Assembly (NCBI RefSeq): GCF_019551475.1
Contig: NZ_CP047159.1
Span: 2,232,001-2,296,000 of the forward strand
Origin: Prevotella sp. Rep29
GTDB taxonomy: Bacteria > Bacteroidota > Bacteroidia > Bacteroidales > Bacteroidaceae
Direction: 5' to 3'
Length of the DNA: 64,000 nucleotides
Shown: in pieces, positions 1 to 64,000 of the stretch
Position numbering within the stretch: the stretch's first letter is position 1
Layout of the letters: each line of letters begins with the position of its first letter
Made by a program: the position numbers and the translations under genes
The notes under the pieces: model-generated
The model's input: only the letters and a program-made list of their open reading frames with translations
What the model was told of the DNA's origin: nothing
Databases searched by the model: none

Positions 1-219
1 GACTTTTGGGGCTTTTTCTTTTCACGATTTCCCACTTCCGCCAGCAAAAACTCCCAAGGCTATCTGCAACATGTTGACAACTCTGTCATAAAATTCACCC
101 CCAACCGCCCCTCTCATCGCCCACCCAAGACAAAACCGGTTCTGCATATTTATACACAAACGAAGGGACGGAATGTTAAAATACAAAACACTGGAAATCA
201 GCACATTAGAAAGGCGTTT

Positions 220-330
220 CCAAAAGTGCCACTTTTAGCTTGCAAAAGTGGCACTTTTAGGAGCTAAAAGGGGAACTTTTGGAGTGCGAAAGTGGCACTT
301 TTGGAAAGCGAAAGTTCAACTGTATATTTA
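220..330. repeat. Palindromic 23-bp repeat array, copy 1
   Basis: Five units of 22-23 bases follow one another, each centred on a palindrome of the type AAAAG-TGGCA-CTTTT. The five central bases vary (TGCCA, TGGCA, GGGAA, TTCAA) while the arms stay constant. The array is followed by TATATTTATA, a motif also beside the copies at 14.5 and 54.8 kb. It lies downstream of the RlpA-like gene. The remainder of the first 441 bases holds no gene I can support. Confidence 0.85.
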
Positions 331-441
331 TATGCCCGTTTCTGTATTTTTATGCACACCGATTGTTCCCAAATAAATGGAGGAACCGGGTGGGGGAAAA
401 TGGCTGTTGAGATGAAGAATACAAGCCCCGTTTTTTCGAGT

Positions 442-924
442 TTAGCGGCGTTTTTTACTTTTGCTCTTGCCTTTCCGTTTCTTGGATTTCAGTTGAGCCT
501 TCTTTTTCTTATACTTCGCCGAGCTGCTCTTCCGATATTTCTTGCTGGGTTTGTAGGCTACTTTCGTCCGATAGACCTCCCCTTCTCCGATGACGTTGAC
601 CTCCACTTGGGCTATTCCCTGTGAGAGGATGCCCAGTTCTTTCGCCGCTCCCCACGACAGGTCGATGATGCGCCCTCTGCCGAAAGGTCCGCGATCGGTT
701 ACTCGCACCACCACCTCGCGCCCGTTGGCAGGATTCTTCACGTGGAGAATCGTTCCGAAGGGGTGTGTCCGATGTGCGCAGGTCATGCTGTCGTGGTGCA
801 GTTTCTCCCCACTGGCAGTCATGGCACCTGTTGCCCGCTTCGAATAGTAGGAAGCGACGCCCCGCTGCTGTGCATGAGCCGACAGGCTGCAGCCGACAAG
901 CAAAAAACTCAGAAAGTATTTCAT
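442..924 (-). CDS. RlpA-like septal/envelope protein (double-psi beta-barrel)
   Basis: 160 residues. The N-terminus is an export signal; it can be read as a lipobox (LVGC, Cys12) or as a signal peptidase I site after AHA18. The body is an RlpA-type double-psi barrel with [25 protein letters not shown] and [16 protein letters not shown], the last holding the conserved Asp. Family members are lytic transglycosylases that cut peptide-free glycan at the septum or are secreted barrel proteins. No SPOR domain is present; instead residues ~125-160 are almost all Lys/Ser/Arg, which could bind envelope polyanions (inference). The preceding gene on this strand is gdhA, separated by a terminator. Confidence 0.85.
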
Positions 925-928
925 AAGA

Positions 929-974
929 AAACAAAAAGTCCCCTTCCTTTTTTATTTCGGAAGAGGACTTTTTT
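929..974 (-). terminator. Intrinsic terminator after gdhA
   Basis: A 15-base stem with one mismatch (AAAAAGTCC...CTTCC against GGAAG...GGACTTTTT) and an AT-rich loop, ending in a T run on the minus strand. The stem is flanked by A and T runs on both sides. It fills most of the 60 bases between gdhA and the RlpA gene. Confidence 0.8.
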
Positions 975-983
975 ATTGAATGA

Positions 984-2327
984 TTAGATGATACCCTGCT
1001 CAAGCATAGCCGTTGCCACCTTCATGAAGCCTGCGATGTTAGCACCCTTCACGTAGTCGATGGTTCCGTCAGCCTGTGTACCGAACTTCACGCACTGCTC
1101 GTGGATGTTTTCCATGATCCAGTGGAGCTTGTCGTCAACTTCTTTACCTGACCAGTTCAGGTGAGCAGCGTTCTGTGTCATTTCGAGACCAGAAGTAGCC
1201 ACACCACCGGCGTTCACTGCCTTACCCGGAGCGAAGAGCACACCGTTCTTCTGGAAGAAGTGGATTGCGCCCGGCTGGCATCCCATGTTAGATACCTCGC
1301 AGCAGCACCAGCAGCCATTAGCCTTCAGTTCTTTAGCGTCGTCTTCGCTCAGCTCGTTCTGGAATGCGCAAGGAAGTGCGATGTCGCAAGGAATGCTCCA
1401 TGCTTTCTTGCCAGCAGTGAACTGTGCTTTGCCTGGGAACTTGGTAGCCATGTCTTCAACCTTGTTGCGGTTAGAAGCACGCATGTCGAGCATGTAGTCG
1501 ATCATTTCGTCGGTGATTCCTTCAGGAATATGGCATACGCCGTCCGGTCCAGAGATAGCAATTACCTTAGCACCGAGTTCCTTTGCTTTCTTGGCAGCAC
1601 CCCAAGCCACGTTTCCGAAGCCAGAGAGAGCGATTGTCAGACCCTTGATGTCTTTGCCTGCCTTGTGGAGAAGGTGTTCTGTGAAGTAGAGAGCACCGTA
1701 ACCAGTAGCCTCAGGACGGAGGATAGAACCACCCCAAGTCTCACCCTTACCAGTGAGGACACCAGTGTGATACTGACGAGAGAGCTTCTGATACATACCG
1801 TTCAAGAAACCGATTTCGCGTCCACCAACACCTACGTCACCAGCAGGGATGTCCTGATCGGGACCGATATTATGACGGAGTTCGAGCATGAATGCCTGGC
1901 AGAAACGCATGATTTCAGCGTCAGACTTGCCCACTGGGTCGAAGTCAGAACCACCTTTACCACCACCCATAGGCAGTGTGGTGAGCGCATTCTTGAATGT
2001 CTGCTCGAAACCGAGGAACTTCAGCATGGAAGGAGTCACAGCCTTGTGGAAACGGAGACCGCCTTTGTACGGACCGATAGCGCTGTTGAACTGTACACGA
2101 TAACCGAGGTTGGTCTGAACCTCACCCTGGTCGTCAACCCAAGTTACACGGAAAGTGAAGATACGATCGGGCTCTACGATGCGCTCGATAATCTTTGCTT
2201 TCTCGAATTCGGGATGCTGGTTGTAAACTTCCTCAACTGACTCAAGCACCTCGCGAACAGCCTGAAGGTACTCTGATTCACCTGGATGCTTCTGCTCCAA
2301 GTTCTGCATGATTTTCTCAACGTTCAT
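984..2327 (-). CDS. gdhA: Glutamate dehydrogenase, hexameric type
   Basis: 447 residues from the ATG giving MNVEKIMQNLEQKHP. The reading frame is open 34 codons further upstream, but that stretch is hydrophobic, non-conserved and contains the promoter-like TAATTTTG at 2379-2372, so the internal ATG is chosen. The enzyme interconverts 2-oxoglutarate plus ammonia and glutamate and is a main route of ammonia assimilation in gut Bacteroidota. Visible are the substrate Lys region GGGKGGSDFDPVGKSD, QDIPAGDVGVGGREIGFL, and the dinucleotide-binding turn SGFGNVAWGAAKKA. Length and motifs fit the ~445-residue, usually NADP-linked family. Monocistronic, closed by the downstream hairpin. Confidence 0.95.
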   Translation of the reverse strand: MNVEKIMQNLEQKHPGESEYLQAVREVLESVEEVYNQHPEFEKAKIIERIVEPDRIFTFRVTWVDDQGEVQTNLGYRVQFNSAIGPYKGGLRFHKAVTPSMLKFLGFEQTFKNALTTLPMGGGKGGSDFDPVGKSDAEIMRFCQAFMLELRHNIGPDQDIPAGDVGVGGREIGFLNGMYQKLSRQYHTGVLTGKGETWGGSILRPEATGYGALYFTEHLLHKAGKDIKGLTIALSGFGNVAWGAAKKAKELGAKVIAISGPDGVCHIPEGITDEMIDYMLDMRASNRNKVEDMATKFPGKAQFTAGKKAWSIPCDIALPCAFQNELSEDDAKELKANGCWCCCEVSNMGCQPGAIHFFQKNGVLFAPGKAVNAGGVATSGLEMTQNAAHLNWSGKEVDDKLHWIMENIHEQCVKFGTQADGTIDYVKGANIAGFMKVATAMLEQGII

Positions 2328-2683
2328 AATTGTAAATTTGATGATTAAAATTAATATTGTATTAGATGCTACAAAATTAAGACTTAAAAATGAAACAGCC
2401 AAGAAATTCCTCGGGTTTTTTATCGGCAAATCACGTTTTTCGGTTGCTTTTCGATTGCATCTCGATGTGTGGGCTGTCGCATTTCAAAAACGAACGGCGC
2501 ACCATCGTTTTTCACTTTAAAACCAAAAAAGACAAAAAACAAATCTTTTTGTCAGAAAAAATGGCGTTTCAAAAACGCTTTGCTTGCTGTTATCGCACAC
2601 ACAAAAACTTGATTTATGTCAAGAAAACGCCACTTTTTGCAATAAAAACATCACTTTTCTTGGACATATCCCTCAAAAAAGGA

Positions 2684-2758
2684 TATATTTGCATCGTGTT
2701 TTTCATAGTATTAGATTTAAGGTTAACAAAGATTGGACTACAGCGGTAGTCCTTTTTT
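2684..2758 (+). ncRNA. Candidate short RNA with intrinsic terminator
   Basis: In the gap between the divergent gdhA and aqpZ genes (2328-2923), a -7 element TATATTTG (2684-2691) is followed by about 40 bases and then a clean intrinsic terminator: GGACTAC, loop AGCG, GTAGTCC and six T (2735-2758). No reading frame of note lies between, so the unit would give a ~60-base RNA. No exact -33 TTTG is seen. The rest of the gap is AT-rich and holds only the gdhA and aqpZ promoters. Confidence 0.45.
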
Positions 2759-2846
2759 CATGCCCTTTTCTTTACCCTCAATCCTTCTACGCCCTACCTA
2801 TTTATTGGTTTTCTGCGAAATTCTGCACCATGTTTTTAACAAAAAA

Positions 2847-2878
2847 TTTGTTTATTTGAAATAAAATAAGTACTTTTG
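2847..2878 (+). promoter_or_regulatory. Promoter of aqpZ, Bacteroidota type
   Basis: TTTG, 20-base spacer, TACTTTTG. This matches the -33/-7 pattern of the primary sigma factor of Bacteroidota and lies 46 bases before the aqpZ start. Confidence 0.75.
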
Positions 2879-2923
2879 CGTTATTAAAGTAACTATAACT
2901 ATTATCATTAAACTTATCTTAAT

Positions 2924-3607
2924 ATGAAAAAGTATTTAGCAGAAATGGTCGGCACGATGGTGTTGACATTGATGGGCTGCGGTGTCGCAGTGAGTTTAGG
3001 ATGTGATCCGACAGGCAACATTCCTGCCGTTGTAGGAACAGCTTTGGCTTTCGGTCTCTCCGTAGTAGCCATGGCATACGCCATTGGCGGAATTAGTGGA
3101 TGCCATATCAATCCGGCAATCACGCTTGGTGTATTCCTGAGTGGTCGCATGAATGCGAAAGATTGCGCAATGTACATGATTTTCCAAGTGATTGGTGCCA
3201 TCATCGGCGCTGCACTGCTCTACTTGTTGACTTCAACAAGTGACGGTGCGATTGTAGGTACTGGCGCAAACGACCTGCAACTTGGCGTAACAGCCATCGG
3301 CGGTCTGCTTGCAGAGATTATCTTCACCTGCGTATTCGTGCTCGTGGTGCTCGGTGCAACTTCAAAGACCAATGGTGCGACCAACAACTTCGCTGGTCTG
3401 GCAATCGGTCTGGCACTCGTTCTGGTTCACCTCGTCTGCATCCGCTACACCGGTACATCCGTCAATCCGGCACGCTCTATCGGTCCGGCTATCTTCCAGG
3501 GAGGCACAGCACTGACCAACCTTTGGATCTTTATCGTAGGTCCGTTTATCGGTGGTGCCTGCGCAGCATGCATCTGGAAACTGATTGAACCGTCTGATAA
3601 AGAGTAA
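2924..3607 (+). CDS. aqpZ: Aquaporin Z-type water channel
   Basis: 227 residues, six membrane helices and the two half-helix NPA motifs of the MIP family: HINPAIT (Asn63) and VNPARS (Asn181). The four selectivity-filter positions read Phe43, His169, Thr178 and Arg184, the same set as E. coli AqpZ. This marks a water channel rather than a glycerol facilitator, which would have a wider filter with Gly in place of His. It forms a tetramer in the inner membrane and allows rapid osmotic water flow. It has its own promoter and terminator. Confidence 0.93.
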   Translation: MKKYLAEMVGTMVLTLMGCGVAVSLGCDPTGNIPAVVGTALAFGLSVVAMAYAIGGISGCHINPAITLGVFLSGRMNAKDCAMYMIFQVIGAIIGAALLYLLTSTSDGAIVGTGANDLQLGVTAIGGLLAEIIFTCVFVLVVLGATSKTNGATNNFAGLAIGLALVLVHLVCIRYTGTSVNPARSIGPAIFQGGTALTNLWIFIVGPFIGGACAACIWKLIEPSDKE

Positions 3608-3634
3608 GTAATACGACCAACAGATAAGAAAAAT

Positions 3635-3680
3635 AAGAGTAGGACATGCCTTTGGCAACAAATCCTACTCTTTTTATTTT
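3635..3680 (+). terminator. Intrinsic terminator after aqpZ
   Basis: Perfect 10-bp stem AAGAGTAGGA / TCCTACTCTT with an 18-base loop, then TTTATTTTT. Confidence 0.85.
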
Positions 3681-3896
3681 TAATCTTATATCTGGCTGAA
3701 AAATTCTTTCTCATTGAGAAAAATCAGAAAGGACGGCCTGTTTCACGCAGTCTTTTTCTGTTACGGGTTTCTACAAACTTTAACTAAGCGGGAAAGGTTA
3801 TTTATAAAAAAATGCTTATCTTTGCAAGCAATTAGTACTTTATTACCCCTCTATGGAACGGTCATGGACTTAGTAACATCATAAAAAGAGAAACTG

Positions 3897-5666
3897 ATGA
3901 AAGAAATATTCAAAAAGTTTAAACTGTCTCATGAAGTTGGCATCCGTCTACTATTAGTCGTTTTGACATTTTTATTGTTTGATTTTTTTTGGTGTATTCA
4001 GACGACATTCCGGGCGTTTTCATATCCAGAGACATATATCAATGCTTTGACTATCAGCCTAATATTACTATTTCCATATATCTTAACGCGCCGCGACTGG
4101 TCCTTTTTCCCGATTGTTTTCATCCTTAACCTGCTCTTAATTGCAAACTTAATGTATAATCGCACTTATAACAGTGCGATACCCTTAAATAGTTATCTCA
4201 TCGCTGACAATCTAACGGATTTCATTCCAAGCATAGTAGCCTCCATTCGTTGGTTTGATTTTCTATTGCCATTATTGATGATTCCGTTCTTTTTCATGAG
4301 AAAAAAATCAAAAGAACATTCATGGCGTAAAGGTTATTGGCATTGCTTCAGGCTATCAGCGTCCGTTTCATTATGCCTCATATTTATTTTAGGTGGATTT
4401 GTTCATGCGATTAAGTCAAAGAAAACGGTTAATGACTATATGTGTATAACGCCTGCATATACCATTTTCGGGGGTATGCTATATGATGCATTAACAAGTG
4501 GGACACAGATTAGTGATGAAGATGCAAAAGAAATAACAGCATACCTCAACCAACATGTTGCTATACCGCTATCAACAGACACCCTTAGTGTACGCAAAAA
4601 TTTAATTCTTGTATTTTGTGAGTCATTGGAGTCATGGGTGCTCGAAAAGAAGGTGGAAGGAATAGAAATAACACCCCATCTCAATCGAGCAATTCGCCAA
4701 CCGACAACACTCTACGCACCTCATGTTCTTTCACAAGTAAAAGGTGGGCGCAGCATTGACTGTCAACTGATAGTTAATGCTGGTTTATTACCTGTAGAAA
4801 GTGGAGCATGGTCTCTTCTCTATCCAAAAAATCGTTTTTTTACACTTAATCAAGCCATGAAAGAATGTTGGGATACCCGTAGTTGGCTGCTAACAGCAGA
4901 CAGACCTACCATTTGGAACCAACAAGCAGTGACCTTAGCATTTGGTATTGATTATGCGAAATATCGCCAAGACTGGAAGTTGGAGGAAGCTAGTGGCCCC
5001 AGAAATAACATCGGTGACGCAGCACTCATGCGACAAGCAGTCAATCTCATGCAAAAAGGAGAGATATGGCCTCACGGAACACACGCTTTTATACAGATTG
5101 TTACTTACTCTGGTCATCACCCTTTTAAATTGTCTGATAATCTCCATCGGATTCATCTTCGGAAAAACTATCCCGATATGCTTCGCGATTATCTCGTCAC
5201 TGCCAACTATACAGACCACGCTCTCGGTTATTTACTTGACTATCTGCAATCGCGTCCGAATTACAGTGAAACAATGATTGTCATTATGGGAGACCACGAA
5301 GGGTTGGCAGGCGATCGCAAAACACTATGCACTTCTCAGGAGGGAAAAGGATTTGTCTCCAACAAGTCTTTCGTTCCGTTGATTATCATTAACGCTCCTA
5401 AGGCCATGCGCTATAATTCTGTAATGGGACAAATTGACATCTACCCAACATTACTTCATTTACTGGGGCTTGAAAATTATGTTTGGAAAGGTATTGGCAA
5501 AAGTATTTTAGCCACTGACAAACTGCCTGTTGCCGTTGCACCTGATTACCATCTTGAAGGAACCCCCACAGCAGTTCCTTCCAATGAAATTGAACATCTC
5601 CAAAAAGCATATTCCATTTCTGATAAGATTATTCGGTTTAATTATTTCCATAATGATACTGAATAA
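3897..5666 (+). CDS. LTA synthase-like membrane phosphotransferase/sulfatase-fold enzyme
   Basis: 589 residues. Residues ~15-170 contain four to five hydrophobic helices; the rest is a periplasmic alkaline-phosphatase/sulfatase fold of the LtaS group (COG1368). Likely metal ligands are Glu242 (ILVFCESLESW), Ser286 (GGRSIDCQ), and Asp466-His467 (MGDHEG); His407-408 (SGHHPF) fits the substrate site. LtaS uses Thr at the nucleophile position; here alignment puts Ser286 there. Gram-negative relatives move phosphoglycerol or phosphoethanolamine onto glycans or lipids, so a surface-decorating role is likely, donor unknown. A -7 element TATCTTTG lies at 3817-3824. The gene is visibly more AT-rich than its neighbours, suggesting transfer. 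A weak hairpin plus T run (5712-5738) may end it. Confidence 0.8.
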   Translation: MKEIFKKFKLSHEVGIRLLLVVLTFLLFDFFWCIQTTFRAFSYPETYINALTISLILLFPYILTRRDWSFFPIVFILNLLLIANLMYNRTYNSAIPLNSYLIADNLTDFIPSIVASIRWFDFLLPLLMIPFFFMRKKSKEHSWRKGYWHCFRLSASVSLCLIFILGGFVHAIKSKKTVNDYMCITPAYTIFGGMLYDALTSGTQISDEDAKEITAYLNQHVAIPLSTDTLSVRKNLILVFCESLESWVLEKKVEGIEITPHLNRAIRQPTTLYAPHVLSQVKGGRSIDCQLIVNAGLLPVESGAWSLLYPKNRFFTLNQAMKECWDTRSWLLTADRPTIWNQQAVTLAFGIDYAKYRQDWKLEEASGPRNNIGDAALMRQAVNLMQKGEIWPHGTHAFIQIVTYSGHHPFKLSDNLHRIHLRKNYPDMLRDYLVTANYTDHALGYLLDYLQSRPNYSETMIVIMGDHEGLAGDRKTLCTSQEGKGFVSNKSFVPLIIINAPKAMRYNSVMGQIDIYPTLLHLLGLENYVWKGIGKSILATDKLPVAVAPDYHLEGTPTAVPSNEIEHLQKAYSISDKIIRFNYFHNDTE

Positions 5667-5782
5667 AATTCCCAACATATTATAAAAAGAAAACCAAATT
5701 AAAGAAAATGAGAGTATGCTATCTGGCATATCCTTTTTTTAATACAAAAAATCTTATACAACAATAATAAACCGAGAACAAT

Positions 5783-5813
5783 TTTGTTTTCCAAAATTAA
5801 TATTGTACTTTTG
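5783..5813 (+). promoter_or_regulatory. Promoter of fba
   Basis: Exact TTTG, 19-base spacer, TACTTTTG: a textbook Bacteroidota promoter 33 bases before the aldolase start, as expected for a highly expressed glycolytic gene. Confidence 0.85.
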
Positions 5814-5846
5814 CAGTAGCTATAACATTTAAAACTTAATATAACT

Positions 5847-6857
5847 ATGGTAGATTACAAATCAATCGGTCTCGTCAACACACGAGAAATGTTCAAACGC
5901 GCCATCAACGGCGGTTACGCCATTCCTGCGTTCAATTTCAACAACATGGAACAGTTGCAAGCCATCATCAAGGCTTCGTCGGAGTTGAAGTCTCCTGTCA
6001 TTCTGCAGGTGTCAAAAGGTGCCCGCAACTATGCCAACCAAACCCTGTTGCGCTATATGGCACAAGGAGCAGTGGAATATGCAAAGGAGTTGGGATGCAA
6101 CCATCCGGAAATCTGTCTGCATCTGGACCATGGCGACACCTTCGAGGTATGCAAGAGCTGTGTGGACTTCGGTTTCTCTTCAGTGATGATCGACGGTAGT
6201 TCACTCCCTTACGATGAGAATGTTGCCCTGACCAAGAGAGTGGTGGAATATGCCCATCAGTTCGACGTAACGGTTGAAGGCGAACTGGGTGTGCTCGCCG
6301 GTGTGGAAGATGATGTTCAGGCAGAAGAATCACACTACACCAAGCCGGAGGAAGTCATTGATTTCGTTACTAAGACTGGCGTTGACTCGCTTGCCATCTC
6401 TATCGGTACGAGCCATGGTGCCTATAAATTCAAGCCGGAACAGTGTACACGTGACCCGCAAACGGGAAAACTGATTCCGCCTCCATTGGCATTCGACGTG
6501 CTTGACGCCATCATGGAGAAACTCCCCGGATTCCCCATCGTGCTGCACGGAAGTTCTTCCGTTCCGCAGGAATATGTAGACACCATCAACCAGTATGGCG
6601 GAAAACTGCCCGATGCTGTCGGCATTCCCGAGGAGCAACTGCGTCGCGCATCTAAGAGCGCCGTATGCAAAATCAACATCGACAGTGACTCTCGTCTGGC
6701 ATTCACCGCTGCTGTCCGCAAGGTGTTCGCTGAAAAACCGGGCGAGTTCGACCCACGCAAATACTGCGGTCCGGCTCGCGACCTCATGACAGAGCTGTAT
6801 AAACACAAGATTACCGATGTGCTCGGTAGCGACAACAAACTGATACAGATGGACTAA
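5847..6857 (+). CDS. fba: Fructose-1,6-bisphosphate aldolase, class II
   Basis: 336 residues. Splits fructose 1,6-bisphosphate into dihydroxyacetone phosphate and glyceraldehyde 3-phosphate in cytosolic glycolysis, and the reverse in gluconeogenesis. Class II (zinc) features are clear: CLHLDHGDTFE with the zinc His, VEGELGVLAGVEDD, ISIGTSHGAYKF and FPIVLHGSSSVP with a second zinc His, and the phosphate-binding CKINIDSDSR near the C-terminus. Own promoter; followed by a duplicated hairpin element and a strong terminator. Confidence 0.95.
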   Translation: MVDYKSIGLVNTREMFKRAINGGYAIPAFNFNNMEQLQAIIKASSELKSPVILQVSKGARNYANQTLLRYMAQGAVEYAKELGCNHPEICLHLDHGDTFEVCKSCVDFGFSSVMIDGSSLPYDENVALTKRVVEYAHQFDVTVEGELGVLAGVEDDVQAEESHYTKPEEVIDFVTKTGVDSLAISIGTSHGAYKFKPEQCTRDPQTGKLIPPPLAFDVLDAIMEKLPGFPIVLHGSSSVPQEYVDTINQYGGKLPDAVGIPEEQLRRASKSAVCKINIDSDSRLAFTAAVRKVFAEKPGEFDPRKYCGPARDLMTELYKHKITDVLGSDNKLIQMD

Positions 6858-6867
6858 AGTCAAGTCC

Positions 6868-6969
6868 GCTGTCCCATTTAGACAAATGATGGGACGGAAC
6901 AGCTATTCACTATTGCCCAAAATGTTCAAAACAGCTGTCCCATTTAGACAAATGATGGGACGGAACAGC
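6868..6969 (+). repeat. Two identical 36-bp copies downstream of fba
   Basis: The block starting GCTGTCCCATTTAGACAAAT and ending GGGACGGAACAGC occurs at 6868-6903 and again, base for base, at 6934-6969, with a 30-base unrelated spacer. Each copy can fold through GTCCCAT/ATGGGAC with outer GCTGT/ACAGC. Both lie between the fba stop and its terminator, so they would be in the mRNA 3' end. Confidence 0.9.
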
Positions 6970-6976
6970 ATAAGAA

Positions 6977-7010
6977 AAGGCGGCTCAAAATGATTGAGCC
7001 GCCTTCTTTT
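6977..7010 (+). terminator. Strong terminator between fba and the DUF4831 gene
   Basis: Stem AAGGCGGCTCAA / TTGAGCCGCCTT (12 bp, 5-base loop) followed by CTTTT. The preceding AAAA means it can also serve the converging minus-strand gene. Confidence 0.9.
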
Positions 7011-7067
7011 ATTTCCATTTTGATGATGCAGATAACGTCTGCCGATTCGATATCAGCAGCCCGCCAT

Positions 7068-8111
7068 TTATCTCAGATTCTCCACATTGAAAGTTTCCGG
7101 ATAGCCCGTCGTAGGATTCAGGCGCATCTTTGTCATCGTTTTCTTGGTAAAAATGTAAATAGGAAGATGCACCAACTTACCGAACTGCGCAGCAAAGAGT
7201 CCGAACGTGGCAATCTGCTGGTCCTTGGAGTGAATGCCAATGGAGATTCTTCCCGGTAAATTCACACACACGCCAGAAGCGTCCTTCTCCCTGTTTTCTC
7301 CAAATGAAGCGTGCATAGAGGGAACGCTATGCTCATCTTTCACACTAATATAATAAGGTCTTCCACCCAAATCGTCGATATCTGTCATTCCCAACTTATC
7401 AGAGAAACGAAACAGCAACTGCTTGTCAACCTCCTTGGTCGGGATAAAATTGAGAATCACTTCAGTCGTATCAGCATCTTCCGTTCCGAGGAAAAGCTGC
7501 GACAAAGCCTTCTCTTGCGTATCCAGTTTCTCGAGCATCACCTTCAGTTGCTCACCATCTTTCGGCATAAAGTCTGCCTGACCGCGTGTGAGTTGATTAC
7601 GACTCTCGCGTATCTCCATGATATCCTGCGCCACCAGCTCCGCCATCTTGGCTTTACTACCCGAAGTAAGTATTTCGGCATTCATAAAGTCGCGCGGATT
7701 CAATTGCTGCGGTTTAGGACTGGGGACGAAAGTTTTGGGTGCCGTTTCGTCCTCACCTGTCATGTTTATTGCCAACAGAATACCTTTCTCATTCAAATCC
7801 ACATGGTTGATATTACGCTTACCATCCATTTTAATGGTAAACATCTTTGTCGAATCGGGCATCCCGACTGACAACAGATGAATGTTGAGCAATTCATACT
7901 TCACTTCAGGTTCTAAACTCACGTCGCTGCGCTTCAGATAATTTTCTGCATACTCAGCATATTCACCGGGCGTATAGGTTTTCTTTTCAATTTTCAATGC
8001 GATACGCACCGCTGTTTTCGGCAGGAAGTAATCAATGCCTTCAGTTTGTATTTCCTGCGCTTGAATGGACGTTGCCAGCAACAAGGCTGCCGACAAAATA
8101 ATCTTTCTCAT
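7068..8111 (-). CDS. DUF4831 family exported protein
   Basis: 347 residues with a signal peptide (MRKIILSAALLLATSIQAQ, cleavage after AQA). The body matches the Bacteroidota DUF4831 family by overall pattern: a central block with NPRDFMNAEILTSGSKAKMAELVAQDI and a C-terminal block with GRISIGIHSKDQQIATFGLF and a conserved threonine-rich end. No catalytic motif is recognisable, and the function is unknown. It starts 11 bases after the nnr stop, so the two are co-transcribed, but why a periplasmic protein travels with NAD(P)H-hydrate repair is unclear. Confidence 0.75.
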   Translation of the reverse strand: MRKIILSAALLLATSIQAQEIQTEGIDYFLPKTAVRIALKIEKKTYTPGEYAEYAENYLKRSDVSLEPEVKYELLNIHLLSVGMPDSTKMFTIKMDGKRNINHVDLNEKGILLAINMTGEDETAPKTFVPSPKPQQLNPRDFMNAEILTSGSKAKMAELVAQDIMEIRESRNQLTRGQADFMPKDGEQLKVMLEKLDTQEKALSQLFLGTEDADTTEVILNFIPTKEVDKQLLFRFSDKLGMTDIDDLGGRPYYISVKDEHSVPSMHASFGENREKDASGVCVNLPGRISIGIHSKDQQIATFGLFAAQFGKLVHLPIYIFTKKTMTKMRLNPTTGYPETFNVENLR

Positions 8112-8122
8112 GAATCGTATTT

Positions 8123-9640
8123 TTAATCGTTTAATCGTTTAAATGCTTTCGGAAGATAAGCAATGATATCACTTGCTATCAAACTCTCCTTGCCCAAATC
8201 TCTCGCAGCCAAATCACCGGCAAGTCCGTGCAGATACATTCCAAGTTCGCACGCCTCCTTCTGTTTATATCCGCGAGCCAGTAAGGCTGTTATCATTCCC
8301 GTAAGGACATCGCCGCTCCCAGCCGTCGCCATACCGCTATTTCCCGTCGAATTAAACACCACCTCGCCATTGGGCAGGCATAGTGCCGAATAGTGTCCTT
8401 TCAACAGGATATAGAGTTGCAGGTTCTGCGCCATGTCGCGAGCCTTTATCAACCGCTCATAGTCATCGCTGCAAGGGCTGCCGTTCAGGCGGTCAAACTC
8501 TTTCGGATGGGGAGTCATTATCATCCCTTTAGGCAGCTGCTGCATCCATGCGCGATGGTTGGCAAGTATATTCAATGCATCGGCATCAACAACGATGGGA
8601 ACCTGCGAACGGCGCAACTGCGCAATCAGCGCAATTGCCGTGGTTTCCGCAACGCCCAGTCCCGGACCGATTCCCACAGCATCATAGTCCTCAGAGTCTA
8701 CTGCCTCTGAGAAATATGTCTCTTCCCTATCCATCTGCATCACGGCTTCCGGCACTGCCGTCTGCATAATATCGTAATTGCGTCTGGGCGTATGGATAGT
8801 CACCCGCCCGACTCCCGACCGCAGACATGCCCGTGCAGCAAGGACAGAAGCTCCCGCCATTCCATAACTGCCCGCAATCAGAAGGGCATTGCCCACACTC
8901 CCTTTATGCGCGAAGTCGCCACGGGGAAGCAGGAAACGACGCACATCGTTTTCCTCGAGGATGGAGAACTGCGTCTGGGCACGGGCTATGAAACTCTGAT
9001 TCAACCGGATGTCGAGTATGCGAAGATCTCCTATAAACTGCTGCATGTCGGCAAACATGAACGCCAGTTTCTTGAACTGGAACGTCAGCGTCATGTCAGC
9101 ACGGATGATATTGGCAAGAATATTATAGGTATTGTTCTCCGTCATCAAGCCCGACGGAACATCAATACTAATCACTTTCGCCGGAGACTGATTGATGTAT
9201 TTTACCAGAGAGGCAAATCCACCTGCGAGCGGCTTGTTCAGCCCCGTACCGAAAAGTCCGTCGATGACCACCGTCCCAGCATCCAGCTGTGGTGTGTCAA
9301 ACTGCTGCGTGACTTCCGTGAAACTTTTCACCCGCTTACAATCATGCAGACGTTGCTTATTGATGGCACATTCTTCAGTAAGCTTATTCGACACATTGAA
9401 AAGATATACCGAAACCGACACGTTCTGCTCTGCAAGCATGCGGGCAACAGCCAAGGCATCCCCCCCGTTATTGCCGGGTCCGGCAAAGACGACCACGTGA
9501 CATCCTTCCGACAATGTCTCCATGACAACATGAGTCACTGCCCTTGCAGCACGCTCCATCAAATCAATCGGACGAATCGGTTCCTGTTCGATGGTATATT
9601 TGTCAACTTCTCGTATTTGATTACCTGTAAAAATCTTCAT
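8123..9640 (-). CDS. nnr: Bifunctional NAD(P)H-hydrate epimerase/dehydratase
   Basis: 505 residues from ATG (a GTG lies one codon earlier). Residues 1-~215 are the YjeF N-terminal epimerase with FAGPGNNGGDALAVARML and VIDGLFGTGLNKPL. The remainder is the ribokinase-like ADP-dependent dehydratase with GPGLGV, VVDADALN, MTPHPKEFDRL and AGSGDVLTGMITALLARG. Together they restore NAD(P)H from its damaged R- and S-hydrates in the cytosol. The fused order matches bacterial Nnr. The DUF4831 gene follows on the same strand. Confidence 0.93.
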   Translation of the reverse strand: MKIFTGNQIREVDKYTIEQEPIRPIDLMERAARAVTHVVMETLSEGCHVVVFAGPGNNGGDALAVARMLAEQNVSVSVYLFNVSNKLTEECAINKQRLHDCKRVKSFTEVTQQFDTPQLDAGTVVIDGLFGTGLNKPLAGGFASLVKYINQSPAKVISIDVPSGLMTENNTYNILANIIRADMTLTFQFKKLAFMFADMQQFIGDLRILDIRLNQSFIARAQTQFSILEENDVRRFLLPRGDFAHKGSVGNALLIAGSYGMAGASVLAARACLRSGVGRVTIHTPRRNYDIMQTAVPEAVMQMDREETYFSEAVDSEDYDAVGIGPGLGVAETTAIALIAQLRRSQVPIVVDADALNILANHRAWMQQLPKGMIMTPHPKEFDRLNGSPCSDDYERLIKARDMAQNLQLYILLKGHYSALCLPNGEVVFNSTGNSGMATAGSGDVLTGMITALLARGYKQKEACELGMYLHGLAGDLAARDLGKESLIASDIIAYLPKAFKRLND

Positions 9641-9801
9641 CACTGCAAAAATAATAAATAAATGTAAAACGATGGCTTTTCGCTTCTTTTTTTTTCATTT
9701 TTTAGAGAATAATCGACATCTTGCACGCAATTTTATCGGAGAAAACTCAAAAAATCACAAATTTATTAGTATTTTTGCGTCAAAATCAAATTTACCATAT
9801 C

Positions 9802-10341
9802 ATGGATATCATCAGAATCAAAGACAAGTGTTTCCGACCATCAATTCCTGAGGCGGAAATTCTCGAACGAGTACAAGCCGTTGCCGACCGCATCAACAAA
9901 GACATGGCAGGTAAGAATCCGCTGTTGCTCGCCGTATTGAATGGTGCGTTTATCTTCGCTGCCGACCTCATGCGCCGGCTGACTATCCCCTGTGAGATTT
10001 CATTCGTCAAACTGGCTTCATACCAAGGAACGACTTCAACCGGGAAAGTCACTGAGGTATTCGGCATCAATGAAGACATCACCAACCGCACGATTATCAT
10101 TGTGGAAGACATCGTTGAGTCAGGACTTACCATGAAGAGAATGATTGAAACCCTCGGCACACGCCATCCGGAATCAATCCACATCTGCACGCTGCTGCTC
10201 AAGCCCGACAGGCTGCAGGTCCCGCTCGACATCGAATACGCAGCAATCGAGATACCTAACGACTTCATTCTCGGCTATGGTCTCGACTATGACCAGCAGG
10301 GACGGAACCTGAAAGACATTTATACGATTGTAGAAGAATAA
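9802..10341 (+). CDS. hpt: Hypoxanthine phosphoribosyltransferase
   Basis: 179 residues from ATG giving MDIIRIKDKCFRPSIPE; the frame is open further upstream, but the -7 element TATTTTTG (9770-9777) lies inside that extension, which fixes the start. The PRPP loop IIIVEDIVESGLTM and the flexible-loop region SFVKLASYQGTTSTGKV identify a type I phosphoribosyltransferase of the Hpt group, salvaging hypoxanthine or guanine to IMP/GMP. First gene of a purine/GTPase group with adk (15-base gap), obgE and pgeF. Confidence 0.93.
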   Translation: MDIIRIKDKCFRPSIPEAEILERVQAVADRINKDMAGKNPLLLAVLNGAFIFAADLMRRLTIPCEISFVKLASYQGTTSTGKVTEVFGINEDITNRTIIIVEDIVESGLTMKRMIETLGTRHPESIHICTLLLKPDRLQVPLDIEYAAIEIPNDFILGYGLDYDQQGRNLKDIYTIVEE

Positions 10342-10356
10342 AAAAACATAAAGCAC

Positions 10357-10929
10357 ATGAAGAACATTGTTATTTTTGGAGCACCTGGCTCTGGCAAGGG
10401 GACGCAAAGCGACCTGATGATTGTGAAGTATGGTTTCGGACACATCTCCACCGGCGACGTGCTCCGCAATGAGATTAAAAACGGGACTGAACTGGGAAAG
10501 ACCGCCAAGGGATATATCGACAACGGACAGCTGATTCCCGACGAGTTGATGATTGACATTCTCGCCAGCGTATATGATACTTTCGGAACCGACCATAAAG
10601 GCGTTATTTTCGATGGATTCCCACGCACCATTCCGCAAGCAGAAGCACTGAAAGAAATGCTGTCGAAACGCGGGCACTGCGTAGCTGCAATGATTGAATT
10701 GGACGTGCCGGAAGATGAGCTCATGAAACGCCTCATCAAGCGCGGACAAGAGAGCGGACGCTCGGACGACAATGCAGAAACCATCAAGAAACGTCTTGAC
10801 GTATATCATAACCAGACCTCACCGCTCGTAGATTGGTATGAGAAAGAAGGTATCCGCAACCATATCGACGGTCTTGGTGAGCTCGACCGCATCTTCAGTG
10901 ACATCTGCAACGTCATTGACAAACTTTAA
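10357..10929 (+). CDS. adk: Adenylate kinase, short-LID form
   Basis: 190 residues. Catalyses ATP + AMP to 2 ADP in the cytosol. P-loop GAPGSGKGTQSD at residues ~8-19, AMP-binding HISTGDVLRNEI, and DGFPRTIPQAEAL. The LID is the short type: after KRLIKRGQESGRSDDNAET there is no zinc-finger or long insert, explaining 190 rather than ~215 residues. Seven bases separate its stop from obgE. Confidence 0.95.
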   Translation: MKNIVIFGAPGSGKGTQSDLMIVKYGFGHISTGDVLRNEIKNGTELGKTAKGYIDNGQLIPDELMIDILASVYDTFGTDHKGVIFDGFPRTIPQAEALKEMLSKRGHCVAAMIELDVPEDELMKRLIKRGQESGRSDDNAETIKKRLDVYHNQTSPLVDWYEKEGIRNHIDGLGELDRIFSDICNVIDKL

Positions 10930-10935
10930 TTCCAC

Positions 10936-12093
10936 ATGGCTGAATCGAACTTCGTTGACTACGTGAAGATATGCTGCCGTTCGGGAAAGGGCGGAAGAGG
11001 TTCCATGCACCTGCGCCATGTGAAATACAACCCGAACGGAGGTCCCGACGGTGGAGACGGAGGGGACGGAGGAAGCATCTATCTGAGGGGCAACCATAAT
11101 TACTGGACACTCCTCCACCTGCGCTATCAGCGACACGTTTTCGCCGAGCACGGAGGAAACGGCGGACGTGACAAATGTCATGGCACGAACGGAAAAAGCC
11201 AATACATCGACGTGCCGTGCGGAACAGTCGTTTACAATGCTGAGACGGGAAAGTTCGTCTGCGACGTGATGTACGACGGGCAGGAGGTCCTTTTATTAAA
11301 AGGCGGACGAGGCGGTCTTGGAAATTTCCAGTTCCGCTCATCCACCAATCAGGCTCCGCGCTATGCACAGCCCGGCGAACCGATGCAGGAGATGACCATT
11401 ATCCTTGAACTTAAGCTTCTTGCTGACGTCGGACTGGTAGGATTTCCCAATGCAGGAAAGTCCACACTTCTCTCATCACTCTCCAGCGCACGCCCGAAAA
11501 TCGCCAACTACCCGTTCACCACGCTCGAACCCTCACTCGGCATTGTCAGCTATCACGACCAGAAGTCGTTTGTCATGGCAGACATTCCCGGCATTATTGA
11601 AGGGGCAAGCGAGGGGAAAGGGTTGGGATTGCGCTTCCTGAGGCATATCGAACGCAACTCCCTGCTGCTGTTCATGGTTCCCGGCGACACTGACGACATC
11701 AAGAAAGAATACGAGATTCTGCTCAACGAGTTGAAGAAATTCAATCCCGACATGCTCGACAAACATCGCGTGTTAGCTGTGACAAAAAGCGATTTGCTTG
11801 ACGATGAACTCATTGAGATGCTCAGCGAACATTTGCCTGAAGACGTGCCGACCGTATTCATCTCGTCGGTCACCGGAAAAGGGCTCAACGAACTGAAAGA
11901 CATCTTATGGAAAGAACTCAACAGCGAGAACAACAAGTTGCAAGCCATCATGGCTGAAGACACACTCGTGCACCGCGACAAGGACATGACCGTCTTTGCC
12001 AGAGAGATGCAAGCAGAAGGAGAAGATGAGGAGATTGAATATGTGGATGTGGAAGACATTGACGACTTGGAGGATTTTGAATACGAAGACTGA
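10936..12093 (+). CDS. obgE: Obg/CgtA GTPase
   Basis: 385 residues. Residues 1-~158 are the glycine-rich Obg fold ([30 protein letters not shown]). The G domain follows with P-loop [11 protein letters not shown], switch [12 protein letters not shown], and TKSD. The C-terminal ~45 residues are strongly acidic, as is common in Obg. This essential GTPase acts in late 50S assembly and links it to nucleotide and stress state. Its stop overlaps the pgeF start by one base (TGATG), indicating translational coupling. Confidence 0.95.
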
Positions 12094-12914
12094 TGCGCCC
12101 ACAACTGAATCATTATCACCTGGTCCCACACATCATTGCATTCAGCACCACCCGACACGGAGGCACGAGCACTGGAAATTATGCTGAATTCAACATCAAC
12201 AGGTATTGTGGTGATGATGAAAGGGCTATCGAAGACAATCGCCTGTTGCTCTGTAAAGAACTGGGCATCGCGCCTACACACTTGGTCTATCCACACCAAG
12301 TTCATCAGACAACCATCCGACAAATCACACCTGAATTCCTGTCGCTCCGCGATGATGCGAAAGAAGCATTCATCGATGGGGTTGATGCGCTGATGACCGA
12401 CGTCAGCGGCATCTGCATCGGCGTGTCCACTGCCGACTGCATCCCGGTCATCATCTATGACCCGGAACGGCATGCCGTTGCCGTTGTCCATGCAGGATGG
12501 CGCGGGACAGTGGCTGCCATCGTGCAAAAAACGGTGGAGACGATGTGCCGGGCGTACAGCTGCGCTCCCAAAGAGCTCCGTGCTGTCATCGGCCCGGGCA
12601 TTTCAAAAAAACATTTTGAGGTCGGAGATGAGGTCTATGAGGATTTTCTGCAAGCCGGCTTCGACATGGATGCATTGGCTGAAAGATATCCTGCCCGGGC
12701 AAATTCTGACACGACAGCCACGCACACCTATAAATGGCACATTGACCTGCCGCTATGTAACCAGATGCAACTGCTGAGAATGGGAGTTCCTGACAAGAAC
12801 ATCTACATGTCACGAATCTGTACGTACGAACAGGCTGACGACTACTTTTCCGCACGTAGGCTGGGTATCAACAGCGGGCGTATATTCACTGGTGCCATGA
12901 TGAAAGAAGACTGA
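12093..12914 (+). CDS. pgeF: PgeF/LACC1-family multicopper-like protein
   Basis: 273 residues of the former 'laccase domain' (DUF152) family. The metal/active-site triad is seen as His71 (YPHQVHQT), Cys116 (STADCIPV) and His133 (VHAGWRGT). E. coli PgeF removes wrongly L-Ser-modified muropeptide precursors, while relatives act on purine nucleosides (phosphorylase or adenosine deaminase activity). Its position behind hpt, adk and obgE would suit a purine role, but this is inference. Confidence 0.85.
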   Translation: MRPQLNHYHLVPHIIAFSTTRHGGTSTGNYAEFNINRYCGDDERAIEDNRLLLCKELGIAPTHLVYPHQVHQTTIRQITPEFLSLRDDAKEAFIDGVDALMTDVSGICIGVSTADCIPVIIYDPERHAVAVVHAGWRGTVAAIVQKTVETMCRAYSCAPKELRAVIGPGISKKHFEVGDEVYEDFLQAGFDMDALAERYPARANSDTTATHTYKWHIDLPLCNQMQLLRMGVPDKNIYMSRICTYEQADDYFSARRLGINSGRIFTGAMMKED

Positions 12915-12945
12915 CTCTCGCCTGCCCTACCTGCTGTTTTGCGCA

Positions 12946-13137
12946 TCAACGCCTTTTCGCACGCTGCTCCCGATATTTTGCTTTCTGCCGCGCAGAACCG
13001 CTGCCATGTGCACCGGTGATATATTTCTTCTTTTTTGCCTTGGTCTTTACCTTCTCAGCATCCCGTCCACCGTTTTTCGATGCACCGCCCTTGAACACAA
13101 CGCCACCACCGGCAATGATTTCATCTATATCACTCAT
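12946..13137 (-). CDS. Small basic protein, unknown
   Basis: 63 residues: an acidic start (MSDIDEIIAGGGVVFKGG) then a Lys/Arg-rich tail (KTKAKKKKYITGAHG, ending YREQRAKRR). It starts 9 bases after the stop of the AICAR transformylase gene on the same strand, as operon partners do. Composition suggests a nucleic-acid- or ribosome-binding microprotein. I recognise no family, and it could be a chance frame. Confidence 0.5.
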   Translation of the reverse strand: MSDIDEIIAGGGVVFKGGASKNGGRDAEKVKTKAKKKKYITGAHGSGSARQKAKYREQRAKRR

Positions 13138-13146
13138 ACCGCCCTA

Positions 13147-14328
13147 TCAATGATGAAACAGTCTCACACCTGTAAATGCCATCGCAATGCCATACTTGTC
13201 ACACGTCATGATTACATGGTCGTCACGAACCGAGCCTCCTGCCTGTGCAATATACTGAACACCACTCTTATGAGCCCGCTCAATATTGTCGCCGAACGGA
13301 AAGAAGGCATCGCTGGCTAAACTCACCTGCGTGTTTTGTGCTATCCACTCACGCTTCTCATCCATCGTCAGAGGTTCGGGCTGACGGGTGAAGAACTGCT
13401 GCCATGAACCATCGCGCAACACGTCTTCTGCCTCATCGCCGATATACAAATCTATCGTATTGTCGCGGTCTGCACGACGAATGCCCTCAACGAAAGGAAG
13501 TGACATCACCTTCGGATGCTGCCGCAGCCACCAGATGTCTGCCTTCTGTCCGGCAAGGCGCGTGCAATGGATGCGACTCTGTTGTCCGGCACCGATGCCG
13601 ATGGCCTGACCATCTTTTGCGTAGCACACGGAATTACTCTGCGTATATTTCAGCGTTATCAGTGCGATGAGCAAGTCGCGACGGGCTTCAGGAGTAAACT
13701 CCTTATTCTTGGTAGGAATATTCTCAAACAAGACTGGCGAAGTCAGGTCTATCTCGTTACGACCCTGTTCGAAAGTGATGCCAAACACTTGTTTGCACTC
13801 CGTCGGAGCGGGCTTATACGTCGCATCGATTTTAATCACATTATATTTCCCGTTGCGCTTTGCCTGAAGAATGGCAAGAGCCTCGGGAGTAAAGCCCGGA
13901 GCAATCACGCCGTCCGACACCTCTCGCTTCAACAGCAACGCCGTCGCCTCATCACACTCGTCTGACAACGCCACAAAGTCGCCATAGCTACTCATGCGAT
14001 CGGCACCACGGGCACGCGCATAAGCCGATGCTATCGGCGAGAGTTCCACTGGCAGGTCGTCCACAAAATAGATCTTCCGCAACGTCGTACTCAGAGGCAA
14101 ACCGACTGCTGCTCCCGCCGGCGACACATGCTTGAACGATGCTGCCGCAGGCAAACCCGTGGCTTGCTTCAACTCTCGCACCAACTGCCAGGCATTCAGG
14201 GCATCGAGAAAATTGATATAACCCGGAGCACCCGAGAGCACTTCGACAGGCAGCTCTCCCTGCTCCATGAATATTCGCGAAGGTTTCTGATTTGGATTAC
14301 ATCCGTACTTTAACGCAAGTTCTTTCAT
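13147..14328 (-). CDS. Stand-alone AICAR transformylase (PurH C-terminal domain)
   Basis: 393 residues from ATG giving MKELALKYGCNPNQKPS; a TTG eight codons earlier is less likely. It transfers a formyl group from 10-formyl-THF to AICAR in late purine synthesis. The catalytic Lys66-His67 (ASFKHVSPAGAAVG) is present, together with TQSNSVCYAKDGQAIGIGAGQQSR and the C-terminal DAFFPFGDN and QAGGSVRD. The N-terminal MGS-like IMP cyclohydrolase half of normal PurH (~520 residues) is absent, with no remnant upstream. Ring closure must therefore come from another protein, probably a full PurH elsewhere. Confidence 0.88.
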   Translation of the reverse strand: MKELALKYGCNPNQKPSRIFMEQGELPVEVLSGAPGYINFLDALNAWQLVRELKQATGLPAAASFKHVSPAGAAVGLPLSTTLRKIYFVDDLPVELSPIASAYARARGADRMSSYGDFVALSDECDEATALLLKREVSDGVIAPGFTPEALAILQAKRNGKYNVIKIDATYKPAPTECKQVFGITFEQGRNEIDLTSPVLFENIPTKNKEFTPEARRDLLIALITLKYTQSNSVCYAKDGQAIGIGAGQQSRIHCTRLAGQKADIWWLRQHPKVMSLPFVEGIRRADRDNTIDLYIGDEAEDVLRDGSWQQFFTRQPEPLTMDEKREWIAQNTQVSLASDAFFPFGDNIERAHKSGVQYIAQAGGSVRDDHVIMTCDKYGIAMAFTGVRLFHH

Positions 14329-14524
14329 GACACTGATTTTTTCTTGGCACAAATTTAGAAAAAAATCCCGAATTATGACGCCATTACATCAAGAAATGCC
14401 ACTTCGCAAAAAAAAAAACAACACTCCCAAATCGGTCATCGGACAGAAAAAAGAATTATTTACGACAAAACTCAAAACAAACGACTGTTTCACGACAGAA
14501 ACACCTGCATAAACATACAGAAAC

Positions 14525-14641
14525 ACCGTATAAATATAACACCTGAACTTTCGTTTTCCAAAAGTTCAACTTTTGCACGCTGAAAGTTCAACTTTCACCG
14601 CCTAAAAGTTCAACTTTTGCACGCTAAAAGTTGAACTTTTA
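14525..14641. repeat. Palindromic 23-bp repeat array, copy 2
   Basis: Four units with cores AAAAGTTCAACTTTT, GAAAGTTCAACTTTC and AAAAGTTGAACTTTT, preceded by CCGTATAAATATAACACC. Read on the other strand, the leading part equals the trailing edge of the 54.7-kb copy (AAAGTTnAGGTGTTATATTTATA), so the element is oriented. The surrounding gap, 14329-14786, holds no gene I can support; a second CATAAATATACAG lies at ~14706. Confidence 0.85.
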
Positions 14642-14786
14642 GAAAGTACATCCTAATACATTCACTATCAATAAGTTACAAACCGCATCCCAATCCACAC
14701 CCCACTGCATAAATATACAGCATGCGTCTTTGCACAAATGCCCGACTTAATCCCCATCTTGATGTCCAAACGAGAAGTCTGACCAC

Positions 14787-14824
14787 AAAAAAACTGCCTC
14801 CACCCAAGACGGGTAGAGGCAGTT
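14787..14824 (-). terminator. Terminator of the S10-spc-alpha ribosomal block
   Basis: Stem AACTGCCTC-ACCC / GGGT-GAGGCAGTT with a single mismatch and 5-base loop, followed by seven T on the minus strand, 45 bases after the rplQ stop. Confidence 0.9.
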
Positions 14825-14869
14825 CTTAACATCTATCTCCTTAATACTTTCGCAAGTATTGTTGGCTAC

Positions 14870-15403
14870 TTATTCTGCTTTGGCTTCCTCGGCAGGAGTT
14901 TCCTCTTTCACTTCTTCAGCAACGGGAGCTTCTTCCTTTACCTCTTCAGCAACAGGAGCTTCCTCTACTTTAGGAGTCTCTGCCTTGGTTGACCGGCGGC
15001 TACGACGAGTCTTCTTAGCAGCCTTCGGTGTCTTAGCCATGTTCTCGTCGAAGTCAACAAGCTCGATGAAACAGATATCAGCAGCATCGCCTTGACGATG
15101 ACCGAGCTTGATGATACGGGTGTATCCACCGGGACGGTCTCCGACTTTTGCTGCTACGTTGCTGAAAAGTTCTTTCAGAGCTTCCTTGTTCTGCAGATAG
15201 CTGAACACAACGCGGCGGGAGTTGGTTGTATCTTCCTTGCAGCGTGTGATAAGGGGCTCTACATACTTCTTGAGGGCTTTTGCCTTAGCGAGGGTCGTAG
15301 TGATTCTTTTGTGCATAATCAACGAGATAGCCATATTTGCAAGCATGGCATGACGATGGTCTGCAGTACGACCCAGATGATTGAATTTCTTTCCGTGTCT
15401 CAT
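14870..15403 (-). CDS. rplQ: 50S ribosomal protein L17
   Basis: 177 residues. The conserved domain ([21 protein letters not shown] ... [18 protein letters not shown]) takes up ~120 residues. Beyond it is a Bacteroidota-type tail with a basic linker ([11 protein letters not shown]), then ~45 residues of near-repeated acidic [12 protein letters not shown]. The tail probably lies on the ribosome surface. Last gene of the long minus-strand ribosomal block, directly after rpoA. Confidence 0.97.
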
Positions 15404-15448
15404 TTTTTACGTTTTTCTTTAAGCGGACAGGTTTTGTCAAATGGCGAC

Positions 15449-16441
15449 TTACTCCTTGTCCAGTTTATACTTTGTAATATCGGTTCCAAACGACAGATTC
15501 AGACCTTCGAGCAAATCATCAAGCTCAGAAAGCGATTTCTTGCCGAAATTGCGGAACTTCAGGAGGTCGGTCTTGTTGTATTGAACAAGGTCTCCCAGCG
15601 TCTCCACATCAGCAGCCTTCAGACAGTTGAGGGCACGAACGGAGAGGTTCATGTCAATCAGACGGGTCTTGAGCAACTGACGCATGTGGAGCACCTCTTC
15701 ATCGAACTCCTGATTGTTATCAAGGTCAGGATTCTCAAGCGTAATCTTCTCGTCGGAGAAGAGCATGAAATGATGAATGAGGATTTTTGCTGCCTCTTTC
15801 AGTGCGTCTTTCGGGTGAATGGAACCATCCGTAGTAACTTCAAGCACGAGTTTATCGTAGTCGGTTTTCTGCTCGACGCGATAAGGCTCAACGCTGTATT
15901 TTACGTTACGAATCGGTGTGTAGATAGAATCGATTGGGAGTACATTAACATCCGTGCAGAAGTCACGATTCTCGTCTGCAAGCACGTAGCCGCGCCCTTT
16001 ATTGATAGTAAGATCTATCTGCATGGAAGCTTTCGCATCTAAATGACAAATCACCAAATCTGGGTTTAACACTTCAAATCCAGTCAGATACTTGCCGATG
16101 TCACCTGCTTTGAACTCGGTGGAATTCTCAACGGTGATAGAGACTTTTTCGTTCTCGAATTCTTCTACTACTTGCTTGAACCGAACTTGCTTCAGGTTCA
16201 AGATAATGTTGGTGACGTCTTCCTTCACGCCTGGTACTGAAGAGAACTCATGCTCAACGCCGCCGATTTTGACGGTATTGATGGCAAAGCCCTCAAGCGA
16301 TGAAAGAAGTATGCGTCGCAGGGAGTTGCCAATAGTAACTCCAAAGCCTGGCTCTAAAGGACGGAATTCAAACTTGCCGAACTTATCGTCAGCCTCCAAC
16401 ATTACAACTTTATCGGGTTTTTGAAATGCTAATATCGCCAT
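15449..16441 (-). CDS. rpoA: RNA polymerase alpha subunit
   Basis: 330 residues. The N-terminal dimerisation domain ([37 protein letters not shown]) starts core assembly. The C-terminal domain ([39 protein letters not shown]) contacts UP elements and activators. Placed between rpsD and rplQ as in other alpha operons. Confidence 0.98.
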
Positions 16442-16453
16442 TAATTTAATGAT

Positions 16454-17059
16454 TTATTTAGAGTACAACTCAACGATTAACTGCTCTTTGATATTCTCAG
16501 GGATATCGGCACGGTCGGGCTTATGGAGATATTTCCCGCTCTTGGTGCTTTCATCCCATTCAAACCATGGGTACTTACTGTGGCTGAACCCAGCGAGCGA
16601 TGCTTCGATAACTTCCAATGACTTGGACTTCTCACGAACACCAACAATCTGACCTGGCTTAACCGAGTAAGATGGAATATTCACAACTTTACCGTCCACA
16701 ATAATATGCTTGTGTCCGACAAGCTGGCGAGCAGCTGCACGGGTCGGGGCGATACCAAGGCGGAACACCACGTTGTCGAGACGACTCTCAAGGTTCTGGA
16801 GAAGAACCTCACCGGTGATACCTTCCGACTTTGATGCCTTTTCAAACATATTACGGAACTGGCGCTCAAGTACGCCATAAGTGTACTTGGCTTTCTGCTT
16901 CTCTGCCAGCATGACTGCGTACTCCGACTGCTTGCGGCGACGGTTGTTGCCATGCTGTCCCGGAGGGAAGTTCCTGCGGGACAAAACTTTGTCTGCACCG
17001 AAGATGGGTTCTCCAAAACGGCGCGCAATTTTTGATTTCGGTCCTATGTATCTTGCCAT
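16454..17059 (-). CDS. rpsD: 30S ribosomal protein S4
   Basis: 201 residues. The S4 RNA-binding domain reads [28 protein letters not shown]. Primary 16S binder in early 30S assembly; in many bacteria it also represses its own operon. No zinc Cys cluster, so this is the C-minus type. Confidence 0.98.
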
Positions 17060-17116
17060 AATATAAAAAATAATGTTTCGTTTTTCGATATCACGTTATT
17101 GCAATAACGTCAATTA

Positions 17117-17506
17117 TTATACTCTACGACGCTTCGGCGGACGGCATCCATTGTGCGGAAGCGGTGTAACATCGATAATTTCCGTCACTTCAATGCCTGC
17201 TCCATGGACGGCACGGATAGCACTTTCGCGACCGTTACCCGGTCCTTTCACGTATGCTTTCACCTTGCGCAGTCCGAGGTCGAATGCCACTTTCGCGCAA
17301 TCCTCTGCTGCCATCTGTGCTGCATAAGGAGTGTTCTTCTTAGAACCGCGGAAGCCCATCTTGCCTGCTGAAGACCATGAGATTACTTGTCCTTCGCTGT
17401 TAGCCAAAGACACAATGATGTTGTTGAAAGAGCTATGAACATGAAGCTGGCCCATAGCATCAACCTTTACGTTTCTTTTTCTTGATGATGTTGTTTTCTT
17501 TGCCAT
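17117..17506 (-). CDS. rpsK: 30S ribosomal protein S11
   Basis: 129 residues. Conserved [34 protein letters not shown] and [17 protein letters not shown]. Platform protein that helps form the Shine-Dalgarno cleft and the E site. Confidence 0.98.
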
Positions 17507-17523
17507 GTCTAAAACCCTTTCAA

Positions 17524-17904
17524 TTACTTAGTAGCTTTTTTCTTGTTTGCAACGGTCTTCTTTCTTCCCTTGCGGGTGCGAGCATTGTTCTTTGTGCTCT
17601 GTCCGCGTACAGGAAGACCGTGGCGATGTCTAACTCCACGATAGCAACCGATGTCCATCAGTCGCTTGATGTTTAACTGAACCTCTGAACGGAGATCACC
17701 TTCTACTTTGTACTCAGCACCGATAATTTCACGGATCTTAGCAGCCTGGTCGTCACTCCATTCGTTGACTTTCAAGTCGCGGCTCACGCCTGCTTTATCC
17801 AATATCTTTGCTGAACTACTTCGACCTATTCCATAGATATAGGTCAATGCGATTTCGCCACGCTTATTCTGGGGCAAATCTACTCCAACAATTCTTATTG
17901 CCAT
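17524..17904 (-). CDS. rpsM: 30S ribosomal protein S13
   Basis: 126 residues. [20 protein letters not shown], the H2TH-like [13 protein letters not shown], and [20 protein letters not shown] in the tail that reaches P-site tRNA. Head protein contacting 23S bridge B1a. Confidence 0.98.
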
Positions 17905-17971
17905 TTTTTGTTTTTTAAATGATTAACTAATGTTCTTTTTTTCTTGTGTCTTCGCGTACACACTGACGTAC

Positions 17972-18088
17972 TTAGCCCTGACGTACCTTGTACTTAGGGT
18001 TTTTCTTGTTGATGATAAACAGACGTCCCTTACGGCGGACAATCTTGCAATCCGGTGTACGTCTTTTCAATGATGTTCTTGTCTTCAT
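17972..18088 (-). CDS. rpmJ: 50S ribosomal protein L36
   Basis: 38 residues: begins [20 protein letters not shown] and ends YKVRQG. It sits in its usual place between infA and rpsM. Only one Cys of the zinc site ([10 protein letters not shown]) remains, so this is the zinc-free form common in Bacteroidota. Confidence 0.93.
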
Positions 18089-18101
18089 ATGTGTTCGATG
18101 T

Positions 18102-18320
18102 TTATTTGTATCTAAATACGATTCTTCCTTTTGTCAGGTCGTACGGACTCATTTCTACCTTCACCTTGTCTCCAGGCAGAATCTTGATGTAGTGCATCCT
18201 CATCTTTCCAGAGATGTGAGCGATAATCTGTACTCCATTCTCAAGTTCTACACGGAACATGGCGTTTGATAACGATTCCAATATTGTTCCGTCCTGCTCA
18301 ATCGCGGTTTGCTTTGCCAT
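18102..18320 (-). CDS. infA: Translation initiation factor IF-1
   Basis: 72 residues, the standard OB-fold: [36 protein letters not shown] and [19 protein letters not shown]. Binds the 30S A site during initiation. Starts six bases after the map stop. Confidence 0.97.
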
Positions 18321-18326
18321 CTTGAT

Positions 18327-19124
18327 TTATAATTTTGCTTCTATCTTCTCTACTTCGTCAAACGAGGACAAAATCTCAGCTCTTCCCTTACGCACAGCGA
18401 TGGTGTGTTCGAAATGTGCTGCCCATTTTCCGTCACGGGTACGGATGGTCCAACGGTCCGGCATCATATAAATATCGCGGGCTCCCATTGTTATCATTGG
18501 CTCAATTGCCAAGCACATCCCTGCTTTCAAAAGCACTCCGTTTCCGCGTCGTCCGTAGTTCGGCACCTGAGGGTCTTCATGCATCTGTCGTCCGATACCA
18601 TGACCTGTCAGTTCCCTTACGACACCATATTTATTCTGTTCGCAATGACTTTGAACTGCATCACTTATGTCTCCAAGATGCCTCCCCGCAACGGCATTCT
18701 CTATTCCCCGATAGAGAGACTCTTTGGTGACGCGCAAGAGGTTTTTCACTTCCTCACTCACTTCTCCCACACAAAACGTGTAACAAGAGTCGCCATTGAA
18801 ACCATTAAGAACCGTACCACAATCGATGGAAATAATATCTCCTTCTTTCAACACGGTCTTGTCATCAGGTATTCCATGCACAACCACATCGTTGACCGAT
18901 GTACAAATGCTGGCAGGGAAGGGAGCTCCATAGTCATTCGGAAAGTTCTTGAACGTCGGGATTGCCCCATGGTCTCTGATGAACTCTTCCGCAATTTGAT
19001 CTAATTGGAGTGTAGTTACACCTGGTTTTATATGCTTTGCCAATTCGCCAAGTGTCTTGCCAACGAGTTGGTTCGCTTGGCGCATCAGCTCAATTTCATC
19101 CTCTGTCTTCAGAAATATCTTCAT
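18327..19124 (-). CDS. map: Methionine aminopeptidase, type I
   Basis: 265 residues. Removes the initiator Met from nascent chains with small second residues. The five metal ligands of the pita-bread fold are visible: Asp in SIDCGTV and FNGDSC, His in LTGHGIGR, Glu in LAIEPMI, and Glu in HFEHTIAV. Follows secY as in many spc operons, matching co-translational processing with export. Confidence 0.96.
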   Translation of the reverse strand: MKIFLKTEDEIELMRQANQLVGKTLGELAKHIKPGVTTLQLDQIAEEFIRDHGAIPTFKNFPNDYGAPFPASICTSVNDVVVHGIPDDKTVLKEGDIISIDCGTVLNGFNGDSCYTFCVGEVSEEVKNLLRVTKESLYRGIENAVAGRHLGDISDAVQSHCEQNKYGVVRELTGHGIGRQMHEDPQVPNYGRRGNGVLLKAGMCLAIEPMITMGARDIYMMPDRWTIRTRDGKWAAHFEHTIAVRKGRAEILSSFDEVEKIEAKL

Positions 19125-19135
19125 TCCGACAGATA

Positions 19136-20473
19136 TTAATATGCAGAAACTCCTGTATTACGTGTACGTCCGGAGTTAAGCAGACCGTCATAGTGGCGCA
19201 TCATCAGATGGCTCTCTATCTGTTGAAGCGTATCGATGACTACACCGACAAGAATTAGCAAAGAGGTTCCTCCGAAGAATTGCGCAAAAGCCTGCTGCAC
19301 ATTCAGCAAACCAGCGAGAGCTGGCATGATTGCAATAAATGCAATAAAAAGAGACCCAGGAAGGGTGATTCGCGACATAATCGTATCAATATATTCTGCC
19401 GTGCTCTTACCTGGCTTTACGCCTGGGATAAAGCCATTATTGCGCTTCATATCCTCTGCCATTTGTGTCGGATTCAACGTAATGGCTGTATAGAAATATG
19501 TAAATGCAATAATAAGTACGGCAAAGATAATATTGTACGTCAAACTTGTATGGTCCATCAGTGAACGGACAAACGAGTTGCTGTTTTCCGAAGAATATTG
19601 AACGATTGCCAACGGGATGAACATCAACGCCTGTGCGAAGATAATCGGCATCACATTAGCTGCGAACAACTTCAACGGAATGTATTGGCGAGCACCTCCA
19701 TACTGTTTGTTGCCAACTACACGCTTTGCATATTGAACGGGAATCTTCCGCACACCTTGTACCAGAAGAATCGCAGCACATACCACTGCAAACAGTATCA
19801 GGATTTCAATGATAAACATCACCAATCCACCACCTGAAATGGCTGTAAAGCGTGAGGTAACTTCCTGTACAAATGACTGCGGCAGACGTGCGATAATACC
19901 TATCATAATAATGATAGATACACCATTTCCTATGCCTTTATCCGTAATACGCTCACCTAACCAAAGAATGAACATACTGCCTGCTGCCAGAATAATCGTC
20001 GCCGGTATCATGAAAACCGTCCAGTCAATACCCTGCGCGAGAGCACCTCCTGACTGGATACGCAAGTTGATAAGATACGACGGAGCCTGAAAGAGTAGAA
20101 TTGCTACGGTCAGGATTCGCGTATACCAACTGATTTTCTTTCTTCCGCTCTCGCCTTCACGCTGCATCTTCTGGAAATAAGGCACAGCAACAGCAAGAAG
20201 CTGCATGACGATAGAAGCAGAGATATAAGGCATAATACCTAATGCAAATATAGATGCATTGGCAAATGCACCACCGGAGAACATGTCAAGAAGGGACATC
20301 AAACCGCCCTCTGTCTGCGCCTGCAAGTTGGCAAGTCCGGCAGGATTAATGCCTGGCAGGACGACAAACGATCCAAAACGATAGATTGCCACAAACAGGA
20401 TGGTTATGAGGATGCGCTGACGCAGATCCTCAACCTTCCAACAGTTCTTCAGTGCTTCAATAAACTTTTTCAT
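19136..20473 (-). CDS. secY: Protein translocase subunit SecY
   Basis: 445 residues with ten membrane helices; central channel of the Sec translocon, with SecE encoded at 50.6 kb in this window. Recognisable blocks are FALGIMPYISASIVMQLL, a cytosolic loop with KKISWYTRILTV, NPTQMAEDMKRNNGFIPG and GTSLLILVGVVIDTLQQIE near the C-terminus. Four bases separate it from rplO. Confidence 0.97.
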   Translation of the reverse strand: MKKFIEALKNCWKVEDLRQRILITILFVAIYRFGSFVVLPGINPAGLANLQAQTEGGLMSLLDMFSGGAFANASIFALGIMPYISASIVMQLLAVAVPYFQKMQREGESGRKKISWYTRILTVAILLFQAPSYLINLRIQSGGALAQGIDWTVFMIPATIILAAGSMFILWLGERITDKGIGNGVSIIIMIGIIARLPQSFVQEVTSRFTAISGGGLVMFIIEILILFAVVCAAILLVQGVRKIPVQYAKRVVGNKQYGGARQYIPLKLFAANVMPIIFAQALMFIPLAIVQYSSENSNSFVRSLMDHTSLTYNIIFAVLIIAFTYFYTAITLNPTQMAEDMKRNNGFIPGVKPGKSTAEYIDTIMSRITLPGSLFIAFIAIMPALAGLLNVQQAFAQFFGGTSLLILVGVVIDTLQQIESHLMMRHYDGLLNSGRTRNTGVSAY

Positions 20474-20477
20474 TTAC

Positions 20478-20924
20478 TTAGATTATAGTTGTATTACCAC
20501 CTGCTGCCTTGATTGCCTCTTCCGCAGTCTTTGAGAATGCGTGGGCTTCAACATCCAGTTTCACCTTCAATTCGCCTTTTGCAAGAATCTTCACAAGCTC
20601 CTTACCATTTGTAAGTCCTGCCTCACGAAGTTCTGCAATTCCGATTTTTGTAAGGTTCTTCTCCTCTGCCAATTTCTGAAGTGTTGACAGATTAACTGCG
20701 AAATACTCCTTGTGGTTAATGTTCTTGAAACCTGATTTCGGCACACGGCGCTGAAGTGGCATCTGACCACCTTCAAAACCGATTTTACGCTTATAACCGG
20801 AACGAGATTTTGCACCTTTATGACCACGAGTAGAGGTTCCGCCAAGTCCTGAACCAGGACCACGACCTATACGCCGAGGAGAATGTGTTGAACCAGCTGC
20901 TGGTTTTAACGTATGTAATTTCAT
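20478..20924 (-). CDS. rplO: 50S ribosomal protein L15
   Basis: 148 residues from ATG giving MKLHTLKPAAGSTHSPRRIG; a TTG two codons earlier is ignored. Glycine/arginine-rich N-terminus (RIGRGPGSGLGGTSTRGHKG) threads into 23S rRNA; later FEGGQMPLQRRVPKSGF. Late assembly protein of the 50S. Confidence 0.97.
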   Translation of the reverse strand: MKLHTLKPAAGSTHSPRRIGRGPGSGLGGTSTRGHKGAKSRSGYKRKIGFEGGQMPLQRRVPKSGFKNINHKEYFAVNLSTLQKLAEEKNLTKIGIAELREAGLTNGKELVKILAKGELKVKLDVEAHAFSKTAEEAIKAAGGNTTII

Positions 20925-20945
20925 AATCAATCTTCCTTTTAAGTG

Positions 20946-21122
20946 TTATTCTACTATGGTCACCAGATGATGAACCTTTCTAATCATACCACGAAGGCTA
21001 GGAGTGTCTTCACGCTCTACAACTTGAGAGATTCGATGAAGTCCTAAAGCCTCAAGCGTACGTTTCTGGTCTATCGGATAGCCTATTTTACTCTTAATCT
21101 GCTTAATCTTAATTGTTGCCAT
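20946..21122 (-). CDS. rpmD: 50S ribosomal protein L30
   Basis: 58 residues from ATG giving MATIKIKQIKSKIGYPIDQK. The open frame runs 17 codons further up into rpsE, but family length (~58) and the conserved MATIKIKQ start decide for the inner ATG. Confidence 0.96.
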   Translation of the reverse strand: MATIKIKQIKSKIGYPIDQKRTLEALGLHRISQVVEREDTPSLRGMIRKVHHLVTIVE

Positions 21123-21132
21123 AACTGCCTCC

Positions 21133-21645
21133 TTATCCTCTAAATACTTTTTCCATACTGATGCCTCGGTCACGAGCTACGGTATAAGCATCGCGGGTTT
21201 CGCAGAGAGCCTTGATAGTAGCCTTTACGAGATTGTGAGGATTGGATGAACCTTTGGACTTTGCCAACACATCCGTCACACCGACACTCTCAAGTACGGC
21301 ACGCATAGCACCTCCGGCAACCATTCCCGTACCTGCTGCTGCTGGTCTGAGGAATACCTTCGCACCTCCAAAACTTACTTCTACTTCATGAGGAATCGTA
21401 CCTTTCAGAACAGGAACCTTCACCAGATTTTTCTTTGCTGCCTCAACACCTTTGGCGATAGCAGCAGTTACTTCACCTGCCTTACCAAGTCCCCATCCGA
21501 TTACACCATGACCATCACCTACAACGACGATGGCTGCGAACGTAAAGGTACGTCCACCTTTTGTCACTTTTGTAACACGGTTTATAGCAACCAAACGGTC
21601 TTTCAACTCGATGTCACTGCTTATTTTTACTCTATTTATTGCCAT
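21133..21645 (-). CDS. rpsE: 30S ribosomal protein S5
   Basis: 170 residues. [39 protein letters not shown] and [20 protein letters not shown]. Located at the mRNA entry channel and involved in decoding accuracy. Confidence 0.98.
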
Positions 21646-21651
21646 AATCGT

Positions 21652-21996
21652 TTAAAATTTAAGTCCACCTTCACGGGCAGCGTCTGCCAATGCTTTCACA
21701 CGACCATGATACAGATATCCGTTGCGGTCGAACACTATTTTCTCAACACCTACCTCTTGGGCTTTTTTTGCGATAAGCTCACCCACTTTAGCTGCCTGCT
21801 CTTTCTTTGGCATCGTTTCCATTCCCAGAGAAGAAGCTGATGCAAGTGTTGTGCCTGTCAGGTCATTTACAATCTGAACGTAAATCTGCTTGTTGGAGCG
21901 GAACACACTCATACGAGGACGCTCAGCAGTTCCATTCACACGTTTGCGAATCCTATATTTAATCTTAATTCGTCTTTCTACTTTCTTTGTTGTCAT
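21652..21996 (-). CDS. rplR: 50S ribosomal protein L18
   Basis: 114 residues. Basic N-terminus then [20 protein letters not shown] and [20 protein letters not shown]. Binds 5S rRNA with L5 and brings it into the central protuberance. Confidence 0.98.
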
Positions 21997-22014
21997 AATC
22001 GTAAATTATTAAAG

Positions 22015-22581
22015 TTACTTAGCTGCAGCGGTCTTTCCAGACTTTCTGCGGATGACTTCGCCCTGGAACAGGACACCTTTACCCTTGTAAGGCTCCGGCA
22101 TACGGAAAGAACGAATTTTTGCACAAATGAGTCCTAACAACTGCTTGTCACAAGACTCCAGAATCAACAGAGGATTTTGGTTTCTCTCCGATTTTGTCTC
22201 CACCTTTACTTCTTTCGGAAGCTGTATGAATATCGGATGGGTGTAACCTAACGCAAACTCTATCAGATTGCCTTGGTTGGAAACACGATAACCAACACCT
22301 ACCAATTCCAGTGTCTTCGTGAAGCCTTCGCTTACACCTACAACCATATTGTTTACCAACGAACGATAAAGTCCATGGAAAGCCTGTTTCTGCTTATAGT
22401 TAACAGGACTATTCTCGTCCACTTCAAATATAATCTGTCCGTCTTCGATTTTCATCAAAATTGACGAATCGACTTTCTGTGAGAGTTCTCCTTTCGGACC
22501 TTTCACCGTAACGATACCATTTTCCTGAGAAATAGTCACTCCTGCAGGAATATTAATTGGCAATTTTCCTATTCTTGACAT
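22015..22581 (-). CDS. rplF: 50S ribosomal protein L6
   Basis: 188 residues. MSRIGKLPINIPAGVTIS, KGPKGELSQ, and the C-terminal FRMPEPYKGKGVLF followed by RRKSGKTAAAK. Lies near the factor-binding site and sarcin-ricin loop. Confidence 0.98.
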   Translation of the reverse strand: MSRIGKLPINIPAGVTISQENGIVTVKGPKGELSQKVDSSILMKIEDGQIIFEVDENSPVNYKQKQAFHGLYRSLVNNMVVGVSEGFTKTLELVGVGYRVSNQGNLIEFALGYTHPIFIQLPKEVKVETKSERNQNPLLILESCDKQLLGLICAKIRSFRMPEPYKGKGVLFQGEVIRRKSGKTAAAK

Positions 22582-22597
22582 ATTCTAAATCCTCCAA

Positions 22598-22993
22598 TTA
22601 ATAAACAAAGCAAAGTACCTCACCACCGATTTTCAGCTCTGAGGCTTCCTTGTCTGTCATGACACCTTTGGATGTGGATAGAATTGCTATACCCAATCCG
22701 TTAATAACTCTCGGCATGTCCTTGTAACCAGTGTACTTACGAAGACCTGGTGTGGACACTCTCTTCAAACACTTAATCGCGTTTGCTTTCGTTTCAGGAT
22801 TGTACTTCAAAGCCACTTTGATCGTACCCTGAGGTCCATCTTCTATGAACTTATAGTTCAAGATGTAACCTTTCTCGAAGAGGATTTTTGTAATCTCTTT
22901 CTTCAAGTTAGACGCAGGAACTTCTACAACTCGGTGATGAGCCATAATTGCGTTTCTGAGTCTGGTCAGATAATCTGCTATTGGATCTGTCAT
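22598..22993 (-). CDS. rpsH: 30S ribosomal protein S8
   Basis: 131 residues. MTDPIADYLTRLRNAIMAHH, VSTPGLRKYTGYKDMPRVIN and GLGIAILSTSKGVMTDKEA. Binds helix 21 of 16S rRNA; in E. coli it also represses the spc operon. Confidence 0.98.
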   Translation of the reverse strand: MTDPIADYLTRLRNAIMAHHRVVEVPASNLKKEITKILFEKGYILNYKFIEDGPQGTIKVALKYNPETKANAIKCLKRVSTPGLRKYTGYKDMPRVINGLGIAILSTSKGVMTDKEASELKIGGEVLCFVY

Positions 22994-23051
22994 AAAATAA
23001 AAGTTTTAATTAATCGGGACTCCCCCGACAATATTAATAACACACTCTGTC

Positions 23052-23354
23052 TTACCAACTTGCTTTCCTAACTCCAGGAATCAAACCTGCAGATGCCATC
23101 TCACGGAACTGAATACGTGAAAGACCAAACTGACGGATGTATCCTTTCGGACGTCCCGTGATTTTGCAGCGGTTATGCAAACGGATGGGGTTCGCATTTT
23201 TCGGAATACTCTGCAACTTACGAGCAGCTTCGTATGCTTCAGCAGGATCTTCTGCTGTTGCAATAATCTTCTTCAGTGCTGCACGCTTCTCCGCATAACG
23301 GGCGACAAGTTTTGCACGCTTGATTTCACGCGCCTTCATTGATTCTTTTGCCAT
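23052..23354 (-). CDS. rpsN: 30S ribosomal protein S14, zinc-free form
   Basis: 100 residues. [20 protein letters not shown], then [20 protein letters not shown] and [22 protein letters not shown] in the tail. The four zinc Cys of the short form are missing, so this is the long zinc-independent paralogue. Confidence 0.97.
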
Positions 23355-23359
23355 ATCTA

Positions 23360-23914
23360 TTAATCGTTTTTAGCGTTTTTGAAGGGAAGTCCGAAAGCCT
23401 TCAGCAATGCATATCCTTCCTCATCGGTCTGAGCTGATGTCACGAAAGTGATATTCATTCCCTGAATCCTGTCAATGTTGTCAATATTGATTTCCGGGAA
23501 AATAATTTGCTCTTGGATACCAAGCGTATAATTTCCACGTCCGTCAAACTTGCTCTCGATTCCTTTAAAGTCACGAATACGAGGGAGTGCTATACGTACG
23601 AGTTTCTCCAAGAATTCGTACATACGCTCACGACGCAGCGTCACCATTACTCCAATAGGCATTTTCTTACGAAGTTTAAAGTTCGCAATATCCTTTTTTG
23701 AATAGGTGGCTACGGCTTTTTGACCTGTAATTGTCGTTATCTCATTGATTGCTACATCAATAATTTTCTTATCTTGAGTAGCATCTCCAAGTCCTTGGTT
23801 CACTACAATCTTCTTCAATACAGGAACCTGCATTGCCGATGAATATTTGAACTGCTCTTTCAATGCCGGAGCTATTCGCTCAGCATATTCTTTTTTCAAC
23901 TGTGCTGTATTCAT
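23360..23914 (-). CDS. rplE: 50S ribosomal protein L5
   Basis: 184 residues. [39 protein letters not shown] and [15 protein letters not shown]. Binds 5S rRNA and touches P-site tRNA. One base separates it from rplX. Confidence 0.98.
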
Positions 23915-23915
23915 A

Positions 23916-24236
23916 TTACTTTATCTCCTCCCCTGATTTTTTTGCAATACGGACTTTTTTGCCATCGTCAGTCTTCTTTATGCTGATACGAGTCGGCTTG
24001 CCACTTTTCGGGTCAATCAAACTAATGTTTGAGATATGAATCGGAGCTTCCATCTTGATGAAACCTCCCTGAGGATTCTTAGCAGAAGGCTTTGCACTCT
24101 TGGTAACGATTCTGACGCCCTCAACAATAGCCTGCTCCTTCTCCTTCAGAACTTGTAGCACCTTACCAGTCTTGCCCTTGTCTTCACCAGTAAGAACAAT
24201 CACGGTATCGCCTTTTTTAATATGCATCTTTTTCAT
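23916..24236 (-). CDS. rplX: 50S ribosomal protein L24
   Basis: 106 residues. KOW motif [20 protein letters not shown] near the start, and [19 protein letters not shown]. One of the initiators of 50S assembly, located near the exit tunnel. Confidence 0.97.
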
Positions 24237-24255
24237 TTCTTTTCCTTATTAATTA

Positions 24256-24621
24256 TTAAAGAACCTCAGGTGCCAAAGAAACAACTTTCATGTTTACTGC
24301 ACGCAACTCACGGGCTACTGGTCCGAAGATGCGGCTGCCACGAAGTTCACCAGCATTGTTCAGGAGTACACAAGCATTGTCATCGAAACGGATATAAGAA
24401 CCGTCTGCACGACGAATCTCTTTCTTTGTACGAACAATCAAAGCCTTTGATACTGCACCTTTTTTCAGTTCACTTGACGGGATAACGTTCTTGACAGCTA
24501 CGACAATCACGTCACCAACACTTGCATAACGACGGCGGGTACCACCCAACACACGGATGCAGAGAGCTTCACGTGCACCGCTGTTATCACATACTGTAAG
24601 TCTTGATTCTGCCTGTATCAT
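24256..24621 (-). CDS. rplN: 50S ribosomal protein L14
   Basis: 121 residues. [39 protein letters not shown] and [11 protein letters not shown]. Contacts h14 of 16S at a subunit bridge. Confidence 0.98.
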
Positions 24622-24623
24622 AA

Positions 24624-24881
24624 TTACTTAGCTTTTTCTATTATTTGAACTAATCTCCATCTCTTTGTTTTGCTCAAAGGACGGGTTTCCATAATGAGAA
24701 CTGTATCACCGATATTTGCCTCATTTTTTTCATCATGCACATGGTATTTCTTTGTATGCTGTACAAATTTACCATAAATAGGGTGCTTCTCTTTGAATTT
24801 CGATGCAATAACAATGGTTTTATCCATCTTGTTGCTGATTACGACACCCTGTCTTGTCTTTCTTAAGTTTCTTGTTTCCAT
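24624..24881 (-). CDS. rpsQ: 30S ribosomal protein S17
   Basis: 85 residues. [20 protein letters not shown], and [20 protein letters not shown] at the end. OB-fold protein binding the 5' domain of 16S rRNA. Confidence 0.97.
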
Positions 24882-24892
24882 CTAAACCATTG

Positions 24893-25087
24893 TTATTTGT
24901 TAAGTTCTCTTTGACGAAGTTCTGTCTTCATGCGTGCGATGTCACGACGAACAGCCTTAATCTGTGATGGATTCTCAAGTGGAGTAATTGAGTGATTCAA
25001 TTTCATTTTATGGAGTCTGAGCTCCTCTCCTTCGAGTCTCTCAACCAAATCTTTGGTCTCGAGTTCTTTAATTTCATTGATCTTCAT
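24893..25087 (-). CDS. rpmC: 50S ribosomal protein L29
   Basis: 64 residues, a helical hairpin: MKINEIKELETKDLVERLEG and IKAVRRDIARMKTELRQREL. Sits at the tunnel exit beside L23. Confidence 0.97.
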   Translation of the reverse strand: MKINEIKELETKDLVERLEGEELRLHKMKLNHSITPLENPSQIKAVRRDIARMKTELRQRELNK

Positions 25088-25090
25088 AGC

Positions 25091-25519
25091 TTAAGCGTTT
25101 TTATCGTAATCACGTCTAACAACAAACTTTGTCTTAACCGGCAACTTCTGGGCGCCAAGGCGGAGAGCCTCTTTTGCCACCTCAAAAGGAACGCCTTCTA
25201 CTTCAAAAAGGATGCGACCCGGTGTTACCGGAGCCACCCAACCTGCGGGGTCTCCCTTACCTTTACCCATGCGGACGTCTGCCGGCTTGCGAGTAATTGG
25301 TTTATCTGGGAAAATACGAATCCATACTTGACCCTCACGGTTCATATAACGATTGACTGCCACACGAGCAGCCTCAATCTGACGGCTATCAATCCATTTT
25401 CTCTCAAGTGTTTTGATTCCAAACGAACCGAAAGCCAGCTGTGTACCTCTATGGGCGTTGCCTTTATTGCCACGTCCATCTTGAGGTCTTCTGTATTTAA
25501 CTCTTTTGGGCTGTAACAT
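25091..25519 (-). CDS. rplP: 50S ribosomal protein L16
   Basis: 142 residues. [40 protein letters not shown] and [20 protein letters not shown]. Organises the A-site tRNA elbow region of the 50S. Confidence 0.98.
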
Positions 25520-25533
25520 GATAGCTTTTCTTT

Positions 25534-26268
25534 TTAACGATTAGTACTTCTTTTACGATTACCTCTACCCATGCGTCCGCCGCCATTACCACGTCCAGCA
25601 TTGCCGGATTTCTCTTGGCTGAAACTTGCTGTGATGTCACGATCTCCGTAAACTTCACCACGGCAAATCCACACCTTGATTCCGAGCAATCCTACCTTAG
25701 TAAGTGCTTCTGCCTGACAGTAATCGATGTCTGCACGGAATGTATGCAAAGGAGTACGTCCTTCCTTATACAATTCTTTGCGAGCCATTTCCGCTCCGTT
25801 CAGACGACCTGTAATCTGAATCTTCACACCCTCTGCTCCTGCACGCATTGTGTTCGCAATAGCCATTTTTATAGCACGACGGTAAGCAATCTTACCTTCG
25901 ACTTGGCGAGCAATGTTATTGGCCACAATCGTAGCATCAAGCTCAGGTTTCTTTACTTCAAAGATATTTATTTGAATCTCTTTGTTGTAGAGTTTCTTCA
26001 GTTCTTCTTTCAGCTTATCAACATCCTGACCTCCTCTACCAATGACGATTCCCGGACGGGCCGTGCAGATGGTGATGGTGACAAGTCTCAATGTACGTTC
26101 GATGATGATGCGAGAGATGCTCGCATTTGCAAGGCGTTCGTTAAGATATTTGCGAATCTTTTGATCCTCCACAATATTCTCACCGAAGTTCTTACCTCCG
26201 AACCAGTTTGAGTCCCAACCTCTGATAATTCCCAGACGATTGCTTATTGGATTAACTTTCTGTCCCAT
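25534..26268 (-). CDS. rpsC: 30S ribosomal protein S3
   Basis: 244 residues. KH domain with [20 protein letters not shown] and C-terminal domain with [20 protein letters not shown]. Helps unwind mRNA at the entry channel. The last ~25 residues are a Gly/Arg-rich tail ([19 protein letters not shown]). Confidence 0.98.
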
Positions 26269-26270
26269 AC

Positions 26271-26678
26271 TTATTCTTTTTCGTCATTAGTTTTAGAATC
26301 AACAAACAGAGTCACATGATTAGAACGCTTACGGATTCTGTAACCGCGACCTTGTGGTGCCGGTCTCATGCGTTTCATTGTAACACCCTCATCTACGAAG
26401 ACTTTAGAAACATAAAGTTCACCGTCTTCTGCCTTGCGGTCATTCTTTTGCTCCCAGTTAGCAATTGCAGAGCGCAACAGTTTTTCAACATTGGCTGCTG
26501 CTGCTTTCTTGGAGAATCTGAGCACACCGAGGGCACGGTTCACTTCCATTCCGCGAATCATATCTACGACATAACGCATTTTACGCGGAGAAGAAGGAAC
26601 GCCATTGAGTTTAGCAAAATACATGCTCTTCAAGGCTTCTTTTCTTTTTTCAGCCGAAATGTGTTTTCTTGCTCCCAT
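26271..26678 (-). CDS. rplV: 50S ribosomal protein L22
   Basis: 135 residues. [20 protein letters not shown] and the beta-hairpin [20 protein letters not shown] that lines the exit tunnel, a site where macrolide resistance changes occur; none is evident. Confidence 0.98.
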
Positions 26679-26714
26679 TATCTTATTTTCTTTTATTCAA
26701 TGTTTATTGCCCTG

Positions 26715-26981
26715 TTATTTCTTATTTCCAGCATGGCCACCAAACTTACGCGTCGGAGAGAATTCACCGAGCTTGTGTCCTACCATGTTTTCCGTAATAT
26801 ATACAGGAATGAATTTGTTTCCATTATGAACTGCAACGGTATGTCCTACAAAATCAGGAGATATCATTGAAGCCCGAGCCCATGTCTTAACAACAGTCTT
26901 CTTTCCACTCTCGTTCATAGCGAGGATTTTCTTTTCCAGAGAGACGTTGATATATGGACCTTTTTTTAATGATCGACTCAT
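26715..26981 (-). CDS. rpsS: 30S ribosomal protein S19
   Basis: 88 residues. [40 protein letters not shown] and [20 protein letters not shown]. Head protein paired with S13. Confidence 0.98.
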
Positions 26982-27003
26982 AAAAATACTCTAATTAACT
27001 TGT

Positions 27004-27831
27004 TTATTTCTTATTTGCTCTTTCAATAATATACTTGTTCGAAAGCTTCTTAGGTGCACGAGTCTTAAGTCCCTTAGCATACAGACCCTTGCGAGAGCGT
27101 GGATGACCTCCAGACTGACGTCCTTCACCACCACCCATCGGGTGATCATGCGGGTTCATTACAACACCACGGTTGTGCGGACGGCGTCCCAACCAGCGAG
27201 AGCGACCAGCCTTACCTGACTGCTCCAATGCATGGTCTGAGTTACCTACACTACCTACTGTAGCTTTACAAGCAGAGAGAATCTGACGGGTTTCGCCAGA
27301 AGGAAGTTTAATTACACAATAAGCACCTTCACGAGAAGTCAACTGAGCAAAATTACCAGCCGAACGAACGAGTAACGCACCCTGACCCGGACGCAATTCA
27401 ATGTTATGAATCACTGTTCCGACAGGGATATTGGCAAGTGGGAGTGCATTTCCAACTTCTGGTGCAGCCTCTGCGCCAGACATGAGTGTTGCACCCACCT
27501 GCAGTCCGTTAGGAGCAATAATGTAACGTTTTTCACCATCAGCGTAGAACAGCAATGCGATACGTGCCGAACGGTTCGGATCGTATTCGATTGTCTTCAC
27601 TACAGCTGGAACACCATCTTTCTCTCGTTTGAAGTCGATCAGACGATACTTTCTCTTATGACCGCCACCTCTGTAGCGAACAGTCATCTTTCCGGTGTTG
27701 TTTCGACCACCGGTAGAGCGCTTACCGTAAACGAGAGACTTCTCTGGCACGGATGCAGTAATTTCCTCGAACGTGCCAATAATCTTGTGTCTTTGACCGG
27801 GAGTTACCGGTTTAAATTTACGTACTGCCAT
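27004..27831 (-). CDS. rplB: 50S ribosomal protein L2
   Basis: 275 residues. [20 protein letters not shown], and the highly conserved [20 protein letters not shown] containing the His important for peptidyl-transferase organisation. Confidence 0.98.
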
Positions 27832-27839
27832 TTTATTTA

Positions 27840-28295
27840 TTAAATATTGCTATAAAAATCAATTGCATCACCTTCTTTCAGAGTGACAATCACTTTCTTG
27901 AAGGCATTTTTCTGCCCCTTCACCAGACCTGCCCGTGTGTAACGGGAAGAGCGTTTGCCTGCATAACGGCAAGTGTTCACCTTAATTACAGTAACGTTAT
28001 ACAAACCTTCGATTTCTTTCTTGATCTCCAGCTTGTTGGCTTCGGGTTTTACAATAAATCCATACTTCACCTGTGCGGGTTTCTCATACTTATATACAGT
28101 TTTTTCACGAGTTTCCTCTGGCAAACCTTTCTTCGCGCGGGTCTTGCTCTTCACTGTGTAAGTAATCTTTTCCTCGACAGCATTCTTTGTCTCAATCGCT
28201 TTTTTCGATTTCGTTCTGAGTGTCTTTGCCTCTGAAGACTTATCCGTCATCTTGGTCATCTTCTCAGTGACCAGTGGTTTGATAATAAATGCCAT
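27840..28295 (-). CDS. rplW: 50S ribosomal protein L23 with a long internal insertion
   Basis: 151 residues against the usual ~96. The family start [20 protein letters not shown] and the family core from about residue 77 ([20 protein letters not shown] ... [20 protein letters not shown]) are intact. Between them, residues ~21-76 are an inserted Lys/Glu/Thr-rich segment ([31 protein letters not shown]). It falls in the loop after the first strand. L23 docks trigger factor and SRP at the tunnel exit, so the insert probably lies on the solvent side there (inference). Confidence 0.95.
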
Positions 28296-28309
28296 ATCTA
28301 TATACCTCC

Positions 28310-28942
28310 TTATTTTTTGTCTAAGATTCCGTCTATTGTCTTCAAAGAATTTTCAGTCACGACAAGCACCTCAGCATTCAAAACTTTGTACGTATTGAGT
28401 GTTGACGCAAGCATGACTTCTGCCTTTTGCAGATTTCGAGCCGACAAATATACGTTTTTATTTGATTCTGGCAAAACAAAGAGAAGCTTCTTACCGTCAA
28501 CTTTAAGATTTTTAGTAACATTTATGAATTCTTTAGTTTTCGGAGCTTCAAAAGTGAAGTCTTCTACTATAATGATTGCGTTCTCCTGTGCCTTATAACT
28601 CAACGCAGATCTGCGCGCAAGCGCTTTAACTTTCTTATTCAACTTAAAGCGATAGTCGCGGGGTTTGGGACCAAACACGCGTCCACCACCTCTGAGCAAT
28701 GGAGAGTTAATGTCACCATGACGTGCTCCACCGCCACCTTTCTGACGACCGAGCTTGCGTGTAGAACCGGCGTGTTCACTTCTTTCCTTAGCCTTTGCCG
28801 TTCCCTGACGCTGGTTTGCAAGATACTGCTTGACATCCAGGTACAGAACGTGGTCGTTAGGCTCAATTCCAAAGATCGATTCGTTTAACGTAACCTTTCT
28901 TCCGGTCTCCTGACCGTTAATATTTAATACGCTGAGTTCCAT
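28310..28942 (-). CDS. rplD: 50S ribosomal protein L4
   Basis: 210 residues. [19 protein letters not shown] and the tunnel-loop region [20 protein letters not shown]. Its ATG overlaps the rplC stop by one base (TAATG), indicating coupling. In E. coli L4 represses its own operon through the leader. Confidence 0.98.
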
Positions 28943-29556
28943 TACTTATTGATTAAAACGGTTGAACCATTATATCCAGCCACACTGCCCTTCACGAGAA
29001 TCAGGTTGTGCTCTGGAATTACCTTTAACACTCTGAGATTTTGAGTTGTCACACGGTCTGTACCCATGTGTCCACCCATGCGCATACCCTTGAACACCTT
29101 TGCAGGATAAGAACATGCACCAATAGAACCCGGCTTGCGAGCACGGTCGTCCTGACCGTGGGTAGCCTGACCTACACCACCGAAACCGTGGCGTTTCATT
29201 ACTCCCTGGAATCCTTTTCCCTTAGAAGTTCCTACAACGTCAACAAACTGAGTGTCATTGAAGATCTCAACTGTGACGGTGTCACCGAGGTTTAACTCCT
29301 CGTCAAACTTGAACTCGGCCAAGTGCTTCTTTGGTGTTGTACCGGCTTTCTTGAAGGCTCCCATCATCGCCTTGGAGGTGTTTTTCTCCTTTGCTTCTGC
29401 GAAACCTAATTGAACAGCCTTGTAACCGTCTTTCTCAACGGTCTTTACTTGGGTTACAACACAAGGACCAGCTTCGATAACAGTGCACGGTACGTTCTTA
29501 CCGTCGGCACTGAAAACGGATGTCATTCCGATTTTTCTTCCTATTAATCCTGGCAT
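28942..29556 (-). CDS. rplC: 50S ribosomal protein L3
   Basis: 204 residues. [59 protein letters not shown] and [19 protein letters not shown]. Binds near the peptidyl-transferase centre. First gene of this transcription unit because rpsJ, its usual upstream neighbour, lies 4.75 kb away behind a terminator; rplC has its own promoter and structured leader. Confidence 0.98.
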
Positions 29557-29742
29557 TTCAATTAATAATTAATATGTTATACTATATAATAATTGTTCCT
29601 TTTTAAGTGATCGTTTGTTGCCGCCCGATGCTCAACAACCCACTTAAAAAGGAACTTGAACCGCTTCGTCTTCGAAGGCTAAGTTGCTCTTTATCCGGGT
29701 ATTGTTAGCCTCAGAGCCAGCGCAATACACTTTTTAGCGGGT
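29557..29742 (-). promoter_or_regulatory. Structured 5' leader of rplC
   Basis: About 180 transcribed bases before rplC fold into two stem-loops. Near the 5' end, AGGCTAA pairs with TTAGCCT (29705-29711 with 29676-29682). Further on, a perfect 15-base stem GTTCCTTTTTAAGTG / CACTTAAAAAGGAAC (29641-29655 with 29595-29609) is extended by TTGTTG/CAACAA across a small bulge. The second stem ends 38 bases before the ATG and has no T run, so it is not a terminator. This position and shape fit a ribosomal-protein autoregulatory leader (inference). Confidence 0.6.
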
Positions 29743-29743
29743 G

Positions 29744-29775
29744 CAAAGGTACGAATATTTTTACTTTCCACCAAA
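29744..29775 (-). promoter_or_regulatory. Promoter of the rplC-rplQ block
   Basis: On the minus strand: TTTG, 20-base spacer, TACCTTTG, followed by CACCCGC. Strong match to the Bacteroidota pattern. It drives the 29-gene block. Confidence 0.8.
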
Positions 29776-29877
29776 CTTTTTTCATTATTTTTAATCAACC
29801 GCCATTTTTTACCCCGAATGATTGTTTGCCTTCCCACCAAGCATAGATACAATAGCCGATAGTATTCCCCTCTCTCA

Positions 29878-30005
29878 GTTACATGCGGGTTACATATCAG
29901 TTACATACTATTCACACCTGAAAATCCCTTTATTTATCGGCTCTATCCAAGAATAATCATTTTTTAAAACATGCCTCCAGTTACGTGTTGGTTACATACT
30001 CTATG
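29878..30005. repeat. Imperfect duplicated block downstream of the methylase
   Basis: Two versions of a CAGTTACrTG...GGTTACATA motif, followed by ATCCCTT and TCGGCT, occur at about 29878-29945 and 29970-30045, with GTTACATACT in both. The right copy overlaps the end of the out-of-frame methylase tail. The region between this and the rplC promoter has no gene I can support. Confidence 0.5.
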
Positions 30006-30153
30006 CCCAGAATGGCACATATCCCTTATTGTTTCGGCTTTGGTTTTCCGTTTTCTCCTCCTTAATCTTTCCTGCAATCAAAGCATCCTTTATATTGCGT
30101 GATGCCATTGGACAGTTCTGCTTGTATATTTCATGATCCTCTCTATTCAAAAA
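30001..30153 (-). pseudogene. Out-of-frame C-terminal tail of the DpnA-like methylase
   Basis: Shifting one frame at the T5 run in CCTTTTTGAAT (about 30148-30153) continues the preceding methylase for 49 residues: LNREDHEIYKQNCPMASRNI, KDALIAGKIKEEKTEN, then GYVPFWA and a TAG. The amino-acid composition looks like real protein and there is no stop in that frame, so one T seems to have been lost from the run. Alternatives are programmed frameshifting, slippage-based switching or a sequence error. Confidence 0.6.
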
Positions 30154-31022
30154 GGCAGATCACTAATGACACCATCTTCACATACAAAACATGACGGTTC
30201 CAATATCTCCGACTTGGCAATGTCCTTTATCTTGGAGCGGTAGTTGCTGTAGGTCTTGAAACTGTCGATTTCCTCGCGGCGCTTGCGGCTGATGTCGGCG
30301 AACTGCAGATCCCGCTCGATGCCAAGGTAGCGGCGGCCGATGAGGTTGGCGGCAATGCCGGTGGTCGAAGAGCCGGCGAAGGGGTCGAGAATCCACGCGT
30401 TTTTGTCGGTGGAGGCGAGGATGATGCGGGTGAGCAGGGCGAGGGGCTTCTGTGTGGGATGCTTGCCGCAAGATTTTTCCCACGGGGCGATGGCGGGTAG
30501 TCGCCACACGTCGGTCATCTGCTTGTCATCGTTTAGTTGTTTCATCAGTTCGTAGTTGAAGCGGTGGGGATACTTGGCGTTTTTGCGTGCCCAGATGATG
30601 AACTCTGTGGAGTAGGTGAAGTAGCGGCAGGAGATGTTAGGTGGTGGGTTAGTCTTTGCCCATGTGACGACGTTGAGTATCTTGAAGCCCAGTTCGGTGA
30701 GGCTGTTGGCTACGGAGAAGATGTTGTGATAGGTGCCGGAAATCCAGATGGTACCGTTGTCCTTCAGTTTGTCGCGGCAGAGGCTTATCCATCGCTTGTT
30801 GAATTCGTTAATTTCCTCAGGCGTGCCGCCGCGGTCCCATTCGCCTTTGTTGACGGACACAATTTTCCCTGCCTGCACACTAATGCCGTCGTTGGAGAGG
30901 AAGTAGGGCGGGTCGGCGAAAATCATGTCGAAGTAGAACTTGAACTGAGGGAGCAGCTCGAAGCAATCACCGTGGAGGAGGGTGAAGTCGTGGGAGGCGG
31001 AGCGGTAGTAAGGAGTGATCAT
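30147..31022 (-). CDS. DpnA-like site-specific DNA adenine methyltransferase (beta class)
   Basis: 291 residues as encoded. The catalytic motif IV, DPPY (residues 37-40, FADPPYFLSNDG), comes before the SAM motif DPFAGSSTTGIAANLIGRRY (213-232), the beta-class order of N6-adenine enzymes such as DpnA. HPTQKPLALLTRII is also typical. With the neighbouring DpnM- and DpnII-like genes this gives the DpnII three-gene set; DpnA methylates GATC including in single-stranded DNA, which protects incoming DNA in pneumococcus. The start ATG overlaps the stop of the 176-residue gene (ATGA), so it is translationally coupled. The frame ends early at a T5 run (see the tail entry). Confidence 0.85.
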   Translation of the reverse strand: MITPYYRSASHDFTLLHGDCFELLPQFKFYFDMIFADPPYFLSNDGISVQAGKIVSVNKGEWDRGGTPEEINEFNKRWISLCRDKLKDNGTIWISGTYHNIFSVANSLTELGFKILNVVTWAKTNPPPNISCRYFTYSTEFIIWARKNAKYPHRFNYELMKQLNDDKQMTDVWRLPAIAPWEKSCGKHPTQKPLALLTRIILASTDKNAWILDPFAGSSTTGIAANLIGRRYLGIERDLQFADISRKRREEIDSFKTYSNYRSKIKDIAKSEILEPSCFVCEDGVISDLPF

Positions 31023-31549
31023 AGGCTGTCAATCATTTCTTGGAAGCTTTCCCATGATAACGCCCTGCCTGCTTGTGTCGGATAGTTAACATCTTCCTGC
31101 CCCCATATCCATTTGTAAGCCTTTATAAGGGCTTCTGGGGTTTCTCCTGTCTGAAAGTTTAGGCTACGAATATCGCTGATGAAGTCTTCGGGGTCCTCAC
31201 CGTTGTATGTTCGCTCCAGATATTCCAACAACTTCGCGCCTTGGGTTTTATCTTCAGCTAATTTTGCCCTGACATCCTCAATGATTTGGTCATGCGAGAT
31301 TTGCCAGAGAGAATTGTCTGACGAGTCGAAGATGAAAACCTGTATGTCCTCTTTATAAGGACGACCGAAAGCCTTCTTTCCACCAGGTTTGGTGATGACA
31401 ATCTTTCTGCCGTCGTCAATTTGCTCCACCTCGTAGCCTCTGTATTCAATATCTATGATGGCTTGCGCAAATGCCTTGCGATCCATGTTGCAGATATGGA
31501 TTTTTTTGAGATCGATAGCGTGATTGTATTTGTTCTTTATCATGCCCAT
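31019..31549 (-). CDS. Unrecognised 176-residue protein within the R-M operon
   Basis: Two ATG codons (31549, 31543) and a third at 31486 (MDRKAFAQAIIDIEYRGYEV) are possible starts. It lies 24 bases after the nuclease stop and overlaps the methylase start by four bases. Visible features are a mixed alpha/beta N-terminal half with KAFAQAIIDIEYRGY and KIVITKPGGKKAFGRPYKED, a middle helix QIIEDVRAKLAEDKTQGAKL, and a C-terminal segment ending GRALSWESFQEMIDSL. No signal peptide, membrane helix, DPPY or PD-ExK motif. The classical DpnII operon has no such gene. It could be a nuclease accessory, inhibitor or unrelated passenger; I assign no function. Confidence 0.75.
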   Translation of the reverse strand: MGMIKNKYNHAIDLKKIHICNMDRKAFAQAIIDIEYRGYEVEQIDDGRKIVITKPGGKKAFGRPYKEDIQVFIFDSSDNSLWQISHDQIIEDVRAKLAEDKTQGAKLLEYLERTYNGEDPEDFISDIRSLNFQTGETPEALIKAYKWIWGQEDVNYPTQAGRALSWESFQEMIDSL

Positions 31550-31572
31550 GTCTTTACTTCTTTAATCTTATC

Positions 31573-32406
31573 CTATTTTAGACCGTCCAGAAATCTTCGG
31601 AGGGTCGAGAGGTTATAGACACTTGGTATTGTATAGTAGGCTTCCTGCAATTTGTTCTTGGCGCTCTCCCAGCCTTTACCGTCGGTAACCCACAGGAACT
31701 CGAAACCATCGACGGCATTGATTTTCGGGGCTAGCTCGGTGAAGGAGCGGGCGGTCTCGTTGAGTTTGCTACCGCCACTGCTGTAGAAATTCACCTCGGC
31801 GAGGTAGGTCTTATTCTTGGCCTCAATCACGAAGTCGAATCGCTTCTTGTCGGTGCCGAGGGCTTCGGTGATGGACGGCCACTCGCTGGAATATACTTCC
31901 TTGCGGTACTTTAATCCGCTGCCCTTGATGATCAGCTCCACGGTGCCCTCCATGGCATCGCCGCTGCGATTCTTGCGGGCATTGGAGTCGAGGCCTACTT
32001 CCACGCCGAAAACATAATCGACGAGGTTCTTGACGTTCTTGTCCTTGAAAATCTTGGCGAGGCCAGTGCCCTCTATAAACTCCATCACGCCGTCGATCGT
32101 TGCGAGGTAACTTTCGAGCAGTACAAACTCGGCATCGGCATTGATAACCTTCTTCTTGTCGCGCTTGCGGCAGGCGATGAGAATTTGCAGCACGTCGAAC
32201 ACCCGCTTGTCGTTGTTCCAAAGCTCGGTGACGGCTGCCCGCAGGTTTTCTTTGCCAAGCAGGTAGTTGAGGGTGTTCAACTTGATTTCGATGCTGACCA
32301 CGTTGGTCTTCACTTTCGTAAAGTCTGTCCAAGAGCTCAGCGTGGCGTTGGTTTCTGAGAGTTGGGACATGAAGGTCTTGAACTCCGCTTCTGTATGTGC
32401 GCTCAT
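31573..32406 (-). CDS. DpnII/MboI-type restriction endonuclease (GATC)
   Basis: 277 residues, close to R.DpnII (~290). The family signature lies at residues ~189-220: RFDFVIEAKNKTYLAEVNFY then SSGGSKLNETARSF, with Asp191 and Glu204 as likely metal ligands of the nuclease core, followed by FLWVTDGKGWESAKNKL. This enzyme cleaves unmethylated GATC in double-stranded DNA. It starts three bases after the Dam-type methylase stop, so modification is made first. The gene looks intact, which implies the GATC methylase must be active in the cell. Confidence 0.88.
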   Translation of the reverse strand: MSAHTEAEFKTFMSQLSETNATLSSWTDFTKVKTNVVSIEIKLNTLNYLLGKENLRAAVTELWNNDKRVFDVLQILIACRKRDKKKVINADAEFVLLESYLATIDGVMEFIEGTGLAKIFKDKNVKNLVDYVFGVEVGLDSNARKNRSGDAMEGTVELIIKGSGLKYRKEVYSSEWPSITEALGTDKKRFDFVIEAKNKTYLAEVNFYSSGGSKLNETARSFTELAPKINAVDGFEFLWVTDGKGWESAKNKLQEAYYTIPSVYNLSTLRRFLDGLK

Positions 32407-32409
32407 ATT

Positions 32410-33378
32410 TTACAATGCAAGTTTTATTTGGTTATCGATGATTTCGTTCTGTGGCTTCGTCGTGTAGTTTCTAATGAGTAGCTCGGTCAGCTTGCCGCGC
32501 TTGCTGGCATTGGCGTTGACCATTCGGGAAGCATAGACGCGCTGGATGTTGAATCCCTCGTAGATTTCCTCAAAGAACGTGTCGGCGGGGTTCTTTGCTG
32601 AGCAGTCGGAGTTCGAGAGCATCCATTTTACATTTTTGCGGGTGTTTAATTGACGGCAGAAGTTTGCGAGGTCACGCTGGCTGTCGTCGTTGAAGTCCTC
32701 CTTGACATAGCTGTTGAAGCTGGAGGTCGCGCTGAGAGGTCTGTAGGGCGGGTCGAAGTAGAAGAAAGTCAAGCCCACGTTATCGATGGCCTTGGCCGTT
32801 CCCTTGAAGTCGCCGTTGAGAATCTGCACGTCGTAGTGGTTCAACAGCTCGCTGTCGGCATAAATGACTTCCTCGTTGCAGATGGTGGGATTGGCGTAGC
32901 GGCCAAACGGGACGTTGAATTTACCCTTCGTATTCTCGCGGTAAAGGCCGTTGAAGCATGTGCGGTTAAGGAAGATTAAGATGGCTGTCTTGTCGAGGCT
33001 GCTTAATGGCTCCTCGTTGAAGCGGCGGCGCATATCTAAATAGAATTCCTTTCGTGCCTCTTCCGTTTTGATGCCAAAATATTGCTGCTCAATGTGCTTT
33101 AGACGATATACCAGTCCCTCTGGCTCCTGCTTGATATTCGTGTAGGCATCCGTCAGGTTCTTGTTGATGTCATTGATGACCACGCGCTTGATTTTCAGGA
33201 AGTTTTGCAGCATATAGAACAACATCGCACCGCCACCGACGAACGGCTCCACGTAAGTAAATCCGTCCTCGTATAATTCACGCGGCAAGCACATGTTCAG
33301 TTGCGAGAGAAGCTGCCCCTTTCCCCCAACCCACTTAATAAATGGTTTTGCCAGTTCTTTCGTATTGAAATGTATCAT
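32410..33378 (-). CDS. Dam/DpnM-type DNA adenine methyltransferase (alpha class)
   Basis: 322 residues from ATG giving MIHFNTKELAKPFIKWVGGK; an in-frame GTG 18 codons earlier lies inside the repeat operator and is unlikely. SAM motif KWVGGKGQLL (residues 15-24), TYVEPFVGGGAMLFYML, and DPPY at 209-212 (YFDPPYRPLSATSSFNSY). Motif order is that of D12-class enzymes recognising GATC. First intact gene of the R-M operon, behind the broken XRE gene and three repeat units. Confidence 0.92.
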   Translation of the reverse strand: MIHFNTKELAKPFIKWVGGKGQLLSQLNMCLPRELYEDGFTYVEPFVGGGAMLFYMLQNFLKIKRVVINDINKNLTDAYTNIKQEPEGLVYRLKHIEQQYFGIKTEEARKEFYLDMRRRFNEEPLSSLDKTAILIFLNRTCFNGLYRENTKGKFNVPFGRYANPTICNEEVIYADSELLNHYDVQILNGDFKGTAKAIDNVGLTFFYFDPPYRPLSATSSFNSYVKEDFNDDSQRDLANFCRQLNTRKNVKWMLSNSDCSAKNPADTFFEEIYEGFNIQRVYASRMVNANASKRGKLTELLIRNYTTKPQNEIIDNQIKLAL

Positions 33379-33403
33379 ACATTTTGTAATATTTACATTT
33401 GAC

Positions 33404-33457
33404 TTACCCACTAACTTTTCCAAGTTACCCACTAAATGTATTATAGTTACCCGCTAA
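33404..33457. promoter_or_regulatory. Three-iteron operator in front of the R-M operon
   Basis: TTACCCACTAA (33404-33414), TTACCCACTAA (33425-33435) and TTACCCGCTAA (33447-33457) are 21 and 22 bases apart, i.e. on the same DNA face two helical turns apart. The array lies between the XRE gene and the methylase start; TGTATCATACA, an 11-base palindrome, overlaps the methylase ATG. Likely binding site for a controller protein. Confidence 0.65.
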
Positions 33458-33458
33458 C

Positions 33459-33727
33459 TCAAAAAGATGGGCGTTTCGTTTGACTTTTCTTTGTTCTTAC
33501 TAATTCTGTTAGTTCCATGTCAAGCAGTTCTGCAATTTTGAGATATGTTTCCATCGTTGACTGGCAGTCATTGGTACACCATTTTGATACGGTAGTAGGC
33601 GCACACCCCAACTGCTCTGCCAACCATTTATTGGTTCTTTGGTATCCCTCCACAAAACACTCAATAGTCTCGCAGCACCTCCCTTCTCTGCAAGCACAAC
33701 TTTGATGCGATTAATGTCTTTGTCCAT
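33459..33727 (-). pseudogene. XRE-family regulator gene split by a frameshifting insertion
   Basis: A -7 element TAACTTTG (33759-33752) precedes an ATG at 33727 coding MDKDINRIKVVLAEKG, the usual first helix of small XRE repressors. The rest, RTNKWLAEQLGCAPTTVSKW and CSTMETYLKIAELLDMEL-like sequence (METYLKIAELLDMELTELVR), is in another frame. Between them about 40 bases (around 33637-33680) have no place in the family and shift the frame. A GTG at 33653 could still give a 64-residue protein lacking helix 1. Intact it would be the R-M controller. Confidence 0.7.
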
Positions 33728-33759
33728 AATGGAATTCTATTGCTCTTGGTACAAAGTTA

Positions 33760-34244
33760 CTCATTTTCTCTGAAAGGACACACAAAACGTTCGTATATTT
33801 AGTAAATAATCACATTTTAATGTTATTTTCCCCACTTTTCTGTATCTTTTTCTGAAATTCGTCTGTCATTTTATACATAATCTGCACTAACTGCATCATC
33901 CCAAAACATATATTGTTCCGAGCCACAAAGAATCTTGTACTGATTGCCCAATCCTACACATATTACCCAAACAATCGCAGATAACACTTTAGATAGTCAG
34001 TTCACGCTCGACCATCTGAAAACAAGTTTTCATAGCATTTGCTTACTCGCAGTTTTAGTAATGAAACAGTCTCAATATTTGTTCATGCTCGTAAGTATCA
34101 AAGATACAAATTAGTACAAATGGGCTAATCTTCAACAAATTACACAGAAACCGACGTAATAGCTTTCACATTTCACACTTCCTTGATTCCCTATAGAATA
34201 GTAACGTTTAGGAAAAATCCTGTTCAGAGCAAGAACAGATTTGT
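33760..34244. other. Gene-free stretch between the R-M locus and rpsJ
   Basis: AT-rich sequence of nearly 500 bases. I see no open frame with protein-like composition, no RNA gene and no repeat here. Confidence 0.6.
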
Positions 34245-34290
34245 AAAAAAAACGAAAAGCGGCACAACCGCCAAATGGGATGCGCCGCTT
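34245..34290 (-). terminator. Intrinsic terminator after rpsJ
   Basis: Stem AAGCGGC / GCCGCTT and, on the minus strand, TTCG followed by eight T. It ends the str-type transcript right after rpsJ, separating it from rplC. Confidence 0.85.
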
Positions 34291-34311
34291 ATAGATAGGG
34301 TTCAACGATGA

Positions 34312-34617
34312 CTACACTTTGATTTCCACTTCTACTCCGCTGGGAAGTTCGAGTTTCATCAGTGCATCAACAGTCTTTGTCGTTGAGCTATAGATGTCTA
34401 TCAGACGTTTGAAATCTGAAAGCTGGAACTGCTCACGTGCCTTTTTGTTCACGAACGTACTACGGTTCACCGTATAGATACGCTTGTGGGTGGGCAGGGG
34501 TATTGGACCGCTGACGATTGCACCTGTAGCCTTAACGGCTTTCACGATTTTCTCTGCTGACTTATCAACCAACTTGTGGTCGTAAGACTTCAACTTAATT
34601 CTAATTTTCTGACTCAT
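34312..34617 (-). CDS. rpsJ: 30S ribosomal protein S10
   Basis: 101 residues. [40 protein letters not shown] and [10 protein letters not shown]. Besides its 30S head role it is NusE, partner of NusB/NusG in antitermination. It follows fusA, and normally rplC would come next; here it is followed by a terminator and a restriction-modification locus. Confidence 0.98.
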
Positions 34618-34688
34618 TGTTTAATTGTTTTTTGATTATACTTTATTTTCATGCCGTTAAAGAGTCATTTGCTCAACGGCACTTTTTC

Positions 34689-36803
34689 TTACACGAGATC
34701 TGCGCGACCTTTCACCTCTTCAAGAACAGTCTTTGCGATTGAGCTGGAGAGTGGTGCATGGTGGTCGTACTCCATCGAGCTGGTTGCACGTCCGGAAGTG
34801 ATCGTACGCAACGCCGTTACGTAGCCGAACATTTCTGACAGCGGAACCATTGCTTTCACGATGCGGGCACCGCTACGTGCTTCATCCATGCCTTCAACCT
34901 GTCCGCGACGCTTGTTCAAGTCACCGATTACGTCACCCATGTTTTCTTCCGGTGTCACCACCTCTACCTTCATGATGGGCTCCATCAGGACGGGCGATGC
35001 TTTCACACAGGCGTTACGATAAGCGTTGACTGCTGCAAGCTCGAATGAGAGTTGGTCTGAGTCCACGGGGTGGAACGAACCGTCGGTCAGCACGACCTTC
35101 AGGTCGGTCATCGGGTAGCCACCGAGGATACCATTCTTCATGGCGTTCTCGAAACCTTTCTGAACTGCCGGGATGAATTCCTTAGGAATATTTCCGCCTT
35201 TCACCTCGTTGATGAACTGCAGGTCACCTTCTTTATAGTCAGGATCCTTCGGTCCGACTGTACAGATGATGTCGGCGAACTTACCGCGACCACCGCTCTG
35301 CTTCTTGTAAACCTCACGCAATTCCACCGGCTTGGTGATTGCTTCCTTATAGTTAACCTGCGGTTTTCCTTGATTACATTCAACCTTGAACTCGCGCTTC
35401 AGGCGGTCGATGATGATGTCGAGATGGAGCTCACCCATACCAGAGATGATGGTCTGACCGCTCTGCTCGTCCGTACGTACGGTGAACGTCGGGTCCTCTT
35501 CTGCCAATTTGGCAAGACCGTTATCCAGTTTTGCGATATCTGCCTGGCTCTTCGGTTCAACAGCAATAGAAATCACCGTGTCGGGGAAGGTCATTGACTC
35601 GAGCACGATAGGCTTGCCCTCATCACACAAGGTGTCACCCGTACGGATATCCTTGAATCCCACACCCGCTCCGATGTCACCTGCATCGATTGACTCCATC
35701 GGAATTTCCTTGTTGGAGTTCATCTGGAACAGGCGGCTGATGCGCTCTTTCTTTCCTGAACGGGGATTATACACATAGCTTCCAGCTACCACCTTACCTG
35801 AATACACGCGGAAGAACACCAGACGTCCCATGTATGGGTCGGTTGCAATCTTAAATGCAAGTGCTGCCGTCGGCTCGTCTTCAGACGGCTTACGACCTTC
35901 TTCCTCGTCAGTTTCGGGGTTCATACCCATCACTGCCTCTGTATCCAGCGGTGACGGCAGGAACGCACAAGTATAGTCGAGCAGCGGCTGCACACCTTTA
36001 TTCTTGTATGAAGAGCCACAGAGCATCGGAGTAATCTCCATGCTGATTGTGCCTTTACGAAGGGCTGCGATGAGTTTGTCTTCCGGAATTTCCTTTCCTT
36101 CGAGGTACATTTCCATCAGCTCGTCGTCATAGTTGGCTGCTGTCTCCAACATCTTGTCGCGCCATTCGTTGCACTCGTCCACGAGGTCTGCCGGGATTTC
36201 CTCCACGTCATATTCTGCCCCCATCGACTCGTCATGCCACAAAATGGCTTTCATCTTAATCAGGTCAACAAGCCCTTTGAAGTTCTCCTCTGCACCGATA
36301 GGAACCTGAACGGGGCACGGGTTGGCACCCAGAATGTCTCTCATCTGCTGAACAGTCTCAAAGAAGTCAGCACCCGAGCGGTCCATCTTGTTCACGTAAC
36401 CGATACGAGGAACGTTGTATTTATCAGCCTGACGCCAAACGGTCTCCGACTGCGGCTGTACGCCGTCTGCTGCCGAATAGGTTGCGATAGCTCCGTCGAG
36501 CACACGCAACGAGCGTTCCACTTCCGCCGTGAAGTCCACGTGTCCCGGAGTGTCAATCAGGTTGATTTTATAAGTCTTATCATTCCATTTCCAATTGCAA
36601 GTAGTTGCAGCAGAGGTAATTGTGATACCTCTCTCCTGCTCTTGCGCCATCCAGTCCATCGTTGCCGCACCATCGTGAACCTCACCAATCTTGTGCGTCT
36701 TTCCCGTGTAGAAGAGAATACGCTCAGAGGTAGTTGTTTTACCGGCATCAATGTGTGCCATGATGCCAATGTTGCGGGTCAGACGTAAATCCTGCTTTGC
36801 CAT
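34689..36803 (-). CDS. fusA: Elongation factor G
   Basis: 704 residues. G domain with [27 protein letters not shown] and NKMDRSGAD; later domains show [31 protein letters not shown] and RRGQVEGMD. Drives tRNA-mRNA translocation by GTP hydrolysis. Located between rpsG and rpsJ. Confidence 0.98.
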
Positions 36804-36834
36804 TCTTTTTTATCCTTTATCTTCTATGTGAAAT

Positions 36835-37311
36835 TTAGAATCTGAAGTGAGCAAAAGCACGGTTAGCCTCAGCCATGCGATGCATGTCTTCCTTACGCTT
36901 GAATGCTCCACCTTGATTGTTATATGCGTCCATAATTTCAGCTGCAAGTTTGTCTGCCATGCTCTTTCCACTGCGCTTACGAGCGAAGTTGATCATGTTT
37001 TTCATGGAGATACTTTCCTTGCGATCGGGACGGATTTCGGTCGGCACCTGGAATGTTGCACCACCGATACGACGGCTTTTCACCTCCACCTGAGGAGTGA
37101 TGTTATCAAGAGCCTGCTTCCAGATTTCGAGAGCCGGCTTCTCTTCATTAGCCATCTTTTCCTTGACTGTGTCAAGTGCATTGTAGAAAATCCTGTACGA
37201 GATGGTTTTCTTTCCATCGTACATTAAGTGATTCACGAACTTTGAGACCTTCTGGTCGTTGAACACGGGATCCGGCAGGATCACACGCTTCTTTGGTTTT
37301 GCTTTTCTCAT
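36835..37311 (-). CDS. rpsG: 30S ribosomal protein S7
   Basis: 158 residues. [40 protein letters not shown] and [20 protein letters not shown]. Nucleates the 30S head; in E. coli the str operon repressor. A 170-base gap separates it from rpsL. Confidence 0.98.
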
Positions 37312-37481
37312 TTTTTTGTTTGCTTTTATTCTGCGGAGGCTGTCTTTTCTCGTTCTTCAACGTCCGCACCCGGACATTTACTCAACCTAACTTTCTCCAG
37401 CAAAACGGTTAATGTTTTCTACTTGAAGCGACCATAAGCTCCCAGCCATCTCCGACTGTGAACTTATGGCATCACGCTTTG

Positions 37482-37862
37482 TTACTTCTTCGCCTTAGGA
37501 CGTTTAGCGCCATATTTTGAACGACGCTGTGTGCGGTTTGCCACACCTGCGGTATCAAGCGTACCACGAACGATGTGATAACGTACACCCGGCAGGTCCT
37601 TTACACGACCGCCACGCACCAATACGATACTGTGCTCCTGAAGGTTGTGTCCTTCTCCCGGGATATAGGAGTTCACTTCCTTCTGGTTTGTCAAACGAAC
37701 ACGGGCAACTTTTCTCATTGCCGAATTAGGCTTCTTCGGGGTTGTTGTGTAAACGCGAACACATACGCCACGACGCTGAGGACAGGAGTCCAGAGCCGGC
37801 GACTTGCTCTTGTCAACAAGCACCTTTCTGCCTTTTCTTACCAATTGTGAAATTGTAGGCAT
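37482..37862 (-). CDS. rpsL: 30S ribosomal protein S12
   Basis: 126 residues. [40 protein letters not shown] and [20 protein letters not shown]. Lysines at the two classic streptomycin-resistance sites (TPKKPNS and GRVKDLPG) are wild type. A -7 element TACCTTTG lies at 37958-37951, 89 bases before the start, so the str genes can be transcribed separately from rpoBC. Confidence 0.98.
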
Positions 37863-37958
37863 AATTGTTTTCTTTTTTTGTTTATATTGTTTTTATCGTT
37901 ATATCAACACATTATAATATGGCACAATTCGAAATGCCGCATTTGGCGTGCAAAGGTA

Positions 37959-38285
37959 CGAACTTTTTTCGAAAACACCTAATATATACGGAAAGAAAAT
38001 AACTAAAAATAAAATATTTACAGAACTATAAGAAAATGTAACATAAATTAACCTTGCCAAGGTCCTTCTTTCAAACGCTACCCTGAAACGGAGGACTGTT
38101 TCAAGAAACAAACTCCTACATTATTTATATATACGCGCATGTGTACGCGCGCGACTGACAAAGCCGAAATACGCCGGACGCGCACTAAGTCCGATGCCAA
38201 ACGAACTCCAAATTGCCTTCCAGAACCGGGCAACACACTCAAAGGCAGCGCTGCACGCAAGGGTTACCCACACGCGCGCCCACCG
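37959..38285. other. Upstream region of rpsL with alternating purine-pyrimidine tract
   Basis: Between the rpsL promoter and the DUF3467 gene. It contains a strictly alternating pyrimidine-purine run of 28 bases at 38126-38153 (from TATATATACGCG to CGCGCGCG), and a GC-rich tail. No gene supported. Confidence 0.6.
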
Positions 38286-38609
38286 TCATGCCTCACCCTT
38301 GTTACCCATGCCAAACGGAGAGACCGGACCTGCAGGCTGGGTGGGTATCCGTATCCGCCCGAACTCACTCTCATAGCGCACGACGTTCTCCTGCAACGCC
38401 TGTATCAACCGCTTGACATGCTCGGGTGCCAATATCACACGACTGCGCACCGACGCCTTCTGCACGCCCGGAGCAATCTGCGCAAAATCAACCACAAACT
38501 CCGAACTGGAATGTGAAATCACTGCAAAATTGGAATACACACCCTGCACTACATCATCAGGAATATCTATCTGTAACTGGTGCCCTTGAGCGTTCTGATT
38601 GTTGTCCAT
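38286..38609 (-). CDS. DUF3467 family protein
   Basis: 107 residues. The DUF3467 pattern is clear: QLQIDIPDDVVQGVYSNFAV, FVVDFAQIAPGVQKASVRSR and VILAPEHVKRLIQALQENV, with a Pro/Gly-rich end. Cytosolic and of unknown function. In Bacteroidales it regularly stands between rpoC and rpsL as here, which hints at a translation- or transcription-linked role. Confidence 0.88.
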   Translation of the reverse strand: MDNNQNAQGHQLQIDIPDDVVQGVYSNFAVISHSSSEFVVDFAQIAPGVQKASVRSRVILAPEHVKRLIQALQENVVRYESEFGRIRIPTQPAGPVSPFGMGNKGEA

Positions 38610-38859
38610 TTCTTTATGCTTTTTCGTTCAAAAGACAAAGTTACAAATTTATTCCATGACCAACAAACTTTCCTCCCACATTTTCATCACCATGCAAAAC
38701 ACCCCTACCCTTTTTCTCCTTCCTTCATTCATTCAGAAACGGTCAATCCAGAAACCTCCTTTTAACATTAACAATATTTAAGCACCATACTTCTTTTTAC
38801 GTATTATTTAACGCCCGTTTTGACTTTCCGAAACTTCTATTTTGGCATCGTTCCAAGAT

Positions 38860-38951
38860 CGTTTTCCAAAAGTTGAACTTTCAGGTTGCAAAAGTGGCAC
38901 TTTTAGACTGCAAAAGTTCCCCTTTCGCACGCTAAAAGTGGCACTTTTGGA
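38860..38951. repeat. Palindromic 23-bp repeat array, copy 3
   Basis: Four units: AAAAGTTGAACTTTC, AAAAGTGGCACTTTT, AAAAGTTCCCCTTTC and AAAAGTGGCACTTTT, beginning with CGTTTTCCAAAAG like copies 2 and 4. It lies in the 757-base gap between rpoC and DUF3467, which otherwise shows only the rpoC terminator and no supported gene. Confidence 0.85.
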
Positions 38952-39302
38952 AGCCCATTTTTAACTCCCTGAAAAACAACACGTTGCCGACACCTCTCAT
39001 ATAGGACAATCACCGATGCAACAAACCATATTTAACGCACATTCAACTTCTTAAAAAGAGTTAATCGGTTTTGATAAAAAACTGCTTCCATACCACGAAG
39101 GTACAGAATCGGTTCATTTGGGGGAAGGACAGGAAGGCTGATATCATGCTTCATCGATTTAATAAGACACAAATCTCTTTGACAATGTTGCCTGACGAAA
39201 AAGCAATACAGACATGCTGAATTAAACTTGCACTTGCTACTTGAATCTACAAAAAATTATTATTACGCCATTCAAGGCATTCAAAGACTTCGCTGACAGC
39301 AC

Positions 39303-39347
39303 AAAAAAAGCGGGAGCGCAACCAACAAGGCTGCGCTCCCGCTTTTT
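39303..39347 (-). terminator. Terminator after rpoC
   Basis: Perfect 16-bp stem AAAAAGCGGGAGCGCA / TGCGCTCCCGCTTTTT with an 11-base loop and T run, 20 bases after the rpoC stop. Confidence 0.92.
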
Positions 39348-39366
39348 CATATTCCGTCAAAACTGA

Positions 39367-42300
39367 TTATGCTTCAGTTTCTTCGCTTGCTCCTTCGTCT
39401 CCAAAGTCGAGCACATTCTTCTTGTTGGCTACCATGCGTTCATAGTCTTCACGTGAGCCGACAATCAGTTTCTCGTATTGGCGCATACCCGTTCCGGCAG
39501 GGATGAGGTGACCCGTAATCACGTTCTCCTTCATTCCCTCAAGGTGGTCAACCTTTCCGCGGATAGCCGCTTCGTTAAGCACCTTGGTCGTTTCCTGGAA
39601 GGATGCTGCCGACATGAAGCTTCTCGTCTGGAGAGCTGCACGGGTAATACCCTGCAGAATCTGGGTCGAGGTAGCTGGAACGGTATCGCGCACCTGCACC
39701 GGTCGCAAGTCGCGACGCTTCAGGCTGGAGTTCTCGTCACGCAGTTTGCGGGCAGTCACAATCTGTCCCTTCTGCATGTTCTCAGAATCGCCGGCATCAA
39801 TCACGATTTTCTTGCCCCAGATGCGGTCGTTCTCATCGGCGAAGTCGAGCTTGTCAACAATCTCCTGCTCGAGGAAGGTCGTATCGCCCGGATCATTGAT
39901 CTGCACCTTGCGCATCATCTGTCGAACGATGATTTCAAAGTGTTTGTCGTTGATCTTCACACCTTGCAGACGATAAACGTCCTGCACCTCGTTGACGATA
40001 TATTCCTGAACAGCGGTCGGACCCTTGATGGCAAGAATGTCGTTCGGTGTAATCACACCATCGGAAAGCGGTGTTCCGGCGCGCACAGCGTCATGCTCCT
40101 GCACGAGAATCTGCTTGGAGAGAGACACTAAGTATTTGCGCTGCTCACCCGTTTTCGAGGTAACAACAATCTCGCGGTTACCACGCTTCACCTTGCCCAT
40201 TGCCACCTCACCGTCGATTTCGCTGACGATAGCCGGATTGGACGGGTTACGTGCTTCGAACAATTCGGTCACACGTGGCAGACCACCCGTGATGTCACCC
40301 GCCTTACCTACGGCACGCGGAATCTTCACAAGCGTCGTACCTGTCTTCACTTTCTGTCCGTTCTCTACGACAACGTGTCCACCTACCGGCAGGTTGTAAG
40401 TACCGATTACCTTGCCCTTTGAATCGACGATGTCGCAGGTAGGCACACGGTTCTTGTCCTTAGAGTCGGTGATGATTTTCTCCGTCAGACCCGTCGTCTC
40501 GTCGGTCTCAGCCTTGAAGGTAGAGCCTTCCACGACATCGTGGAACTTCACCTTACCGGCATATTCCGTAACGATGACAGCATTGAACGGGTCCCACTTG
40601 GCAATCAGGTCGCCTTTCTTCACCATATCATTGTTCTTATAATAGAGCGAGCTACCATAAGGAACATTCATCGTTGAGAGCACAATTCCCGTATGAGGAT
40701 CGACGAAGCGGACTTCCGTCAGACGGCTTACGACCATCTTGCATGCCTTTCCGTCTTCCTCGAAAGGAACGGTACGGAGCTCATCGAGTTCAATCTTCGC
40801 ATCATTCTTTGCTACGATAGAAGCGTTTGCAGCGGCATTACCAGCCACACCACCGGCGTGGAATGTACGGAGAGTCAGCTGAGTTCCCGGCTCACCGATA
40901 GCCTGTGCAGCGATGACACCGACAGCCTCACCCTTCTGAACCATGCGGCTGGTTGCGAGGTTGCGTCCGTAGCACTTCATGCAGACACCATGCTTACTCT
41001 CACATGTGAGCACCGAGCGAATCTCAACACTCTCTATCGGAGAATCTTCAATCTCCTGTGCGATAGGCTCTGTGATTTCCTCACCTGCAGCAACAATCAG
41101 TTTGCCTGTGGTAGGATGGACGATATCATGTACCGACACGCGGCCCAAGATGCGCTCATACAGCGTGGAGATGGTCTCGTCACCATTCTTGAGAGCGGTA
41201 CATACCAGTCCGCGCAACGTGCCGCAGTCTTCTTCCGTGATAATCACATCGTGAGAGACGTCAACAAGACGACGTGTCAGATAACCGGCATCGGCAGTCT
41301 TCATCGCCGTATCGGCAAGACCCTTACGGGCACCGTGCGAAGCAATGAAGTATTCGAGCACCGACATACCTTCCTTGAAGTTTGAAAGAATCGGGTTCTC
41401 GATAATCTGCTGTCCTTCGGCACCTGCCTTCTGCGGCTTTGCCATCAGACCACGGATACCAGAGAGCTGCTTGATCTGGTCTTTAGAACCACGGGCTCCG
41501 GAATCGAGCATCATGAAGACGGCATTGAAACCTTGGTCCGCTTCGGTCATTTCCTTCAACAGGATGTTACCGATATCGTTATTGATGTGGGTCCATGTAT
41601 CAATCACCTGGTTATAACGCTCGTTGTCGGTGATGAATCCCATGTTATAGTTGTCCATAATCTGGCGAACTTCCTCGTTTCCTTTCTCTATCAAGCCCTG
41701 CTTCTCTGGCGGGATGATGATGTCGTCAAGGTTGAACGAAAGTCCGGCGAGATAAGCCATGCGATAGCCGAGGTTCTTGATTCCGTCGAGGAACTCGCAG
41801 GCACGGGCAAAACCGACCGTCTTGATGACATCGGCAATGATGTCGCGCAGACTCTTCTTAGAAATAATGGTATTCACATAGCCCACTTCATCGGGAATGA
41901 TTCCGTTAACAATCACGCGACCGACTGAAGTCTCCACGACCTTCTTGACCATATTGCCCTTGCCGTCGCGGTCGTTCACCACAACCTTCACCTGAGCGTG
42001 CAGGTCGCATTTGCCTTCGTTGTGGGCAATAATGGCTTCTTCCGGACCATAGAACATCAGTCCTTCGCCTTTCGCTCCCGGACGAATCTTCGTGATATAG
42101 TAGAGACCGAGCACCATGTCCTGAGAAGGCACGGTGATAGGCGCACCGTTTGCCGGGTTCAGAATGTTATGGCTCTGCAGCATCAGAATCTGTGCTTCCA
42201 GTATTGCCTCATTGCTCAACGGAAGGTGGACAGCCATCTGGTCACCGTCGAAGTCGGCGTTGAACGCCGTACATGCCAACGGGTGGAGCTGGATTGCCTT

Positions 42301-43698
42301 GCCTTCGATGAGTTTCGGCTGGAATGCCTGGATACCCAGACGGTGAAGTGTCGGGGCACGGTTCAAGAGAACTGGGTGTCCTTTCATCACGTTCTCCAGG
42401 ATATCCCAGATAACCGGTTCACGGCGGTCAACGATTTTCTTGGCACTCTTCACCGTCTTCACAATACCGCGCTCAATGAGTTTGCGGATAATGAACGGCT
42501 TATAAAGTTCGGCTGCCATCAACTTCGGCAGACCGCACTCTCCCATCTTCAGCTCAGGACCTACAACGATGACCGAACGAGCTGAATAGTCAACACGCTT
42601 ACCAAGCAAGTTCTGACGGAAACGTCCCTGCTTTCCTTTCAGTGAATCGGAGAGCGACTTCAATGGGCGGTTGCTCTCACTCTTCACTGCTGAAGACTTG
42701 CGCGAGTTGTCAAACAAAGAGTCTACTGCCTCTTGAAGCATACGCTTCTCGTTGCGGAGAATCACTTCGGGCGCCTTTATTTCCATCAGTCGTTTCAGAC
42801 GATTATTGCGGATGATGACGCGGCGATAGAGGTCGTTGAGGTCGGATGTTGCAAAACGTCCTCCATCCAACGGCACCAACGGACGAAGCTCTGGAGGTGT
42901 CACGGGAATAATCTTCATGATCATCCACTCGGGACGGTTGATATCTTTGCTGGCGCGGAATGCCTCTACCACTTGCAGACGCTTCAGGGCTTCCGTCTTT
43001 CGCTGCTGTGCCGAGTCGTTATTGGCACGGTCGCGCAACTCGTATGACAACGAGTCGAGATCCAATCCTGCCAACAGGTCATAGATGGCTTCGGCACCCA
43101 TCTTCGCGATGAACTTATTGGGATCGCTGTCGTCCAGACGCTCGTTGCCTTCGGGCAGCTGGTTGTCGAGGATATCGAGATATTCCTCTTCCGTCAGCAT
43201 GTCAAACTTGTGAGAACCATTCATCTCAAGGTCTTCACTTGTCTTTTTGCCTGCGAGGACACCTGGCTGTATCACCACATACTTCTCGTAATAGATGATA
43301 GAATCGAGCTTTTTCGTCGGCAATCCGAGCAGATAGCCAATCTTGTTGGGCAATGAACGGAAATACCAGATGTGAGCAACGGGAACGACCAGTTCGATAT
43401 GCCCTGAACGCTCACGACGCACTTTCTTCTCTGTCACTTCCACACCACAACGGTCGCAGACGATGCCTTTATAGCGGATGCGCTTGTATTTACCGCAACC
43501 GCACTCATAGTCCTTCGTCGGTCCGAAGATACGCTCACAGAACAATCCGTCGCGCTCCGGTTTATATGTACGATAGTTAATGGTTTCAGGCTTCGTTACC
43601 TCACCATACGAATTTTCCAGGATCTCCTCAGGAGAGGCAAGTCCGATGGTAATCTTCGTGAAATTATTCTTAACCTTTGATTCTTTCTTAAAAGCCAT
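39367..43698 (-). CDS. rpoC: RNA polymerase beta' subunit
   Basis: 1443 residues. N-terminal zinc ribbon ([20 protein letters not shown]), the catalytic Mg-binding [19 protein letters not shown], bridge-helix and trigger-loop region [19 protein letters not shown], and a second CxxC set ([13 protein letters not shown]). Ends in an acidic tail. Follows rpoB at 48 bases and is closed by a strong terminator. Confidence 0.99.
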
Positions 43699-43746
43699 AT
43701 TCTTTTTTCTTTATGTAGAAAACTTTTAATTCCTTAAATAACATTC

Positions 43747-46700
43747 TTAGTCAAGTTTGACACTCAGGCCAAGACCGCGAAGTTCATGGAGCAATACATT
43801 GAGTGATTCGGGGATTCCTGCCGTAGGCATCGCTTCTCCCTTGACAATTGCTTCATAAGCCTTAGAACGGCCTGCCGTATCATCCGACTTGATTGTAAGA
43901 ATCTCCTGAAGAACATGGCTGGCACCAAATGCCTCAAGAGCCCAAACCTCCATCTCACCGAAACGCTGTCCACCGAACTGTGCCTTACCACCAAGCGGCT
44001 GCTGGGTAATGAGCGAGTACGGTCCAATCGAACGGGAGTGCATCTTATCTTCAACCATGTGGCCGAGCTTCAGGAAGTAGGTTATACCCACTGTTGCCGG
44101 CTGGTCGAATTGCTCACCTGTTTCACCGTCATAAAGACGCGTTGAACACAAACGGGGAAGACCTGCTTTGTCAGTCCATTCCGAGAGGTCCTCCAACTTG
44201 GCGCCGTCGAAAATCGGTGTAGCAAACTTCACGCCCAGACGTTTTCCTGCAGCACCAAGGATTGCCTCGAAAATCTGACCAAGGTTCATACGTGAAGGCA
44301 CGCCCAACGGGTTGAGCACCAAGTCAACGGGACGACCATCCTCAAGGAACGGCATGTCTTCCTGACGAACAACCTTAGAAACGATACCTTTATTACCATG
44401 GCGACCTGCCAACTTATCACCGACACCAATCTTACGCTTCTTTGCGATATAGACCTTTGCCATCTGAAGGATACCTGAAGGCAACTCGTCACCGATGGTG
44501 ATAGACAGATTCCGACGTTTCTTCTCCGCATCCAGAAGTTTGTACTTGCGGATATAATTCATAATCAACTTCGAAATCAATTCATTCGTATGCTCATCTC
44601 CAGTCCAGTCGTTTGACTGAACACCTTCAAAATCAAGGTTCTTCAGCTTGGCTGCCGTGAATTTAGCCTTTTTGGCGATAATCTCAGCGCCTGTATAATC
44701 TTTCACTCCCTGCGAGGTCTTGCCCTTCGTCAGTTTCAACAATTTATCAACGAGAATGTCTTTCAAGTCGTTGTTCTTTGCCTCGTACTCCTCGTCAATC
44801 TTGGCAAGTATGATTTTGTCTTGCTTCTTCGACTCACGTGTCTTTATGGCACGGGAGAAGAGTTTCTTATCGATAACGACACCCGAAAGCGAAGGATTTG
44901 CTTTTAGTGAAGAGTCTTTCACATCACCTGCCTTGTCACCGAAGATGGCACGGAGCAGTTTTTCCTCTGGTGAAGGATCGCTCTCGCCCTTCGGTGAGAT
45001 TTTACCAATCATGATGTCACCCGGCTCAACGCGTGCACCGACACGGATGATACCATTGTCATCCAAGTCTTTTGTTGCTTCCTCGCTCACATTTGGAATA
45101 TCCGGTGTGAATTCTTCCATTCCTCGCTTGGTCTCACGTACATCCAGAGAATATTCATCTACATGCACTGAGGTCAGGACATCATCACGGACCAGACGCT
45201 CTGAGAGCACGATGGCATCCTCATAGTTGTAACCCTTCCAAGGCATATAAGCCACCAACAGGTTGCGACCGAGAGCCAACTCTCCATTCTCCGTTGCATA
45301 ACCTTCTGTCAGGATGTCACCTTTCTGGACACGGTCACCTTTATTACATATAGGACGAAGGTCAATAACCATATTCTGGTTCGTGCGACGGAACTTCGGT
45401 ATGCGATATTCTTTCAATGCCGGCTCGAAGCTGACGAATTCTTCCTCCTCCGTGCGGTCATACAGAATGCGGATTGTCGTAGCATCTACATACTCGATGA
45501 CACCATCTCCTTCTGCAACAATCATCGTACGGGAGTCAACACAAACCTGACGCTCGATACCTGTTCCCACGATGGGGGCGTCATTGTGAAGCAGAGGCAC
45601 TGCCTGGCGCATCATGTTACATCCCATCAACGCACGGTGACCGTCATCGTGCTCCAAGAAAGGAATCAAGGCTGCCGACACAGAAGCAATCTGCTGAGGA
45701 GACACGTCCATCAGGCTCACTTCTGAAGGCGGAACTACGGGGAAGTCGGCATCCAAACGACATTTCACCACGTCGCGGATGAAACTTCCATCGCTCTTCA
45801 ACGGCGCATTTCCCTGTCCGATGATATGCTCCTGCTCTTCTTCTGCGGTCAGATAAACCACGTGTTCGTTCTTAAGGTCCACCTTACTGTTCTTGACATT
45901 GCGATACGGTGTCTCAATAAAGCCAAGTTCATTGATGGTCGCATAGACGCAGAGCGATGATATCAGACCGATGTTCGGACCTTCAGGGCTCTCAATCGGA
46001 CACAGACGACCATAATGGGTGTAGTGAACGTCACGCACTTCGAATCCGGCGCGATCTCTTGACAGACCTCCAGGACCCAATGCCGAAAGACGACGCTTGT
46101 GTGTCACCTCTGCCAACGGGTTGGTCTGGTCCATGAACTGAGAAAGCGGATTGGTTCCGAAGAACGAATTGATTACGCTCGAAATAGTCTTCGCATTAAT
46201 CAGGTCAGTCGGAGTAAACACCTCATTGTCGCGAACATTCATACGCTCACGGATGGTGCGGCTCATACGTGCCAGACCGATAGAGAACTGGTTGCTCAAC
46301 TGCTCGCCGACTGTACGTACACGGCGGTTAGACAGGTGGTCAATATCATCTACCGTTGCGTTGGAGTTCACCAACTGAATGAGATATTTGATAATTTCGA
46401 TAATGTCTTCCTTGGTCAGGATACGAACATCCATTTCTGTATCGAGTCCCAACTTCTTGTTGATGCGATAGCGTCCCACTTCACCCAAGTCATATCGCTT
46501 ATCGGAGAAGAAGAGGTTCTGGATGACCTCACGTGCACTTGCATCATCTGCCGGGTCGGCGTTGCGCAACTGGTGATAGATATACACAACTGCCTCTTTC
46601 TCGGAATTACTCGGGTCTTTCGCCAGAGTATTGAAGATGATGGCATATTTATTTGCCATCTCCGCATCTTTATGCAAGAGGATAGACGAGGCTCCACTTT

Positions 46701-47559
46701 CAAGAATCTCCTCCACATTCTCCTTCGTAATTTCGGTCTCACGGTCCATCAATATTTCATTACGCTCGATAGACACAACCTCACCGGTATCCTCATCCAC
46801 GAAGTCTTCGTTCCAACTTTTCAGCACACGTGCAGCAAGTTTGCGACCGATGGCTGCTTTCAGGTTTTTCTTATTGACTTTCACCTCTTCAGCAAGGTCG
46901 AATATCTGGAGGATATCCTTATCTTGCTCAAAGCCAATGGCACGAAGCAAAGTGGTAACTGGCAATTTCTTCTTACGGTCAATGTATGCATACATCACAT
47001 TGTTGATGTCCGTAGCAAATTCTATCCATGAACCTTTGAAAGGAATAATGCGCGCTGAATACAGCACCGTACCATTCGCATGGACGCCCTGTCCGAAGAA
47101 CACGCCGGGAGAACGGTGCAACTGTGATACGACTACGCGCTCGGCACCATTGATAATAAACGTACCGTTGTCTGTCATGTATGGGATGGTACCCAAAAAG
47201 ACGTCGGAGGTAATCGCTGCAAAGTCAACGTGGTCTTCGTCTTTACATTCAAGATGCATCTTGGCTTTGAGCGGCACGCTATACGTAAGACCGCGCTCCA
47301 GACACTCCTCGATAGAATAGCGAGGGGGGTCGATGAAGTAGTCCAAGAAGGTCAGTTCATACTGGTTGCGTGTATCGGTTATCGGGAAATTCTCCGAGAA
47401 AACCTTATACAAGCCGTCGTTCTTGCGTTCCTCCGGTGGAGTATCCAATTGCAAAAAGTCTTTGAACGACTTTAGCTGCACATCCAGGAAATCCGGGAAG
47501 GGCATTGGATTTTTAACGCTGGCAAAATTTACTCTTTTATCAACAATTTTTGAAGCCAT
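43747..47559 (-). CDS. rpoB: RNA polymerase beta subunit
   Basis: 1270 residues. The rifampicin pocket reads [20 protein letters not shown] then [20 protein letters not shown], with the Asp, His and Ser of the resistance positions unchanged. [19 protein letters not shown] and [16 protein letters not shown] are also present. Preceded by a 333-base gap after rplL that contains hairpins. Confidence 0.99.
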
Positions 47560-47892
47560 ATATTTAATTTGTTAGCGTTTTTTATTTCGTCATGTTGTAT
47601 CTTTGTGAGCGTTTCTTCACGTAATAATATATAGTACATGGAATGCTTATTGCGTCAACTCGCCATGCACGATATATTATGACTGCATTACTCCTTCATT
47701 CTTTTGCGTTATCTGATGAAGTGCCGATTTCCGCCCGTTGATTCTACACGGACTGTCGCTCTTGTGAAAGACACAAAATGGTTAGGACTCTCCGACTGGG
47801 AAAATCCTAACCAAATCTATCACATGTCAGCACAGGACCGTTATTTCTCTCAGGGAGAGCGGCCCTCGTGCTGTTTGAACCGTGGGGTTCGA
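47560..47892 (-). promoter_or_regulatory. rplL-rpoB intergenic leader with hairpins
   Basis: No gene. Two hairpins are visible: GGTTAGGA / TCCTAACC (47805-47812 with 47780-47787) and CTCTC / GAGAG at 47847-47859. Neither is followed by a long T run. In other bacteria this interval holds an attenuator and an RNase processing site, which would set the ratio of L12 to polymerase; same role here is inference. Confidence 0.5.
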
Positions 47893-48279
47893 TTACTTCA
47901 ATTCAATCTTAGCACCCTCAGCCTCGAGGAGTTTCTTCAGGTTTTCAGCCTCGTCCTTAGACATGCCTTCCTTCAGAGTAGAAGGAGCACCGTCAACGAG
48001 ATCTTTAGCCTCTTTCAGACCAAGACCGCAAGCTTCCTTAACAGCCTTAACAACCTTCAACTTGTTGTCGCCAACTTCTGCGAGAACCACATTGAATTCA
48101 GTCTTCTCCTCAGCTGCACCACCAGCAGCAGCGCCACCAGCAGCAGGACCAGCAGCAACAGCAACAGCTGCAGCAGCAGGCTCGATTCCATATTCATCCT
48201 TGAGGATTGTTTTCAACTCTTGTACTTCCTTCACTGAAAGAGCTACCAACTCTTCAGCAATAGCTTTAATATCTGCCAT
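47893..48279 (-). CDS. rplL: 50S ribosomal protein L7/L12
   Basis: 128 residues. N-terminal dimer domain, Ala/Gly-rich hinge ([20 protein letters not shown]), and C-terminal [40 protein letters not shown] that binds translation factors. Multi-copy stalk protein. Confidence 0.98.
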
Positions 48280-48324
48280 TTTTATTTGTTTTTAAATTGT
48301 TTTTTAATAATTGTTTAACTAAAT

Positions 48325-48849
48325 TTACTCAGCACGCTTGCTCAATGTCTCAAGCACACCGTGAATGGTGTTTGCGCCTGAATCCAGAGCAGAAAGAACG
48401 CTCTGCATCGGTGCCTCCAGCATAGCCACGACATCGGCGATGAGTTCATTCTTGCTCTTGATAGAACAGAGTTCATCCAGTTTGTCAGCTCCTACGAAGA
48501 ATCCTTCTTCTGCATAGGCAGCCTTCAGCGCCGGAACCTCCTTTTTCTTATCCTTATACTCTTTCAGCAATTTTGCCGGAACGTTTGCCGTCTGGCTAAA
48601 CATCAGAGCGATATTGCCTTTCAGTGTATCATACAAAGGTTCGAAATCCAGTTCGCTTGCCTCGAATGCTTTGTGAAGAAGCGTATTCTTCACAACGGTC
48701 ATTTTGATGTCGTTCTTAAAGCATTTGCGGCGAAGGTCGCTCGTATCGGCTGCATTCAGTCCGGTCACGTCAACCAGATAGAAATGCGGATACTCTTTGA
48801 GTTTCTCACCAAGACTTGCAATGATTGTATCTTTTACTTCCTTTTTCAT
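48325..48849 (-). CDS. rplJ: 50S ribosomal protein L10
   Basis: 174 residues. MKKEVKDTIIASLGEKLKEY, ADTSDLRRKCFKNDIKMTVV and the C-terminal L12-binding helix. Base of the stalk; in E. coli it represses rplJL translation. Confidence 0.97.
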   Translation of the reverse strand: MKKEVKDTIIASLGEKLKEYPHFYLVDVTGLNAADTSDLRRKCFKNDIKMTVVKNTLLHKAFEASELDFEPLYDTLKGNIALMFSQTANVPAKLLKEYKDKKKEVPALKAAYAEEGFFVGADKLDELCSIKSKNELIADVVAMLEAPMQSVLSALDSGANTIHGVLETLSKRAE

Positions 48850-48867
48850 TTTACACGCAGTTTAGAG

Positions 48868-49560
48868 TTATTCAACGGTCTTTGGATCAACTTTGATACC
48901 CTTACTCATTGTGCTCGAAATAAAGATACTCTTGATATACGTACCTTTTGCGGCAGCAGGCTTCAGCTTGATGACGGTAGCGATAAACTCCTTTGCATTC
49001 TGATAGATCTGCTCCGGTGTAAACGATACCTTACCGATTGAAGTGTGAATGATTCCTGCCTTATCGACTTTGAAATCAATCTTTCCTTGCTTCACTTCCT
49101 TCACTGCCTTGGCAACATCCATAGTTACAGTACCACTCTTTGGGTTCGGCATCAGTCCGCGCGGACCGAGCACACGGCCCAACGGACCGAGTTTACCCAT
49201 ACAAGAGGGCATCGTGATGATAACATCAACGTCTGTCCATCCACCTTTGATCTTTTCGATATACTCGTCAAGACCAACATAGTCAGCACCTGCTTCTTTT
49301 GCAGCAGCTTCAGCATCTGGTGTGCAAAGACACAAGACACGCGTCACCTTACCAGTTCCGTTCGGCAGCGACACAACGCCACGAACCATCTGGTTGGCTT
49401 TACGCGGATCCACGCCTAAGCGCACGTCAATATCCAAAGAAGCATCGAACTTGGTCGTGGTGATTTCCTTAACCAACTCGGTTGCTTCCTTCAAGGAGTA
49501 TGCTTTCCCTGCTTCAATCTTATCGGCTACTGATTTTTGATTTTTTGTCAGTTTACTCAT
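48868..49560 (-). CDS. rplA: 50S ribosomal protein L1
   Basis: 230 residues. [40 protein letters not shown] and [20 protein letters not shown]. Binds the E-site stalk and, in many bacteria, its own L11-L1 mRNA. Confidence 0.98.
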
Positions 49561-49580
49561 TTTCTAATTGAAGTTTTTAA

Positions 49581-50021
49581 TTATTTACCAGGGAAATCCC
49601 CTTTTACAGTAATACCCATACTTCTTGCTGTACCGGCAATGAGCTTCATGGCTGACTCTACTGTGAAACAGTTCAAGTCTGTCATTTTATCCTCAGCGAT
49701 TGCACGCACCTGATCCCAAGTCACGGAAGCGACTTTCTTACGGTTAGGCTCCGGCGAACCGCCTTTCACCTTTGCTGCTTCCATCAACTGGACAGCTGCA
49801 GGAGGTGTCTTGATAATGAAGCTGAATGATTTGTCGGTGTAGTAAGTGATAACAACAGGAAGCACTTTTCCTGCCTTATCCTGGGTTCTGGCGTTGAACT
49901 CCTTGCAGAATCCCATGATGTTGATTCCCTTCGAACCCAGAGCGGGACCTACGGGAGGAGAGGGATTTGCAGCGCCACCTCTAATCTGTAATTTGATTAA
50001 TCCAGCAACTTCTTTAGCCAT
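49581..50021 (-). CDS. rplK: 50S ribosomal protein L11
   Basis: 146 residues. [31 protein letters not shown] and the C-terminal [13 protein letters not shown]. Part of the GTPase centre and needed for RelA activation. Confidence 0.98.
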
Positions 50022-50075
50022 TTTGTTAATAATTAGTTTGATTATAAAAGAACAAACGCATCCGTAACAATACGC

Positions 50076-50618
50076 TTACTCCTTTTCAACTTGCATAAAA
50101 CTTAGTTCCAACGGAGTTTTACGTCCGAAGATTTTAACCATCACTTTCAACTTGCGTTTCTCGGTGTTCACCTCTTCGATGACGCCACTGAAACCGTTGA
50201 ATGGACCATCCGTCACCTTGACCGCATCATCCACTGAATAGGGGATGTCCATACTGTCATCCAATTCAGCTTCATCTGCATTGCCAAGCATACGGTTGAT
50301 GTCGGATTGCTTTACCGGAGAAGGTTTATCCAGACCGCCAAGAAAACCTAACACATTAGGCATGAAGCGCAGCGTGTGCGCCACGTCGCCAACGAGTTCC
50401 GCCTCCACAAGGACATAGCCGGGCAGAGAGACTTTTTCCTTGATTACTCTTTTCCCGTCACGGGTAGTTGCCTGCTTCTGCGTGGGAATCAAGACTTGGA
50501 ACACATGAGCGGTAATCAACGGATTGTGTTTCATCTCCGCCTCAATGTATTCTTTCACCTTAGCTTCTTTTCCGCTGACAGCACGCAGCACATACCAATT
50601 CTTCCTTGTTTCAGCCAT
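50076..50618 (-). CDS. nusG: Transcription termination/antitermination factor NusG
   Basis: 180 residues. NGN domain with NWYVLRAVSGKEAKVKEYI and VSLPGYVLVEAELVGD; KOW domain with VKVTDGPFNGFSGVIEEVNT. Couples RNA polymerase to ribosomes and Rho. Confidence 0.97.
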   Translation of the reverse strand: MAETRKNWYVLRAVSGKEAKVKEYIEAEMKHNPLITAHVFQVLIPTQKQATTRDGKRVIKEKVSLPGYVLVEAELVGDVAHTLRFMPNVLGFLGGLDKPSPVKQSDINRMLGNADEAELDDSMDIPYSVDDAVKVTDGPFNGFSGVIEEVNTEKRKLKVMVKIFGRKTPLELSFMQVEKE

Positions 50619-50629
50619 TTTCTTGCAAT

Positions 50630-50821
50630 TTAACCTGGATAAATCGTACTCATCACAAACCTAAACACGGAGTCCATCGCGAACACCACCAATGCAATGA
50701 TAAGGGAAGCAGATAAAACAACCACTGCACTGTGGGTCAGCTCGCGACGAGTTGGCCATGTAGTTTTATGCGCAAGTTCATCATAACATGCCTTGCAATA
50801 GTTTACTATTTTTTTGAACAT
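50630..50821 (-). CDS. secE: Protein translocase subunit SecE
   Basis: 63 residues from ATG giving MFKKIVNYCKACYDELAHKT. The frame is open eight codons upstream into the tRNA(Trp) gene, so the inner ATG is taken. TTWPTRRELTHSAVVVLSAS then one membrane helix: the minimal single-helix SecE clamping SecY. Confidence 0.95.
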   Translation of the reverse strand: MFKKIVNYCKACYDELAHKTTWPTRRELTHSAVVVLSASLIIALVVFAMDSVFRFVMSTIYPG

Positions 50822-50842
50822 AATTGAAACTTTCAATTCTTG

Positions 50843-50915
50843 CACGGGAAGGAGGACTCGAACCCACGACCCTCGGTTTTGGAGACCGATGCTCTACCAA
50901 CTGAGCTATTCCCGT
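50843..50915 (-). tRNA. tRNA-Trp (anticodon CCA)
   Basis: 73 bases. Acceptor ACGGGAA/TTCCCGT, anticodon loop CTCCAAA, T-loop GGTTCGAGTCC. Between tuf and secE, the usual Bacteroidales place. Confidence 0.95.
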
Positions 50916-50917
50916 AG

Positions 50918-50945
50918 AAAACTCCCGCCCGAAGACGGGAGTTTT
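50918..50945 (-). terminator. Hairpin between tuf and tRNA-Trp
   Basis: Stem AAAACTCCCG / CGGGAGTTTT (10 bp, 8-base loop) two bases before the tRNA 5' end. It ends in TTTT only, so it may be a partial terminator or a processing signal. Confidence 0.6.
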
Positions 50946-51008
50946 GATGACTTATCTGTACTGTCCGACATCCGGGCAGAGGCTGCCCTCACTGTCGGAA
51001 ATCAGTTT

Positions 51009-52202
51009 TTAGTCTTCGTAAACCTCTGTAATCTGACCAGAACCTACGGTACGACCACCCTCACGGATAGCGAAGCGCAGACCCTTGTTCAGAGCAACAG
51101 CATAGATCAGCTCAACCTGAATCTCTACGTTGTCACCAGGCATTACCATCTCAACGCCTTCCGGCAGAGTAATTTCACCTGTACAGTCCATTGTACGGAG
51201 GTAGAACTGAGGACGATATTTGTTTCCGAACGGAGTGTGACGTCCACCTTCTTCCTTCTTCAATACGTAGATAGAAGCCTTGAAGCGCTTGAAAGGCTTG
51301 ATCTGACCCGGATGGCAGAGCACCATACCGCGCTTGATCTCGTTCTTGTCAACGCCACGGAGCAACAGACCTACGTTGTCACCAGCCTGACCTTCGTCGA
51401 GCAACTTGCGGAACATTTCAACACCAGTAACGACAGACTTTCTATCTTCACCAAGACCGAGCAGTTCAACTTCGTCACCTACGTGGATCACACCAGTCTC
51501 GATACGGCCAGTAGCAACAGTACCACGACCTGTGATTGAGAACACGTCCTCAACAGGCATCAAGAACGGTTTCTCTGTATCGCGCGGAGGCTCCTGAATC
51601 CACTCGTCGCAAGTGTTCATCAGTTCCATTACTTTATCTTCCCACTTAGCAACACCGTTCAGTGCACCGAGTGCAGAACCGCGGATGATAGGCGTATCAT
51701 CTTCGAATTCATACTGACCGAGGATTTCCTGTACTTCCATCTCAACGAGTTCGAGCATTTCCTCATCCTCAACCATGTCGCACTTGTTCAGGAACACAAC
51801 CAGACGGGGAACGTTCACCTGACGAGCGAGCAGGACGTGCTCACGTGTCTGAGGCATCGGACCGTCAGTTGCAGCAACTACGAGGATAGCACCGTCCATC
51901 TGAGCAGCACCAGTTACCATGTTCTTCACATAGTCGGCGTGTCCCGGACAGTCAACGTGTGCGTAGTGACGCTTTTCTGTTTCGTATTCAACGTGTGCAG
52001 TGTTGATAGTGATACCACGCTCTTTTTCTTCCGGAGCGTTGTCAATCTGATCGAAAGACTTAACCTTGTCTTTGTTAGCCTCAATCTTCTCAGCCAAAAC
52101 TTTCGTGATAGCTGCCGTCAAAGTTGTCTTACCATGGTCAACGTGACCGATAGTACCAATGTTTACGTGCGGTTTGGTACGCACAAAATTCTCTTTAGCC
52201 AT
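51009..52202 (-). CDS. tuf: Elongation factor Tu
   Basis: 397 residues. [50 protein letters not shown] and [14 protein letters not shown]. Delivers aminoacyl-tRNA. Single copy in this window, downstream of four tRNA genes in the same direction. Confidence 0.99.
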
Positions 52203-52263
52203 AGCTTTTCGTATTTATATTTAAATGAATAATCGAAATTTTCTGCTTCTAAAAAACAAGTAG

Positions 52264-52335
<72 letters not shown>

Positions 52336-52342
52336 AAGTGAG

Positions 52343-52415
52343 AGCGGAAAACGGGGCTCAAACCCGCGACCCCCAGCTTGGAAGGCTAGTGCTCTATCAA
52401 CTGAGCTATTTCCGC
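52343..52415 (-). tRNA. tRNA-Gly (anticodon TCC)
   Basis: 73 bases. Acceptor GCGGAAA/TTTCCGC, anticodon loop CTTCCAA, T-arm GGGTTTGAGCCC. Confidence 0.95.
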
Positions 52416-52486
52416 ATTAAACGGTTCTTCTGTCACTGTTTGTGTTACGCCATTCACAGTCGTGAAGACCCGCATTTCCTACTGAG

Positions 52487-52569
52487 TGGGTGGTGATGGA
52501 TTCGAACCACCGAAGTCGAAAGACAGCAGATTTACAGTCTGCCCCATTTGGCCACTCTGGTAACCACCC
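52487..52569 (-). tRNA. tRNA-Tyr (anticodon GTA)
   Basis: 83 bases with the long variable arm of bacterial tRNA-Tyr. Acceptor GGGTGGT/ACCACCC, anticodon loop CTGTAAA, T-loop GGTTCGAATCC. Confidence 0.95.
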
Positions 52570-52603
52570 ATTCTTTTGCGCTTTTCGATGTCTGAACAAA
52601 TCG

Positions 52604-52746
52604 CGCATTGATGAATCTTTGAGCCTCTTGTCGGATTAGATATCCGATTGCCTGCCGCAGGCAGACTTTCAAATCTTCATCTTTGCCACTTTTGTAAGCA
52701 AGCTTCCATCGCCGCATTGATGAATCTTTGAGCCTCTTGTCGGATT
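52604..52746. repeat. 34-bp direct repeat containing the tRNA-Thr(TGT) 3' end
   Basis: The block CGCATTGATGAATCTTTGAG followed by CCTCTTGTCGGATT occurs at 52713-52746, where its second half is the 3' end of tRNA-Thr, and identically at 52604-52637, between tRNA-Tyr and tRNA-Thr. The 75 bases between the copies include a CTGCC/GGCAG hairpin. It resembles the trace of a recombination at the tRNA end. Confidence 0.8.
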
Positions 52747-52804
52747 CGAACCAACGACCCCGAGATTACAAATCACGTGCTCTGGCCAACTGAGCTAAAG
52801 AGGC
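52731..52804 (-). tRNA. tRNA-Thr (anticodon TGT)
   Basis: 74 bases. Acceptor GCCTCTT/AAGAGGC, anticodon loop TTTGTAA with one U-U mismatch in the anticodon stem, T-loop GGTTCGAATCC. First tRNA of the cluster. Confidence 0.93.
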
Positions 52805-52854
52805 ATATCTTTGCAGCCGTCCGGCATGCGATTCCATACATCATAAAGCGGCTG

Positions 52855-52885
52855 CAAAGATAGGCATTATTTTTCAATCACCAAA
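52855..52885 (-). promoter_or_regulatory. Promoter of the tRNA-tuf transcription unit
   Basis: On the minus strand TTTG, 19-base spacer, TATCTTTG, about 50 bases before tRNA-Thr. The -7 region is one arm of a perfect 14-base inverted repeat (TATCTTTGCAGCCG at 52806-52819 and its complement at 52849-52862). Confidence 0.85.
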
Positions 52886-52902
52886 ATTTTTCAGTCTTTT
52901 TT

Positions 52903-53202
52903 TTATCTGTTGCGCTGTTTTTCTTTAAATTTTGACAATTGTGTCTTCATTGAGTCCACGCATTGGTCCACACTTTCCTCAAACGTGTCGCATGTTTTCT
53001 CCACGAAAAGTTTCTGTCCGGGCACTGCCACCGTCAGGCTCGTCTCTTTGTTCATCGCCGATGCCGGCTTCACCACTTTCAGCTGCACGTCAATGCTCTG
53101 GATATCTTCATACGTTTTCTGAAGTTTTTCAACTTTCTTCTGGATGAACGCTTCCAGTTTCTCTGTTGCGTCGAAACGAATTGCTTTAATGTTGATTTCC
53201 AT
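52903..53202 (-). CDS. hpf: Ribosome hibernation-promoting factor, short form
   Basis: 99 residues of the HPF/RaiA (YfiA) family: MEINIKAIRFDATEKLEAFI, KVEKLQKTYEDIQSIDVQLK and LFVEKTCDTFEESVDQCVDS. It binds the 30S decoding centre and parks ribosomes in stationary phase. Only the N-terminal domain is present (short HPF). Lies between xerC and the tRNA cluster, surrounded by translation genes. Confidence 0.93.
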   Translation of the reverse strand: MEINIKAIRFDATEKLEAFIQKKVEKLQKTYEDIQSIDVQLKVVKPASAMNKETSLTVAVPGQKLFVEKTCDTFEESVDQCVDSMKTQLSKFKEKQRNR

Positions 53203-53229
53203 AAGTACCTCCTGTTTTTAGGTTATGTT

Positions 53230-54123
53230 TTACTTTTCATTATGGTTCGCCCGTGGGTGGGCTTTCCCGTAAACTTCTTTCAGTTGTTCAAACGTCGTGT
53301 GCGTATAGATCTGCGTGGTGTTCAGGTTTTCATGCCCGAGCAGCTTCTGCACGCTTCCGATTCCTGCCTCATGGTTGAGCATCGCCGTGGCGAAGGTGTG
53401 TCGCAGCACGTGCGGTGTCCGTTTCTTCAGGGTCGATACGCGACTGAGGTGTTTCCGCACCTCGTCCCTCACCTGACTGTCGGTCATCCGCATGCCTTTC
53501 TCCGTGAGGAACAGTCCGTCGGTCTTTCTCGCCACTTTCCTGTCGCGGCATTCCATATAACTGCGCAGCACGTGGTCAAGTTCGTCGCCGAACGGCACGA
53601 TGCGCTGTTTGTTTCGCTTGCCGGTCACCTTGACTTCCCTGCTCGTGAAGTGCACGTCCTCATCATTGAGCCCGACCAGTTCTGCGAGCCGGATGCCTGT
53701 GGAGTAGAACAATAATAATATAGTACGCGCGCGTACATCTTTATATTCGTCTGTCCACATCTCATCCTTGAACAGCTCATCCATCTCCCGTTCCTTGAGG
53801 AACTGTGGCAGCGGCTTCGTCTTTTTCGGTGCCATCACCTTGTGTGACGGGTCGCTCTCCACGAGATGTCTGGCGAGTGCAAAACGAAAAAAGGAACGCA
53901 ATGCGCTCAGCCGTCTGTTGACCGAAGTCGCTTTGTTTCCTTTATCCATCATGCTCTCCATCCAGTCGCGAATCACATCGGAGTCCACCGTCTGCCAGGA
54001 GAGTTCATCGCTCAGATTTCTGAAATACGCCTCAAAAGCTTTGAGGTCTTTGCCATAATTTCGCACAGTCAGTGCAGAGCAGTTCCGCTCGTAGCGCAAA
54101 TAGTTCAGAAATTTATCTATCAT
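53230..54123 (-). CDS. xerC: XerC/D-type tyrosine recombinase (chromosome dimer resolution)
   Basis: 297 residues. Core-binding domain ~1-95, then the catalytic domain with Arg145 (STGIRLAELVGL), His238-x-x-Arg241 (HVLRHTFATAML), His264 (LLGHENLNTTQIYTH) and Tyr273. Length and position between rpsU and hpf are those of the housekeeping Xer protein of Bacteroidales, not a mobile integrase. Resolves chromosome dimers at dif. Confidence 0.9.
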   Translation of the reverse strand: MIDKFLNYLRYERNCSALTVRNYGKDLKAFEAYFRNLSDELSWQTVDSDVIRDWMESMMDKGNKATSVNRRLSALRSFFRFALARHLVESDPSHKVMAPKKTKPLPQFLKEREMDELFKDEMWTDEYKDVRARTILLLFYSTGIRLAELVGLNDEDVHFTSREVKVTGKRNKQRIVPFGDELDHVLRSYMECRDRKVARKTDGLFLTEKGMRMTDSQVRDEVRKHLSRVSTLKKRTPHVLRHTFATAMLNHEAGIGSVQKLLGHENLNTTQIYTHTTFEQLKEVYGKAHPRANHNEK

Positions 54124-54198
54124 ATCGGTGCCAGACGCTCTTATTTGGCAACGAATATACGAAGAAAATTCCGAACCACCAAATTTTGCCGACGTTTT

Positions 54199-54390
54199 TT
54201 AGTCTTCTGCGGCGCGGAGTTTCTGCACGTAGATAGCGCGTTCCATCTTGAGTCGCTTCAAAACAGATGGCTTATCGTACTGCTGACGTCTGCGGAGTTC
54301 TTTTACGACACCTGTTTTTTCGTATTTTCTCTTGAATTTCTTCAAGGCTCTCTCGATGTTCTCGCCATCTTTTACTGGTACAATAATCAT
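54199..54390 (-). CDS. rpsU: 30S ribosomal protein S21
   Basis: 63 residues. MIIVPVKDGENIERALKKFK, RKYEKTGVVKELRRRQQYDK. Basic helical protein at the 30S platform near the anti-Shine-Dalgarno. In Bacteroidota it helps hide the anti-SD, in line with the absence of SD sequences before most genes here. Confidence 0.95.
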   Translation of the reverse strand: MIIVPVKDGENIERALKKFKRKYEKTGVVKELRRRQQYDKPSVLKRLKMERAIYVQKLRAAED

Positions 54391-54457
54391 GCTTTTTTGT
54401 TTTTAAATTTTAGTTCAACTTCTTGTTCACAATCGCACATTTTGCGAAATGTGGGTG

Positions 54458-54489
54458 CAAAATTACATCCTTTTTCCCAAATATCCAAA
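54458..54489 (-). promoter_or_regulatory. Promoter of rpsU-xerC-hpf
   Basis: On the minus strand TTTG, 20-base spacer, TAATTTTG, then CACCCAC. 68 bases before rpsU. Confidence 0.75.
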
Positions 54490-54716
54490 TATTTGCCTGC
54501 TTTTTTGTTGCCGCTGCATGAAGACAAACTGCCAAAAGGCGCACTCAACGGACGCAGCGTGGCGGAATAAAAGAACCGGCGCACTGACTGCAGTCTTCAT
54601 CTGAAACACATCCAGCCGCTCCATTTCCGAGCAATCCCTCGTCTGCCGCATTTTGTATATATATGCAAAAAGAGTCGTCGGAAAACACCGTCGCAACAAG
54701 CTGTATATCAGCGGTT

Positions 54717-54834
54717 TGCAAAAGGGCAACTTTTGCGTTCCAAAAGGGGAACTTTTAGGAGCTAAAAGTGCCACTTTTGCAAGCTAAAAGTTGAACTTTT
54801 GGAAAACGAAAGTTGAGGTGTTATATTTATACAG
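54717..54834. repeat. Palindromic 23-bp repeat array, copy 4
   Basis: Five units with cores AAAAGGGCAACTTTT, AAAAGGGGAACTTTT, AAAAGTGCCACTTTT and AAAAGTTGAACTTTT, ending in GGAAAACGAAAGTTGAGGTG and TTATATTTATACAG. This end matches copy 2 read on the other strand. A further CATATTTATACACG follows at ~54844. The rest of the gap to 54880 has no supported gene. Confidence 0.88.
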
Positions 54835-54880
54835 TTCTCCCCGCATATTTATACACGGCTCCGACGGGCGTTTCCGGCGG

Positions 54881-56671
54881 TCATCCAATTGCCTTCGTCG
54901 CCTCGTCGAGCCATGCCCGCTCCTCGTCGCTGAGGTGGGGCGAGAGGGCTTCACGCACACGGTGGTGGTAGCTGTTGAGCCACTGCACCTCCTCGTCGGT
55001 CATCATCTCGCGCACGATAGGTTCCGTGTCGATGGGACAGAGTGTCAGCGCTTCGAACCGCAGGAACTTGCCGAAGGCGGTCTCCTTGAAGGGCGTGATG
55101 AGCAGGGTGTTTTCGATGCGCACGCCGAACTGCCCCTCGAGATAGATGCCCGGCTCGTCGGTGACGGTCATGCCGGCATGCAGCGGTGCCGGGCGATACT
55201 CCATGCGAATCTGGTGCGGTCCCTCGTGCACGTTGAGGTAGCTGCCCACGCCGTGTCCCGTGCCGTGCAGATAGTTGTACCCCTCTGCCCACATATCCTT
55301 GCGCGCCAGGGCGTCGAGCTGTGTGCCGCTGGCACCGTCGGGGAAGGTCAGCATGTCGAGTTGGATGTGTCCTTTCAGCACGAGCGTATAGACGCGTCGC
55401 TGCTCTTCGGTCAACGGTCCGAGTGCGACGGTTCGCGTGATGTCGGTCGTACCGTTTTGATACTGCGCGCCACTGTCTATGAGCAGCAGCCCCTCCGCTT
55501 TCAGCGGCATGTCGGTCGCCTCGGTGGGTTCGTAGTGCACGATGGCGCCGTGCTCCTGATAGGCAGCAATCGTGTCGAACGAGATGTCGCGGAACAGCGG
55601 TTGCTCGCTGCGCAGTTCATAGAGTCGCCGTACGATGCTCATTTCCGTCTGCCCCCCTTGTGCGACGGCAGGCTTCAGCCATTTCAGGAACTTCACCATA
55701 GCGATGCCGTCGCGGAGCATCGCCTCATGAAAACCCGCTATCTCGGCATCGTTCTTTACGGCTTTCATCGCCGGCACGGGCGATGCAGCAGCCACGACGC
55801 GGTGACTGGAAGCGGCTTTGTAGAGTGTATAGTTGACGCTGTCGGGGTCGAGCAGGATGTTATATTCGAAATAGTCCTTCAGCCCTTTCTGCACATTCCC
55901 GTAGTCGTCCACGTCGATTCCCGCCTCTTTCAGGCTGGCAAGCGCCTCGGCGGTCAGCTTCCTGCGGTCAACGAAGAGTGTCGCTTTCGTCGAGGAGATG
56001 AGCAGATAGGCTACGAAGACGGGATTGCAGTGCACGTCGCTACCCCGCAGGTTGAGCGTCCAGGCGATGTCGTCGAGCGCCGTGACGAGCATTCCGTCAG
56101 CATGCTGCCCGCGCAGCGCCTGCCGGATGCGGCTGATTTTCTCGCGTGCCGGCTCTCCCGCAAGGTTCAGCGGTTGCACCACCACCTCGTTCAGCGGCAC
56201 GGACGGACGGTCGGTCCACACCTGCGCGAGGATGTCGAGATTGGTGCGCAGCGTGAGTCCGCCAGCCTTCCGCAGCTCACCGATCAACCCTTCCACCATG
56301 CTGTAGGCACAGGTCATGCCGTCGATGCCCACTTCCTTCGAGTCGCTGTCGCGCAGCTGCTCACCGAGCCACTGCGCCACGGTCGGCGTTTCGGGCAGAC
56401 GCTCCTTCATCAACACAAACTCCGTGCCACCCAACTGCTCGGCGGCAGCGATGAAATAGCGCGAATCGGTCCATAGCGCGGCACTCGTCATCGTCACGAC
56501 TGCCGTACCAGCCGAGCCGTCGAAGCCCGAAATCCACTCACGACCCTTCCAATGGTCGGGCACATACTCGCTGTTGTGGGGGTCGGTACTGGGGAAAACA
56601 AATGCTGCCAGATGCTCGCGGCGCATCACCTCGCGCACGGCAGCCAGGCGGTTACTAATCGTTTCTTTCAT
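54881..56671 (-). CDS. Xaa-Pro aminopeptidase (aminopeptidase P family), large form
   Basis: 596 residues from ATG giving MKETISNRLAAVREVMRREH. The frame is open 13 codons higher, but a -7 element TATATTTG (56704-56697) lies there. Two creatinase-like N-terminal domains precede the pita-bread catalytic domain with dimetal ligands: IDSGAQYQNGTTDITRTVAL (two Asp), GTGHGVGSYLNVHEGPH (His), TDEPGIYLEGQFGVRIENT (two Glu). Removes N-terminal residues before proline, probably in the cytosol since no signal peptide is seen. The ~600-residue, three-domain form is common in Bacteroidota. Confidence 0.92.
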   Translation of the reverse strand: MKETISNRLAAVREVMRREHLAAFVFPSTDPHNSEYVPDHWKGREWISGFDGSAGTAVVTMTSAALWTDSRYFIAAAEQLGGTEFVLMKERLPETPTVAQWLGEQLRDSDSKEVGIDGMTCAYSMVEGLIGELRKAGGLTLRTNLDILAQVWTDRPSVPLNEVVVQPLNLAGEPAREKISRIRQALRGQHADGMLVTALDDIAWTLNLRGSDVHCNPVFVAYLLISSTKATLFVDRRKLTAEALASLKEAGIDVDDYGNVQKGLKDYFEYNILLDPDSVNYTLYKAASSHRVVAAASPVPAMKAVKNDAEIAGFHEAMLRDGIAMVKFLKWLKPAVAQGGQTEMSIVRRLYELRSEQPLFRDISFDTIAAYQEHGAIVHYEPTEATDMPLKAEGLLLIDSGAQYQNGTTDITRTVALGPLTEEQRRVYTLVLKGHIQLDMLTFPDGASGTQLDALARKDMWAEGYNYLHGTGHGVGSYLNVHEGPHQIRMEYRPAPLHAGMTVTDEPGIYLEGQFGVRIENTLLITPFKETAFGKFLRFEALTLCPIDTEPIVREMMTDEEVQWLNSYHHRVREALSPHLSDEERAWLDEATKAIG

Positions 56672-56839
56672 AGTCTTTCCGTTAAATTTCTGTTCGCAAA
56701 TATAACACATAATTCCGAAAAAAGCGAAAGGCGGCGACCTTTTTCACCGCCCCACCACCCTTTTCACCCATAATTTCGACCGCAAAATGTTGCTGCTACG
56801 GATTTTTTTCACGATATTTGCAGGACAGAAGAAAGACAC

Positions 56840-57829
56840 ATGGCAGCATACTACTTCAAACCGAGAGTGGGCAAACACTACGAAGAGGGACTGGACGGGC
56901 GGCGCACGCTGGTGCTCGGCGTCCATCAGGTGTGCCTCTATCCCGACTGCCCCGCCTACGGACGCTGCACCTCGCCCGACGGCATTCGCCAGATGGACGT
57001 CTGCCTGCATCAGCCCGACTACGAACTGCGCGAAGCCAACAGCCTCGAGATGGACTCGTTTCTCGACCCGATGCCACAAGACGGGTTCAAATATCCCACA
57101 CACTCCTACTTCACACGCTACATGCTCCAAGCCGAAGACAGCATCGACGAGCAACAGAAAAAGGACTTCTGGGAACATGTCGCCTTCTTCAACTTCTTCC
57201 AGCACTATCGCCAACACCTCACACCCAAGCCCTACCGGGGAAACGAACGGGAATATCGGGCAGAGATTCCTGCCCTCATGGCGCTGCTCGAAGAACTCAA
57301 GCCGCAGGTTATCTACGCATGGACCAAGCCGCTGCACGACGCACTCGCCAACAGCAAAGAGCTGAGAGCGGCAGGGCTGCACGAAGCCGACATCATAAGA
57401 AAATTCTATGGAATGCACCTGTCTAAATTCACCTTCCAGACAGCAAGCGAAATACCGACGGCAGAAGACATCAGAGCCTATCTCGCCGAACGGCTCGAAG
57501 GGGAGCTCGACATCGCCAACCAGAAGCGCCCGAAAAACCATCTCACACTCGAAGAGGCACTCTTCAACTGCCTCACAGCACGACTAATCACATTCTCGAA
57601 CGGCGAACTGACCTTTCCGCCAAACAAAAACAATCCCCTTCACAAAAACCACTATGACGCCGCTATCTACGAACAGCTCAACAAAGCCTACGAACTGCCC
57701 GAAAAACTCATCAACAGAATCCTCGTCAAACACAGTCCGCGCGGCAACGGCGGCCACGTCTCCCTGCGCAAAATAGAACCCGCCGAAAAGCCCATACGCG
57801 AAAAAGTCAAACGCCTTTTCGAAAAATGA
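56840..57829 (+). CDS. Unfamiliar cytosolic protein, possibly UDG-superfamily-like
   Basis: 329 residues. Several frames are open here; this one has the most balanced composition and ends with normal basic sequence. The order LVLGVHQVCLYPDC, then WEHVAFFNFFQHYRQHL, then LMALLEELKPQVIYAWTKPL resembles the layout of distant uracil-DNA-glycosylase-fold proteins of Bacteroidetes (early Gly loop, Phe-Tyr-Asn helix, 'lkPdvii' strand), but the catalytic motifs of true UDGs are not evident. A Cys cluster (CLYPDCPAYGRC) stands near residues 32-43. The C-terminal half (ENLT-type helices, PFREKVKRLFEK-like end) is unassigned. Function uncertain. Confidence 0.6.
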   Translation: MAAYYFKPRVGKHYEEGLDGRRTLVLGVHQVCLYPDCPAYGRCTSPDGIRQMDVCLHQPDYELREANSLEMDSFLDPMPQDGFKYPTHSYFTRYMLQAEDSIDEQQKKDFWEHVAFFNFFQHYRQHLTPKPYRGNEREYRAEIPALMALLEELKPQVIYAWTKPLHDALANSKELRAAGLHEADIIRKFYGMHLSKFTFQTASEIPTAEDIRAYLAERLEGELDIANQKRPKNHLTLEEALFNCLTARLITFSNGELTFPPNKNNPLHKNHYDAAIYEQLNKAYELPEKLINRILVKHSPRGNGGHVSLRKIEPAEKPIREKVKRLFEK

Positions 57830-57908
57830 AGAGTTAAGAGTTAAGAATTCTTTTAGTCGCTTCGCTTGGTAAAAGCGTCAAAGACGATTAAAAAAATATG
57901 ATTAGGGA

Positions 57909-57990
57909 TTCCCAGCCTTCCCAGGATTCCCAGTGCTCTCAGTCCTCCCAGCTTTCCCAGTCCTCCCAGCATTCCCAGCCCTCCCAAGAT
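57909..57990. repeat. Degenerate 9-base tandem repeat
   Basis: About nine units of the pattern CAGnntTCC or CAGtcCTCC run head to tail between the 329-residue gene and the zinc-ribbon gene. In one frame they would read as Ser-Gln-X. The gap 57830-58155 otherwise holds a G/C-rich palindromic element and the zinc-ribbon promoter (-7 TATCTTTG, 58105-58112). Confidence 0.7.
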
Positions 57991-58010
57991 TCCGCCGATT
58001 TCACAGATTC

Positions 58011-58041
58011 CTCCCCCAGTGGGGGGAGGTTAGGAGGGGGC
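58011..58041. repeat. Interspersed C/G-run palindrome, copy 1
   Basis: CTCCCCCAGTGGGGGGAG followed by GTTAGGAGGGGGC. A near copy occurs at 58543-58573 (CTCCCCATTTGGGGGAG, then AGTTAGGGAGGGGC). Confidence 0.7.
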
Positions 58042-58155
58042 TTTCCTTTTCCGACATTTTTTCGACATTTTCGTTTTTCGCATACGCGTTCATGATTATA
58101 ATCATATCTTTGCATTCGAAACATTTTAATTACAAAAACACCAAATCATAAAATT

Positions 58156-58422
58156 ATGGCATTCGTATGTTCACAATGTGGGGAGAAGTTTAAGGTTACG
58201 TATCTCACCACAATCTCCCTGATTGCCGACCACAACGTCAGCATTTTCTTTCCCAATCGTTGTCCGAAATGCGGGAGCGTCCGGATACGCCCTTGGACAT
58301 GGCGCGACCGACTTGGCATCGGCTATATTCAGTACGAAGAAGGATGGAGAAGAAGGGAACAGAGGGAGAAAGAGCGAAAGGAAAAGGAAGGGAGCGACAA
58401 TGCGAGCATTTTCTTCATGTAG
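58156..58422 (+). CDS. Small zinc-ribbon protein
   Basis: 88 residues. Two pairs of cysteines, CSQCGEKF at residues 5-12 and CPKCGSVR near 36-43, form a zinc ribbon; the C-terminal half is a charged Arg/Glu/Lys helix (GWRRREQREKERKEKEGS). The pattern resembles small regulatory or nucleic-acid-binding ribbons, but no specific family is recognised. Own -7 element 44 bases upstream. Confidence 0.7.
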   Translation: MAFVCSQCGEKFKVTYLTTISLIADHNVSIFFPNRCPKCGSVRIRPWTWRDRLGIGYIQYEEGWRRREQREKERKEKEGSDNASIFFM

Positions 58423-58474
58423 CAACAGAGTGAATTAAAAGTTAAGAATGATGGTCAGAGTTTATTTGCCCTCC

Positions 58475-58573
58475 GTAGGGGCGGATCGGTGTATCCGCCC
58501 AAACTGCCAATCTCTCACGGATATTCTCCCGTGAGGCATTCCCTCCCCATTTGGGGGAGAGTTAGGGAGGGGC
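58475..58573. repeat. Interspersed palindromes GGGCGGAT and C/G-run copy 2
   Basis: GTAGGGGCGGATCGGTGTATCCGCCC (58475-58500) folds through GGGCGGAT/ATCCGCCC. The second C/G-run element is at 58543-58573. Both look like dispersed non-coding repeats in the gap between the zinc-ribbon gene and the structured leader. Confidence 0.6.
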
Positions 58574-58613
58574 TCCCTACACAGAAGTGGCAAATCGCTT
58601 TTTGCAAGAAATG

Positions 58614-58645
58614 TTTGGCAGTCTCAAATAACTTTTGTAGATTTG
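58614..58645 (+). promoter_or_regulatory. Promoter of the structured RNA / BspA leader
   Basis: TTTG, 20-base spacer, TAGATTTG. The only good promoter match upstream of the BspA-like gene. Confidence 0.65.
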
Positions 58646-58651
58646 CAAAGT

Positions 58652-58893
58652 CGTCCCACTCCGTCGGAGTTGGAGCATCGACAAGACATTGAGGGCAAAA
58701 ACATGTGATTAACGTCACGCTGTTGATTTGATCGGTGTAAATCTCGCAAATTGAACTGAATCATTCAAATACGGCACGTGGCAGTTCTTACCTTATCACA
58801 TTAAGGTGAGTGCCGCTTCTGTTAATTTGATGATTCGGGCAATGCGAGAGCCTACACTGACAGATTAGCCAGAAGTAGGTCCTCGCCTTTTTT
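58652..58893 (+). ncRNA. Structured leader or small RNA ending in a terminator
   Basis: About 240 bases with three hairpins: ACTCC/GGAGT near the 5' end; a two-part stem CGGCAC/GTGCCG enclosing TTACCTTA/TAAGGTGA (58772-58815); and a terminator GCGAG-CCTAC/GTAGG-CTCGC with T6 (58844-58893). No open frame of note lies inside. The BspA-like gene starts 54 bases after the T run and shows no promoter of its own in between. The unit is therefore either an independent sRNA or a terminating riboswitch-type leader. No known class is recognised. Confidence 0.5.
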
Positions 58894-58947
58894 CATGTAA
58901 AAAATGAACAAACAAATAAAAATCAACAACAATAATATTTATAACAT

Positions 58948-59781
58948 ATGGAAGCAAAACAACTTAAACTTACATTTCTGCTCGCAGTGCTCATGAGCAT
59001 GGTTGGAGCAAAGGCATTCGCCCATGATTTTGCGGTAGCGAATGGGGATGGCAAGGCCATCTATTACAAATACAAACGTATTAACAATAGCACTGAAGTT
59101 GAGGTTTCTTATCGGGGAAGCAGTTCTTCTTCATATTCGAATGAGTATTCGGGAGTGGTCAATATCCCTGAATCTGTCACTTATGATGGAGAGACTTATC
59201 CCGTGACGAGCATTGGAGAGTCTGCGTTCTCAAGTTGCAAAGGTCTGACCTCCGTGACCATCCCCAACTCCGTGACGAGCATTGGAACTCTGGCGTTCGG
59301 GTATTGCAGCGGTCTGACTGAAATCAATGTGGATGAGAATAATACTGCCTATTCTTCTATAGATGGGGTCGTGTTTAACAAATCACAAACAGAATTGGTT
59401 TGCTATCCAGGTGGGAAACAAGGAGCATATACCATCCCCAACTCCGTGACGAGCATAGGAAGTAAGGCGTTCTCAGGTTGCAGCGGTCTGACATCTATTA
59501 CCATCCCCAGTTCCGTGACGAGCATAGGAAGTAAGGCGTTCTCAGGTTGCAGCGGTCTGACATCCGTCACTATCAATAGTAATGCCATTGCTTCTAAGAC
59601 TTACACTTCATCTTCTTCGATGAAGGATATTTTCGGCGAGCAAGTGAATCAGTATGTGTTGGGGGATAGCGTAAAATCTATTGGAGGTTATGCGTTCTAC
59701 AATTGCACAGGTCTGACATCCATTGAGATTCCTAACTCCGTGACGAGCATTGGAAGTTCTGCGTTCATGTTATGTATTTAG
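58948..59781 (+). CDS. BspA-like leucine-rich-repeat surface protein, truncated
   Basis: 277 residues. Signal peptide (LKLTFLLAVLMSMVGAKAFA), a short domain, then BspA/LRR_5 repeats of the pattern AFsgCsGLTSvtIPnSVTSIG, each 23 residues. Such proteins of Prevotella and relatives bind host matrix or other bacteria. The chain stops in mid-repeat (SSAFMLCI) with no C-terminal sorting domain, while family members are usually much longer. Two repeats (59431-59568) are nearly identical 69-base units. The mobile element begins shortly after the stop. Confidence 0.82.
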   Translation: MEAKQLKLTFLLAVLMSMVGAKAFAHDFAVANGDGKAIYYKYKRINNSTEVEVSYRGSSSSSYSNEYSGVVNIPESVTYDGETYPVTSIGESAFSSCKGLTSVTIPNSVTSIGTLAFGYCSGLTEINVDENNTAYSSIDGVVFNKSQTELVCYPGGKQGAYTIPNSVTSIGSKAFSGCSGLTSITIPSSVTSIGSKAFSGCSGLTSVTINSNAIASKTYTSSSSMKDIFGEQVNQYVLGDSVKSIGGYAFYNCTGLTSIEIPNSVTSIGSSAFMLCI

Positions 59782-59952
59782 AGACCTCTAAACTACCATG
59801 AATAACGAAAACTAATCATACTTAAACTATTGTATTACAGCCACTTTTAGATTTTAACACTTCAGAAGCTGTTTTTGGTCGCTTCGGAAATTCCCTATAA
59901 ATTTGCAACGTATTTCTACCGCAGGGAATTTACGAGGCTTTATTTTTGCCAC

Positions 59953-60079
59953 ATCGTGGAAAGAGTTGACAAGGGTTGCTGATAGATTACTAGAGTTGAC
60001 AGATTCATGACCTGCTTTTGAGAAAAGCAATATCGTGGCGAAAGTTGACAAGGGATGTCGATAGTTTACTTGTGATGAC
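59953..60079. repeat. 48-base imperfect direct repeats before the integrase operon
   Basis: Copies at 59953-60000 and 60032-60079 share 38 of 48 bases: ATCGTGG, AGTTGACAAGGG, GATAG, TTACT and TGAC in the same spacing. Their starts are 79 bases apart. They precede the zinc-finger/HTH gene, where binding sites for excision or integration proteins are expected. The rest of the gap 59782-60129 has no supported gene. Confidence 0.75.
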
Positions 60080-60129
60080 TTGCGGAGAGGTACAACAAAT
60101 GGAATGTTGAACCCATAAATAACGCAAGT

Positions 60130-61101
60130 ATGCCAAAGACCAGAAAATGTGCTTATTGTGGTAAGGTCTTCACCACAAACAACGGAATGCAGAAGTACTG
60201 CTCAGAGGAATGTGCCGAGCAAGCGAAGGAAACCAAGAAAAAGAGACAACGGGATTTCCTTCGGGCAGTCGAGCCTGTGATGGTACTCCAGCAGCAGGAG
60301 TATTTGTCTTTTTCCAAAGCAGCCATCCTTTTAGGCTGCACCCGTCAGTATGTCTATAAACTCGTTGAGCAAGGGAAGTTGCCAGCCTCACGGCTGAGCA
60401 GTCGCATGGCTCTTGTCCGCAGGAGTGACATCGAAAGGATGTTTGATGCAAACCCTTATAATCGTGTTCTACCTTGTACGAAGCCCAAGAATACCACTTC
60501 AAAGAAAAAGAGACCTGTTGGTGACAAGAAGCAGAAAATCCAATCTACATCATCATATTCCGATGAAGTTCTCGAATATTATTCTGGCGAAGAAGTGAAG
60601 CAGATTTACAAGGTCAAACAGTCATGGCTTTATGCATCTGCTAAGCGTCATCAGATTCCCATGTGCCGTATAGCTGGACGGAACTATTACAGCAAGAAAC
60701 ACATTGATGCAGTATTTGGCACAACCATAGACACAGATGCCATTGTCGATTGGCTGTCACCCCAAGAAGTGGCAGACCGCTATGGTATCAACCTTACGGC
60801 AGTTCGTTCCTATGCCCATCGCCACAAGATTCCAAGTAAACGAGAGTACGGACACACCTACTACTCTCAAAGCCACTTTGACGAACTACGCCGGACGGAC
60901 TTGTTGGAGGACGATAACTACTACACCGTCGAGCAGGTTCAGCAACTCTACGGACTGACCAAGGCTAACATCTGCCACATCGTCAAGGTGAAGCACATTG
61001 AGAAGACAAAGGTAGGACGGCTTAACCTCCTGCTCCGTTCAGACGTTGAGAGAGTAATGGAAGAACGAGAATCCGTGGGAATGGTCCCCTCTGGATTCTG
61101 A
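60130..61101 (+). CDS. Zinc-finger and multi-HTH protein of a mobile element (excisionase-like)
   Basis: 323 residues. The N-terminus is a small zinc finger (Cys7, Cys10, Cys24, Cys28: CAYCGKVF, YCSEEC). It is followed by at least four modules of the MerR/excisionase winged-HTH type: LSFSKAAILLGCTRQYVYKL, YSGEEVKQIYKVKQSWLY, LSPQEVADRYGINLTAVRSY and YTVEQVQQLYGLTKANI. Each has the hydrophobic 'xxEVAxxYgvs' turn and a following basic wing. Proteins of this build accompany integrases in Bacteroidales mobile elements and probably control excision or integration. Strongly basic linker at ~115-135. Confidence 0.75.
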   Translation: MPKTRKCAYCGKVFTTNNGMQKYCSEECAEQAKETKKKRQRDFLRAVEPVMVLQQQEYLSFSKAAILLGCTRQYVYKLVEQGKLPASRLSSRMALVRRSDIERMFDANPYNRVLPCTKPKNTTSKKKRPVGDKKQKIQSTSSYSDEVLEYYSGEEVKQIYKVKQSWLYASAKRHQIPMCRIAGRNYYSKKHIDAVFGTTIDTDAIVDWLSPQEVADRYGINLTAVRSYAHRHKIPSKREYGHTYYSQSHFDELRRTDLLEDDNYYTVEQVQQLYGLTKANICHIVKVKHIEKTKVGRLNLLLRSDVERVMEERESVGMVPSGF

Positions 61102-61229
61102 GTTTCTACCTTATTGACAGATTATTCAGTGATTATTAGAAATAATCGGAATCAGCATGTCATCATTGAGTTTCTTTGCACCCGTGGAGAAACGCTCCAC
61201 CATGATTACTAACAATAAAATATATAAGT

Positions 61230-62375
61230 ATGAGTAACATCTGCAAGACCGTGACCCTCCGCACACGTAAAATAAAAGGCGGAGAACAGCTTTCCTTCTA
61301 TCTCGACTACTATCCTGGCTATCGGGACGAGTCTACCATGAAGGTCATGCGCCATGAATCGCTCGGTATCTACATCTATGCCAAGCCGAAGTCACAACGG
61401 GAGAAAGACTACAACGACCGTATGCGCGAGAAGGCAGAAGCCCTCCGCTGCCGTCGCTATGAGTCCATAGTGAATGAAAGGTATGACTTCTTTGACCGTG
61501 ATAAGATGAAGGGCGACTTTCTTGCCTACTTCAAGCTGAAAGCAGACAAGAAGAATTGCAAGTGGCAGCATGTCTATAAGCACTTCGCCCGTTTCTGCAA
61601 TGACAAGTGCCGCTTCGATGAAATCAACGTTGACCTGTGCAACAAGTTCCGTGAGTACCTGATGACTGCACCTCAGACTATCCACACAGAACACAAACTG
61701 CATATCAATAGTGTGGCAGGCTATTGGTCAACCTTCCGTGCCGTACTCCATACAGCCTACAGGGAGCACAAGATTATGGAGAATCCCAACGGCTTCTTGG
61801 AACGCATTGACACCATACCCACGGAAAAGGAGCACTTGTCCAAGGATGAACTTGTCAGGTTGGCGAACACCCCATGCCAATATCCCGTCTTAAAGACCGC
61901 CTTTCTCTTTGCCTGTCTGACCGGACTCCGAAAGAGTGATATCAAGCAACTCACATGGGAAAACATACAGCCATACGGCGACGGAGGAATGTATGTCACA
62001 CTGAGAATGCAGAAAACCAAGGAACTGGTGAACAATCCCATCAGTGACGAGGCTTTAGAACTGATCGGTGAGCGAGGAACTGGCCTCGTCTTTGTCGGCT
62101 TTGCAGACAAGATGACCCAGGCACCTTTGAAGAACTGGCTGAAAGCTGCTGGCATCACCAAGAAAATCTCGTTTCATTGCAGCAGGCATACATTCGGTTC
62201 TCTACAGGTAGATGCAGGAACAAGCGTCTATACCGTTCAGCACATGTTGGGTCACAAAAACGTTTCGACCACTCAAATCTACGCTGCGATGGCTGACGAG
62301 AGCAAGCGCGAGAGCGTCAACCGTATCACGCTCAAACCGATGAAGACGGTGCAACTAAAGGTCGTAGGGCAATAA
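61230..62375 (+). CDS. Tyrosine site-specific integrase of a mobile element
   Basis: 381 residues. N-terminal arm-binding domain (ISNICKTVTLRTRKIKGGEQ-like start with LSFYLDYYPGYRD), SAM-like core-binding domain ~90-190, and catalytic domain with Arg234 (LTGLRKSDIKQL), Lys262 (QKTKE), His316 and Arg319 (HCSRHTFGSL), His342 (MLGHKNVSTTQIYAAM) and Tyr351: all catalytic residues present. Of the type in Bacteroides conjugative and mobilisable transposons. It follows the multi-HTH gene by 128 bases. Confidence 0.93.
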   Translation: MSNICKTVTLRTRKIKGGEQLSFYLDYYPGYRDESTMKVMRHESLGIYIYAKPKSQREKDYNDRMREKAEALRCRRYESIVNERYDFFDRDKMKGDFLAYFKLKADKKNCKWQHVYKHFARFCNDKCRFDEINVDLCNKFREYLMTAPQTIHTEHKLHINSVAGYWSTFRAVLHTAYREHKIMENPNGFLERIDTIPTEKEHLSKDELVRLANTPCQYPVLKTAFLFACLTGLRKSDIKQLTWENIQPYGDGGMYVTLRMQKTKELVNNPISDEALELIGERGTGLVFVGFADKMTQAPLKNWLKAAGITKKISFHCSRHTFGSLQVDAGTSVYTVQHMLGHKNVSTTQIYAAMADESKRESVNRITLKPMKTVQLKVVGQ

Positions 62376-62569
62376 CGACTTTCATCTTGTTCTATCGGAC
62401 ACCTATAATATATATGTATCATCTTTGGGGAGGGGCATTGCTTCTCCCTTTTTCTTTCCCATTCGTCATGTCCATCAACATTTTATAGTATGATTATTGG
62501 TTCTTTTTTCATACTCGATAGGACCAATTCCTAAACTAATGTAAAAACGGAGCAGATTTTTCGGAAGAT

Positions 62570-62602
62570 TTTGAGCAGTCGGGAATAATCGGAGTAACTT
62601 TG
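62570..62602 (+). promoter_or_regulatory. Promoter of the membrane-protein gene
   Basis: TTTG, 21-base spacer, TAACTTTG, 83 bases before the next gene. It lies in the 310-base gap after the integrase, which holds no other feature I can support. Confidence 0.6.
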
Positions 62603-62685
62603 CATCGGAAATCGCATAGCCGAGTTCTGGCAGATACCGACAATTCCGAAATGTACAAATCAATATAATAAAAGGAACAAGAAAG

Positions 62686-63600
62686 ATGAACAATGTAAAA
62701 TGCAAGACAGAAAACATGGCAGTAAGAGACTACTGCCTTGTGTGGGGATGCCCAGGTTTGGTCATTCTCACCATCTCCCTCTTCGTATCATTGAAGGTGG
62801 GCAACGACTTTGGGCAAGACAACTTTGCCAAGTTCGTAACCTTTGTAATCTCCAGTGGATTGCTGGGGACAGTCTATTATCTGTTCCAGTCCGTATTGGC
62901 AGAAGTGCCACTTAGATTAGAGGAAAGACAATGCTCTGCCGCCATACTTCCAACCAACAAAGAAGCGGAAGCAGTAACAGAAGATTCAACGAACAACGAT
63001 ATTATAGAACAGGTTCAAGAATGTTTGGCAGAAATGCCTCCTCAATGCGAAGCTGCACAAGAGTCCTTGTTAGAGGAACTGCAAGAATCTACGATAGAGA
63101 TTTCCGATTCGGCAGAACCTACTAAGGAGGTTTCTGATACGACAGAGACGAGTACAGAGCAGCCCGACCTTTATGCCCAACGCTGCAAGGAATATCAGCG
63201 TGAGCAGGAACAGCGACGGCAGGACACCATTGAGGCCATCATGGAATATGTGGTACATACCATGTCCCCATATATCTATGATAATGAGGAATTGGAAAAA
63301 CTCTGTGATGCAATCAGGAAGTGGGCCGATGACTGGCAGCATACACCTGTCCCCATCAGGTTGAAGTCCACTCTTACCACCCTTGACCTTCGGCACTTTG
63401 TTTGGAACATAGCCGAGAGGTTGGGCAGCAAGAAAGACTATACGGGACGTGTCCGTGCCGACTTCATCAAGCGCATGTTCCCCGATGTGATGAGAGACAT
63501 TGAGCAGGATAGCATCCGCAACTTCAAGTTCCAGCCCGATACAGGGAACATCGTGATAGACGAGCCGGACAAGGGTGACTATCATTTCCATTTTGAGTAG
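62686..63600 (+). CDS. Mobile-element membrane protein, unknown
   Basis: 304 residues. Two membrane helices near the N-terminus (CPGLVILTISLFVSLKVG and FVTFVISSGLLGTVYYLF), then an acidic, probably disordered segment (~90-165, rich in Glu/Ser/Thr), then a folded C-terminal domain with TIEAIMEYVVHTMSPYIYDN, LRHFVWNIAERLGSKKDY, and a Phe/His-rich end. Own promoter and a strong terminator, so it is a separate unit within the element. No known family is recognised. Confidence 0.7.
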   Translation: MNNVKCKTENMAVRDYCLVWGCPGLVILTISLFVSLKVGNDFGQDNFAKFVTFVISSGLLGTVYYLFQSVLAEVPLRLEERQCSAAILPTNKEAEAVTEDSTNNDIIEQVQECLAEMPPQCEAAQESLLEELQESTIEISDSAEPTKEVSDTTETSTEQPDLYAQRCKEYQREQEQRRQDTIEAIMEYVVHTMSPYIYDNEELEKLCDAIRKWADDWQHTPVPIRLKSTLTTLDLRHFVWNIAERLGSKKDYTGRVRADFIKRMFPDVMRDIEQDSIRNFKFQPDTGNIVIDEPDKGDYHFHFE

Positions 63601-63610
63601 ATTTCACGTT

Positions 63611-63659
63611 TAAAAATCAGCGAAATTCAATAATATTTTCTCGTTTTCGCTGATTTTTA
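63611..63659 (+). terminator. Terminator after the membrane-protein gene
   Basis: Perfect 15-base stem TAAAAATCAGCGAAA / TTTCGCTGATTTTTA with a 19-base loop; usable from both strands. Confidence 0.85.
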
Positions 63660-63723
63660 AGCAAAAGATGTATGAGTCTGAAATAAAAATTGTACTTTTG
63701 CAGAGCAATAAAAACAATTCAGC

Positions 63724-64000
63724 ATGAAGTACCCCAATATCATAGGCAGAGAAGTGGAAATATCCACGCTCGAACGCTTGTACAAGTCCAAGAAATCCGA
63801 GTTTGTCGCCATCTATGGGCGCAGACGCATAGGCAAGTCGTATCTGGTCAGTGAGGTGTATGGCAGTAAGATTGTCTTTTCTGCCGTCGGAACATACGTA
63901 AAGGACGGGGACAAGAATTACGAGACATACCGTAAACTGCAATTGGATCATTTCTACGATTCATTGATATTGTCAGGGCTGGATGCCGCTACGACCGAAA
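63724..64000 (+). CDS. P-loop ATPase of the DUF234/archaeal-ATPase type, partial
   Basis: 92 residues visible and open to the window edge. MKYPNIIGREVEISTLERLY, then the Walker A motif in AIYGRRRIGKSYLVSEVYG. Proteins with the GRRRIGKS signature (ATP-binding, later a DUF234 or PD-ExK domain) are common in Bacteroidota as defence- or mobile-element-linked ATPases of unclear function. The -7 element TACTTTTG at 63693-63700 gives it its own promoter. Confidence 0.8.
   Translation, partial: MKYPNIIGREVEISTLERLYKSKKSEFVAIYGRRRIGKSYLVSEVYGSKIVFSAVGTYVKDGDKNYETYRKLQLDHFYDSLILSGLDAATTE

Follow-up and report, generated by a model that had tools for sequence, protein, structure and literature searches.

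The genes rpsJ and rplC are regarded as among the most stable gene pairs of bacteria, yet in the window (the whole stretch of 64,000 nt analysed here) they are separated by a restriction-modification (R-M) system. The question is whether the R-M system split the operon or came to a boundary that was already there.

The insert between rpsJ and rplC

On the ORF map of the window the rpsJ stop lies at 34312 and the rplC start at 29556, a separation of 4,755 nt. rpsJ is the final gene of an rpsL-rpsG-fusA-rpsJ unit and rplC is the opening gene of the downstream S10-type operon. All genes are on the minus strand, in the order fusA, rpsJ, insert, rplC, rplD, including the four that make up the insert: DpnM, DpnII, an unnamed 176-aa protein (ORF176) and DpnA. 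An earlier note on this DNA had placed a GATC R-M system between rpsJ and rplC, with a terminator behind rpsJ and a promoter and leader ahead of rplC; we likewise find an apparently complete DpnII-type cassette, and all three signals are predicted from the sequence. The features, from the rpsJ side to the rplC side, are as follows:

34689-36803, minus strand: fusA (ORF listing of the window)
34312-34617, minus strand: rpsJ, ribosomal protein S10 (PF00338, 1.2e-34)
34249-34290, minus strand: intrinsic terminator-like hairpin with T-rich tail (own hairpin scan)
33900-34248, no strand: intergenic stretch containing the 5′ junction of the cassette (rpsJ-region homology against L135 cassette homology)
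29822-33899, minus strand: span of the R-M cassette (as given by DNA homology to other genomes)
33459-33727, minus strand: controller-like HTH ORF, interrupted (alignment with L121 and L135)
33404-33457, minus strand: three operator-like repeats, TTAGYGGGTAA (read from the sequence, putative function)
32410-33432, minus strand: DpnM-like GATC adenine methyltransferase with DPPY motif (PF02086, 1.5e-57)
31573-32406, minus strand: DpnII-like restriction endonuclease (PF04556, 3.4e-93, profile positions 2-273 of 278)
31019-31549, minus strand: ORF176, conserved but unnamed protein (4-nt overlap with the start of DpnA)
30147-31022, minus strand: DpnA-like second DNA methyltransferase with DPPY motif (PF01555, 1.9e-59)
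29795-29822, no strand: 3′ junction of the cassette (L121 on one side; G005, G009, G047 and G070 on the other)
29744-29775, minus strand: predicted rplC promoter, TTTG ... TACCTTTG (predicted start ~29737)
29557-29746, minus strand: rplC leader RNA, predicted 5′ UTR (conserved structure, ~190 nt)
28942-29556, minus strand: rplC, ribosomal protein L3 (PF00297, 7.5e-15)
28310-28942, minus strand: rplD (ORF listing of the window)

The cassette has the composition of a DpnII-type system: a DpnM-type D12-class methyltransferase, a full-length endonuclease and DpnA. The DpnM-like protein exceeds the TIGR00571 cut-off and matches DpnM itself (PDB 2dpm) at 1.9e-53 with the DPPY motif aligned; its ORF is listed from a GTG, the likelier start being near 33378. 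The gene for the endonuclease, of the DpnII/MboI family, has an open frame throughout, and DpnA is syntenic in the DpnII loci of other Bacteroidales. By homology, DpnM and DpnA would methylate GATC and DpnII would cut unmethylated DNA, and the window cassette presumably works like ordinary DpnII systems. ORF176 has no match in Pfam, PADLOC or NCBIfam and has 1,082 homologues at E≤1e-3; it is full-length in six of the 41 DpnII loci examined, split in two in L144 and reduced to a remnant in L125, and is an optional component of DpnII-type cassettes.

Upstream of DpnM, the HTH ORF is broken by ~41 nt (~33641-33681) when compared with L135, where the copy is intact, and judged against that copy the window holds no intact controller HTH gene of the kind expected in C-protein-controlled R-M. 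The remaining 64-aa frame (33459-33653) opens at a GTG, scores just above cut-off for PF07022, PF01381 and PF13443, and could still be usable; the operator-like repeats separate the HTH ORF from the likely start of DpnM. A Pfam search of the insert ORFs found no recombinase gene such as would mark an integrase-borne genomic island.

Similar cassettes occur elsewhere in other Bacteroidales, with DpnII up to 94% identical to that of the window. L121 matches the cassette at 86.8% over 33756-29822 and L135 at 82.3% over 33899-30149, and in none of the 41 DpnII loci (3.2-16.8 kb of DNA examined per locus) is rpsJ or rplC present. At the 5′ side, the rpsJ-region homology of relatives stops at the rpsJ stop and L135 cassette homology begins at 33899. 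At the 3′ side, cassette homology stops at 29822, ~85 nt upstream of the start site predicted for rplC, and rplC-promoter homology restarts at 29793-29802 in four of the eight relatives compared (G005, G009, G047, G070) and at 29751-29762 in the remaining four. Among the sampled genomes the cassette has the appearance of an insertion specific to this lineage and acquired horizontally; this much of the insertion proposed in the earlier note stands, although its further step, that the R-M system broke the operon, does not, split relatives sharing the leader.

Two other ideas about the cassette were tried and rejected. Plasmid mobility was one: only four plasmid records matched, at 71-76% identity over 2-4% of the query. 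The other was GATC avoidance as a mark of long R-M residence. GATC in the window stands at 0.30 of Markov expectation (77 sites versus ~260 expected), but depletion is common genus-wide and not tied to DpnII, the median observed/expected ratio downstream of rplC being 0.52 with DpnII (n = 12) versus 0.54 without (n = 49).

Split and contiguous junctions among relatives

In the rest of the family rpsJ and rplC are contiguous, as the earlier note had expected: outside the genus, 97 of 98 same-contig pairs are ≤100 nt apart, in a table that used contig-edge fragments of one gene for G122, G137, G177, G187 and G238. Within the genus the gap is bimodal. Our sample comprised 120 genomes, with rpsJ found in 86 and rplC in 86; the 66 same-contig pairs, sorted by gap, carry the rplC leader as follows:

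gap <100 nt: leader in 0 of 38
gap 100-230 nt: leader in 1 of 4
gap 230-1000 nt: leader in 9 of 9
gap >1 kb: leader in 15 of 15

The three leaderless pairs in the second class have gaps of 125-202 nt. Pairs lying on different contigs, tallied outside this table, have the leader in 12 of 12 cases, and a reversed-pattern control for the leader core gave 0 of 120. In a larger draw, 124 of 398 genomes of the genus contain the core (control 0), its position relative to rplC being checked in the first set and 39 further loci; it had no strong match in the other genera sampled. Six more genus genomes from the family draw follow the same pattern: G194 (935 nt) has the leader, and five are contiguous and leaderless. 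A second set of 40 loci (L322 without rplC, 13 not reaching rpsJ) provided 26 complete junctions picked by leader, in which every gap is at least 279 nt. A second genus, g15, has a split at this junction too, and its leader is a different one.

The other two signals accompany the leader. In the window a hairpin (34257-34290) begins 21 nt past rpsJ, and similar terminator-like hairpins, scanned without a shuffle control, are present at 22 of the 24 same-contig junctions that carry the leader, the window among them, and at none of five leaderless ones. The rplC promoter was assigned by the Bacteroidota promoter consensus, with TACCTTTG at 29744-29751 and TTTG at 29772-29775; it predicts the same start (~29737) as had been noted earlier, and TAnnTTTG occurs at a comparable place in the aligned leader-bearing relatives.

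The arrangement also occurs without R-M. In the sister genome G005 (SH-aLRT 99), which has both leader and terminator, the 573 nt between rpsJ and rplC include no ORF of 70 aa; G005 is one of nine leader-bearing relatives with gaps of 315-746 nt and no R-M (the others being G008, G009, G034, G047, G048, G070, G082 and G091). Because split relatives, G005 included, have the leader with other cargo or none, the split preceded the R-M system. We consider it likely that in some lineages of the genus this junction is a long-standing operon boundary and that the R-M cassette arrived later, between apparently independent units. By comparison of junctions rather than of transcripts, rpsJ in split lineages would end at its own terminator and rplC would start a separate unit with its own promoter and conserved ~190-nt leader. 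Since the two units would be transcriptionally independent, foreign DNA could enter without cutting ribosomal protein expression, and the varied cargo seen at the junction would come and go. In the window, that cargo would be a laterally acquired DpnII-type cassette, co-directional with both units and stopping a little before the rplC promoter; that promoter would stay intact.

How the boundary itself came to be distributed is a separate matter. The tree holds 61 of the 120 genus genomes (those whose rplC region was used, plus the window), of which 26 have the leader and 35 lack it. It requires at least 10 changes of leader state, a number that does not discriminate between a single gain followed by many losses and transfer from species to species. 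The changes raise the possibility that a block of leader, promoter and terminator spreads between species by homologous recombination, for which the conserved flanking ribosomal protein genes might serve as arms. The vertical signal is modest, the nearest leader belonging to the nearest tree neighbour in only four of 23 leaders and to some other genome in 19; however, leader distance still correlates moderately with the tree (Mantel r 0.33, p 0.009, n = 23) and one 14-genome clade is leader-bearing throughout, so that such spread is possible but on balance unlikely. The changes also bear on the claim in the earlier note that an R-M system at this place is hard to lose: many genomes of the same genus are contiguous and leaderless, and leader state flips so often that nothing is locked in.

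The contents of the junction vary. In the 15 leader-bearing junctions with gaps >1 kb the cargo mostly differs between genomes; some is common to several (PepSY-like in G028 and G044, VapE-like in G022 and G035, DsbD-like in several), so not every junction represents an independent insertion. Four genomes have R-M systems of four types: DpnII (window), HaeIII (G055), Type IIG (G573) and EcoRI (G551). PADLOC candidate-defence models match a few other cargo proteins, mad3 in three members and mad2, NsnA and PDC in one each. The mad2 match lies in L285.

These R-M systems could mean that the junction is not a neutral open site but a defence island or an R-M attractor. Beyond the window there are three R-M systems in ~208 kb of cargo versus ~0.5-0.7 expected (P ~0.02-0.03), an expectation taken as a rough P. 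intermedia density from one species and applied to a second set hand-picked for long flanks and a first set in which 40 of 48 cargo ORFs ≥100 aa were scanned, with Pfam only. Against an attractor, most of the 34 cargo-bearing junctions hold ordinary genes (riboflavin operon, DsbD, serpin, PepSY, M56/TonB, ABC transporters), and we judge it improbable. Of the 'safe harbour' suggested earlier a milder form survives, R-M being somewhat above the rough density, without the locking that at least 10 changes of leader state contradict.

That the R-M cassette itself broke a contiguous operon, with terminator, promoter and leader as later repair and essential neighbours as the lock, would suit the contiguity that is the family norm and a cassette that is lineage-specific among the sampled genomes, but it is very improbable given that split relatives have the homologous promoter and leader, and usually the terminator, regardless of the intervening DNA (G005 and the other eight without R-M among them), that cassette homology halts before the promoter, and that leader state has changed so often. 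The leader being common to split relatives irrespective of cargo, R-M was rejected as the cause of the split; the comparison of junctions that the earlier note proposed came out as the case it had named against itself, an older split with a later R-M system.

The predicted rplC leader RNA

The leader, rather than the R-M insertion, is the more novel item here. Its parts are a core hairpin (29699-29728), a second hairpin and a long hairpin of 15-18 bp that finishes 38 nt ahead of the rplC start codon. We located 37 leaders; L108, L114 and L116 (truncated ends) were left out of alignment A1, and A3 also omits L078, L088, L092 and L100, which have divergent or inserted 5′ parts. In the 5′ part of the alignment, 94.3% of cells in the helices of the named structure are paired. 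The covariation score is 0.157 versus 0.105 shuffled (0/500) and at most 0.094 for slid versions, the named structure having been derived from the tested sequences, which favours it over the latter. Two-sided changes in the 5′ helices (seven pairs, 11 cells; slid versions reach five pairs, 11 cells) are not decisive as structural proof. In 25 of 34 leaders the arms of the long hairpin pair at 98.4% within a sequence versus 85.7% between sequences, the hairpin having no anchor in the other nine; a stem-length test is weak alone, a score of 12 being reached by 20 of 34 leaders versus 135 of 680 shuffles. RNAalifold recovers only the core hairpin from the full leader alignment (nine pairs, covariation term -0.31), because MAFFT slid the long hairpin.

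Rfam 15 at gathering score gave no leader match in the window, nor did Rfam in 19 relative loci (17 leader-bearing loci of the genus and two of g15); a relaxed threshold gave two chance-level matches. With no Rfam family matched, the leader is apparently undescribed. The idea that the leader stretch CTGAAAAAGA might mimic 23S domain I was dropped, the genome's own 23S rRNA giving no support: exact words shared with it are no commoner in the sense than in the antisense strand. As a conserved, structured, predicted 5′ UTR directly upstream of a ribosomal protein operon, it is probably a ribosomal protein operon leader. Most likely it would assume the feedback regulation of the rplC operon, responding to a ribosomal protein encoded there, with L4 or L3 as natural candidate ligands.

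We tentatively go one step further, though the idea may well prove wrong: the leader could be an operon-splitting module. With terminator, promoter and leader in place, rplC would break free of the rpsJ unit and regulate itself through the leader, and the junction would become a free port; loss of the module would re-fuse the operon. The changes of state on the tree and the parallel in g15 are consistent with this. If true, a junction with the module is a free port for foreign genes, several kinds of R-M included. Within one genus the pair is in any event repeatedly split or contiguous, and a single RNA element goes with the split state; this offers natural replicates for studying how autoregulation of ribosomal proteins, the integrity of operons and the acquisition of genes are related. 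It also revises the view that an R-M system broke and locked an essential operon: the opening preceded it.

Comparison with known systems

The DpnII system of S. pneumoniae consists of DpnM, DpnA and DpnII. The window cassette has the same protein families as this system and as Pin25611FII of P. intermedia, its GATC specificity being assigned by homology, and differs from the S. pneumoniae system by its order M, R, ORF176, A and the additional unnamed gene. The Pin25611FII methyltransferase has been shown to protect GATC by m6A (PMC5608340). We infer that the endonuclease of G084 is Pin25611FII, its R coordinates (1005118-1005936) agreeing with the published ones (PMC5608340). The endonucleases of the window and G084 share 56% identity, versus up to 94% between the window enzyme and those in cassettes of other Bacteroidales.

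The S10 operon of E. coli starts with rpsJ. Its leader is regulated by L4 (PMC10931766). Like that leader, the one described here is a long structured 5′ UTR (in this case predicted) of an operon with rplC and rplD; unlike it, the window leader lies between rpsJ and rplC and matches no Rfam family.

Integration hotspots occur between conserved core genes. The junction resembles them in its conserved flanks and in cargo that mostly differs from genome to genome. It departs from them in that the window insert has no integrase or transposase family, in its position inside a ribosomal protein cluster, and in that occupancy tracks a specific promoter and leader.

The rpsJ–rplC junction in the window and its relatives

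In the window's genome, a single contig of 2,730,135 bases, rpsJ and rplC stand 4,755 nt apart. The interval holds an interrupted HTH ORF, a DpnM-like methyltransferase, a DpnII-like endonuclease, an unnamed 176-aa protein (ORF176) and a DpnA-like methyltransferase, all co-directional with the flanking ribosomal genes. The ORFs, their order and their family matches confirm the DpnII-type restriction-modification (R-M) genes that the earlier note had placed here. The terminator of rpsJ and the promoter and leader of rplC are likewise present as sequence features, and transcription is predicted to stop and start again at this junction.

Features of the junction (window numbering)
34312-34617, minus strand: rpsJ, end of a str-type unit
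33459-33727, minus strand: HTH ORF, interrupted
31019-31549, minus strand: ORF176
29557-29746, minus strand: predicted structured leader RNA
29556, minus strand: beginning of the rplC operon, downstream of the insert

The expectation that the two genes are contiguous in relatives held for nearly all genomes of other genera and failed for many within the genus. A family draw of 121 genomes comprised 114 from other genera and seven of the window's genus. Both genes were recovered from 100 of the 114, on the same contig in 98, and lay at most 100 nt apart in 97 of these 98. The exceptions all belong to a second genus, g15, and make up three of its six genomes in the draw: G134, with a distance of 5.1 kb, and G183 and G233, with the genes on different contigs. 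Their rplC upstream regions differ from the leader described below and two of the three (G134 and G183; loci L265 and L268) share a AAAGTAGGAAAC motif at the start, which suggests an independent split with another leader.

From 120 genomes of the window's own genus rpsJ was recovered in 86 and rplC in 86, giving 66 same-contig pairs. Gaps were below 100 nt in 38, 100–230 nt in four, 230–1000 nt in nine and above 1 kb in 15 (24 of 66 above 230 nt), the largest being about 50 kb; in 12 further genomes the genes were on different contigs. Splits are therefore frequent in this genus rather than a peculiarity of the window's genome.

Co-occurrence of a predicted leader RNA with the open junction

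Leader and gap occur together. The leader lies directly upstream of rplC at all 24 same-contig gaps above 230 nt, at one of the four of 100–230 nt and at none of the 38 below 100 nt; all 12 genomes with the genes on different contigs carry it. Six more genomes of the genus, from the family draw, follow suit: it is present in G194 (gap 935 nt) and absent from five contiguous ones. A pattern search for the leader core matched 49 of the 120 genomes (reversed-pattern control, 0/120). In 45 of them the match lies immediately before rplC; that of G085 falls at a contig end with no rplC, and those of G024, G026 and G080, elsewhere in the genome, look like chance. With a stricter pattern and a larger draw, 124 of 398 genomes matched (control, 0). 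A promoter is predicted at the leader start, and a hairpin scan run without shuffle control found a terminator-like hairpin after rpsJ at 22 of 24 leader-bearing junctions, at none of five leaderless ones, and in all 19 loci read on the rpsJ side only.

The 5′ part of the leader contains two hairpins, with 94.3% of cells paired and a covariation score of 0.157. None of 500 shuffles equalled it on any of five measures; with the partner slid, pairing drops to 33–61% and the score does not exceed 0.094. The evidence from two-sided changes, found in 7 of 14 pairs and 11 cells, is not decisive, because slid versions equal them in cells (11) and nearly do so in pairs (5). The window's own leader folds with a z of −2.6 against shuffles, 3 of 200 being as good. 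The 3′ part contains a long hairpin (15–18 bp in the window) whose end lies 38 nt short of the start codon. Its arms pair within leaders: anchoring succeeded for 25 of 34 leaders, and in these the arms pair at 98.4% within sequences versus 85.7% across them, with exchanges of A-U, U-A and G-C.

No Rfam family reached its gathering score at the leader, either in the window or among 19 relative loci, and a relaxed threshold gave chance-level matches only. Covariance-model searches, run with stricter filters because of the size of the draws, returned strong matches only in the window's genus: the window's genome (G000) and G194 in the family draw (121 genomes, seven of the genus), and G000 alone in an order draw of 149. 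The remaining matches had E values of 0.001–0.01, four being in other family genera on contigs other than that of rplC. Text searches of an open-licence library turned up no paper on such a leader of rplC or the S10 operon for Prevotella or Bacteroidota. The leader is apparently undescribed; we infer for it a regulatory role and a ligand.

Age of the opening and arrival of the cassette

A tree was built by a quick method from 21 mostly ribosomal proteins, whose genes run from rplC onward, in 61 of the 120 genus genomes, with an outgroup of 10 rows (17% of columns where listed). It requires at least 10 state changes among 26 leader-bearing and 35 leaderless genomes. The divergence of the leaders tracks the tree to a moderate degree (Mantel r 0.33, p 0.009, n 23); the nearest leader came from the nearest genome in only 4 of 23 cases. 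An early single gain with repeated loss and re-fusion fits these data, as does exchange by recombination; the direction of the changes is inferred.

The sister of the window's genome, G005 (SH-aLRT 99), has both leader and terminator in a junction of 573 nt without an ORF of 70 aa. The opening is therefore older than the arrival of the R-M genes, and the proposal that their insertion broke a contiguous pair, with terminator, promoter and leader as later repair, is not upheld.

DNA homology of the cassette to other Bacteroidales contigs spans 33899-29822 (86.8% in locus L121, 82.3% in L135); of eight relatives compared, four show rplC-promoter homology again from 29793-29802. These limits put the 3′ boundary of the cassette before the −33 element, some 85 nt upstream of the predicted start of rplC. 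Cassettes in other genomes are up to 94% identical, versus 49–61% for the 20 relatives besides the window's (one a fragment) among the 21 of 120 genus genomes with a DpnII relative, which supports lateral arrival. Among sampled genomes the cassette is specific to the window's genome; neither rpsJ nor rplC occurs with any of 41 DpnII loci of other genomes in the DNA covered (only 3–4 kb for some contigs).

The window and L121 both carry the HTH ORF in interrupted form, whereas L135 has it intact, so that control of the cassette may be altered or lost. In the former two, whose cassettes are 87% identical, this controller-like ORF has the same interruption of roughly 41 nt; the interrupted form has therefore persisted. 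ORF176 lies between R and DpnA in some DpnII cassettes: six of the 41 loci have it full-length, L144 has it split into two pieces and L125 keeps a remnant. Its family is conserved and unnamed, with 1,082 homologues (E≤1e-3) and a conserved YKWIWGQEDVNYP-like stretch, and its AlphaFold model is confident, without a clear structural relative.

Cargo, site depletion and the place of the R-M system

In 13 other complete junctions above 1 kb from the genus draw, where the scan covered 40 of the 48 ORFs of 100 aa or more, the cargo differs mostly between genomes. It includes VapE-like genes; ECF sigma, FecR and TonB receptor; histidine kinase with SIS/GATase; HaeIII R-M (G055); cytidylate kinase; serpin; PepSY; DsbD; DUF4421 with M56/TonB; a riboflavin operon; and glycosyltransferase. 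PepSY-like cargo recurs in the close relatives G028 and G044, and VapE-like cargo in G022 and G035. A second set of 40 loci, hand-chosen for their long flanks, yielded 26 junctions that were complete and leader-bearing, of which 20 exceed 1 kb. Two genomes contribute R-M genes to their 86 cargo ORFs of at least 120 aa, G573 a Type IIG system and G551 an EcoRI-type pair; there are also a few matches to candidate-defence models, and none of the 40 loci has DpnII-cassette genes.

R-M systems thus occur in 4 of the 34 junctions with cargo (3 of 33 when the window is left out). About 0.5–0.7 would be expected in about 208 kb of cargo, given the R-M density of two P. intermedia strains in Tables 1 and 2 of PMC5608340, versus the three seen outside the window; the excess is suggestive only. 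The HaeIII-type R-M of G055 (L065) comes with a second C5 methyltransferase gene. In another genome a DpnII relative (G079:C80:37078-37875) shares the contig of rplC and lies about 17 kb downstream of that gene, perhaps just past the r-protein cluster; it is possibly a second R-M position at the cluster's other end.

GATC occurs 77 times in the window against about 260 expected (0.30), but in the genus its depletion shows no link to DpnII. CTAG (5 sites, 0.08 of expected) and GGCC (35, 0.21) are also strongly depleted over the whole window; for GGCC the cause might be another selective force, for instance a past HaeIII-type system. The window also carries one sRNA:

2696-2762, plus strand: FopS-family sRNA (RF04319, 75.3 bits)

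The main finding is the place: an operon boundary that has opened recurrently, with an apparently undescribed leader RNA as its mark. The R-M system itself, presumably active, is unusual in its location and otherwise an ordinary new representative of a known family.
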